Shown here piece after piece: positions 1 through 36,009 of a DNA stretch of 36,009 nucleotides. Under the pieces are notes generated by a model, which ran no database searches, was not told the origin of the DNA, and saw nothing but the letters and a program-made list of their open reading frames with translations. The stretch spans positions 1-36,009 of the forward strand of contig JADQBG010000019.1 in assembly GCA_016278725.1 (NCBI GenBank), read 5' to 3'. Every line of letters starts with the position of its first letter. The stretch's first letter is position 1. Source of the DNA: Actinomycetota bacterium. Lineage in GTDB: Bacteria > Actinomycetota > Thermoleophilia > RBG-16-64-13. Position numbers and translations under genes: made by a program.

Positions 1-1939
1 CGGCCGCCCGCGCTCCGCCGGCGTGGGGATCTTCCCCCCCGTCTTTCCAGGCGGCGAGCGCCGCGAGAAACTCCTCGCGAGTGGCGGACGACAGCCGGCC
101 GTTCCCTGAAACCGATTCGGCCAGGCCCGCCGAGGACGAGGCGTACTTCAACTCGAGTAGTTCCTGCAGCCGGGCAAGCAGGGCGACGCGGCGCCGGCCG
201 AGATCCTCATCTGGTGGGCCCTCATGTGATGGACCCTCATCTCGTGGGCCCTCGCCGGTTGCGGCCGTGTCCCCGTCCCCGGTCCCCCCGCCCTCCGCAG
301 CCGCCAGCACCCGGTGAGGCCCGAGCGCGAATTCGCGCTGGGCCGCGACCGCGGCGAAGGCCGCCGGTGAAAGATAGTCCTCGAGCGGCGCGGGATCGAG
401 AGTGCCCCAGTATTCCCTGACCGCCCGGCAGAAGCCCAACAGCCGGCTCGAGGACTCCGCGTGCACCTGCTTGCGCAGGAAATGCATCAACGTGTCCCCA
501 CGGGCGGTGAGCTCGTCGATCTCGGTGGATACCGACCGAAGCTCCCCTTCGGCCCCGAGCTCATTGAAGTAGACGGGGAAAGAGCGCAGAAGCTGCTTGA
601 TCGTGAACCACACCGGTTTGAGGTCCGTCGCCAGCAGCCGGCTGATATCCCGCTGAAAGAGATCGGTGTCGGCCAGAAAGACTCCGCCCAGGCGAAGTTG
701 CACGGTGAGCGCAGCCGCCAGGCGCTCGAAGAGCGTGGGATTGGAGCGGATCAGGCTCAGCCAGCAGCGGATGTTGGCCAGGTGATGAGGGTTGACCACC
801 GTCCGCCAATCGTCGGTCGCCGCATTGGCTTCGGGATGTTCGAAAGGCCAGGTGAGCAGGTCGTCAATCAGGTGATCCGCCGCCCGCCGGGCGCCCACCT
901 CGCCGATGGCCACCCCCACCACCTCATAACAGCGAAAGCGCATGGCGGGCCGGTTGGCCCCTTCCGCCCGGAAGAAATCGCTCAACCGGTCGATCACCCG
1001 CCCGTAGTCCAGGCCGCGCTCCGGGTCCATCATCTCGCGCACGCAGGCCACGAGAGCGGCGGTCAGTTCCTGCTCGAGGGGGCCGCCCACCTCCCCGCGA
1101 AGCAGGAAGAGACACAGAGAGAAGCGGTCCTCCACATCCGCGACGCGGGGCACGGCGTCCATCGCCCGCTCGCGGAGTTCCGAGAGCGTCGGCAACTCCA
1201 GCAGATCTTGCGGACCGTCCTGGGTTGCGGGCGGGCGCACCCCGCGGTCGAATCCGGCGAAGGCTCCTTTCACCGCGTCCGCATCGTTCAGAGACCCCTC
1301 CCCCTCCTCGCATTCACGCGCCCAGGCAGCGGCGTCCAGCAGCGGGATCGAGTCGCGATACGCGCTCTCCAGCACGTCGGCGTAGAGCGCTCCCCAAGCA
1401 GCAGCCGCCCCGGAGACAGGCTGGTCCAGCCGATCGATCTGCACGAGGAGGCCGCGAAGCAAACGGTCCCGCCGCCGGAAGGGCTCGGGATAGCGGGGGA
1501 AGGCCTGCCGCAGACGCACAGCCACCTGCTCGACCGCCGGCAGGTAGGCGGGACCGTGGAGGCCGTCGACAGCACCGCCCGTCCAGGTCGTCAGCAGATG
1601 CAGCAGGTTGGAGGCCTGGTCGTCGGAGAGCTCTCCTTCCAACAGATCGAGCGCCATATCGGCGAAGAGGGAGTAGTGCCCGGCGCGCGCAGGCGAACGT
1701 TCGAAGTAGGCCCAATCACGCAAAAGCACCCGCTTCAGCGCCTCTATGGCGGCATCGTCGTTTCGAAAGTCGTGGAAATACTCGGTGAGAAGGCTTTGGA
1801 GGGAGCGGGAGGCACCGACGAGTTCGGCGACTTCGGCAAGCAGAGGCTCGAACCTGGCCGGTACGCGCACTTCAACCGCGGTACTGGGCTGGTTCGCACG
1901 CAGGGCGTCGGAGTCTAGATCTATACTCCTGGGCGTCAT
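1..1939 (-). CDS. Large protein resembling the N-terminal region of PEP/pyruvate-binding proteins (partial)
   Basis: A single minus-strand reading frame stays open from an ATG at 1939 to the left edge of the window, about 646 codons, so the gene is 3'-truncated here. A GGGAGG stretch lies just upstream of the ATG, rather close to it. The product starts MTPRSIDLDSDALRANQPST and is mostly helical and soluble, with no signal peptide or membrane segment. The stretch FPVYFNELGAEGELR, followed by STEID and FLRKQVHAESS, resembles the N-terminal regulatory part of large PEP/pyruvate-binding (PPDK-related) proteins of anaerobes. That assignment is from memory of the family and not certain; the catalytic domains would lie outside the window. 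Near residue 570 there is a low-complexity acidic linker made of EGP/DE repeats. The plus-strand frame at 461-1918 is its antisense shadow. Confidence 0.62.
   Translation of the reverse strand, partial: MTPRSIDLDSDALRANQPSTAVEVRVPARFEPLLAEVAELVGASRSLQSLLTEYFHDFRNDDAAIEALKRVLLRDWAYFERSPARAGHYSLFADMALDLLEGELSDDQASNLLHLLTTWTGGAVDGLHGPAYLPAVEQVAVRLRQAFPRYPEPFRRRDRLLRGLLVQIDRLDQPVSGAAAAWGALYADVLESAYRDSIPLLDAAAWARECEEGEGSLNDADAVKGAFAGFDRGVRPPATQDGPQDLLELPTLSELRERAMDAVPRVADVEDRFSLCLFLLRGEVGGPLEQELTAALVACVREMMDPERGLDYGRVIDRLSDFFRAEGANRPAMRFRCYEVVGVAIGEVGARRAADHLIDDLLTWPFEHPEANAATDDWRTVVNPHHLANIRCWLSLIRSNPTLFERLAAALTVQLRLGGVFLADTDLFQRDISRLLATDLKPVWFTIKQLLRSFPVYFNELGAEGELRSVSTEIDELTARGDTLMHFLRKQVHAESSSRLLGFCRAVREYWGTLDPAPLEDYLSPAAFAAVAAQREFALGPHRVLAAAEGGGTGDGDTAATGEGPRDEGPSHEGPPDEDLGRRRVALLARLQELLELKYASSSAGLAESVSGNGRLSSATREEFLAALAAWKDGGEDPHAGGARAA
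201..260. repeat. Four imperfect 15-bp tandem repeats in the linker of the left-edge gene
   Basis: Four 15-bp units (201-215, 216-230, 231-245, 246-260) share the core CCTCATCT or CCCTC. On the minus strand they encode a Gly-Pro/Asp-Glu-rich linker. Because the unit is a multiple of three, changes in copy number would keep the frame. Confidence 0.6.
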
Positions 1940-2127
1940 CAACCTCCCGATTCCCCAGATCGTACCCCAGCCAGACCGCAAGCATGCCCTCCGCCAAGGC
2001 ACGTCCTGGCCGTTTGAGCAGGGACCCGCCAACCCTAAGGCGACTCTCACCGCCTCCTTACATGCCTTTTACCTTGGGCGCGTAGCCTCTGTAAAGTCAA
2101 TTCGAATTCCACAGCTGGGAGAAACTT

Positions 2128-3009
2128 TTGAGAACTTATTTGCGACTTACTTTCGCCCTCGCCAGCGCTGCGGCGCTGGTGCTGGCCATGACCGGCGCGG
2201 CCTTTGCGATGGGCGGCGGCGGCATGGGCACCGCCAACATGGGCTCCGGCGACACCACTCATCAATCCGCCATGACCCAGCCCGCCATGACGCAGCCCGC
2301 CATGACCCAGCCCGCCATGACCCAGCCCGCCATGGACCAATCCGGCATGACCCAGTCCGGCACGACCATGACCGACCCTGTCCATGATCCGGGCACCGGC
2401 ATGACCGACCCTATGACCGACCCTGTTCATGACCCGGGTACCGGCATGACCGACGGCACCATGGGGCAGCACATGTTCGGCGATACGGCGGGAAGCTGGT
2501 ACGCGGATTACGCCGATCACATGGCCGAGAATGACTACATGCACGGCTATACCAACGGGGACTTTGGGGGCAACGACCAAATCACCCGTGGCCAGTTCGC
2601 GACGGTCATGGCCCGCATGATGGGCCTCGAGCCCTCGGGCGAGGCTCCCTTTGGCGACACGCACGGTTACTGGGCAGAGGGCCACATTGCCGCGATGACT
2701 GACGCGGGCATTATCAGCGGTCACGCCGACGGCACCTTTGGCCCCAACGAGCCGATCACCCGCGCTCAGATGGCGACTCTCATGGACCGCGCCCGGGACT
2801 ATCTCGGTTTGAGCAACCCGGACTATGATCCGCAGCAACTGGAAAACCGGCTGGCGGACGTGGCGGGTCACTGGGCCGAAGACCACATCGGGCACATGTA
2901 CGAACTGGGAATCACCCAGGGCGATGAGGTCGGCAATTTCCGGCCGGACGAGCACACCATTCGCGCTCAGGCCGCGGCCATGCTGTGGCGCTGGCACGAG
3001 GTTCAATAG
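2128..3009 (+). CDS. Secreted SLH-domain protein with methionine-rich repeat region
   Basis: This 293-residue protein begins at a TTG with a GGGAGA Shine-Dalgarno 5 bases upstream. It has a clear signal peptide (MRTYLRL, then a hydrophobic stretch ending around AFA at residue 27). Next is a low-complexity region, residues about 28-115, rich in Met, Gln, Thr, Pro and Asp, with six units of the type MTQPA and two copies of TDPVHDPGTG. Three S-layer homology modules follow at about residues 120-175, 180-230 and 240-292, each with the typical W-x-D/E-H and NGDFGGNDQITRGQFA-like core. SLH modules usually bind cell-wall polymers, so the protein probably sits on the cell surface with the Met-rich segment exposed. 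Met/His-rich segments can bind copper or silver, but that role is only a possibility here. A strong terminator follows directly. Confidence 0.85.
   Translation: MRTYLRLTFALASAAALVLAMTGAAFAMGGGGMGTANMGSGDTTHQSAMTQPAMTQPAMTQPAMTQPAMDQSGMTQSGTTMTDPVHDPGTGMTDPMTDPVHDPGTGMTDGTMGQHMFGDTAGSWYADYADHMAENDYMHGYTNGDFGGNDQITRGQFATVMARMMGLEPSGEAPFGDTHGYWAEGHIAAMTDAGIISGHADGTFGPNEPITRAQMATLMDRARDYLGLSNPDYDPQQLENRLADVAGHWAEDHIGHMYELGITQGDEVGNFRPDEHTIRAQAAAMLWRWHEVQ
2272..2361 (+). repeat. Six 15-bp tandem repeats encoding MTQPA-type units
   Basis: Six consecutive 15-bp units (starting 2272, 2287, 2302, 2317, 2332, 2347) follow the pattern ATGACCCAGCCCGCC. The first four are almost identical; the last two diverge to encode MDQSG and MTQSG. 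The repeats are in frame in the SLH gene and could change number by slippage without frameshift. Confidence 0.9.
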
Positions 3010-3042
3010 GCTCGAGTAGCCCCTAACCGGACTCTCTGAGCG

Positions 3043-3078
3043 AAAGGGGGGAGCGCTACGGCGCTCCCCCCTTTTTTT
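3043..3078 (+). terminator. Rho-independent terminator after the SLH gene
   Basis: A perfect 14-bp stem (AAAGGGGGGAGCGC, loop TACG, then the complement) is followed by a run of T ending at 3078. It lies 33 bp after the SLH stop codon and ends its transcript; with three A before the stem it may also stop the DUF1638 transcript coming from the right. Confidence 0.92.
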
Positions 3079-3112
3079 CGTCAAAGTGGCGGAGACGTGG
3101 AGAAAACCCCGC

Positions 3113-3769
3113 CTATACTTGATCCAGGACGCGCACCTGCTCCAGGAGCAAAGACTTGAAGCGATCGAGGGTGACCGGGTAGGACTGCATCGCCACGCCC
3201 ATCCAATCGGCGTATTCCAGTAGATCCTCGGGCTGCTCGGCGACGTACTGTTCGCAGTATCCGACGCCATCGAGCACGATCGCCCCGCCCTCGTGCTTGG
3301 GGAAGTTCTCGTTGGCCCGCGCCTCGTCCCAGCCTTTGAACACCTCGTGCCGATACTTGACCCATCCCGGGGTCATCCACCACACCTTGGCTCCCCCGGC
3401 CAACTCCTGCGCAATTTGCTCCCGCTCTTCCTCGTTCGCGATCATGTCCATGCAGTGGGTGGCCTCGATTCTGGCCACACGGGGTCCCTGCTCGGCAATG
3501 ACCTGACTCATGGTGCGCGTCGGCTCCCTCACGTTGACGTAGCAAAAGGCGCCGCCAAAGACGACAAGCACCTTGTCGGCCTTTGTCTTTGCGTGCTCTA
3601 TCCGCGCGAGGAGCTGCCGTTCGAGCTCAGCGGGCTCCTGGTGAAGCCCGGGGGCGGTGAAGAACAGGTGCTCGGTATCAAGAAAACCGGACTCTCGCAA
3701 AGCGCGCAACTCGAGGCTCATCGTGCCGCACGCAACGACGGCGATATCGGCGAAGGAGGTTCCGTTCAA
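3113..3769 (-). CDS. DUF1638 family protein
   Basis: About 218 residues. The N-terminus carries the DUF1638 signature: a hydrophobic strand followed by ACGTMSLELRAL (IAVVACG core), and the body has LVVFGGAFC, RIEATHCMDMI and a long helical C-terminus. The most likely start is the TTG at 3769, which has GAGGAG 8 bases upstream; a GTG at 3778 is in frame but sits on that same ribosome-binding site. DUF1638 proteins have no proven biochemical function, but in anaerobes and methanogens they are often encoded near corrinoid or methyltransferase genes. Here the gene lies 128 bp downstream of the GrdB-like selenoprotein on the same strand, and a TATACCC/GGGTATA palindrome in the gap suggests it can be controlled separately. 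Cys and His residues in ACG and THC could bind a metal or cofactor; that is inference. Confidence 0.85.
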   Translation of the reverse strand: MNGTSFADIAVVACGTMSLELRALRESGFLDTEHLFFTAPGLHQEPAELERQLLARIEHAKTKADKVLVVFGGAFCYVNVREPTRTMSQVIAEQGPRVARIEATHCMDMIANEEEREQIAQELAGGAKVWWMTPGWVKYRHEVFKGWDEARANENFPKHEGGAIVLDGVGYCEQYVAEQPEDLLEYADWMGVAMQSYPVTLDRFKSLLLEQVRVLDQV

Positions 3770-3815
3770 TTCAACCACTCCTCGGGTGAGAGTTGCTCCG
3801 GGTCAGGGCCGTCAG

Positions 3816-3833
3816 TATACCCCAGAGGGTATA
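3816..3833 (-). promoter_or_regulatory. TATACCC-CAGA-GGGTATA palindrome upstream of the DUF1638 gene
   Basis: A perfect 7-bp inverted repeat with a 4-bp centre lies about 47 bp upstream of the DUF1638 start. Its right part provides a TATACT that could be a -10 hexamer for the minus strand. The TACCC...GGGTA pattern resembles operators of the CsoR/CstR repressor family. There is no T-run, so it is not a typical terminator. Confidence 0.4.
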
Positions 3834-3897
3834 GCAGAGTCTCCACCCCCTCCCACCCAAGGCACTGCTGAGAGCGACAAGTCAGACAGACCGGACT

Positions 3898-4812
3898 TCA
3901 ATCCGCCCGAGGAATTTCGCCCGACACCAACTTCAGGTATAGCCAGGGCTTGCGCTTGATCAGCTGCCCGATGGGTGGCGTCTCCCCATGGCTCTCCCGC
4001 CGCACCTGCTTTGCCGGTTCGGGCCAGACAAAGGGCAGAGTGGTCACCGTGCCCGGTTCCTCGGCCTCTTCCAGCACGCGCAAAGCCGCCTCCAGCACGG
4101 TCCGCTCGCCGCGTTTGTCCCCCGGGTTGCCCAAGGGGCGACCGTTGGGGTAGGCGATGGCGGCCACCCGCGGAACTCCGGGAGCCGCGGTGAAGTCGGG
4201 AATCATGGAGAGCGACACGGTGGGGATGCCGGCCGCCTCGATCTCGCGCTGCGCCAGTCCCACGGACCGGCAGCAGAAGGGTCAGACCGGCACCAGCGCC
4301 ACGGCGTCAACCTGCTCCTCCTTGAGGCGCCGAACGATCGCGGGCACGCTCGTGCGCAGAAACTCGTCGGCGTCGAGCAGGTAACCCATGAAGGAGTAAT
4401 GCGTGGGTGCGGCCTCGGCGATCACGCCCTCTTCGGCCAACTCGCCCAGGCGTGCGAGAGGCAGCACGCAGTCCAGGTCCGATTCGCCGAAGGAGCGGTC
4501 GATGTGCAGGTGACAGAGGCGGACGTCCTCGGTGCAGGCGGAGCGGGGAATCACCCGGAAGCTGGGATCACCCCACCAGGGGTTCCGGCGCTCTCCCTCC
4601 TGGTCGAAGGGCTCCCCTTCCCTTGGCGCCACTCCCGCCGAGCTAATCAGGGCGACGCGGCACTCACTCAAGGGTTTCTTCAAGGGTGTCCAGGGAATCG
4701 GGCGGCGCTCCTCGCGCTCGATCCACGCCTTGATCACCCGCTTGGTCGCGCCGTCCAGAAACTGAAGGGAGTCGAAGCCGGCGCTACGGACGCTGCGTGT
4801 TGTCGCTGTCAT
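3898..4812 (-). CDS. GrdB-like glycine/sarcosine/betaine reductase family selenoprotein (in-frame UGA = Sec177)
   Basis: Read through the TGA at 4284-4282, this is one 304-residue protein. Without readthrough it falls into two in-frame pieces (4812-4285 and 4281-3898), and the whole matches the GrdB-type selenoprotein B family. Landmarks are TPLKKPLSECRVALISSAGV near residue 45, a DPSFRVIP segment, THYSFMGYLLD, then ALVPV-U-PFCCRSVGLAQ around Sec177 and AGIPTVSLSMIPDF after it. The motif U-x-x-C-C is where other members have Cys or Sec in C/U-P-x-C. A bulged 12-bp hairpin with a GUG loop starts right after the UGA, as required for a bacterial SECIS element. The ATG overlaps the stop of the upstream SRPBCC gene (TGATG), and GGAG lies 9 bases before it, so the two are translationally coupled. 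Known relatives reduce C-N bonds of glycine, betaine or D-proline with thiols; for this shorter stand-alone type the substrate is unknown. Expression requires selABCD elsewhere in the genome. Confidence 0.88.
4249..4276 (-). promoter_or_regulatory. Bacterial SECIS-like hairpin directly after the in-frame UGA
   Basis: On the minus strand, 12 base pairs form: 4276-4273 with 4249-4252, a bulged U at 4272, then 4271-4264 with 4253-4260 (one G-U pair). The apical loop is GUG (4263-4261). The loop begins 18 nt after the UGA, and a G is the first loop base. Both agree with the published bSECIS consensus (UGA-to-loop spacing about 16-37 nt, G in the first two loop positions). The hairpin would recruit SelB with Sec-tRNA. 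Confidence 0.8.
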
Positions 4813-5468
4813 CAAGAGACTCCTTCCGCCCGGCGCTTGATTCCCAAGAGCATTTTGCGCTCCATCACGTGGTGCAGTGGCTCGATCGCCACCTTCCACA
4901 TCAGGAAGTCGGCGATGGTGGGCACATAGCCCCGGCGGTTGCGGGCGATGAGGCGTGTCCGTCCCCGCCCCTCGGCTTCCAGGATGAACAGCCACGACTC
5001 CTCGATGGGAGCCATCTCGCCCTCGGGGGCATCGGCTTCCAGCAGGAGGTAGCGTCCGGGCTGCACCGCGGCGACCGTGTAGAAGGGGCCGTTCTTGCCG
5101 ATGTAGATGCGTTCGCCGTTGGAGACGGATTGGTGCTCGGGCAGGACTATCTCGGCGCTATGGATGTCCGCGCCGATCAGGTTCTCGAGGCGGTCGTAAC
5201 TGTAGAAGCCGCCGCGTCCCTGGCCGATCTGCGCAAGCCAGGGCCAGACATTTTCCACCGGGGCCTCGATGCTCACGGCGCGATTGGAGATCTGTTGAGG
5301 CCGAGCCACGAGCTCGTCCCCGGGCAGCCGCCGCTCCCGCTCCTGCTCGCTGGTCCCCCACGCCAGATGCCAAGGGCGAAACCAACCGACATATCCCGAT
5401 AAGCCCAGCAGGCCGGCGCCCGCCGCTCCCACGCCTCTGGGTCCAAGAACTCGTTCGCGCCACTTCAC
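4812..5468 (-). CDS. Membrane-anchored SRPBCC-fold protein
   Basis: A 218-residue protein. I place the start at GTG 5468 because AGGAGG lies 9 bases upstream; the open frame extends further to 5645 but that part looks non-coding. After VKWRERVLG there is a hydrophobic stretch (residues about 12-30) that looks like a membrane anchor. The rest has the typical order of polyketide cyclase/SRPBCC proteins: [35 protein letters not shown], a beta-rich middle with [14 protein letters not shown] and SWLFILE, and a C-terminal helix with [20 protein letters not shown] domains bind hydrophobic ligands in a deep cavity; the ligand here is unknown. The stop codon overlaps the ATG of the downstream selenoprotein gene, which suggests a fixed ratio and a shared job. 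Confidence 0.82.
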
Positions 5469-5632
5469 TCCGACAGCCCTCCTGCGTGTGGTCAGTGCAC
5501 GAGTAAGGCTATTGCACGAGGCAGGCGGCCACACCGGCCAGGTGGGTTGAATCGGGGCCGTCATTCTCGGGGGCCTGACCCTGGCCGATAGTAGAGGAGG
5601 TGGACGAGAACCGAGAACACGGGCCGCGCGGA

Positions 5633-5658
5633 GGAACGCCGGCAATCGCCGGCGTTCC
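5633..5658. other. Perfect 11-bp hairpin between divergent or tandem genes
   Basis: GGAACGCCGGC, loop AATC, then its exact complement. It lies between the ABM-like gene (ending at 5699 on the minus strand) and the SRPBCC gene. It could terminate the minus-strand ABM-like transcript, but no T-run follows on either strand, so termination is uncertain. Confidence 0.45.
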
Positions 5659-5698
5659 CGTCATTGTGCATCTCTATTCGCCTGTCAGGTGTCGACTG

Positions 5699-5983
5699 TC
5701 AGGCGCTTTGACTATCGACTTCCTCCAGGAACTCTACCTCGGGCGGAGCGGTCACCCCGCCTTTCTTCGTGCCGGCGAGGAACTCCTCCGACTGGAACAT
5801 GCGGCGGGCCTCACCCTCGTCGGAAAACTGGGTGAGAACCACCACTTCGTTCGGGCTGTCTTTTGCGCGAAACACCCGGGTCCCCTTCGAGCCGTGCTTT
5901 TGCCGAAGGGACGACAGTTCATCGAACACGGGCTTCCACTCGTCGTAGTCGCGAACAGAGGCGCGGATCAGGGCGTAAGCCAT
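5699..5983 (-). CDS. Small ABM/dimeric alpha-beta barrel-like protein
   Basis: A 94-residue protein starting at ATG 5983, with AGAAGG 8 bases upstream; a GTG nine bases earlier is also possible. The sequence MAYALIRASVRDYDEWKPVF, then GTRVFRAKDSPNEVVVLTQF and ARRMFQSEEF, has the beta-alpha-beta pattern of small dimeric alpha-beta barrel proteins (antibiotic biosynthesis monooxygenase-like or heme-degrading-type fold). No catalytic residues can be assigned. The members of this fold that have been studied act on small aromatic compounds or heme; the function here is unknown. It is followed by a gap of 230 bp to the SRPBCC gene on the same strand. Confidence 0.75.
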   Translation of the reverse strand: MAYALIRASVRDYDEWKPVFDELSSLRQKHGSKGTRVFRAKDSPNEVVVLTQFSDEGEARRMFQSEEFLAGTKKGGVTAPPEVEFLEEVDSQSA

Positions 5984-6300
5984 GACGATCACCTTCTCCC
6001 GTCTGGAATAACGGCGAGCCGGACCGGACGCGAAACAGCTGCCTTAACCGGCTCTATACGTGTTAAATCTTCCCGGCGGCGATGAGTTGGGAACACCACT
6101 GCCCGCGCGCTCGGGACGATCAGGCCGCCTGCGCGGTCGACATCACTTCGCGTCCCCTGTCCGACGCGCTCCCCGCGTAGATCGCCGGCAGCGCGGGTAT
6201 CCCTGGCACGACCGTGGGCCTTCTCGTCTCTTTCCTCGACCGTGAGGGGGCGCGGCCTATGGGCGGCGAGACAAGAACTGCGAAAAAGAGGAGCTCTGCC
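5984..6300. other. Intergenic region between divergent genes
   Basis: Between the divergent ABM-like gene and the FMN reductase gene. The start of the FMN reductase lies at its right end, with GAGGAG at 6288-6293. Short open frames in this stretch have no recognisable content. Nothing else is seen. Confidence 0.5.
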
Positions 6301-6879
6301 TTGACCTACAAAGTCGGCTACTTCGTCGGGAGCTTGGCCTCGGACTCCATCAACCGGATCCTCTCCGAGGCGCTCAAGAAGGTCGCGCCGTCGGATCTGG
6401 AGTTCATCGAGATCCCCATCGGGGACCTCCCGCTCTACAGCCGCGACTACGATGCCGACTTCCCTCCCCCGGCGCGGGCGCTCAAGGACAAGATCGCCTC
6501 GGTGCAGGCCGTGCTCTTCATCTCGCCCGAATACAACCGCGCCATCCCCGGCGCGCTGAAGAACGCCATCGACTGGGCCTCGCGGCCCCACGGCCAGAAC
6601 TCTTTCTCCCGGAAGCCTTCGGCCATCATCGGCGCCTCCACCGGACGCATCGGGACCGCGGTCATGCAGTCGAACCTGCGCAGCGTGCTGGCCTTCTGCG
6701 ACTCCCCGCAGCTGAACGTGCCCGAGGCCTACATCCACTTCACCCCCGGCCTCTTCGGCCAGGACGGCGAGATCAAGGATGAAGGGACCAAGGCCTTCCT
6801 CACTACCTACATGGAGGCGTTCCGGGAGTTCATCATCCGGGTGCTCACCGTGGTGCCGCAGAACTTGCCGCAGGCCTGA
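6301..6879 (+). CDS. NAD(P)H-dependent FMN reductase (flavodoxin-like fold)
   Basis: A 192-residue protein. The start is TTG 6301, with GAGGAG 7 bases upstream; the open frame extends upstream to 6214 without good coding content. It has the family's signatures: VGYFVGSLASDSINR (phosphate-binding loop of FMN), IEIPIGDLPLYSRDYD, then SPEYNRAIPGALKNAIDWAS near residue 77 (the key FMN/NADPH contact region) and IGASTGRIGT. Proteins of this family (NADPH-dependent FMN reductase, chromate or azo reductase type) transfer electrons from NAD(P)H to FMN, quinones or other acceptors in the cytoplasm. The gene converges with the DedA gene, with only three bases between their stop codons. Confidence 0.92.
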   Translation: MTYKVGYFVGSLASDSINRILSEALKKVAPSDLEFIEIPIGDLPLYSRDYDADFPPPARALKDKIASVQAVLFISPEYNRAIPGALKNAIDWASRPHGQNSFSRKPSAIIGASTGRIGTAVMQSNLRSVLAFCDSPQLNVPEAYIHFTPGLFGQDGEIKDEGTKAFLTTYMEAFREFIIRVLTVVPQNLPQA

Positions 6880-6882
6880 GCC

Positions 6883-7503
6883 TTAAGCGGAATCCCCCAG
6901 GCGCCGGCCCATTACGTAGGCGGCCAGGCCGATCACCAGGAACAGGGCGATGCCGCCCCCCACCAGGGCCCAGCGGTACGTCCCGTGCAGGCGAGAAACC
7001 CAGTCGGATGCGAAGTAAGCGGCGGTCGTCCAGAAGGCCACCCAGAGAGCGGCGCCGAGCGCGTTTAGCGGCAGGAAGCGCTTCCAGCCGTAGTGGAGGG
7101 TGCCCGCGACGATGCCGTTTAGCTGCCTGAACCCCTCGACGAAGCGGGCAATGACGATCACCCAGCCCCCGTAGTGATCGAAGAAGGACTGCGCGTGATC
7201 GAGTCGCTGCGGGGTGACGAGGTAGTGCCCGCCGAGGTGAACCCGGCAGCCAAGTCCGAGGATCAGACGTCGGCCGCCGTAGTGGCCGATCGCGTAGCCC
7301 ACGTTGTCGCCCGCCACCGCCGCGGCGAAAGCGAAGAGGGCGACCAGAAAGATGTTCAGGTTGCCCTGTCCCGCCTCCACCGCCCCCGCGATAAGGACGG
7401 TCTCCCCAGGCGAGGGGATACCGAAGTCCTCGACGAAGATGAACAGGACGATGGCCGCGTAGCCCCAGGTCTGCAGCAGGTGATTGACATCGATCCCGAA
7501 CAA
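6883..7503 (-). CDS. DedA family membrane protein
   Basis: A 206-residue integral membrane protein, probably beginning at TTG 7503 after a purine-rich GAGGGTGG. It carries the DedA/SNARE-associated hallmarks: an N-terminal amphipathic part, FVEDFGIPSPGETVLIAGA, a middle GDNVGYAIGHYGGRRLI, then FFDHYGGWVIVIARFVEGFRQ (the conserved F/Y-G-x(3)-I/V-x-x-R-F-x-x-G-x-R motif) and two or three C-terminal membrane helices. DedA proteins act as lipid or ion transporters/flippases in the cytoplasmic membrane and affect membrane potential and envelope integrity. There is no obvious operon partner; the neighbouring FMN reductase is convergent. Confidence 0.93.
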   Translation of the reverse strand: MFGIDVNHLLQTWGYAAIVLFIFVEDFGIPSPGETVLIAGAVEAGQGNLNIFLVALFAFAAAVAGDNVGYAIGHYGGRRLILGLGCRVHLGGHYLVTPQRLDHAQSFFDHYGGWVIVIARFVEGFRQLNGIVAGTLHYGWKRFLPLNALGAALWVAFWTTAAYFASDWVSRLHGTYRWALVGGGIALFLVIGLAAYVMGRRLGDSA

Positions 7504-7665
7504 CGGCCACCCTCACGTCAGGCGAAGAGATTCGCGCGGACCGCGCCGAGCGGTCCGACTCGACCTCCTCTACCCTCATTCGGGAGCAGAGAGTCACCGC
7601 GCGACGCCGACCATGTGCGTCCCGCCCGCGGAAGGGAGGAACAAAGTTCAGCCCCGGTCTCTGGG

Positions 7666-7695
7666 TAGCTACATTCTTGTTAGAATAGCTACATT
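7666..7695 (+). promoter_or_regulatory. Direct repeat TAGCTACATT x2, probable operator of the toxin-antitoxin genes
   Basis: Two exact copies of TAGCTACATT (7666-7675 and 7686-7695) are spaced 20 bp start to start, two helical turns. They lie about 80-105 bp upstream of the antitoxin GTG. A TAGAAT lies between them and may be a -10 element. Autoregulation by antitoxin binding to repeats is normal for this type of operon. Confidence 0.5.
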
Positions 7696-7771
7696 ACGGA
7701 AACGCCCCTCCCGTGCCGAACCAGCGGGTGTGGAGCGCCGTCGTCGGAGACGAGCGAAAGCAGGATATGGT

Positions 7772-8047
7772 GTGCAGGTAGGTATCAGGGAACTCAAGAA
7801 CAACCTTAGTCGCTTGCTGGTCCGGGTCAAGGCCGGGGAAGAGATCGTGGTCACCGACAGGGGACGCCCGGTCGCCAGGATCGTGGGAGAACCTTCGGCG
7901 CGAGAGCCAATCCGCAAGGTGCTCGAGCCTCTCGTAGAACAAGGTCTCATCACGCTGCCGGTCCGGGGGCGGAGAGATGACGTCGTAGCCCTCGACATCC
8001 CAGAGGGGCGGCCGGTTTCGGAGATCGTGCTCGAGACACGCCGTTAG
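7772..8047 (+). CDS. Phd/YefM-type antitoxin (VapB partner)
   Basis: A 91-residue protein starting at GTG 7772 with AGGA 6 bases upstream. The N-terminus VQVGIRELKNNLSRLLVRV, with GEEIVVTDRGRPVARIV, is the classical Phd/YefM antitoxin DNA-binding fold. The C-terminal part (LVEQGLITLP onwards) is the toxin-binding tail. It lies 13 bp upstream of the PIN toxin gene, so the pair forms a bicistronic type II toxin-antitoxin operon. The direct repeats upstream are the likely operator. The upstream open frame to 7484 is not supported. Confidence 0.9.
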   Translation: MQVGIRELKNNLSRLLVRVKAGEEIVVTDRGRPVARIVGEPSAREPIRKVLEPLVEQGLITLPVRGRRDDVVALDIPEGRPVSEIVLETRR

Positions 8048-8060
8048 CAAGGGCCCGGAG

Positions 8061-8501
8061 TTGCTCCTCTACCTCGACACGAGCGCCCTGGTGAAGCGCT
8101 ACGTACGGGAAAGCTACTCGGACGAGGTCGTTTCCTGGTGGCAATCGGCCGACCACCTTGCCACGTCGTTCGTCGCCTATGCGGAAGCGCTGGCCGCCTT
8201 CCACCGAAAGAGGCGTGAGGCCAACGTGGCCCAGGACCTCTTCGACCAATTGATCGGACGGTTTCACGACGACTGGGAAGCGCTTATTCGGGTCGAAGTG
8301 AACGCCGGTCTGGAACCATATGTGCTCGATCTCGTCGAGCGTCACCCCCTAAGGGGCTTTGACGCCATCCACCTCGCGTCGGCTGTGGCGCTTCACGAGC
8401 GAGTACTCCAGGAAACCAACGAGAACCTCGTTTTCGCCTGCTTTGACGAGAGACTCGTCGGCGCCGCCCGAGCCGAGGGTATGGCCGTCTATCCAGGCTG
8501 A
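8061..8501 (+). CDS. vapC: VapC-type PIN-domain ribonuclease toxin
   Basis: A 146-residue protein beginning at TTG 8061, with GGAG immediately before it, so the start is somewhat uncertain. The four acidic PIN residues are all visible: Asp6 in LYLDTSALVKRY, Glu42 in YAEALAAF, Asp101 in GFDAIHLASA and Asp129 in ACFDERLVGAA. An intact Mg-dependent ribonuclease active site is therefore likely. Known VapC toxins cleave tRNA or rRNA and stop translation until bound by the antitoxin. The antitoxin gene is directly upstream, on the same strand. Confidence 0.92.
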   Translation: MLLYLDTSALVKRYVRESYSDEVVSWWQSADHLATSFVAYAEALAAFHRKRREANVAQDLFDQLIGRFHDDWEALIRVEVNAGLEPYVLDLVERHPLRGFDAIHLASAVALHERVLQETNENLVFACFDERLVGAARAEGMAVYPG

Positions 8502-8886
8502 CCCGTAGTGTCATCTGATGCACGCCAACCGGGCTTAGCCGATCAGGTTTGAAGCGGGTGACCCGGGGGCCGCGGCCAATCACGGGCCGAAACTGCAGAG
8601 CACATGAGATGGTCTCGATATCAGGGCCGACGGGCTGACTTACTCGGGGCCATGGATGATGCGGCCGCCCAACTACGGTAGCAACCCGCCACCGGTAGAT
8701 GCGGGCGAAGGGACGCTTACGCTCACATGTCCCTAGTCTGATCGCAGGGCCAGGCCGCTGGAGAGACCGGTCAGCTCCGTTGATGCGGCGTGGTTTCGGG
8801 TAAAACTCCTGCATAAGACGCTACTAGGCACCCGTCTGGATCCCCGGTCCCCCTCGGGGCTCTGTCCAGACCAGAAAGGAGGAGCC
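8502..8886. other. 385-bp intergenic region
   Basis: No convincing coding sequence or RNA gene is seen on either strand. The right end holds AAAGGAGG, the ribosome-binding site of the next gene, and probably its promoter. Confidence 0.5.
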
Positions 8887-9225
8887 ATGTCTGAGCTTCT
8901 CGTTGCCATAGACCGCTCGACCATCCGCGAAGGCAGGCGTGGAGAACTCGAGGCGGCGATCGGATACCTGGCCGACTTTGTCCGGCGCAACGAACCCCGG
9001 GTCATCGCCTACAGCGTGTACCTCGAAGAGCACCGCCCCGAGATGACGGTACTTCAGGTGCACCCCGACTCAGCCTCCATGGAACCGCAGAAGGGCTTTG
9101 CCCGGCTCCAGGAGGCGGCTGAGGTTGAAGCTCTGGACGGCCAGGGGAGCGCCGGCCCCCAAACTCCCTCGACTGAAGACCGAGAAGGCCAAACGAAGGG
9201 AATCCAACCATGCCGATTAGGCTGA
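8887..9225 (+). CDS. ABM-like protein with abnormal C-terminal half (possibly damaged gene)
   Basis: The ATG has an excellent AAAGGAGG ribosome-binding site. Residues 1-60 (MSELLVAIDRSTIREGRRGE, then FVRRNEPRVIAYSVYLEE and MTVLQVHPDSASME) look like a dimeric alpha-beta barrel protein. After about residue 62 the sequence changes: intact relatives usually continue with a segment like HMxxAGPAF, but here a shorter QKGFARLQEAAEVEALDG is followed by a polar tail without fold features. A small deletion plus a frameshift is therefore possible, and the reported 112-residue product may not be functional. It overlaps the next gene's start by 16 bp. No specific function can be given. Confidence 0.55.
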   Translation: MSELLVAIDRSTIREGRRGELEAAIGYLADFVRRNEPRVIAYSVYLEEHRPEMTVLQVHPDSASMEPQKGFARLQEAAEVEALDGQGSAGPQTPSTEDREGQTKGIQPCRLG

Positions 9226-9461
9226 AGGAAGAGACGGAGAAGTACTTGCTCGGGTCCATAAAGCGCTTCTTCTCCGAGGAGTTTGAGCAAGACATCGGCG
9301 ACCTGAAGGCCATGTTGGTCCTGGACTTCTTCGTCCGCGAAATGGGTCCGAGTGTGTACAACCAGGCGATCGCTGATGCCCAGGCGTTCATCGGGGAGAA
9401 AGTGTCGGACATGGGCGACGCGCGCTATGAGATCGAGTTCGCTTTCTGGAACAAGCGATGA
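9210..9461 (+). CDS. DUF2164 family protein
   Basis: An 83-residue cytoplasmic protein. The sequence RLKEETEKYLLGSIKRFF, EEFEQDIGDLKAMLVLDFF and MGPSVYNQAIADAQAFI matches the DUF2164 pattern over its entire length, including the conserved GDLKA-x-L-x-LDFF and GPSVYNxAIADAQ blocks. Its biochemical role is unknown. It starts inside the end of the preceding gene, so the two are probably co-transcribed. Confidence 0.9.
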   Translation: MPIRLKEETEKYLLGSIKRFFSEEFEQDIGDLKAMLVLDFFVREMGPSVYNQAIADAQAFIGEKVSDMGDARYEIEFAFWNKR

Positions 9462-9583
9462 CTCTGGCAGCCGAGGCATCTGCGGAGCGCGGGTGGCTCG
9501 AGTATCGATCAGAGCCCAAAGTACAGACATACAGTCGGCGTGAGACGGTCTTGGGCGGCCAGCCGAACGACCGCTCACCGCCC

Positions 9584-10045
9584 CTATTCAATGCTCTCGA
9601 CCCAGCCGGCCCGCCAGTCGGGAGGCGAGAAGCTCTCGGCGAAGAAGGTGACCGCCTTCGCCAGTTTGTCGCCCCGCACCGTGACCACGGAGACAACGTA
9701 CCAGTCGCTGCCATCCGGATACCTAGTCCTCAGCCACACCGTGACGGTGCTGCCTTGACCCACAACCTTTATCACGTTGAACGTGGGCGTCATTACGTAC
9801 TTCGGCTCTTCCTCGATGAGGGTCATGGGGCCGACCTCGCCGCTCAGGCCCCCGGGATAGTGCTCGAGGATCGCCCGCAGGTTGTCTAGACCCCGGATCC
9901 GTTCCCCGGACTGGGGATACTCCTCTACGTAATCCGGGTGGAGCACCTCGCTAAGCGCTGCCCAGTCCTGTGCGCTCATGATCTCGTAGCGGCGTCGGGC
10001 CAGTGCCTGATTCTTGTCGTCATCGGAACTCTGCGTGCCGGACAT
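9584..10045 (-). CDS. NTF2-like/SnoaL-like protein
   Basis: A 153-residue protein with an ATG at 10045 and GGGAGGT 5-6 bases upstream. After a short polar N-terminus it shows ARRRYEIMSAQDWAALSEVL, HPDYVEEYPQSGERIRGLDN, and three beta strands including YVMTPTFNVIKVVGQG and DWYVVSVVTVRGDKLA. This is the usual order of the SnoaL-like, nuclear-transport-factor-2 fold, where a cone-shaped pocket binds a small molecule. The family includes steroid isomerases and polyketide cyclases but many members are non-enzymatic; the substrate cannot be told. It stands alone on the minus strand, facing the alpha/beta hydrolase gene. Confidence 0.85.
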   Translation of the reverse strand: MSGTQSSDDDKNQALARRRYEIMSAQDWAALSEVLHPDYVEEYPQSGERIRGLDNLRAILEHYPGGLSGEVGPMTLIEEEPKYVMTPTFNVIKVVGQGSTVTVWLRTRYPDGSDWYVVSVVTVRGDKLAKAVTFFAESFSPPDWRAGWVESIE

Positions 10046-10196
10046 TGGTCACCTCCCGCCGCAAATTGCGGTGCGGCTGTCTGCCCTGAATAATTCCCAG
10101 TAGCCCCGATTGAGAAGCGCATTTGGCCGGCGGTAAAACGCGCGTTTGTCGGGCGCGAGGCTTCCCTCAGATTGGAAAACTGGGTATCAGCACTCC

Positions 10197-11000
10197 ATGG
10201 GCACTGAAAAGGCACGCGACGGCACCCCGATCGCCTACGACGAGCAGGGATGGGGACGCACCGTCATCCTCGTCGATGGCGCCCTCGGTTATCGACGGTT
10301 TGGAGCAGCGTCCACGTTGGCGAAGCTCCTCGCTCCCCGGTTCCGGGTCATCACCTACGATCGACGAGGGCGGGGCGAGAGCGGCGACACCCAACCCTAC
10401 GCACTCGGCCGGGAGATAGATGACCTCGAGGCACTCATCGCGTCCTCCGGGGGCTCGGCCTCGCTGTACGGCATCTCCTCCGGCGCCTGCCTGGCGCTTG
10501 AAGCCGCACTCAGCCTCGGCGGACAGGTGGAGCGGCTCGCTCTCTACGAACCCCCATACAACGGAGATGCATCCGAGCGAAAGGAGTGGCAGGACTACGA
10601 CCGAGAACTGACCACCCTGCTGACCGAGGGGCGCCATGACGAGGCACTGGCCTTGTTCATGGGCTTCCTCGGCGCTCCGGCTGAGATGATCGAGCAGATG
10701 CGCCAATCGCCGGTGTGGCCCACCATGGTGGCGGTGGCCCCCACCTTGGCCTACGACAAAGCGGCAATCGGCCCCGACCGAAAGGTGCCCACCGATCGCG
10801 CTGGGCAGCTCACCATCCCAACGCTGGTAATGAACGGGTCCCTCACGCTGCCGTTCATTCAGGACGCAGCCACCGCCCTCGCCGCCGCCCTACCGCAGGG
10901 CCGGCACCTCATCCTGGAGGGCCAGAGGCACGACGTGAGCCCAGACGTCCTGGCCCCCATTTTGACGGACTTCTTCGCCGAAGCCGAGCACGACCGCTGA
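10197..11000 (+). CDS. Alpha/beta hydrolase
   Basis: A 267-residue protein. The ATG at 10197 is chosen because the following GTPIAYDEQGWGRTVILVDG is the standard N-terminal strand of this family; no strong ribosome-binding site is visible. Nucleophile elbow G-I-S-S-G (Ser94) lies after LYG, the oxyanion strand is near ILVDGALG, and the catalytic His is expected in GQRHDVSP near the C-terminus. The residue after YDRRGRGES is also typical. It probably hydrolyses an ester or a similar bond in the cytoplasm; the substrate is unknown. Ten bases separate it from the next gene, which shares the GAGGAGG ribosome-binding site region, so they form an operon. Confidence 0.92.
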   Translation: MGTEKARDGTPIAYDEQGWGRTVILVDGALGYRRFGAASTLAKLLAPRFRVITYDRRGRGESGDTQPYALGREIDDLEALIASSGGSASLYGISSGACLALEAALSLGGQVERLALYEPPYNGDASERKEWQDYDRELTTLLTEGRHDEALALFMGFLGAPAEMIEQMRQSPVWPTMVAVAPTLAYDKAAIGPDRKVPTDRAGQLTIPTLVMNGSLTLPFIQDAATALAAALPQGRHLILEGQRHDVSPDVLAPILTDFFAEAEHDR

Positions 11001-11010
11001 GGAGGCTGTC

Positions 11011-11617
11011 ATGCGAAAGCTGATCGCAAGCGAGTTCCTGACCCTGGACGGCGTCATGCAGGGCCCGGGTTTGGCCGACGAGGACCCGAGCGGCGGCTTC
11101 CGGGACGGCGGCTGGCAGTTGCAGCGTCCCGACCCGGCCATCGGCGACTTTGTGACCGAGGGCCTGGCGGCAACAGGCGGCCTTCTTCTGGGCCGCGTCA
11201 CCTACGAGATCTTCGCGGGGTACTGGCCCTTTGCACCGGCCGATAACCCGCTGGCGGACGTCATGAACGCGCTCCCCAAATTCGTCGTGTCCACGACGCT
11301 CCAAGAACCACTGTCTTGGGCCAACTCAAGCCTCATCGCGGGCGACGTTCCGGCGGCGGTTGCCCGGCTCAAGGAGGACAGCGGCAAGGATCTCCGGGTT
11401 ATCCGGAAGCGGTACGCTCGTGCAGACCCTCATCAAGCACGATCTCGTCGACGAATACCAGCTGATGGTCTACCCAGTGGTGCTGGGCAGCGGGAAGCGC
11501 CTCTTCCGGGAAGGAATTCCAAAGACTCCGCTGCGGCTGGCAGAGAGCACCACATCGGCCACCGGGGTGGTCATAGCGACCTATACGCCGACCGGCAAGG
11601 AAGAAGAAGGCCTATAA
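11011..11617 (+). pseudogene. RibD C-terminal/DHFR-like reductase with a +1 frameshift
   Basis: The ATG has GAGGAGG 7 bases upstream. The first frame encodes MRKLIASEFLTLDGVMQGPG, LLLGRVTYEIFAGYWP and VVSTTLQEPLSWANSSLI, a normal N-terminal and middle part of the dihydrofolate reductase-like RibD_C family. At about 11403 an extra C in GTTATCCGGAAGC breaks the frame. The other frame then continues with GSGTLVQTLIKHDLVDEYQL, YPVVLGSGKRLF and LRLAESTTSATGVVIATY, the expected C-terminal half (from 11405 to 11617). With one C removed it would be a normal protein of about 201 residues. It may be a true pseudogene or a base error in the assembly. Family members reduce pterin or pyrimidine-like substrates with NADPH. 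Confidence 0.88.
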
Positions 11618-11728
11618 CCACAAGAATCGGAACGACCTCGACAAGCACTGCAAAGGGACTGCAACGAAAGACCCAACTGGACGTCGGAGCGTGGAGGGAA
11701 CTGGCCTTCATGGCGTTATGATGTATCC

Positions 11729-12154
11729 ATGAACCTCGGGTTGACTCCGGCCAGCCGCACGCGCCAGGTCCTGTCTCTGGCCGTCCTCGCCATGGTGCTG
11801 TCACTCATCGCTCTGGCACTTCTCAGCTGTGGGCGACAGCCGGATCTATCCGCTGAGGACGTTCGCGAAGTAACGTTCACCGACCTCAGTTCCGGCAAGT
11901 CGTGGAGTGCATCGGAGGCTGAAGTCCAAGCAGTTGTGGAAAGCTACTCCAACGCGCGCGACCTCTCCGACGACTTTGGGACCACGCCACCCGCGCGAAT
12001 AGATGTGTCGCTCGAGTCCGGCGAGACTCTAGGGATCTCTGGTGGAGGCGAAACTTTCCAGACGGTCAGCATAGGCGAGAAGCAGTACAACATCGAGAGT
12101 CCGGAGCTGCATCGCATGTTGCAGGACGCGGCGGGTCTGGACTACCCGCCGTGA
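11729..12154 (+). CDS. Putative lipoprotein
   Basis: A 141-residue protein with a basic N-terminus (PASRTRQV), a hydrophobic signal region and a lipobox ending LLSC at Cys34, so it is expected to be lipid-anchored outside the cytoplasmic membrane. The mature part is polar and beta-rich: VREVTFTDLSSGKSW, EVQAVVESY, ARIDVSLESGETLGISGG and QYNIESPELHRML. The pattern resembles small secreted domains that read out a value and compare it, but I recognise no family. It has no clear operon partner; a membrane protein gene follows 115 bp downstream. Confidence 0.8.
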   Translation: MNLGLTPASRTRQVLSLAVLAMVLSLIALALLSCGRQPDLSAEDVREVTFTDLSSGKSWSASEAEVQAVVESYSNARDLSDDFGTTPPARIDVSLESGETLGISGGGETFQTVSIGEKQYNIESPELHRMLQDAAGLDYPP

Positions 12155-12269
12155 GACTCTTCGTTATGCAGGATGAGTTTCTGACCGGAGCAGGCGGGAA
12201 GCTGGCGGGCACGCTTTTATCGCGCGGGAGTGTCTCCCCGGGACCGGCCGGATAGGGAGTGTTCAGCCG

Positions 12270-12674
12270 ATGAGCTCGCTTGCCAGAGCAGGAAAGGTGT
12301 TCGCGGTCCTGGCGTTCATCGCCTCGCTGGGCGCCGGTGGATACTTGGCGACTGTCGAATCCTGGGGCCTCTCCTCGGGAGCGTCGGTGAGTATCGACGC
12401 GACCGGCAGCACCGTGGTCAGCGAGTGGACCGACCGACCCGAGCGCAACCTCGCGAACGAGCGGGTCATGAAGATCTGGGCCGCAGTTCTCGTCGGGGTG
12501 TCGCTGATCGCAGTTGTCGGGGCCTTGAACTCGGTCACGCCTCTTGTGTGGGTTATTGCCGTCCTCCTGGGGATAATCGCCTTCCTCGGAATGTGGTCGA
12601 TAGGCTTCTTGTTCGTCGCGCCCGCCTTGCTCTTCTTCCTTGCCGCCCTCTGCCTCACCCTGGCGAGAGCATGA
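12270..12674 (+). CDS. Small integral membrane protein
   Basis: A 134-residue protein beginning MSSLARAGKVFAVLAFIASL. Hydrophobicity indicates about four membrane helices: residues about 8-28, 68-88, 90-108 and 110-132, with a polar loop at 30-65 that is probably outside (SVSIDATGSTVVSEW). I do not recognise the family. It lies upstream of the iron permease gene but is separated from it by about 120 bp that contain an iron-box-like operator, so it is not likely to be in the same transcript. Confidence 0.72.
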   Translation: MSSLARAGKVFAVLAFIASLGAGGYLATVESWGLSSGASVSIDATGSTVVSEWTDRPERNLANERVMKIWAAVLVGVSLIAVVGALNSVTPLVWVIAVLLGIIAFLGMWSIGFLFVAPALLFFLAALCLTLARA

Positions 12675-12727
12675 CCATCCCAGTCGCTTGCAAGCTGGAC
12701 ATCCTTACCCTTGCGGGTCCCGTGGCT

Positions 12728-12746
12728 TTAGGGTAGCCTAACATTG
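12728..12746 (+). promoter_or_regulatory. IdeR/DtxR-like iron box upstream of the FTR1 gene
   Basis: TTAGGGTAGCCTAACATTG matches the IdeR/DtxR consensus (TTAGGTTAGSCTAACCTAA) at 14 of 19 positions, with the best fit in the centre. TTAGG and CCTAA also form a small inverted repeat. The site ends about 50 bp before the FTR1 start. A second, weaker half-site (TTAGGT) begins at 12751. It would repress the permease when iron is abundant. Confidence 0.65.
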
Positions 12747-12795
12747 CGTCTTAGGTATCCCGACTTAGCATAGACCCGGCTTCTAGGAGGTCCGC

Positions 12796-13638
12796 ATGCT
12801 CTCCTCGTTCGTGATCACGCTTCGTGAGGGGTTAGAGGCAGCCCTCATCGTGGGACTCGTTCTCGCCTCGCTCAAGAGGGCCGAGGCACTGCGCCTCGTC
12901 CGCTCGGTCTGGATTGGCGTTGGCGCGGCGGTCGGGGTGAGTCTTGCGGCAGGAGCCGGATTCGCGCTCACCGCCGGCGCTCTTCCCGACCGCTTCGGGG
13001 AGATCTTTGAGGGAGTCGCAAGCCTTGTTGCGGTCGGCGTCCTCACCTTCATGATCTTCTGGATGCGCTCGCAATCCAGGCATCTGGCTCGCGACATCAA
13101 CGACAAGGTCGCTCTCGCCGCCGGGTTGGGATCGGGGTGGGCCCTGGGAGTCTTGGCGTTCGCCGCCGTCGTCAGAGAAGGACTCGAAACGGTGCTCTTC
13201 CTGTACGCCTCGTTCACCGCAAGCGACGCGCTGAGCGCCACGGTGGGCGCGGTTCTCGGGCTCCTCATCGCCGTCGCCTTGGGCTGGGGCATCTATGCCG
13301 GCAGCCTGACGCTCGACCTGCGGCGCTTCTTCTTTGCGACCGGTGCCCTTCTAATTGTCTTCGCGGCGGGCCTTCTCGCCTACGGCCTGCACGAACTCGG
13401 GGAGGCCAACGTGGTTCCCATGCTCGTCGAACACGTCTGGGACATGAACGGGGTACTCGATGAAGAGGGCACCCTGGGCTCGCTCCTCAAGGGCCTACTC
13501 GGCTACAACGGCAATCCCTCCCTGCTCGAGGTCATCGCCTACTGGACCTACCTGCTCGTGGTCGGCTCCCTCTTCATGGGACTCCCACACAGAACCAGGC
13601 TGGCCGACCGTCCGCAGGAGCCGGTCACCCAGAGCTAA
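12796..13638 (+). CDS. FTR1-family iron permease
   Basis: A 280-residue polytopic membrane protein with about seven helices. The first amino acids MLSSFVITLREGLEAALIVG contain the first REGLE iron-binding motif (residues 10-14), and AFAAVVREGLETVLFLY contains the second (127-131). These two motifs, with Glu side chains lining the pore, define the FTR1/EfeU family of iron(III) permeases. AGGAGG lies 6 bases before the ATG. In other bacteria EfeU works with the periplasmic EfeO and EfeB; neither is seen here, so this may be a stand-alone form or use partners elsewhere. An IdeR-like box upstream suggests control by iron. Confidence 0.93.
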   Translation: MLSSFVITLREGLEAALIVGLVLASLKRAEALRLVRSVWIGVGAAVGVSLAAGAGFALTAGALPDRFGEIFEGVASLVAVGVLTFMIFWMRSQSRHLARDINDKVALAAGLGSGWALGVLAFAAVVREGLETVLFLYASFTASDALSATVGAVLGLLIAVALGWGIYAGSLTLDLRRFFFATGALLIVFAAGLLAYGLHELGEANVVPMLVEHVWDMNGVLDEEGTLGSLLKGLLGYNGNPSLLEVIAYWTYLLVVGSLFMGLPHRTRLADRPQEPVTQS

Positions 13639-13814
13639 CCGGCGACAAGGGCCGAATGGTCCTGGCCCGCGCGTCGATGCTCGTAGCATGTGACAGGGTG
13701 ATGAGTAGCCATCCGGGCGTCGGGTCCCGCGGATCGGCGCGCAGCGAAGAGTCGCGATCCAATGAGCAAACGACTTTATGTGGGTGGCACCTTCTCCCTG
13801 CAGCAACGCGGATA

Positions 13815-14022
13815 TCAGCGGCAACATGCTCGCTCCCTGCACGGCAACGCCAACAGCGTTCAGCAGCAGAAAGAGCAACGCCAGGTCCGCGTTGACGGGT
13901 CGCAGAAGGACGTAGAGGCCCCAGGCGGCCATGAGGAAGAGGAATCCCGTGATCAAGGCAACTGCAAGACCCAGGCGGAACGACGACTCATTGGTGGACG
14001 TAAGTTCGTGACCTGGCGCGTG
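13815..14022 (-). pseudogene. Fragment of a DUF4386-like membrane protein
   Basis: The minus-strand frame reads NESSFRLGLAVALITGF, then LMAAWGLYVLLRPVNADLAL and VGVAVQGASMLPLISALL, a typical internal part of DUF4386 proteins (second and third membrane helices). The expected first helix and the C-terminal half are missing: a TAG at 14023 precedes it in frame, and after about 13815 the sequence no longer looks membrane-like. It is best read as a degraded relative of the intact gene at 14404-15165. Confidence 0.55.
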
Positions 14023-14181
14023 CTAGAGCAACGCCACAGCAGCCAGAGTGCCTACAGCCATCGCTTCGACCGCGAGTGCGCCCGCAGCCGTAGAACCGAT
14101 CTTCCAGTAGCTGTACCCGGCCATTCCCAACAGCAAGACGAGTCGCACGACCTGGCCCGCGGCCGGTCCCTGGAGTTGGAG
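14023..14181 (-). other. Short membrane-like open stretch between two in-frame stops
   Basis: In the same frame as both neighbours, 52 codons between a TGA (14184-14182) and a TAG (14025-14023) encode GPAAGQVVRLVLLLGMAGYS and TAAGALAVEAMAVGTLAAV, two hydrophobic segments. It may be the remainder of a membrane protein broken by a nonsense mutation, or a tiny gene starting at an internal GTG. No family is recognised. Confidence 0.25.
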
Positions 14182-14355
14182 TCAGCTGAAACCGGAGAAG
14201 ACGATGAGACCGCCGGCAGCGACGCACACCCCGACTACCGGCCAGAGCGACCCGGCGTTCGGCTTCTCGGCGAGCGCGTACCAGATGGCGAAAGCGACAA
14301 AGACAATGACTCCCGCCAACATGCTTGCGATGGGCACGAAGAACTTGTCGTCCAC
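14182..14355 (-). CDS. Small two-helix membrane protein (57 residues)
   Basis: A GTG at 14355 with GGAGAGGAG upstream opens a 57-codon frame: VDDKFFVPIASMLAGVIVFV, then IWYALAEKPNAGSLW and VVGVCVAAGGLIVFSGFS, ending in TGA. Two membrane helices are clear. It lies 48 bp downstream of the DUF4386 gene on the same strand, probably in the same transcript. The function is unknown. The frame stays open beyond the TGA (see the next block), so an original longer gene cut by a stop codon is also possible. Confidence 0.6.
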   Translation of the reverse strand: MDDKFFVPIASMLAGVIVFVAFAIWYALAEKPNAGSLWPVVGVCVAAGGLIVFSGFS

Positions 14356-14403
14356 GCCAGTCTCCTCTCCGTTTGTCGATGCCTGTCTCTAGGAGACCGG
14401 GCC

Positions 14404-15165
14404 CTAGTCGGTGCCCACCACCTGGGCGTCGCCGAAAACGGGTACACCTGGCCGACTGATATCTTCAGCATCGGACGCAACCGAAGGCACAATCGACGGA
14501 TTGAAGCCCTTTGCCAGCAGCCAAACCGCCAGGACCATCTCCTGGACGCCTATGGGGATATTCAAAACTGTGTTGACGGATGAGAAGCCGAACTCCTGGG
14601 TGAAGCCGGCGTACGTGGTCGCCGCCAGCAACATCCCGGCCCCAACGAGACCCCAGCCCGACAGCCATCGGGGGACGAGCCGTGATTTGTACAGCAGGTA
14701 GTAGTACATGAGAGCACCTAGGGCAAACGGGAGAAACGCGATGAACCCGTGCGTCCACTCACGTAGCGCAAGCAACAGGTCTCGCGAGGCCAGCCAAGAG
14801 GATGAATCGGGAGATCCGGCCGCCACGTAGTCCTGGCTCATTGTCAGTAGTGCCAGGAGGCTGATAGTGCCAACAAGAACGAATACGCCCTCAACGACCC
14901 TACCGGCAACAGATCCAAGAGCCAGGGCTCTGTTGTACCTCCTGAGGACCGGATACAGCCCGATGGCTATGCCCGCGGCGGTCGCGGCCCAGACGAACTC
15001 TAGGAGAGCCGTCAGGACCACTCGGTCGTTGTTCGCCGCCAGCCCGGCGAGATCGGCCGGCGCGTCGAGCATCGAGCCCAGGGGGACGACGCTCAGAATG
15101 CTGGCGGCAGAGCAGGCGAGCAGCAGGATCCCCACCGCGATCGCGTTTCCTCTGTATGACTTCAT
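14404..15165 (-). CDS. DUF4386 family membrane protein
   Basis: A 253-residue integral membrane protein with about seven helices. The layout fits DUF4386: an N-terminal helix with AAGILL-like AVGILLLACSAASILSVVPL, a loop with ANNDRVVLTALLEFVWAATA, GLYPVLRRYNRALALGSVAG, VFVLVGTISLLALLTMS, and near the end a helix pair with GALMYYYLLYKSRLVPRWLS and GWGLVGAGMLLAATTY. No biochemical function is known for the family. Its ATG overlaps the stop of the DUF6326 gene upstream by four bases (ATGA), so the two are translationally coupled. Confidence 0.88.
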   Translation of the reverse strand: MKSYRGNAIAVGILLLACSAASILSVVPLGSMLDAPADLAGLAANNDRVVLTALLEFVWAATAAGIAIGLYPVLRRYNRALALGSVAGRVVEGVFVLVGTISLLALLTMSQDYVAAGSPDSSSWLASRDLLLALREWTHGFIAFLPFALGALMYYYLLYKSRLVPRWLSGWGLVGAGMLLAATTYAGFTQEFGFSSVNTVLNIPIGVQEMVLAVWLLAKGFNPSIVPSVASDAEDISRPGVPVFGDAQVVGTD

Positions 15166-15605
15166 CGCTTCTCGCCTCCACCGTCCGCGTACTGGAGCAC
15201 GCCGTCAAGGGGACGCCCGGCGGGCACGGCACCTTCGGCGCTGCGCCGCCATACAGACCATACGATCAGCACCATGAACGCGACTTCCATGGCCGCGAAG
15301 AACAGGTAATGGAGATCCAGTGACCCACCGCCGACGACAAACACGGTGGTGACCGCCGCGGCCGTCGTGTTCGCCCAGCGGTTGGCCGCGCCGTGCAAGA
15401 CGCGGGACACGAAGATCATGGCAATCGGGATCTCCAGGAGAATCGCGAACCCCAGAAGAAGCCCCTCGGTGATCTGCACGCCCGCCTGTCCGGCCCACAA
15501 CTCCTGCAAGGCTCCAGGATTGATGAAGGTCAGAATGTCGGCGAAGACCATGTTGAACATGACGACAACCCAGAGTGTCGAGAGTCGTGTGCCCGTGTCG
15601 TTCAT
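15162..15605 (-). CDS. DUF6326 family membrane protein
   Basis: A 147-residue protein with four membrane helices. The blocks RLSTLWVVVMFNMVFADILT, EGLLLGFAILLEIPIAMIFV, ANRWANTTAAAVTTVFVVGG and LDLHYLFFAAMEVAFMVLIV match DUF6326 over the full length. The ATG at 15605 has AGGAGGT 5 bases upstream. DUF6326 and DUF4386 genes are commonly adjacent, as here; the pair is likely one functional unit of unknown role. Confidence 0.88.
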   Translation of the reverse strand: MNDTGTRLSTLWVVVMFNMVFADILTFINPGALQELWAGQAGVQITEGLLLGFAILLEIPIAMIFVSRVLHGAANRWANTTAAAVTTVFVVGGGSLDLHYLFFAAMEVAFMVLIVWSVWRRSAEGAVPAGRPLDGVLQYADGGGEKR

Positions 15606-15875
15606 TGCGTTGACCTCCTACTCGGCGGGTCTCGACAGCACTCCAAGGACAACTGTATAGGCAGAAAGGATTAGTTCACCCGGCCAAGGGAGGAGTCTTA
15701 TCCTGGCCATGGACGGGGGTTTAACCTTGGGCCGAGTGGCCAGCTGATAACCCTGCATCTGGCGGGTCCTGTGGCGCCGCTTCATACCTATGCTCGAATC
15801 AGGAGAACCGTCGCGTCTCGAGATGAGGGGAGAGTCAAATGAAAGCACTCGTACCGGGCGATCCACCAGAGCAGC

Positions 15876-16415
15876 ATGACCGCCATGTACCTCATCACCT
15901 ACGTGATCTTCGGGATCGTCTTGGCCGTCCTGTCACTCTCGCTCTACCGCCGCATGAGGGACGCGACGCCGGTGCTGATGCAGGTTGCCACCGCCGTGGG
16001 ACTCATCTGGGCGGTCGCCCTCGTGGCAAGCGGGCTGATCTTCAACTTCGGCGCGGAGACGGTCGCCGACCTCTACGGCGCCCATCCCGATCAAGCTGTC
16101 GCGGTCTGGCAGGCGATCGAGCCGGTGACTGAGGGGCTCGGAGGGGCCGCCGGTGAAATCCTCGGCGGCTTGTGGATGCTACTCGTCAGCGGGGCAGTTC
16201 TGCGCACGCGGGCTCTGCCCAAGAGCCTCGGCTGGCTGGGAGCGGCGATCGGCCTGCTCGGTATCGTCTCGGTCGTTCCGGCTCTGAGGGACGCCGGAAT
16301 GGCCTTCGGCCTGCTGCAGATCGTGTGGTTCGCGTGGACCGGCATCGTGATGCTTCGCACGACCGAGCCCGAGGTGGAGCGCGTGGTTCCGAGCCCCGAG
16401 GTCGCACCGGTCTAA
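15876..16415 (+). CDS. DUF4386-like membrane protein, N-terminally short
   Basis: A 179-residue membrane protein starting at ATG 15876 (or 15885). It contains MYLITYVIFGIVLAVLSLSL, AVGLIWAVALVASGLIFNFG, GEILGGLWMLLVSGAVLRTR, LGWLGAAIGLLGIVSVVPAL and FGLLQIVWFAWTGIVMLR. The second half fits the C-terminal part of DUF4386-like proteins, while the usual N-terminal helix is missing, so it may be a shortened copy. An out-of-frame ATG at 15839 begins a short reading frame that does not look coding. It is divergent from the DUF6326/DUF4386 pair. Confidence 0.7.
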   Translation: MTAMYLITYVIFGIVLAVLSLSLYRRMRDATPVLMQVATAVGLIWAVALVASGLIFNFGAETVADLYGAHPDQAVAVWQAIEPVTEGLGGAAGEILGGLWMLLVSGAVLRTRALPKSLGWLGAAIGLLGIVSVVPALRDAGMAFGLLQIVWFAWTGIVMLRTTEPEVERVVPSPEVAPV

Positions 16416-16493
16416 ACCGAAACTGGCTGGGACGGCTGGATTGTCAAGCCGGATCTCGCTGACGCGGAACTTCAGCGGAGTGGAGGTACGGGC

Positions 16494-17261
16494 GTGGATA
16501 CCTGGAAGTTCTTCGCGATCACTCACGCCGATCACGTCGTCTGCAACCCAACGAGTATCGGCAAGCTCGACGAGCTGATCGCACTCCTCGACCCGCCGCC
16601 CAGTCTGCGCATCCTCGACGTTGCCTGTGGCAAGGGCGAGTTGCTCCTGCGCATTGCCGAGCACTACGACAAGACTGACAGCCACGGGCACGGCTTGGAC
16701 GCGGTGGCGATCGACATCAGCCCGCACTTCATCGCCGACCTCCGCGACAAGCACCAGCTCCGCGCTCCGACGGCCCGCCTCGAAGTGCTCGAGATGGACG
16801 GGGCTGAGTACAAGGCGCCGTCCGACAGTTTCGACCTGACGATGTGCGTCGGCGCGAGCTGGGTATTTGGCGGATTGGAGGGAACGCTTCGCTACCTGGC
16901 CGCCGCTACACGTTCGGGCGGGGAGGTGCTTGTCGGCGAACCGTTTTGGATCGCCGAGCCGCCCGCCGAGTACCTCGAATACTCGGGCCTCAAGCGCGAC
17001 CAGTTCGGCAGCCACGAGAGCAACGTGGAGGCGGGCGTTGCAGCGGGGCTCATGCCTTGGCTGGCCCTCGTGAGCAACGGCGAGGAGTGGGATCGTTATG
17101 AGACGCTCCAATGGCGAGCCGCCGCTCGATACGCGCGGGCGCACCCGGAGGACCCGGACACGGCGGAGCTTCTCGACCGAGTCGAGCACAGCCGTCGCGA
17201 GTACCTGCGCTGGGGGCGCACGATTCTCGGCTGGTCGCTGTACCTTTTCGCGAAGCCGTGA
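16494..17261 (+). CDS. Class I SAM-dependent methyltransferase
   Basis: A 255-residue protein starting at GTG 16494 with GGAGGT 8 bases upstream. It shows the class I Rossmann fold order: motif I LRILDVACGKGELLLRIA (residues about 38-55), the acidic end of strand 2 in DAVAIDISPHFI, motif II region LEVLEMDGAEYK, then SFDLTMCVGASWVFGG and GGEVLVGEPFWIAEPP. Substrate specificity cannot be told from sequence; small-molecule methyltransferases with such WVFGG motifs are common. Its stop codon lies only about 12 bp from an integrase remnant, so a recombination junction may be present here. Confidence 0.9.
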   Translation: MDTWKFFAITHADHVVCNPTSIGKLDELIALLDPPPSLRILDVACGKGELLLRIAEHYDKTDSHGHGLDAVAIDISPHFIADLRDKHQLRAPTARLEVLEMDGAEYKAPSDSFDLTMCVGASWVFGGLEGTLRYLAAATRSGGEVLVGEPFWIAEPPAEYLEYSGLKRDQFGSHESNVEAGVAAGLMPWLALVSNGEEWDRYETLQWRAAARYARAHPEDPDTAELLDRVEHSRREYLRWGRTILGWSLYLFAKP

Positions 17262-17272
17262 GCGCGACTCGG

Positions 17273-17340
17273 AATGGGCACGCGACCTACCAGGTGACGG
17301 CCGACATCCATGCGCACGTGGCGCCCGGGGCGGACCTAAC
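17273..17340 (+). pseudogene. Remnant of a tyrosine-recombinase C-terminus
   Basis: The stretch NGHATYQVTADIHAHVAPG matches the end of phage-type integrases (LGHxTYQxTADxYAHVAP), and is closely related to the second remnant at 22.3 kb. The expected nucleophile Tyr is a His (CAT) here. Nothing of the rest of the integrase is present on either side; it is a recombination scar. Confidence 0.7.
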
Positions 17341-17377
17341 GAACGTCTTCCCCATACCAGAGCGCAGTAGCATTCTC

Positions 17378-17566
17378 TCAAGCTGCCGGGTCAGGATCGA
17401 GCCAGTTGCCCGCCTCGTGCTCCTTGCATAGCACCGGTTCCGCGAACGCCTCTAGACGCCGGAGTTCCTCGGGGCCGAGCGTCACATGCGCTCCGCAAGC
17501 TTCGCACCTAGATTTGGTGCTGCCCCCTTTATCTAACCAGTTGGACATCTGATCGAGACCCACCAC
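17378..17566 (-). CDS. Small Cys-rich (zinc-ribbon-like) protein
   Basis: A 62-residue protein. GTG 17566 is preceded by GGAGAAAGGG, a plausible ribosome-binding site. It carries RCEACGAH and, 20 residues on, VLCKEHEAG. The pairs CxxC and CxxH could bind one zinc ion. It has the same layout as the next small protein upstream (CxxCG, then a loop, then CxEH). The function is unknown; this could be a DNA- or RNA-binding knuckle or an adaptor. Confidence 0.55.
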   Translation of the reverse strand: MVGLDQMSNWLDKGGSTKSRCEACGAHVTLGPEELRRLEAFAEPVLCKEHEAGNWLDPDPAA

Positions 17567-17628
17567 GAATTTCCCTTTCTCCTGTCATGAGCAACAAAGT
17601 GGGAGCGGAGAGCGTTGGCAGTACGCCC

Positions 17629-17841
17629 CTACCACGTAGAGAAGAGGCCATGCTTCGAGACGGAGGTCCACTCGAGAAGGTGCTCGCGTCCGTGCTCGGC
17701 GCACAGGAAGCACTCCCCTACCGCGCTTTGAGCTTCACCGGTGTCGTCCTCGACGGGCAGGGGCTGTCCGCAGACGATGCAGAAACCCGGCGCCTGGCTT
17801 TCAGCTTCCCAAGGCACGACTCGTGGCCACTCAAAGACCAT
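17629..17841 (-). CDS. Small Cys-rich (zinc-ribbon-like) protein
   Basis: A 70-residue protein. ATG 17841 has GGGAGG 6 bases upstream, which is why I choose it over the longer frame to 17931. It contains GFCIVCGQPLPVEDD and, after a loop, ECFLCAEHGREH, so CxxC plus CxxCxxH. The layout resembles the neighbouring 62-residue protein, which suggests a tandem pair of related small metal-binding proteins. Possible functions are not clear from sequence. Confidence 0.55.
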   Translation of the reverse strand: MVFEWPRVVPWEAESQAPGFCIVCGQPLPVEDDTGEAQSAVGECFLCAEHGREHLLEWTSVSKHGLFSTW

Positions 17842-18119
17842 CCTGGCCCTCCCTCTGCCGGCTCCTCGCCTTTCCTGGACATGCTCGGGGGCGTCTCCGG
17901 TTTCTGCTCGAGCCCGAAGACGCCCCCACAAGAAGGGACAATGAGAGAAGCTCAGCGTTCTCTACTCTCACCCAATCGGCAGGGAGGAGAACAACTTGAG
18001 GGCGATTTGTTCTGAAACGAAAATGTCTACTAGTAGGATACGGCCTGGTCAAGGGAATTCACGGAAATCCCTAGGAGGAGTGTTTCTTTCTCCGTCGAAA
18101 GGCCGCCCAGACGAAGACC

Positions 18120-18809
18120 GTGGGGAAGGGCAAGGAGAAGCGAAACGTCGCGGCACTCACCAAGGCGCCGCGACAGGAGCAGCAGCCGGTCGTGCCCTTG
18201 ACGGTGAAGCAGGGGGAGCTCCTCTTGAAAGCCGTGGCCGAGGATCGCCTGCGGGCGCTCTGGACGGTCTTCCTCCTCACCGGTCTCAGGCGGGGAGAGG
18301 CCCTTGGGCTTCGCTGGCAGGACGTGGACCTTGACCGGGCCACGCTCACGGTAATGCAGTCGCTTCAGCGCCAGACGAGGAAGGGCCTCGTATTCGTGGA
18401 GCCCAAGTCGCGCTCCTCGCGGCGGACCATCCCCCTGCCGGCCATGGCGGTCCAGGCTCTGCGGGAACACAGCCGGCGGATGGCTGAAGAGCGTCTCCGG
18501 GTGGGGCCTGAGTGGGAGGACTCTGGCCTCGTGTTCGTGGACCCGTTTGGCGCGCCCATCGATCCCGACGGGGTGACGGATCAGCTGAAGGTCATCCTCG
18601 AGGGCGCGGGCCTTCCCTCCGACCGGCCGGTACACAAGCTCCGGCACTCCTGCGCCTCGGTGCTCATCTCGCAGAAGGTGGACGCCCTCGTGGTGAAAGA
18701 AGTCCTGGGGCACTCCCAGGTCTCCCTCACGCTCTCGGTCTACGCGCACCTCTTCCCCGGGGCCGACCGGGTGGCGGCTAGTGCGATGGATGCGGCGTTC
18801 GGGGGGTGA
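18120..18809 (+). CDS. Tyrosine recombinase (phage-type integrase), catalytic domain only
   Basis: The 229-residue frame from GTG 18120 has a complete catalytic set: Arg57 in TGLRRGEALGL, Lys96 in VEPKSRSSRRTIPLP, His172 and Arg175 in VHKLRHSCASVL, His198 in VLGHSQVSLTLS and the nucleophile Tyr208 in SVYAHLFP. The core-binding N-terminal SAM-like domain (usually about 150 residues) is missing: a TAG lies in frame a short way upstream, and only about 25 residues (ending RNVAALT) of the linker remain. It is therefore probably a truncated, non-functional integrase, although the catalytic part is well preserved. Other integrase scars at 17.3 and 22.3 kb mark the region as a hotspot. Confidence 0.88.
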   Translation: MGKGKEKRNVAALTKAPRQEQQPVVPLTVKQGELLLKAVAEDRLRALWTVFLLTGLRRGEALGLRWQDVDLDRATLTVMQSLQRQTRKGLVFVEPKSRSSRRTIPLPAMAVQALREHSRRMAEERLRVGPEWEDSGLVFVDPFGAPIDPDGVTDQLKVILEGAGLPSDRPVHKLRHSCASVLISQKVDALVVKEVLGHSQVSLTLSVYAHLFPGADRVAASAMDAAFGG

Positions 18810-18886
18810 GGGGTAATTCAATTCTCATCAACGAAATACGCTGCCAGACGTAGACGGTGACGCGCGATTGGCCCCCCGGCTAGCCC

Positions 18887-19258
18887 CTACTTCAGTTGGG
18901 CGGGCAGCTCGACAGTTGCAAGGTGCTCATACTTGGCGAGCTCTCGGGGATCGAATCTGGCGCACTCGTATCGAGCTCTCCGGCTCAGTTTGTAGAGTTG
19001 CAGGTACGTGTCTGCGGCCTGGCCGGCCCCCAGATTCTTGAGGAGCATCTGTCGATCGTCGTGATTCCGCGCCCGCTTGCCTCTCTTCGCAAGAAACTCA
19101 TTAGAGATGTGGACCGCACTGTAGAAGATCAGCGACATCGACCAGTCGCTCCATTGTGACTTCGTGCCGTCGATTCGCCGGTACAGGCCTTGGTTGTGGG
19201 CGACTTGGTTGGCATAGTCGGACTGTGAAGGGTGGGGGCGAGGTTGCGTGGGGCTCAT
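18887..19258 (-). CDS. HEPN-like protein, last gene of a three-gene cassette
   Basis: A 123-residue helical protein: DYANQVAHNQGLYRRID, WSDWSMSLIFYSAVHISNEF, then KRGKRARNHDDRQMLLKNLG and a long helix QAADTYLQLYKLSRRARYEC. The Y/F-rich helix, then R-x(6)-H (R...NH, residues about 59-66), is the typical layout of HEPN domains, which are often RNA-cutting toxins or antiphage effectors. I classify this from pattern only; it is not a proven HEPN. The ATG overlaps the previous gene's stop by four bases (ATGA), so it is translationally coupled to the unknown protein. Confidence 0.6.
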   Translation of the reverse strand: MSPTQPRPHPSQSDYANQVAHNQGLYRRIDGTKSQWSDWSMSLIFYSAVHISNEFLAKRGKRARNHDDRQMLLKNLGAGQAADTYLQLYKLSRRARYECARFDPRELAKYEHLATVELPAQLK

Positions 19259-19704
19259 AGTGCGACTGCCGAAAACTCTGCCAAGTCAGGTTCGCCTATC
19301 CGTCGGAAGACTACATCGACATCGAGAAACAGATCGCTTCCAAGGTCTTCGACGAGCGGTGAGCGTAGATGGAAGGCGGCATATTCTTGTTCGTAGTCCC
19401 ACTCTTCCCCTACCACGACCACCGAAAGCTCACCTAGCCTCGACGGATCGTATCGCCAGAAGACTTCTGCCTCGGGCCATTCGGCCTTCAACCGCTTCGC
19501 GTATGCATAGGCAACCCTGTGGGCTTCTTCTTCTTGCTTGAGGGAAATGGCAGGGGTCATAGTTGAGAGTGAGGCGTTGAGGACAGTTGGCATTGCATAA
19601 GCGGTGGCCCCTCGTCGAAGGCGTCTTACAGTAAGGCCAGTACCCTGAGTGGCGGACCGTCTACCACCTTGTCCCGGAGAGATACTAGCCCATTGTGACT
19701 TCAT
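19255..19704 (-). CDS. Unknown protein, middle gene of the DUF3467-like/HEPN-like cassette
   Basis: I place the start at ATG 19704, where GGAGG lies 6 bases upstream; this gives 149 residues and a 20-bp overlap with the preceding gene. The first 50 residues are basic and probably disordered (QGGRRSATQGTGLTVRRLRR). The rest is a compact alpha/beta domain: KQEEEAHRVAYAYAKRLKAE, AEVFWRYDPSRLGELSVVVV, then YEQEYAAFHLRSPLVEDLG and FLDVDVVFRRI. I do not recognise its family. The D-x-D pair in LFLDVDVVF recalls nucleotidyltransferase-like folds, but the usual GS motif is absent. Tight coupling to the HEPN-like gene suggests an antitoxin or partner. Confidence 0.55.
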   Translation of the reverse strand: MKSQWASISPGQGGRRSATQGTGLTVRRLRRGATAYAMPTVLNASLSTMTPAISLKQEEEAHRVAYAYAKRLKAEWPEAEVFWRYDPSRLGELSVVVVGEEWDYEQEYAAFHLRSPLVEDLGSDLFLDVDVVFRRIGEPDLAEFSAVAL

Positions 19705-20020
19705 CGGCATCCTCCGAGCCAAGATTGAGGTTGTTTAGTAGGCCGATCAGCGGCTGAACGAGAGTCGAGGGGACAGTGACGGAAGCAACAACTTGAGGGG
19801 TCAGCCCTCGTTCGGCCAGGTCCTGCTCAGGATCTCCAGTGGACTGGGTGATATCTAGTGGTAGTCGTATCTGCGCGAAGACGAACGTTACCTCCTGGTT
19901 CAGCTCATTTACGAGGACGTGGTTGGAGTAGATGGATGGCGGCGGTTCCCCAGCTATTGGATTGATCTTAACCTGGCCCGAGTAGCGCGGGGCCCTTTGT
20001 TGCTTCTCAACGTCGCCCAT
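19685..20020 (-). CDS. DUF3467-like protein, first gene of the cassette
   Basis: A 111-residue protein from ATG 20020. It begins MGDVEKQQRAPRYSGQVKIN and contains PPPSIYSNHVLVNELNQEVT, FVFAQIRLPLD and a C-terminal VVASVTVPSTLVQPLIGLLN. The order YSNHxxV, F-x-F-x-Q and V-x-S-V-T-V-P-S-x-L-x-x-x-L-x-x-L-L is the DUF3467 pattern. The function of DUF3467 is unknown. It starts the three-gene minus-strand set with overlapping ends, so these proteins are probably made together. Confidence 0.72.
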   Translation of the reverse strand: MGDVEKQQRAPRYSGQVKINPIAGEPPPSIYSNHVLVNELNQEVTFVFAQIRLPLDITQSTGDPEQDLAERGLTPQVVASVTVPSTLVQPLIGLLNNLNLGSEDADEVTMG

Positions 20021-20166
20021 AAAGTGTTCCCCTTAACCCCTCGTGTTTTTCCCATTCATGTTTTCTCTCTGCAGCAGTGGGATGCTTCCCCTATAACACG
20101 GCGATTAGAACGAAAACGCCGAACGGCGCACGCACTCTCGCGCGAGGCCCGATGTCACCTTGCCCG

Positions 20167-20907
20167 TCATCCGCCGGCCGATTCGCTTTCCCAGTAGCCA
20201 TCGCGGAGTTGGATCACGTTGCTTAGAAGCTGGGCGGCCTCACCGCGCGTCATCGGCGCCCAGGGACTTACATACGTGCCTACAGGGATTCCGGGAGCCC
20301 CGGTATAGACGATGCCGTCCAGGAAGCCGCTTTGGTAGGCTATTGCCGAGGGTGTGCCGTGCGCGGGGTCGAAGTCTCCCCACGGTTCGTAGAGCTGGCT
20401 ATCCCACTGGATGAGCCAGGGATGTTGGGCTTCGGTAGCTCGCACCGTCATGGTTATCGCCTGAGCCCGAGTCGCGGGCGCCCAAGGTGAGAACGTGTGG
20501 CTGGTTGTGCCCCTTATGATGCCGTGCTGCCAGGCGGCGCTCACGAAGTCGTGGGGGTATAGGCTCTCGGGAGAGTCAGGCATTCCAAAGTCCGTGAACG
20601 GCGGAAGCGCCATGTCCCCGCGCACGAGCTCATCTAGGCGAGTCCATTCGTCAGAAGCAATCATCAGGAGGATCATCTTCGCGAGTTGAGCCCTGAGGAC
20701 TGGGTTCTCGGGACGGAAGGTCCCATCTGAATACCCATCGACCACATCCCGATCAACCAGAATCTGGATGGCGTCGGCGAACTGATGACCGTACGGTACG
20801 TCCGTGAAGGCGTGGTCGGCCGTCGAGGCAACCGCCGTGACGGGCAACACCGCAAGACCAAGTACGAGGACGACGCCTGTTACCAGCATATTTACGGCCC
20901 TTTTCAT
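20167..20907 (-). CDS. Secreted SLH-domain protein
   Basis: A 246-residue protein with a signal peptide (MKRAVNMLVTGVVLVLGLAV, cleavage near VAS) and three SLH modules at about residues 35-90, 105-160 and 175-240. The first contains the most typical sequence, VDGYSDGTFRPENPVLRAQL. The second has HGIIRGTTSHTFSPWAPATR and the third has GIPVGTYVSPWAPMTRGEAA. The product should sit on the cell surface, bound to cell-wall polymers; nothing other than SLH modules is present. GAAGGGAAGGG upstream is the ribosome-binding site. It is upstream of the three-gene cassette, on the same strand, 147 bp away. Confidence 0.85.
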   Translation of the reverse strand: MKRAVNMLVTGVVLVLGLAVLPVTAVASTADHAFTDVPYGHQFADAIQILVDRDVVDGYSDGTFRPENPVLRAQLAKMILLMIASDEWTRLDELVRGDMALPPFTDFGMPDSPESLYPHDFVSAAWQHGIIRGTTSHTFSPWAPATRAQAITMTVRATEAQHPWLIQWDSQLYEPWGDFDPAHGTPSAIAYQSGFLDGIVYTGAPGIPVGTYVSPWAPMTRGEAAQLLSNVIQLRDGYWESESAGG

Positions 20908-21197
20908 GGACCCTTCCCTTCTCCGAGTGCCTCTGGCCGCGCCGGAGGCGTCATGTGCGTCGATGCCGATCAGCCGAAGAATGCTGCGTGCTTGTCAGCT
21001 TCGCCTCGCAGCGACCCTACCAGCATTGGCGCCCCCGGGTCCTTTCGTCCGCCTACGCTGAGCCGACGCTGGTCGAAGTTTGATTCTTCCACCCCTACCG
21101 TACAGGGAAGTCCACTCGTTGGGAACGGCGTCGCGGCCTCCCGCTCAAGAAGTACAAGCTCCAGGGCGATAAACGGAGGAAAACCGGCGGAGGCAGC

Positions 21198-21893
21198 ATG
21201 CAATCCAGAAAGCAGCGCGAGCGTACGATCGATGACATCGCGAACGCCGCGTATGGGCTCGCCCTCATCGCCTTTGCGTACGGCTGGCTCACCGCGGGGA
21301 TCGGAGTGGGGCTCCTGCTGGGGGCTGGCGTCATCGCTATGGTTCTGGCGGGAATGTACTTCTGGCGGAGTCGGCGTGACACGCGACTACTCGCAGCCGA
21401 TCTGCCGGCGCTCGACCGACTGAGCGGCGAGGCGTTCGAAGAACATGTTGCCGTCCGCTTCCGTGGTCTAGGCTACCGGGTCAAGCTCACCCCCAACGGA
21501 GCCGACTTCGGCGCCGATCTCGTTCTAGAAAAAGACGGGGCGCGGACGGTGGTGCAGGCCAAGCGGTGGAAGAATGATGTGGGCGTGAAGGCCGTCCAGG
21601 AAGTGGTAGCGGCGAAAGCCCATTACCGAGCCCAACACGCTCTGGTGGTCACTAACAGCCGGTTCACGACGCAGGCAATCCAGCTCGCACGAAGCAACGG
21701 TGTTGAGCTCTGGGACCGCGACCGGCTTGCCCGGGAACTTTCGGGGGAAGCGGTGGAGGCCGAGGCCAACGCCTCCCCTCCCAATCCCGTCTGTCCTCGG
21801 TGCTCCGCGGAAATGGTTGAGCGGCAGGGGCCCCGCGGCCGCTTCTGGGGCTGCTCGCGCTTTCCGCAGTGCAGAGGCACGGTGTCTGCGTAA
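21198..21893 (+). CDS. Membrane-anchored Mrr-type nuclease with C4 zinc finger
   Basis: A 231-residue protein. Two N-terminal membrane helices (residues about 17-32 and 35-55) are followed by an Mrr-type restriction-endonuclease domain: LSGEAFEEHVAVRFRGLGY, then GADFGADLVLEKDG and the catalytic TVVQAKRWKN (Asp107, Gln120, Lys122). VTNSRFTTQAIQLARSNGVE follows. The last 35 residues form a topoisomerase-type zinc finger with Cys199, Cys202, Cys219 and Cys225. Such membrane-tethered Mrr-like proteins are frequent in bacteria; the role may be defence against foreign DNA or DNA quality control, and is unproven. GGAGG is 7 bases upstream of the ATG. Confidence 0.9.
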   Translation: MQSRKQRERTIDDIANAAYGLALIAFAYGWLTAGIGVGLLLGAGVIAMVLAGMYFWRSRRDTRLLAADLPALDRLSGEAFEEHVAVRFRGLGYRVKLTPNGADFGADLVLEKDGARTVVQAKRWKNDVGVKAVQEVVAAKAHYRAQHALVVTNSRFTTQAIQLARSNGVELWDRDRLARELSGEAVEAEANASPPNPVCPRCSAEMVERQGPRGRFWGCSRFPQCRGTVSA

Positions 21894-21957
21894 CGACTGC
21901 AGCCGGCGCGCCCGCGATTCCTTCGTCCCTCCCCCACCGTCCCCCAACGTCCAGCGC

Positions 21958-21978
21958 GTTGGCAACCACGTTGGCAAC
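21958..21978. repeat. Two direct GTTGGCAAC repeats, left of the tRNA-Lys fragment
   Basis: GTTGGCAAC occurs at 21958-21966 and 21970-21978, spaced 12 bp start to start. A similar pair lies at 22188-22207 on the other side of the tRNA-Lys fragment. Each copy is itself a GTTG/CAAC palindrome. The layout resembles integrase arm-type sites around a core site. Confidence 0.6.
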
Positions 21979-22039
21979 CCGGCCGGCCGTTTCGGCCATT
22001 ACTTCAAAAAAGAAGGCCCGCGTATGCAGGCCTTTCAGG

Positions 22040-22081
22040 TGCGCCCGGAAGGATTCGAACCTTCGACCTTGGGATTAAGAG
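22040..22081 (-). other. 3' fragment of a tRNA-Lys(CTT) gene, attachment-site remnant
   Basis: On the minus strand the DNA reads anticodon loop CTCTTAA (anticodon CTT), then TCCCAAGGTCGAAGG, the T-arm GAAGGTTCGAATCCTTC, then acceptor 3' strand CGGGCGC and an A discriminator. CCA is not encoded. The 5' half is missing: the bases before the loop do not pair with TCCCA. Break points at the anticodon loop are typical of integrative elements using the 3' half of a tRNA gene as attachment site. Confidence 0.85.
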
Positions 22082-22187
22082 TGTAGGTAGGGCGGGTCTG
22101 AGCGGGTCCAGGGATGTCCATTTCGCCTGCTAGTCGGCGGTATTGGAGAGTGCTGCCGTCTGCCCTCGTCTAGGGGCGTATAGCTGG

Positions 22188-22207
22188 GTGGCAACCGCGT
22201 TGGCAAC
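22188..22207. repeat. GTGGCAAC/GTTGGCAAC repeats, right of the tRNA-Lys fragment
   Basis: GTGGCAAC (22188-22195) and GTTGGCAAC (22199-22207) followed by CCG copy the pair at 21958-21978 almost exactly, so the repeats flank the attachment-site remnant on both sides. Confidence 0.6.
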
Positions 22208-22257
22208 CCGCATCATGGTCGCACAAGCCGGAGGAATCACCAGAACCGGCGGCGAGC

Positions 22258-22413
22258 CTGCTCATCCCCCAAGGCGTCAGCTTGGAAATCGTGCAGGAGA
22301 CTCTGGGGCACTCCACCTACCAGATCACAGCCGACATCCGCGCGCACGTGGCGCCTGAGCTAAAGGAGGTGGCGGCGGATGCGATTGATCAGGCGCTTGG
22401 GCGGGATTGGTGA
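22258..22413 (+). pseudogene. C-terminal fragment of a tyrosine recombinase
   Basis: Fifty-one codons in frame encode LLIPQGVSLEIVQETLGHST, YQITADIRAHVAPELKEV and AADAIDQALGRDW before a TGA. This is the end of a phage-type integrase after the RHS box. No start codon or N-terminal part is present, and the place of the nucleophile Tyr (T-A-D-x-Y-A-H) is taken by Arg (CGC). It is about 175 bp from the tRNA-Lys fragment, so it probably belonged to the element that used this site. Confidence 0.85.
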
Positions 22414-22532
22414 GAATTGCCCACTATCCCGGCTCCACACCCAACTCCGCCCCACTAAGCCAGTCCATTCCCAGAAGCTTGCTCAGTAGAGCGGAGCGAA
22501 GCCGGATCGTTATCTAACAGTCAGCGAAGTCG

Positions 22533-22922
22533 TTAGTGCCCCTGGGGAAAGCCATAGGCGGCCTCAAGTCCAACCCGACCATGCGCGACAACCGAGTTGG
22601 GATCACTCTCACCTTTCACGGGTTGCATATAGTACTCATACCGATATGCTCGTCGCATTAGCTCCACCAGCTCCGGGTCGCCAGCCGCCCAAGCAGGGGG
22701 GAGCCACTCGTCCGGGGTGGGGTGACCTCGACAGGTTGAAGCGCCCAGATTTGACAGCTCGACACCCTCCACAAAGACTACCCCAGCAGCCGTCTGATGC
22801 GGATGTGCGCCAGAGTCTTGAGGGCTAAGCGCCGCCAGTCCTAACACAATGGCCACAGCGAAGACCAATAGCGGCCAGACACGAAGTGGCCTATTCCGCC
22901 TATGGGGCCGACAGAGCCACAC
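22533..22922 (-). CDS. Secreted protein with PDxWxPPAW-RRAY motif (short paralogue)
   Basis: A 129-residue protein. I choose GTG 22922 because the downstream VWLCRPHRRNRPLRVW, followed by LLVFAVAIVLGLAAL, then is a normal signal or membrane segment and GGAGAGGAG lies upstream; the frame to 23015 would overlap the previous gene. The mature part contains HPTPDEWLPPAWAAG and ELMRRAYRYEYYM, a short segment that reappears in the N-terminal part of the 362-residue neighbour. Function unknown. Its lower GC and the position between two tRNA scars suggest acquisition by transfer. Confidence 0.65.
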   Translation of the reverse strand: MWLCRPHRRNRPLRVWPLLVFAVAIVLGLAALSPQDSGAHPHQTAAGVVFVEGVELSNLGASTCRGHPTPDEWLPPAWAAGDPELVELMRRAYRYEYYMQPVKGESDPNSVVAHGRVGLEAAYGFPQGH

Positions 22923-22947
22923 CGGGCATCCTACTCCTCTCCAACCG

Positions 22948-24036
22948 TCAATGTAGATAATACCACGCTTGCCAATGTAAGTAGTTATTCGTTCCTTCGG
23001 GGTATACCTGTTCACTCGCTGGATACTTGAGAAATATTTCTTCCCCCGTCTCCATTATACTAGCGAACTCTATCGTGTGGCGTGACCCCCATGACCCTAC
23101 TGTCCAGTAGGACCACGTGGAGTAATTGCTCATCCTTAGCTTTAAGTTATCATGATGACTACCCAATGCAGCTAAACTTCCGTATGGCGGCTCGGCTTCA
23201 TATTGTGTTTCGTACTGGCCTTCCCATCCACTATGGGGATGGTAGCTGTTCCAGCTGGTCGGCCAGTAAAGATTATAGTCCAGAGGTGTAGCGTCCAAAT
23301 AGACGTTCCACTTACCATTAGACTGGTTGCGCGCTATCTTAATATTGTGCCACTGCTGCTGGCTCACGTCTATTGCGGGTCCATGAACCCATTCTACCAG
23401 TCGGCCCGCATGCATAAAGCTCTGTTGTCCCCCAGCACCACCATCGTATATCTTTATCCAATCGCTGGTTCCTCCAGCCGCGTACTTGATGTGCACCAAC
23501 GGCCGGAACCTGAGATTTCCGTTTTCGTACTGCCGCGTGACCTCCATGGCAATACCATCGCCCACGTTAAAATTGTTGTTCAGCATACCGACCCAGAACC
23601 ACTCCCCCTTTTGGTGGCGAGGAGTAACATAAATGTCGCCCTGCACTCCAGTGGAAGTGGTAACGAGTGGATAAACGGCGTTCCCATAAATTGCATCGTC
23701 AGCGTCGTACTCGCCAGACCCGAACTGGCCAGCTTTCCCGTCCCGAAAGAACTTGCCCCTGGCGAACTCGAATAGCTCCTTACCCGCGTCTTGTCTCACA
23801 CCCGGATTGTCGGCGCCGCGCTCGCCCATTTGCCCGATTGCCCATTCATACTGGTACGCCCGTCTCATTTCATCTGGTAGTCCCGGGAGATCGGCTGACC
23901 AGGCGGGGGGCTGCCACTTGTCGGGCGGGGGAGCGGATGCAATTGCCCCCTGAGGGGAGAAGGCGGCAAGAAGCACATATGCTGAAAGCAAGACCAGGAC
24001 GCGGGAGCGCAGACGTCCATACGAGGGCATTGCCAA
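22948..24036 (-). CDS. Large secreted protein with PDxWxPPAW-RRAY motif and LamG-like beta domain
   Basis: A 362-residue protein starting at ATG 24036 with GGAGG 7 bases upstream. A signal peptide (residues about 1-35, VLVLLSAYVLLAAFSPQGA) is followed by PPPDKWQPPAWSAD and DEMRRAYQYEWAIGQ, the motif shared with the next gene. The rest (about residues 95-362) is beta-rich and aromatic-rich: GDIYVTPRHQKGEWFWVGML, GDGIAMEVTRQYENG, HNIKIARNQSNGKWNVYLDA and WSYWTVGSWGSRHTIEFAS. This recalls concanavalin-type/LamG-like carbohydrate-binding or hydrolase domains, but I recognise no specific family. It is AT-richer than its surroundings, consistent with transfer. Its stop lies 25 bp from the start of the short paralogue, so the two probably form an operon. 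Confidence 0.8.
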   Translation of the reverse strand: MAMPSYGRLRSRVLVLLSAYVLLAAFSPQGAIASAPPPDKWQPPAWSADLPGLPDEMRRAYQYEWAIGQMGERGADNPGVRQDAGKELFEFARGKFFRDGKAGQFGSGEYDADDAIYGNAVYPLVTTSTGVQGDIYVTPRHQKGEWFWVGMLNNNFNVGDGIAMEVTRQYENGNLRFRPLVHIKYAAGGTSDWIKIYDGGAGGQQSFMHAGRLVEWVHGPAIDVSQQQWHNIKIARNQSNGKWNVYLDATPLDYNLYWPTSWNSYHPHSGWEGQYETQYEAEPPYGSLAALGSHHDNLKLRMSNYSTWSYWTVGSWGSRHTIEFASIMETGEEIFLKYPASEQVYPEGTNNYLHWQAWYYLH

Positions 24037-24487
24037 CCTCCTGCAATTCAGACTTCTGTCGTGCGGTGGGGATGCCTGACAACAGCTTGCTGCGTTTTAC
24101 ACACATTGTCAAGCAAGGTCACTTTGTCCGCGCCAAGGCGAATGGATAGCCTAGCTGCCCGATTTGGCAGTGTAGTCAACAACTGCCACGGCGATCACAG
24201 TATCACTTGACGCTCGACGCACCGTGAGAGCCAACGCCGATGGAGTGCAACATGCCCTCGCTCAGTCGTCGCTATCCCAATCCGCTCGCTCCGTACGATC
24301 CCGAGGAGTAAGCACTTGCAGGACTCTGATTCGCGAGGCCCCGGCAGGGGGGATACCAAGAGGGCAGGGGCCTGCAGCCATCCGGTAGCCACGGCTAAAA
24401 CGGCTCGCAACGCTACATACCGAAATCCCTGCACAAGCCGGGTATCGGCAAACGACCACGTTCCCGCACGTTGCGACTAAGTAGCCC
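24037..24487. other. 450-bp region without genes, left of the tRNA-Ser fragment
   Basis: Contains the promoter region of the secreted-protein pair; a TTGACA on the minus strand at 24112-24107 is a possible -35 box, but no good -10 is seen. Short reading frames on either strand have no recognisable content. Confidence 0.4.
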
Positions 24488-24545
24488 CTCGAAAACCGTT
24501 GGTCCGGCTTGACCGGGCCCGGGGGTTCGAATCCCCCCCTCTCCG
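24488..24545 (+). other. 3' fragment of a tRNA-Ser(CGA) gene, attachment-site remnant
   Basis: Reads anticodon loop CTCGAAA (anticodon CGA), stem ACCGT, long variable arm TGGTCCGGCTTGACCGGGCC, T-arm GGGGGTTCGAATCCCCC and acceptor 3' strand CCTCTCC with a G discriminator. CCA is not encoded. The 5' half is missing because the bases before the loop do not pair with ACCGT. As with the tRNA-Lys fragment, this is typical of an att site left by integration into the 3' half of a tRNA gene. Confidence 0.85.
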
Positions 24546-24729
24546 CCTTTTGCAGGGGTTTTGTGGGGCCCGCTGGGTCAGCGGGGTCGCCGTTTCGTAG
24601 CCAGAGCTGCAGCCACGGCAAAAACGCTCGGTGCTGCTCAGCACTGGACAGGCGGGTGGCTGAGCCCAGGTGCCTTCAGCGGCACCCCTGGCGACAGCGA
24701 GCTACGTATTCCGCGCGACCCACCACCGC

Positions 24730-25734
24730 TTACGGGCAGTCTTCTCTCTGCCGCGGCTCGGCATTGAGTCGGTTGAGCAGAGCGCTGGCCGCGTCTCGAA
24801 CTTCCCCGTTGAGCTGCCGGAAAGTGTCAAGCGCGTCTTGACCCATCCACCAACGAAAGCCGGCGAGCCTATCCAAGAGTTCCATCAGGAGGGCCCAGTC
24901 CTCGCCGGCGGTGCCATCGAGGCCGACCTCGTCAATCTCGAGCAGCAGTCCGCGTCGAAGCCACGAGATGACACGGGGTAGATCGCCAGAGTTACTACCC
25001 AGGCTATCTGCCCCGGGCCGGGCGTAATGACCGGCGATAGACGCGATAGCAGAGAGGTACCAGAGACCCCTCTTTCCGTCCGGGGACCGCACATCCGATG
25101 TCCACATCAGGCCAGAGGACAAGAAGTCGGAGATCTCCCCAGTCTTTGACACTAATTTCTTGAGATGCTCGTTGGTCTTCTCAAGTTCCTTGGCGACCGT
25201 ACCGAGGTTCTTCTCCCCTATCCAGGTCATCCCACGAAACTGGTCAAGGTTGAGCACAATGGTCTCGTCGTACGAAACAGCCTTCTTCACGTCCCAGTAC
25301 CGCAGATGGACCGTATAGCGAAGCGGGCGATCCTCCTTAAAGTAGTCCATGCTGCTATCGAAGAAGGTGCGGAAGTTAGAGCCCGGAGGAAGAAGACTGA
25401 CACCCTCATTTAGGAATGTGCATCTCTCGATGCTATCGGGACGAGAGGCCTGCAGAGGCGGGTCGAAGCTGAGACGTACGTCGCGCGCGGCCGTCCGTCC
25501 AAAGTTGCGGAGCGTGATATCGAAGAAGAGGGAAGTCACGGCGTTGCGCTCCGCAAAGAGGAGTACATACGGTCGTGATTCCTCGTCCCGGGTGGCTCGC
25601 ATTTCGTCAACGGATTCCCTGGTAGCCGACGCCATCTGCCATGTCTTCCAGACATAGGTGATGAGCGCGATCAGGGTCAGCACCTGAACGAGCGCGAGTA
25701 CGTAATCCACAGCGTCCTTCTGCGCGAGACCCAC
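24730..25734 (-). CDS. Membrane-anchored protein of unknown function, next to the restriction system
   Basis: A 334-residue protein starting at GTG 25734 with GGGAGG upstream. A single N-terminal membrane helix (residues about 9-28, DYVLALVQVLTLIALITYVW) is followed by a short coiled coil (SATRESVDEMRATRDEESRP) and a beta-rich domain (VTSLFFDITLRNFGRTAARD, VRLSFDPPLQ, FNEGVSLLPP-like LNEGVSLLPPGSNFRTFF). The second half is helical, with EKNLGTVAKELEKTNEHLKK. The LRNFGRTAARDVRLSFDPPL segment resembles proteins found in many defence islands, but no function is known. It lies about 107 bp downstream of hsdR on the same strand and may be part of the operon. Confidence 0.7.
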   Translation of the reverse strand: MGLAQKDAVDYVLALVQVLTLIALITYVWKTWQMASATRESVDEMRATRDEESRPYVLLFAERNAVTSLFFDITLRNFGRTAARDVRLSFDPPLQASRPDSIERCTFLNEGVSLLPPGSNFRTFFDSSMDYFKEDRPLRYTVHLRYWDVKKAVSYDETIVLNLDQFRGMTWIGEKNLGTVAKELEKTNEHLKKLVSKTGEISDFLSSGLMWTSDVRSPDGKRGLWYLSAIASIAGHYARPGADSLGSNSGDLPRVISWLRRGLLLEIDEVGLDGTAGEDWALLMELLDRLAGFRWWMGQDALDTFRQLNGEVRDAASALLNRLNAEPRQREDCP

Positions 25735-25841
25735 TCCTAGACCTCCCCCTCGTCTAGCCCTCAGCGTCCTCCCCCCAGTGGGCGCGGACCGCTCGCCGTT
25801 GTCCCCGCCCTAGAGAGGCTCCTGTCGGCCGCCGTGTTGCC

Positions 25842-28800
25842 TTAGCCCACCCCCAGGCCGTAGAACCGCTCGAAGAACAGGCCGAGCTTGGCCAGCACGC
25901 GCTGCTTCTTCTCGCCGTGCCCACCATCCGGTGAGAAGCGGGACACTGGCGGTAGCACCTTTGTGATGGCGGTCCCAGTCGCCTTCACGGCACCATCCCG
26001 AAAGGCCTGATCGAGGAATGCCCGGGTCTCCTCCGGCTTGAGCCCTTCGTCGGCGACGATGGCGTCGAGTTCGGTGTCGCGTTGAACACGAATGAACGCC
26101 CGCCACTCCTCGTCGATCTCGCCCCTCGCTGAGACGGAGTCGACGAACGCCTCGATGAGATCTTTTTTATTCCGCAGGCTCGGGCTCGCGTCGATGGCGC
26201 GACCGATGGAGGCGCGGATCTCCTTGTCCTCGCTGTCGCCGTGGGCCGCGCGATACTTCTCGACCAGCACGAGGATGTAGTCGACGTTTATCTCCACCTG
26301 CTTGATGAGCTCGATCTCGAAGACGAGGTCGTCGTTTATCGACTCCCTGTCGGCATCTGCGACATTCCGGAAAGCGGCCCAGAGATCGAGATAGAGGCTG
26401 CGGTAGTCCTGCCCTTCGCGCTCCGTGAGGAGCTCACTGCCGGCGAAGTCGTCGAAAGAGGTCAGGATGTTCTCGAGCCGGAGGATGGCGCCGAGGAGGG
26501 TGATGAACTCCTTCTGTGACGCTTCTCCCACGATCGGCGTCCCGAGCGGGTAGTCCGTCATAAGTTGGGCGACCTTCTCGGCGTACTCGTCGTAGTACTC
26601 GCCGTAGGGGCGAAGGAGCACGATGCCGCAAGCATCGCGATTGCCGAATAAGGCGATGGCATCGTTAGTCTCCTCTTCCAGGTCTCGGAAGGAGACGATG
26701 TTCCCGTAGGTCTTGACCGAGTTAAGGATGCGGTTCGTGCGCGAGTAGGCCTGGATGAGTCCATGGGTGCGGAGGTTCTTGTCCAGAAACAGGGTGTTCA
26801 AGGTGGTCGCGTCAAAACCCGTGAGGAACATGTTCACGACGATTACGAGGTCGAGCTCGCGCTTCCTCAGGCGTTCCGAGAGGTCTTTGTAGTAGTTCTG
26901 GAACCGGTCAGACGAGGTGTCGAAGCTCGTCCCGAAGAGCGCGTTGTAGTCGGCGATGGCTCCTTCGAGGAAGTCGCGCGAGGACTGATCGAGAGCGTCC
27001 GTCTCGAAACCCTCCTCGTCTAGATAACCGTCCCCCACTTCCTCGTTCACGGCGTAGGAGTAGATGAGCGCCACTTTGAGCCGCCGGTCGGGGATGAGGG
27101 CTTCCTGCTGGCGCTTGAACTCGTGGTAGTAGCGCTTGGCCGCCTCGATGGAGGCGGTGGCGAACAGTGCGTTGAAGCCATGCACCCGCTTGCCCGCATG
27201 CGTGTAGTGCTCGGAGCGCTTGGTCTTCTGGTCGAAGTGCTCGAGGGCATAGCCGACGACCTGTGAGACGCGCTCGGGGGCGAGCAAGGCCTTCTCTGTG
27301 TCGATGGCTGAGACCTGCTTGTCCGCGATACCCCCCGGCAGCCTTATCGTGTTGACATAGTCGATGCGGAAGGGCAGCACGTTCTTGTCGGTGATGGCAT
27401 CGACGATAGTGTAGGTGTGGAGCTTTTCCCCGAAGGCCTGCTCCGTGGTCCTCAGCCGGGGGTCGCCCCCGGTACTGGCGTTCACCGCGAAAATGGGCGT
27501 ACCGGTGAAGCCGAAGAGGTTGTAGCGCTTGAACGCTTTCACGATGGCTGCGTGCATATCGCCGAACTGGGAGCGGTGGCACTCGTCGAAGATGATGACG
27601 ACGTGGCCGTCGTAGATGCTGTGCCCCTTGTTCGCCTGAATGAAGGTCGAGAGCTTCTGGATGGTCGTTATTAGGATGCGTGCGGAAGGGTCCTCCAGCT
27701 GACGCTTTAGGACCGCGGTAGAGGTGTTCGAGTTCGCGGCGCCCTTCTCGAAACGGTCGTACTCGCGCATGGTCTGGTAATCGAGGTCTTTGCGGTCGAC
27801 GACGAAGAGAACCTTGTCCACGCTCGGGAGGCGGCTTGCGAGCCGGGCGGTCTTGAAGCTCGTGAGCGTCTTTCCTGACCCCGTCGTATGCCACACGTAG
27901 CCGCCGGCGGAGATTGTGCCGAGCTTCTTGTAGTTGGTGGAGATTACGATGCGCTCGAGGATGCGTTCGGTCGCGACTATCTGGTATGGGCGCATGACGA
28001 GGAGCATTCGGTCGGCGGTGAGCACACAGTACTTGGTGAGGATGTTGAGGAGCGTGTGCTTCGCGAAGAACGTCTGCGCAAAGGCCGGAAGATCCTGGAT
28101 GGGCCTGTTCTTAGCGTCCGCCCACCAGGAGGTGAACTCGAAGGAGTTAGACGTCTTTCGGGCTCTTCTTGACCCGCCCATCTCCTTCAGGTGCTCGCGG
28201 CGGGTGGTGTTCGAGTAGTACTTGGTGAGCGTGCCGTTCGTAATGACGAAGAGCTGCACGTAGTCAAAGAGGCCCGAGCCCGCCCAGAAGCTGTCTCTCT
28301 GGTAGCGGTCGATCTGGTTGAACGCCTCGCGGATGTCCGCGCCCCGGCGCTTTATCTCGACATGGACCAGCGGGAGACCGTTCACGAGCACGGTCACGTC
28401 ATAGCGGTTCGCGTAGTTCGCGCCACCCTCGCCTTGGGCGACCTCGTACTGGTTGATGACCTGCAGCCGGTTGTTGTGGATGTTCGCCTTGTCGATGAGA
28501 AGGACGTTCTTGGTGGACCCGTCGTCTCGCTTGAGAAGCTGGACGTGGTCCTCCTGGATACGGACGGTCTTCTCGGCGGGGCCTTCGTTGGCGCCGGCGA
28601 TCTTGGTGGCGAAGAAGCGCGCCCACTCAATATCGGAGAACGTGATGCCGTTTAGAGCCTCCAGCTGGACACGCAGGTTCGCTATGAGCTCAGGCTCGCT
28701 CGTCAGGGGCAGGTACTCATAGGCCTGGGACCGCAGTAGCGTGATGAACTCGTGCTCCAGCGCCGCTTCCGACTGGTAGGCTGTCTCCCGGACCGCCTCC

Positions 28801-28862
28801 ACCACGTGCTCGGCAACGACTGTGCTCTCCTGGCTCAGGGCGATGGGGTCGAAGCGCATCAC
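25842..28862 (-). CDS. hsdR: Type I restriction enzyme R subunit (HsdR)
   Basis: A 1006-residue protein, normal length. The N-terminal nuclease part has Asp155 in RYDVTVLV and Glu169-x-Lys171 in VHVEIKRRG, the PD-(D/E)xK site that cuts DNA. The translocase follows: Walker A WHTTGSGKTLTSFK (about 325-338), Walker B IIFDECHRSQFG (about 424-434), FTGTPIF (about 452) and the late motifs DLVIVVNMFLTGFDATTLNT and LIQAYSRTNRIL. HsdR uses ATP to pull DNA through the complex and cuts unmethylated DNA far from the recognition site. It is the last gene of hsdM-hsdS-hsdR, 156 bp after hsdS. No sign of damage. Confidence 0.96.
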   Translation of the reverse strand: MMRFDPIALSQESTVVAEHVVEAVRETAYQSEAALEHEFITLLRSQAYEYLPLTSEPELIANLRVQLEALNGITFSDIEWARFFATKIAGANEGPAEKTVRIQEDHVQLLKRDDGSTKNVLLIDKANIHNNRLQVINQYEVAQGEGGANYANRYDVTVLVNGLPLVHVEIKRRGADIREAFNQIDRYQRDSFWAGSGLFDYVQLFVITNGTLTKYYSNTTRREHLKEMGGSRRARKTSNSFEFTSWWADAKNRPIQDLPAFAQTFFAKHTLLNILTKYCVLTADRMLLVMRPYQIVATERILERIVISTNYKKLGTISAGGYVWHTTGSGKTLTSFKTARLASRLPSVDKVLFVVDRKDLDYQTMREYDRFEKGAANSNTSTAVLKRQLEDPSARILITTIQKLSTFIQANKGHSIYDGHVVIIFDECHRSQFGDMHAAIVKAFKRYNLFGFTGTPIFAVNASTGGDPRLRTTEQAFGEKLHTYTIVDAITDKNVLPFRIDYVNTIRLPGGIADKQVSAIDTEKALLAPERVSQVVGYALEHFDQKTKRSEHYTHAGKRVHGFNALFATASIEAAKRYYHEFKRQQEALIPDRRLKVALIYSYAVNEEVGDGYLDEEGFETDALDQSSRDFLEGAIADYNALFGTSFDTSSDRFQNYYKDLSERLRKRELDLVIVVNMFLTGFDATTLNTLFLDKNLRTHGLIQAYSRTNRILNSVKTYGNIVSFRDLEEETNDAIALFGNRDACGIVLLRPYGEYYDEYAEKVAQLMTDYPLGTPIVGEASQKEFITLLGAILRLENILTSFDDFAGSELLTEREGQDYRSLYLDLWAAFRNVADADRESINDDLVFEIELIKQVEINVDYILVLVEKYRAAHGDSEDKEIRASIGRAIDASPSLRNKKDLIEAFVDSVSARGEIDEEWRAFIRVQRDTELDAIVADEGLKPEETRAFLDQAFRDGAVKATGTAITKVLPPVSRFSPDGGHGEKKQRVLAKLGLFFERFYGLGVG

Positions 28863-29018
28863 TTGCTGCCTCGAGCACTCGCGGGCGCCAGTGAAAACAA
28901 GAACGACAACTTGAACGCCCTCACGTCCCCCATTCCATCCCGGCCGGTCCAGCCGTCGATCTCTTCCGTTCCATGGCCGCCCCGACTCCTTCAGAGAAGA
29001 TCTCGCTGGGCCTCCCCG

Positions 29019-30263
29019 TCATGCGACCTTCTCTGGGAAGGTGAGCAGCCGATCGCGATAGTGCTGGTACTGCTTGCGGCGAGCGGCGAGCTCGGCGGGC
29101 AGGCCAGTGCTGAGGTCGTTCACCAGAGTGTCGAACTTGTCGAGAATGGCGACGATCCGAGCCTGCTCTTCGAGGGATGGGGTGGGGATGGTAATCTTCG
29201 CCAGGTTCTCCCCTGAAAGTCTCTTCACCTTGGCACGCGCCACGTACTTGGATTTCTCCGAATGAAACATCGAAGTCTGCAAGTAGTACGACACAAACTT
29301 GGGATTCATGTCGTGTCGAAACATGAACGTATCGTCGTGGATCGCCACCTGCTCGTCGCCAAGCCACGCCACCGCCTTGCCCACGTCCTCGACGGTCTCG
29401 CCTACGGCTGCGATCACGACGTCTCCTGGCTGCGCATACCGAAGGGTCGCGCCCAGGTCTGGACGAACGTGCGTAGCTATTGAGGATGTGGCGATGCCGT
29501 AGCGCGTGTAGATCTCTCCGTAATGGATGGAGGGAATCCCTCGCTCAACAACGTCATTCTTCGTGAACCGACGTCCCCGGACGAAGTTCCCAACCTCACC
29601 CATCGGTACCCACCGGACCTCTCCCTCGTGAATAGTCAAGAGCGAGTCCCTGTAGTAAGCGTACTGCGCCCGCCGCGCTTCCAGCTCCGCTTCCAGCTCC
29701 GCTTCCAGCTGCGTAAACGTATCCAGAATCCGTACGGTTTCTCGCTGCACCTCAATCGGCGGTATAGGGACTCGGATCTTCGCGAATCTGTTCTTGGAGA
29801 TGTTGAACCGTGTCACTCCGCTCGCGGATGCGGCGATTTGCTTCCGGACCCCAGCGCTCCGAAAAACGTACTTCGAGTATTCAGGCAGCAGGAGGTGGGG
29901 GTCCGTCGGCCGAAGACAGAAGCAGAAGCTGTTCAAATACAAGCGCTGTTGGGGCGGATCGACAAGCACAGAAGACATCCCCACGTCACCCGGGGTCTCT
30001 GATGACCCCGTAAAGAGAATGTCCCCCGAGCGAAGCTCATTCTGCCTTTCGCCAGGATACATGCGCACAAAGTCGCTCTCAGTCTGATCTACGATCAGGT
30101 TCTCGTAGACGCTGCGATACGAGACGTATCTCGCGTTACCGCCTGAGAAGTCTGCCTTAGTCTTTCCGCTCAGCCCGCTGACAAAGGTCCCAATCAGGCC
30201 TAGCGTCTTGAACTCCACCCCCTCCGGACAAAGCTCCCGGATCAGCTCGTCGATTCGGCTCAC
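29019..30263 (-). CDS. hsdS: Type I restriction specificity subunit (HsdS)
   Basis: A 414-residue protein with two target-recognition domains. The first spans about residues 1-175 and ends with KIRVPIPPIEVQRETVRILD; a central conserved helical linker follows (about 175-210, with LEAELEAELEA and YAYYRDSLL); the second spans about 215-375 and ends ITIPTPSLEEQARIVAILDKF, followed by the distal conserved region with YQHYRDRLLTF. Each TRD reads half of a bipartite DNA target; the linker sets the spacer between the halves. The first ATG overlaps the hsdM stop codon (ATGA), so the two are coupled. The target sequence cannot be told. Confidence 0.95.
   Translation of the reverse strand: MSRIDELIRELCPEGVEFKTLGLIGTFVSGLSGKTKADFSGGNARYVSYRSVYENLIVDQTESDFVRMYPGERQNELRSGDILFTGSSETPGDVGMSSVLVDPPQQRLYLNSFCFCLRPTDPHLLLPEYSKYVFRSAGVRKQIAASASGVTRFNISKNRFAKIRVPIPPIEVQRETVRILDTFTQLEAELEAELEARRAQYAYYRDSLLTIHEGEVRWVPMGEVGNFVRGRRFTKNDVVERGIPSIHYGEIYTRYGIATSSIATHVRPDLGATLRYAQPGDVVIAAVGETVEDVGKAVAWLGDEQVAIHDDTFMFRHDMNPKFVSYYLQTSMFHSEKSKYVARAKVKRLSGENLAKITIPTPSLEEQARIVAILDKFDTLVNDLSTGLPAELAARRKQYQHYRDRLLTFPEKVA
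29677..29712 (-). repeat. Three 12-bp tandem repeats in the hsdS central linker
   Basis: GCTTCCAGCTCC (plus strand) at 29677-29688 and 29689-29700, and a third copy with one change at 29701-29712. On the minus strand they encode three Leu-Glu-Ala-Glu units between the two TRDs. In EcoR124-type HsdS proteins, changing the number of such four-residue repeats changes the target spacer. Confidence 0.85.
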
Positions 30264-31828
30264 CGCCCACCCTCCAAGTCCCCGACAATGGCGTCTATCT
30301 GCGTCCGCAGTTCGGCCTGCCGAGAGACGATGCGGGCGATTTCCGCGTTGAGCGCGGTGATGTCGACTGCCTCGGAGGTGTCCTCCTGCTCAACATAGAG
30401 TGGTACGGCGAGGTTGTAGCCGTTCTCAGCGATCTCAGCGTTGGCGACAAGACGGGTGAAGTGTGGGATGTCCGCCCGGCCCGTGAAGGCGTAGAGGATC
30501 CTCTGCCGGTTCTCCTCGGTGAGCTTGTTCTTGTTGCCGGCGCGCACGAACTCGTCCGATGCGTCAATGAAAGAGGTTGCATTGTCGGTCTTCGACTTTT
30601 TCAGCACGATGACGCAGGTGGCGATCGTGGTACCGAAGAACAGGTTCGGCGGCAGCTGAATGACCGTGTCGACGTAGTTGTTGTCGATGAGATACTTGCG
30701 GATCTTGCCCTCGGCGCCGCCGCGGTAGAGCACGCCGGGGAACTCGACGATGGCCGCCGTGCCGTTGACGGCAAGCCAGCTGAGGATATGCATGGTGAAG
30801 GCGAGGTCGGCCTTCGACTTCGGCGCAAGAACACCAGCCGAGGCGAAGCGCGGGTCGTTGATGAGGAGTGGGTTCGCGTTACCCTCCCACTTTATGGAGT
30901 AGGGCGGGTTCGAAACGATGGCCTCAAAGGGCTCGTCGTCCCAGTGCGCCGGGTCGAGCAAAGTGTCGCCGTGCGCGAGGTTGAACTTCTCGTAGTTGAC
31001 GTCGTGCAGGAACATGTTGATGCGCGCCAGGTTGTAGGTGGTCAGATTGATCTCCTGGCCAAAGAAGCCCTGGCGGATGTTTTCCTTCCCCAGCACCTTC
31101 GCGAACTTCAAGAGCAGCGACCCTGACCCGCACGCCGGGTCATACACCTTGTTCACTTCGGTCTTGCCCACCACGGTGATGCGCGCGAGAAGTTCGCTCA
31201 CCTCCTGGGGGGTGTAGTACTCGCCGCCCGACTTACCCGCGCTCGAAGCGTACATCTGCATCAGGTATTCGTAGGCGTCGCCGAAGGCGTCTATGGTGTG
31301 GTCCTCGAAGCGGCCCAAGTCGAGGTCGCCGATGGCGTTGAGCAGCTTGACGAGCTTCTCGTTGCGCTTGGCCACCGTGGAGCCAAGCTTCGCGCTGTTC
31401 ACGTCGAGATCGTCGAAGAGGCCCTTGAGGTCGTCTTCGCTCTCGGCGCCCACGGCGGAGCCCTCGATGTTGCGGAAGATGCGCTCCAACGTCTCGTTCA
31501 GGTTCGGGTCGGCGGCTGCCCGTACCCGCACGTTCGAGAAGAGCTCGCTCGGCAGGATATAGAATCCCTTCTCGGCGACCGTCTCCCGGCGACCGAACTC
31601 CGCACCAGAATCTGAGAGCTGAGCGTACTCAAAATTCGCGTGGCCCGCCCGGTGCTCGCCGGCGTTGAGATAGGCAGTGAGATTCTCCGAGATGAAGCGG
31701 TAGAAGAGCGTCCCCAGCACATAGCTCTTGAAGTCCCATCCGTCCACCGACCCGCGCAGGTCGTTGGCTACGCGCCAGATGGCCTTGTGGAGCTCGGCAC
31801 GTTGGGCTTCCTTCTCGGTCGGAGCCAT
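30260..31828 (-). CDS. hsdM: Type I DNA methyltransferase subunit (HsdM)
   Basis: A 522-residue protein. ATG 31828 is chosen because AAGGA lies 7 bases upstream; the open frame extends eight residues further. An N-terminal helical domain (residues about 10-190) is followed by the methyltransferase: YYTPQEVSELLARI, motif I VYDPACGSGSLLLKF (about 228-242), GQEINLTTYNLARINMFLHD, and the catalytic motif IV VSNPPYSIKW (NPPY 307-310). These mark an N6-adenine methyltransferase of the type I family (N12 class). HsdM2-HsdS methylates host DNA and, with HsdR, forms the restriction complex. First gene of the operon; its stop overlaps hsdS by four bases. Confidence 0.96.
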   Translation of the reverse strand: MAPTEKEAQRAELHKAIWRVANDLRGSVDGWDFKSYVLGTLFYRFISENLTAYLNAGEHRAGHANFEYAQLSDSGAEFGRRETVAEKGFYILPSELFSNVRVRAAADPNLNETLERIFRNIEGSAVGAESEDDLKGLFDDLDVNSAKLGSTVAKRNEKLVKLLNAIGDLDLGRFEDHTIDAFGDAYEYLMQMYASSAGKSGGEYYTPQEVSELLARITVVGKTEVNKVYDPACGSGSLLLKFAKVLGKENIRQGFFGQEINLTTYNLARINMFLHDVNYEKFNLAHGDTLLDPAHWDDEPFEAIVSNPPYSIKWEGNANPLLINDPRFASAGVLAPKSKADLAFTMHILSWLAVNGTAAIVEFPGVLYRGGAEGKIRKYLIDNNYVDTVIQLPPNLFFGTTIATCVIVLKKSKTDNATSFIDASDEFVRAGNKNKLTEENRQRILYAFTGRADIPHFTRLVANAEIAENGYNLAVPLYVEQEDTSEAVDITALNAEIARIVSRQAELRTQIDAIVGDLEGGR

Positions 31829-32071
31829 GCGGTCTTCCTTTCCTGAACACAACGACGGCTGAGGCGGGCCATGCTACTCCGCCGGGCAGACAGAACTACA
31901 GCGGCCGACACCCGCACCTGCCGCGGTGATCCGCCCTGTCAAGCACGTCACGCAGAGGTCCTCGGCTTCAGATGAGAGCTATAGCACGGGGCGGCCGCCC
32001 TGGTTCTGGTGCACAAGCCGGAAGATCCTCCGCGGGAAACCGTCGACTCGCGCTCAATCCTGTGGCAGTAC

Positions 32072-33013
32072 CTACTCCGCGTCCTCGAAGTAGTCCAGGT
32101 CGAGCCGCTTGACCACGAAGGTCTTATCTTCGGTAACCCCTACGTTATGGTCAATCATCAGCTGCGCCAGCTGATCCCCGTCAATCAGAACGATTCTCTT
32201 CTCGATGATCTTCACATACTCGAGGGCCTCTGAGGAGAACCAGGAGGTCGTAATGAAGACGCCCTTTCGCGCACGATTTCCGTCAAGGGTCCCGGCAAAC
32301 GCCTGTATGGCCGGACGCCCGACGACGTTGTCCCAGCGCTTGGCCTGGATGTAGATGGCGTCGAGGCCCAGCTTGTCTTCCTTTATGATGCCGTCCACCC
32401 CGCCGTCCCCTGACCTTCCGACCGCTTGGCCGGCGTCCTTCCGCGTTCCGCCGTAACCCATCGCGACGAGCAGCTGCACCACTAGTTTCTCAAGGAAGAC
32501 CGGCGGCGCCGCCTTTACCTTCGCCAGGATGTCCTCTCCCAGCGCGCGCCTCAGCTCCTGATAGCTGAGCTCGAGCACCTCTTCAGGAGTGCGCTCATCC
32601 CCGCCGTTATCCTCGACGTCCCCTGATGGGACGGGTTTCTGCTTCTTCTGGAACGCCACGAACTCTGGAAACTGCTTGAGGAATCGGATGTTGATCTCGG
32701 AAGGATTCGACGCAAGGACGTCGGCACCCCGAGTGGTGAGCCGGTAAAGGCCGCGTCCCGTACTCTCGAATAGCTCGGCCTTCTTCAGATAGGTGAGGGC
32801 CCAGCCGACCCGATTTGTGAAGAGAGACTGAGTACCGCTCGGGAGCTGCTCGCTGAGGTCTTCGTCGGTTAGGCCCAGTTTCTCTGCGAGATCAGCAACC
32901 GTCTCGCTGAAACGCTTCTCCTGCCCGTCAGAGCTGTACCTGAGGAGCGGGAGCATCACAGACTGGTAGTCGGGCACGGCCAAAGCAGATGCTCCAGATA
33001 GACTGGACGTCAC
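32072..33013 (-). CDS. mrr: Mrr-type restriction endonuclease
   Basis: About 313 residues. The start is taken at GTG 33013; another GTG at VPDYQSVMLPLL further in is also possible. The N-terminal winged-helix part (VPDYQSVMLPLLRYSSDG, FTNRVGWALTYLKKAELFES, GLYRLTTRGADVL) is the Mrr_N domain. The C-terminal nuclease contains FLEKLVVQLLVAMGYGG, GGVDGIIKEDKLGLDAIYIQ and AKRWDNVVGRPAIQAFAGTL, i.e. D...Q-A-K. Mrr proteins cut DNA that carries foreign methylation (type IV restriction). It lies upstream of the hsd operon on the same strand, about 240 bp from hsdM; together they form a defence block. Confidence 0.93.
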   Translation of the reverse strand: MTSSLSGASALAVPDYQSVMLPLLRYSSDGQEKRFSETVADLAEKLGLTDEDLSEQLPSGTQSLFTNRVGWALTYLKKAELFESTGRGLYRLTTRGADVLASNPSEINIRFLKQFPEFVAFQKKQKPVPSGDVEDNGGDERTPEEVLELSYQELRRALGEDILAKVKAAPPVFLEKLVVQLLVAMGYGGTRKDAGQAVGRSGDGGVDGIIKEDKLGLDAIYIQAKRWDNVVGRPAIQAFAGTLDGNRARKGVFITTSWFSSEALEYVKIIEKRIVLIDGDQLAQLMIDHNVGVTEDKTFVVKRLDLDYFEDAE

Positions 33014-33079
33014 TTGACATGACCATCCTAACAACCTCCACAAGCAAGAAGCCAGCGATAGTTGCCCGCCTGTTGCCCT

Positions 33080-33382
33080 TTAGGTCATTTGCTGGGGCAG
33101 CCGACCCGTCTTCTCAAGCCACTTCACGATCTCCGAGCGGATGTAGATACGAGCCCGGATCGTCTCGGCGACCGGTGCAGGGAAATCAGCATGCCGGTCC
33201 CGCCACTTGGAGACGGTATCGTAAGGCCGGCCGAGCATGGCGGCGATGTCCCCGAGCGTCACCAGCTCCTCGGCCAGCTCCTCCCGAGTGAAGGTGCGAA
33301 CGTCGTCTTTCTTGGGCTGCGTCATGAGAGAACCGTAGGTGAGGCCGGTCCCCTCCGTCAAGACCTCTGGACACCGGTCCAT
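33080..33382 (-). CDS. HTH protein of the MerR/excisionase type
   Basis: A 100-residue protein. ATG 33382 overlaps the stop of the preceding gene (TGATG) and has GGGAGAG just upstream, so I keep this start over the in-frame ATG at 33322. The core EELVTLGDIAAMLGRPYDTV, then SKWRDRHADFPAP, IYIRSEIVKWLEKTGRLP, is a helix-turn-helix of the MerR/AlpA excisionase type that binds DNA. Given the small operon and the nearby palindromes, it may regulate its own promoter or be the excisionase of an element; neither is proven. Confidence 0.8.
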   Translation of the reverse strand: MDRCPEVLTEGTGLTYGSLMTQPKKDDVRTFTREELAEELVTLGDIAAMLGRPYDTVSKWRDRHADFPAPVAETIRARIYIRSEIVKWLEKTGRLPQQMT

Positions 33383-33597
33383 CAGCTCTCCCGCCAGCCG
33401 AGCGCCTGCTGGGCGGCGCTCGGAAGGTAGGCAAGCTGCGCGCCTTCGCCGATGTAGATGACCTGCCCGTCCTCAGTCTCCACCCCGGCCACCTCCCCCA
33501 CGCTGTATTCGAAAGCCCACTGAGGTTGCTGCGCGAGACGGACTTCCGCCTCGAGGTCTAAATCCTCTAGGTACTCGATGAGCCCGCCAACCGTCAT
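33382..33597 (-). CDS. Small conserved protein (DLDLEAEVRLAQQP type)
   Basis: A 71-residue protein beginning MTVGGLIEYLEDLDLEAEVR, with LAQQPQWAFEYSVGEVAG and VIYIGEGAQLAYLPSAAQ, ending QALGW. Similar small proteins with the order LxDLDPxAEVRLAxQPxWPFEY are frequent in actinobacterial and phage-derived regions. Their function is unknown. It is the second gene of a three-gene operon, 14 bp after the first and overlapping the third. Confidence 0.8.
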   Translation of the reverse strand: MTVGGLIEYLEDLDLEAEVRLAQQPQWAFEYSVGEVAGVETEDGQVIYIGEGAQLAYLPSAAQQALGWRES

Positions 33598-33611
33598 CGT
33601 CGCCCCCTCCC

Positions 33612-33806
33612 CTATCGCTCGTTGCCGCTCAGGAACTCGACGAGCTCTGTGAGCCCCTCGCGAACGTGGCCGAGGCTGCCGGCGTAGCTCCAGTCGCGTG
33701 GCCGCTTGGCGGCCTTCTCCGCGTGCGCTTCCAGCTCATCCTTGAGCTGCGCAATCAGGCTTTCGATCTGCTCTGCGTTTTGCCGGTATTCCTGCTCTGC
33801 GGTCAT
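33612..33806 (-). CDS. Small helical protein, first gene of a three-gene operon
   Basis: A 64-residue protein from ATG 33806 with AAGGAGG 6 bases upstream. MTAEQEYRQNAEQIESLIAQ, then LKDELEAHAEKAAKR is a probable coiled coil; WSYAGSLGHVREGLTELVEF ends it. No family recognised. The sequence is typical of small regulators or structural partners found with the DLDLEAEVRL-type protein. Confidence 0.75.
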   Translation of the reverse strand: MTAEQEYRQNAEQIESLIAQLKDELEAHAEKAAKRPRDWSYAGSLGHVREGLTELVEFLSGNER

Positions 33807-33836
33807 TCGGGCCTCCTTTGAGGGTCACTGTCCTTG

Positions 33837-33884
33837 TGTCATGACATTCCCTCTCGTGCCCCAGGATGTCAAGTAGTCATGACA
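33837..33884 (-). promoter_or_regulatory. Paired TGTCATGACA-type palindromes and -35 box of the small operon
   Basis: TGTCATGACA (33837-33846, perfect 10-bp palindrome) and GTCATGACA (33876-33884) lie 38 bp apart. On the minus strand a TTGACA (33872-33867) falls between them, and the first palindrome covers the expected -10 area, so a repressor bound there would block transcription. The HTH protein of the operon is a candidate. Confidence 0.5.
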
Positions 33885-33892
33885 GAACGAGT

Positions 33893-33935
33893 AAAAAAAA
33901 GAAGACCCCGCTCGGCGGGGAAGGCGAGCGGGGTC
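33893..33935 (-). terminator. Rho-independent terminator for the oxidoreductase operon
   Basis: On the minus strand GACCCCGCTC (33935-33926) pairs with its exact complement (33913-33904) around a 12-base loop, and T8 (33900-33893) follows after 3 bases. It would stop transcription coming from the FrhB-like gene before the small operon. Confidence 0.88.
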
Positions 33936-34170
33936 GCAGAGGAGGCCACTCGGGGCTACGGGCGGTGAGCCAGGTAGAACGGGCGTGACGCCTGGCCATC
34001 TTTGGCCTTAACTACTGTCTAGAGCCCCTCCCGACCTGGTCAGTATCGAGGAAACGAAAGTGCGGATGTAGGAGATTGTTTCCGAAGTCGCCATCTCATC
34101 CGGATGTCGCCAGCGATGCTCCACCATAGAACAAGAGGTCCACTACTCTCCAAAGTCCGCGTGAATGCGA

Positions 34171-35271
34171 CTACCCTCCATAGGTCGGGGTTGGTAGCCC
34201 ATGTTCGCGCGCATCCACGATCACAGCTCTGTTCCCCCGCTTCTTGTATAAGAACCCGGGGTTAGTCGCGATTATCAGAGGGTCGGAGGGTTCAACAAGA
34301 ACCGCAGCATGCTGACGCAGTACCCCCAAAGCTTCTTCTCCCCGTTTACTTCGAACGAGCACCGCGGAGAATCCCTTGTGGTCGGGATCGCCGTACATAT
34401 CGCCAATGGAGAGATCAGCGAGTTCGGAGGACCAATCAGAGCAAGTGATGCACCGGTAGGGCCGGTACATGCGCAGATAGGACCGAGCATCGGGGTAGGG
34501 GACTTCATGGGTGGTCCCCGACCTGGTGGTTACGGAAAACGCGCCCGGGAAAGACCCCTCGCGATAAGCGAGACGCACCACATCCTGGAGCCGCAGCCCG
34601 AGCACCTCCTCAATGATGAAGGTGGTCGCTTCGAAATAGAAATTCGAAAGACAGAAGAGACCGACGCTCAACGATATCTCGGCAGGACTGTACCCAGCCG
34701 CGGCAGCCTTGCGTAGCCCCGCGATCTGGCATGGTAGGCCGACGAAGGCAAGACGATCCCCCGGTTGTGCATCTCGAAGAGCGGCTACTTGGGGTGTTAG
34801 AGCGTACTTAGATTGCGCCGCATTCTTAATAGCCTCGGCGTCACGGGCGATAGCGGCTACGGGCAGATAGGGGCGCTCTGGGTCGAAGATGGTGACAACA
34901 GCACCGTTGATGGCGTCACTCTCAAGAAGACTCAGAAGGAGTGCCGTGACAACGCCCCCTGAGGTCCCAGTATCCCGAGTCTCGGGGTCAGTCGCTTGGG
35001 CCGCAAGCGCCTCCCCGTAGACCCCTAACTCATCCTCCTCGACGCGGCGTCGCCCGAAAGCTTCGCGCTCCAAGTCGCCCATGGGAAGTTCGCGTCCCGG
35101 ACACGAGGTCACACAGGCAGAGCAAGACGTACAGCCGCCAACATAGACGGGAGTGAGGTCTGCACCAACGTCCAGGCAGTCCTCGCAGCAGACGGCGACG
35201 CAGGTGCCGCAGCGGGCGCAGAGGCCGCTCGAGACCACGTCGTCAAATAAGTCTTGAACTACTGGCTTCAT
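34171..35271 (-). CDS. FrhB-like coenzyme F420 hydrogenase/dehydrogenase beta subunit family protein
   Basis: A 366-residue iron-sulfur flavoprotein. Two ferredoxin-type 4Fe-4S sites lie at the N-terminus: Cys18, 21, 24, 28 (CARCGTCVAVC) and Cys47, 50, 53, 57 (CTSCSACVTSC). The FrhB domain then follows, with TSGGVVTALLLSLLE, AQSKYALTP, DRLAFVGLPCQIAGLRKAA and FCLSNFYFEATTFIIEEVLG, and later CITCSDWSSELADLSIGD. Such proteins bind FAD and move electrons between ferredoxin-like carriers and F420, NAD or another acceptor. It is 65 bp downstream of the aldehyde oxidoreductase gene on the same strand, so it probably passes electrons from that enzyme to the next carrier. Use of F420 is possible, not shown. 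Confidence 0.9.
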   Translation of the reverse strand: MKPVVQDLFDDVVSSGLCARCGTCVAVCCEDCLDVGADLTPVYVGGCTSCSACVTSCPGRELPMGDLEREAFGRRRVEEDELGVYGEALAAQATDPETRDTGTSGGVVTALLLSLLESDAINGAVVTIFDPERPYLPVAAIARDAEAIKNAAQSKYALTPQVAALRDAQPGDRLAFVGLPCQIAGLRKAAAAGYSPAEISLSVGLFCLSNFYFEATTFIIEEVLGLRLQDVVRLAYREGSFPGAFSVTTRSGTTHEVPYPDARSYLRMYRPYRCITCSDWSSELADLSIGDMYGDPDHKGFSAVLVRSKRGEEALGVLRQHAAVLVEPSDPLIIATNPGFLYKKRGNRAVIVDAREHGLPTPTYGG

Positions 35272-35336
35272 GTCCGCATCATCCTTTGGGAAGGCTGGCG
35301 GAGGGAACCCCCACTCGCCTAATCCAGTGGTGGGTG

Positions 35337-36009
35337 TCAGGGTACATCGCGAAAACTGGCAGAAACCCTGTCCAATTCCCGGTCAGGAACGTCGAATGTC
35401 GTTTCCAGCTCCGGGAGCTCCCTAATCGTGAAAGCCTCCGGGAGCCGATCGTCGTGCCTTGTGAAGCCAGCCAACTCGTTAAAGCGATGTTCGTCTCCCA
35501 CCATCTCAACCGCCGTCGAGCGGAGCCACTCGGCGTCAACGTCCCAACCAAAACGCCCCTCGATGAGATCCGCCACGATCTCCAGGCGGGTTCCGATAGA
35601 TCCAACCGTGAACATACACAACCCCGTAAAGTCGAGAATGGAAACGAGCTTCTGCATCTTAAGAGAAAGCTCGGGCTGACCTTCAGGGTCTGCGTGATCA
35701 ACTTGGGCGCGGGCAGTGGGGCCGGCTGTATGGTCAGCCCCCATGGGCGAGGTCGCGTAGGTGACTCCCATGCCTTTAATAGCTCGAGGATCATACGCCG
35801 CCATGCTTTGTCCCTTAACCACGGGAACATTGAGGACGCCTAACACCTTGCCGGCAACGGCTGCCCCCGCACCCAGGACTCGCCCCAGCACGGTCCCCGT
35901 ACGGACCTCATCCAGCAGCCCGATGGCAGCCTCGCTGTCACCAAAGTCCGCGACTCCCGCCTCCATCGCCACGCCTATCGCAGCCCCCATCTCCATCGTG
36001 TCGATCCCA
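35337..36009 (-). CDS. Tungsten-containing aldehyde:ferredoxin oxidoreductase, C-terminal part (partial)
   Basis: The frame is open at the right edge, and about 224 residues of the C-terminal part are present. Near the edge GIDTMEMGAAIGVAMEAG is the block that follows the central domain of AOR-family enzymes (usually GLDTxSxGxxIAxAMEL). KGQSMAAYDPRAIKGMGVTY and ATSPMGADHT are hallmark AOR blocks, and SILDFTGLCMFTVGS contains the D-x-x-G-L-C site whose Cys is the fourth ligand to the 4Fe-4S cluster. These enzymes oxidise aldehydes to acids with a tungsten-bispterin cofactor and reduce ferredoxin. The FrhB-like protein follows in the same operon. Confidence 0.93.
   Translation of the reverse strand, partial: GIDTMEMGAAIGVAMEAGVADFGDSEAAIGLLDEVRTGTVLGRVLGAGAAVAGKVLGVLNVPVVKGQSMAAYDPRAIKGMGVTYATSPMGADHTAGPTARAQVDHADPEGQPELSLKMQKLVSILDFTGLCMFTVGSIGTRLEIVADLIEGRFGWDVDAEWLRSTAVEMVGDEHRFNELAGFTRHDDRLPEAFTIRELPELETTFDVPDRELDRVSASFRDVP

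Follow-up and report, generated by a model that had tools for sequence, protein, structure and literature searches.

A predicted stand-alone PrdB-like selenoprotein encoded without a pyruvoyl partner in an Actinomycetota genome

In D-proline reductase and glycine reductase, the pyruvoyl group of a partner subunit activates the amine of the substrate (see also PMC10838667). Recent reviews enter Sec-containing PrdB under D-proline reductase (PMC9312934, PMC13188914), and the portions of two metagenomic surveys that deal with this family describe it as abundant, with 42 sequences of Sec-containing "proline reductase PrdB" in the Sargasso Sea data (PMC1088965) and 235 in the GOS metagenomes (PMC2398784). 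The protein examined here, encoded in a 36,009-nucleotide stretch of Actinomycetota DNA (contig JADQBG010000019.1; hereafter the window, meaning the whole stretch), has the family name and the UxxC motif in common with these sequences; in the same portions of PMC1088965 and PMC2398784, however, they are called proline reductases and no PrdA-less clade is set apart. Judged by their description beside the window protein, the Sargasso Sea and GOS "PrdB" proteins are probably largely of the same stand-alone kind. The original prediction held that this stand-alone type has no established substrate, in agreement with the open-access literature, in whose text we found no paper separating a PrdA-less clade.

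A second point of comparison is the FarB/FarE fluoroacetate reductase of Cloacibacillus, which resembles the present case as a GrdB-like selenoprotein proposed to be pyruvoyl-free (PMC10838667). Unlike the window protein, FarB is a GrdB homologue whose operon includes a GrdE-like partner, and it has a link to GrdA (PMC10838667). Sec-containing PrdB-like proteins are already known, and the window gene adds a stand-alone member to them. Many such proteins are found in the absence of the pyruvoyl partner, the defining feature of D-proline or glycine reduction; their annotation as amino acid reductases is for that reason doubtful, and what this widespread selenoprotein family does becomes a testable question.

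The window gene lies on the minus strand (3898..4812), starts with ATG at 4812 and encodes 304 residues plus a stop. As predicted, the TGA at 4282..4284 (minus strand) interrupts one continuous frame: read as Sec, it turns 4812-3901 into a single 304-codon ORF, whose translation carries U177 in the context V-P-V-U-P-F-C-C. The codon at 4273..4275 (minus strand) specifies Cys180, the partner Cys of the U-x-x-C motif and a nearly invariant column in the alignment. A plain ORF finder returned two pieces, 4995-4282 and 4263-3898, just as automatic annotation had been expected to do; the analysis confirms one gene where such a finder would report two.

Searches of GTDB genomes and relatives recovered homologues in Chloroflexota, Acidobacteriota and Bacillota, and the alignment spans the TGA. 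The residue-177 column holds TGA in 48 distinct DNA sequences (duplicates removed) and TGC (Cys) in eight loci (L016, L106, L107, L108, L110, L114, L115 and L116), with no other codon among the homologues inspected, bearing out the expectation that relatives have Cys or Sec at this place. All eight Cys loci are single uninterrupted genes, which argues that the two halves of the window gene are one gene and disposes of the possibility, raised with the original prediction, that the parts exist separately in homologues. The resolving-Cys position is not universal, being occupied by Ser in L016 and by a second TGA in two genomes. In these two genomes, which belong to one family (L088/L104 in G173 and L111 in G203), TGA occurs at the positions of both residue 177 and residue 180 (U-P-I-U), so that two Sec residues are predicted in one stand-alone PrdB-like protein.

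The hairpin behind the TGA (4249..4276, minus strand) is composed of CUGC, a bulged U, GCCGGUCC, a GUG loop, GGACUGGC and GCAG. RNA folding reproduced the predicted 12 bp, single bulged U and GUG loop with G first, the hairpin starting 5 nt and the loop 18 nt after the UGA. These values fall within all limits of the bSECIS model (loop of 3-9 nt, upper stem of 4-16 bp, spacing of 16-37 nt, G at loop position 1 or 2, and MFE <= -7.5 kcal/mol; PMC13188914). The folding energy of the window hairpin by itself is unremarkable (z -1.48, with equal folding in 14 of 200 shuffles) and constitutes weak SECIS evidence; an Rfam scan of the window at gathering scores gave no match.

Comparison across homologues was more informative than energy, since folding energy alone is not decisive and it is the Sec/Cys column together with the covarying apical helix that carries the selenoprotein case. 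In 28 distinct sequences picked for the same hairpin register, a choice that makes the paired percentage lean upward, the eight pairs of the apical helix are standard in 96.9% of cells, against 15-56% paired in slid controls. Four of the eight pairs are changed on both sides, in 10 cells of this kind. The paired percentage, the number of both-side-changed cells and the covariation score were each matched by none of 500 shuffles, and the count of four both-side-changed pairs by 5 of 500. When all 48 sequences are taken, 82.8% are paired versus 19-54% in slid versions. Bacillota, Dehalococcoidia and some other clades have the hairpin in a different register, so that the earlier description of a "textbook" SECIS holds for the window gene's own clade but not for those in which the hairpin is shifted. 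Identical codons were more frequent behind the TGA (62-75% versus 42-43%), but in none of three pairs was this excess significant.

The genome to which the window belongs (2.73 Mb, 99.65% complete) encodes all four components of the Sec system that were sought: selA (464 bits), selB, which adjoins selA (344 bits, with its neighbours in frame), selC as one tRNA-Sec (74.9 bits, above the Rfam gathering score, with ARAGORN calling the same tRNA), and selD (401 bits). The SelD gene (L055, G000 C26:106754-107677) carries an in-frame TGA of its own, and this SelD is probably itself a selenoprotein. Among 396 genomes sampled from the window's phylum, 77 contained a family match, some of these with full-length GrdB; SelA was present in 70 of the 77 and in 156 of the 319 genomes without a match (Fisher p 1.5e-12), and the seven family-match genomes without SelA are 75-91% complete. 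We are highly confident, on comparative grounds, that the UGA at codon 177 would be decoded as selenocysteine and that the gene encodes a selenoprotein.

Profile searches placed the window protein closest to PrdB (TIGR04483), at 148.6 bits against an equivalog cut-off of 300. The GrdB models TIGR01917 and TIGR01918 gave 52.7 bits, below their cut-offs of 602.2 and 65.45, and the sarcosine and betaine models gave 56.7 bits (cut-off 800) and 54 bits (cut-off 775). Under the curated cut-offs, the protein qualifies neither as a true PrdB nor as a true GrdB. PF07355 (GRDB) matches at 31.9 bits, over the Pfam gathering score of 22, in the C-terminal half of the profile only, the match beginning at profile position 214 and the N-terminal half of GrdB being absent. 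The original label "GrdB-like" is to be refined accordingly, the nearest family being PrdB and not GrdB. The PrdB control, L027 of Halanaerobium, reaches 420 bits (420.3) and has PrdA (974.5 bits) directly upstream, and the stand-alone members tested score 51-175 bits. A Bacillus member is covered by NCBIfam TIGR01918, at 86.2 bits against the cut-off of 65.45 that the window protein does not reach.

In a quick maximum-likelihood tree with SH-aLRT support, the window protein groups with L010, L011 and L093 (SH-aLRT 99) within a stand-alone set that stands apart from L027 and two GrdB sequences (SH-aLRT 88). Nearly all stand-alone members have U-P-x-C where PrdB and GrdB have U-G-T-C. At the sequence level, the protein thus belongs to a clade whose relatives are PrdB and the C-terminal half of GrdB. 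With PrdB, the 26-kDa selenoprotein of D-proline reductase, it shares the nearest profile, a similar core length and a Sec inserted after UGA within U-x-x-C; it differs in reaching half the required score, in its UPxC motif, in the lack of PrdA and in an extra C-terminal segment of about 40 residues common only to its nearest relatives. With protein B of the GrdB/GrdF/GrdH type (PF07355, TIGR01917, TIGR01918), it shares a homologous C-terminal half with Sec in the same place, whereas their N-terminal half is missing from it and GrdE and GrdA are missing from its genome.

These absences emerged from controlled searches. PrdA was not found in the window's own genome by a whole-genome search with the PrdA of L027, which was positive in control genome G457, and PF09338 had no match there but was positive in control genomes. 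Neither GrdE nor GrdA was found in the same genome, both searches being positive in G089, G026 and the genome of L029. As far as the genome sequence indicates, the clade member described here is encoded without PrdA, GrdE or GrdA. Relatives of the same class carry a glycine reductase set (L037/L038/L046 in G089 and G026), in which GrdE and GrdA were found; the GrdB of L037 has UGTG, not UGTC.

An AlphaFold2 model built with 21 sequences (pLDDT 91, pTM 0.90) positions Sec177 between strand 170-174 and helix 180-193. Sequence search returned no PDB relative and Foldseek no match at E 0.001; the best VIA-align hit, microcystinase C at Z 8.1, is uninformative since many unrelated Rossmann-like rows reach Z 6-7. 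The model suggests an alpha/beta fold of the Rossmann-like type in which Sec177 immediately precedes the N-terminal end of a helix.

We propose that the bSECIS and the SelA/SelB/SelC/SelD system would place Sec at codon 177, and that the Sec177 selenolate may then attack or reduce a small electrophilic substrate with no need for a pyruvoyl Schiff base. Cys180 would then resolve the intermediate on selenium by forming a selenenyl-sulfide, from which a thiol or a flavoprotein disulfide reductase could restore the selenol. Direct selenolate chemistry is the likeliest course because no pyruvoyl partner is encoded, and a single-subunit selenol reductase working without such a partner is the most likely role, although for this mechanism as such our confidence is only somewhat better than even. 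The explanation as a whole, a 304-residue selenoprotein of a pyruvoyl-partner-free clade acting by direct selenol chemistry, we consider probable. More tentatively, and with slightly less than even confidence, the stand-alone clade may constitute a class apart, made up of single-subunit selenol reductases that are independent of a pyruvoyl group, act on a substrate of their own and are recharged by a flavoprotein disulfide reductase. If so, most aerobic or marine "PrdB" proteins would not reduce D-proline.

Several competing interpretations were weighed against this proposal. An ordinary stop codon, leaving a broken gene or two separate genes, would account for the split made by the ORF finder; yet the same TGA recurs in tens of genomes from several phyla with Cys alternatives, is followed by a covarying SECIS and lies in a genome equipped with Sec machinery, so that comparison leaves this reading a negligible probability and refutes it for practical purposes. 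A PrdB subunit of D-proline reductase, with PrdA located elsewhere in the genome, is what the best-scoring profile would suggest, but the score falls far short of both the cut-off and bona fide PrdB L027, the PrdA and PF09338 searches were silent, the Sec motif is UPFC and not UGTC, and L027 falls outside the clade in the tree; this reading is largely refuted and very improbable. Much the same fate meets the idea of a substrate-binding protein B in a glycine-, sarcosine- or betaine-reductase-like system that passes its selenoether to GrdA. The Pfam GRDB match speaks for it, whereas the absence of GrdA and GrdE from a genome searched with positive controls, and of the GrdB N-terminal half from the protein, makes it scarcely credible and amounts to a refutation, save for the case that the little sequence still missing from the genome encodes both a GrdA-like acceptor and GrdE.

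More substantial, as an alternative to a substrate-specific selenol reductase, is an antioxidant selenoprotein of general thiol-disulfide or peroxide-reducing activity that does not act by bond cleavage in one particular small molecule. It is consistent with the U-x-x-C motif and its UxxU form in two genomes, with a disulfide-reductase flavoprotein near the gene in several lineages, with the frequency of Sec-containing PrdB in marine surface metagenomes (PMC2398784) and with stand-alone members in Bacillaceae and their kin. Against it, the protein belongs to the PrdB/GrdB family and not to the thioredoxin or peroxiredoxin families, and conserved G-D-x-x-x-R and T-H-Y-S-F-M-G-Y segments may form a substrate pocket. 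We regard an antioxidant role as possible but doubtful.

The genomic neighbourhood offers one lead to an electron donor for the proposed selenol reductase. Eight genomes from three families encode a lipoamide/mercuric-reductase-like FAD disulfide reductase on the same strand, downstream of the gene (L031/L039, L063/L091, L073, L078, L089, L108, L109 and L110). The two genes are immediate neighbours in G230 (L091) and no more than about 1 kb apart in G006 (L039), and in six genomes of family f19 the flavoprotein gene follows within about 4 kb. Few lineages support this association, six of the eight genomes being from a single family, and the flavoprotein, below cut-off for all NCBIfam equivalogs, belongs to no single curated one; as a lead only, it is a possible electron donor of the stand-alone protein. 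In the window, no redox partner adjoins the gene, the nearest being an FMN reductase gene on the other strand (6214-6879).

No conserved operon partner was found across relatives, and neighbours vary between clades. The candidates discarded were YchF GTPase and DUF6391, which have the appearance of housekeeping genes and lie on either side of the gene in just one family; metallo-beta-lactamase (MBL)-fold and TetR genes, seen in another family; SulP, in a third; and DUF1638, in the window only. In three genomes of one clade (L096, L098 and L100), the stand-alone gene directly follows an MBL-fold gene, with a TetR regulator gene also beside it in L096, an arrangement that could represent an inducible detoxification unit.

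Immediately upstream in the window, an ORF on the minus strand (4812..5645) overlaps the ATG of the selenoprotein gene with its stop by one base (TGATG), and because of this overlap the two are probably co-transcribed. The ORF has no Pfam match and reads like an SRPBCC-type protein. Downstream lies the DUF1638 gene (3113..3778, minus strand), whose adjacency to the selenoprotein gene was not found in relatives; a link has been described between DUF1638 and the reactivation of B12 during methionine synthesis (PMC5764234). Elsewhere in the window, the plus strand has an ORF whose end is Phd-like and, after it, a PIN-like ORF (7484-8501); by eye the two look like an antitoxin-toxin pair. About 38 bases before the start of the DUF1638 gene is a near-palindrome, TATACCC-TCT-GGGGTATA (3816-3833), which we take to resemble operators of the CsoR/CstR type.
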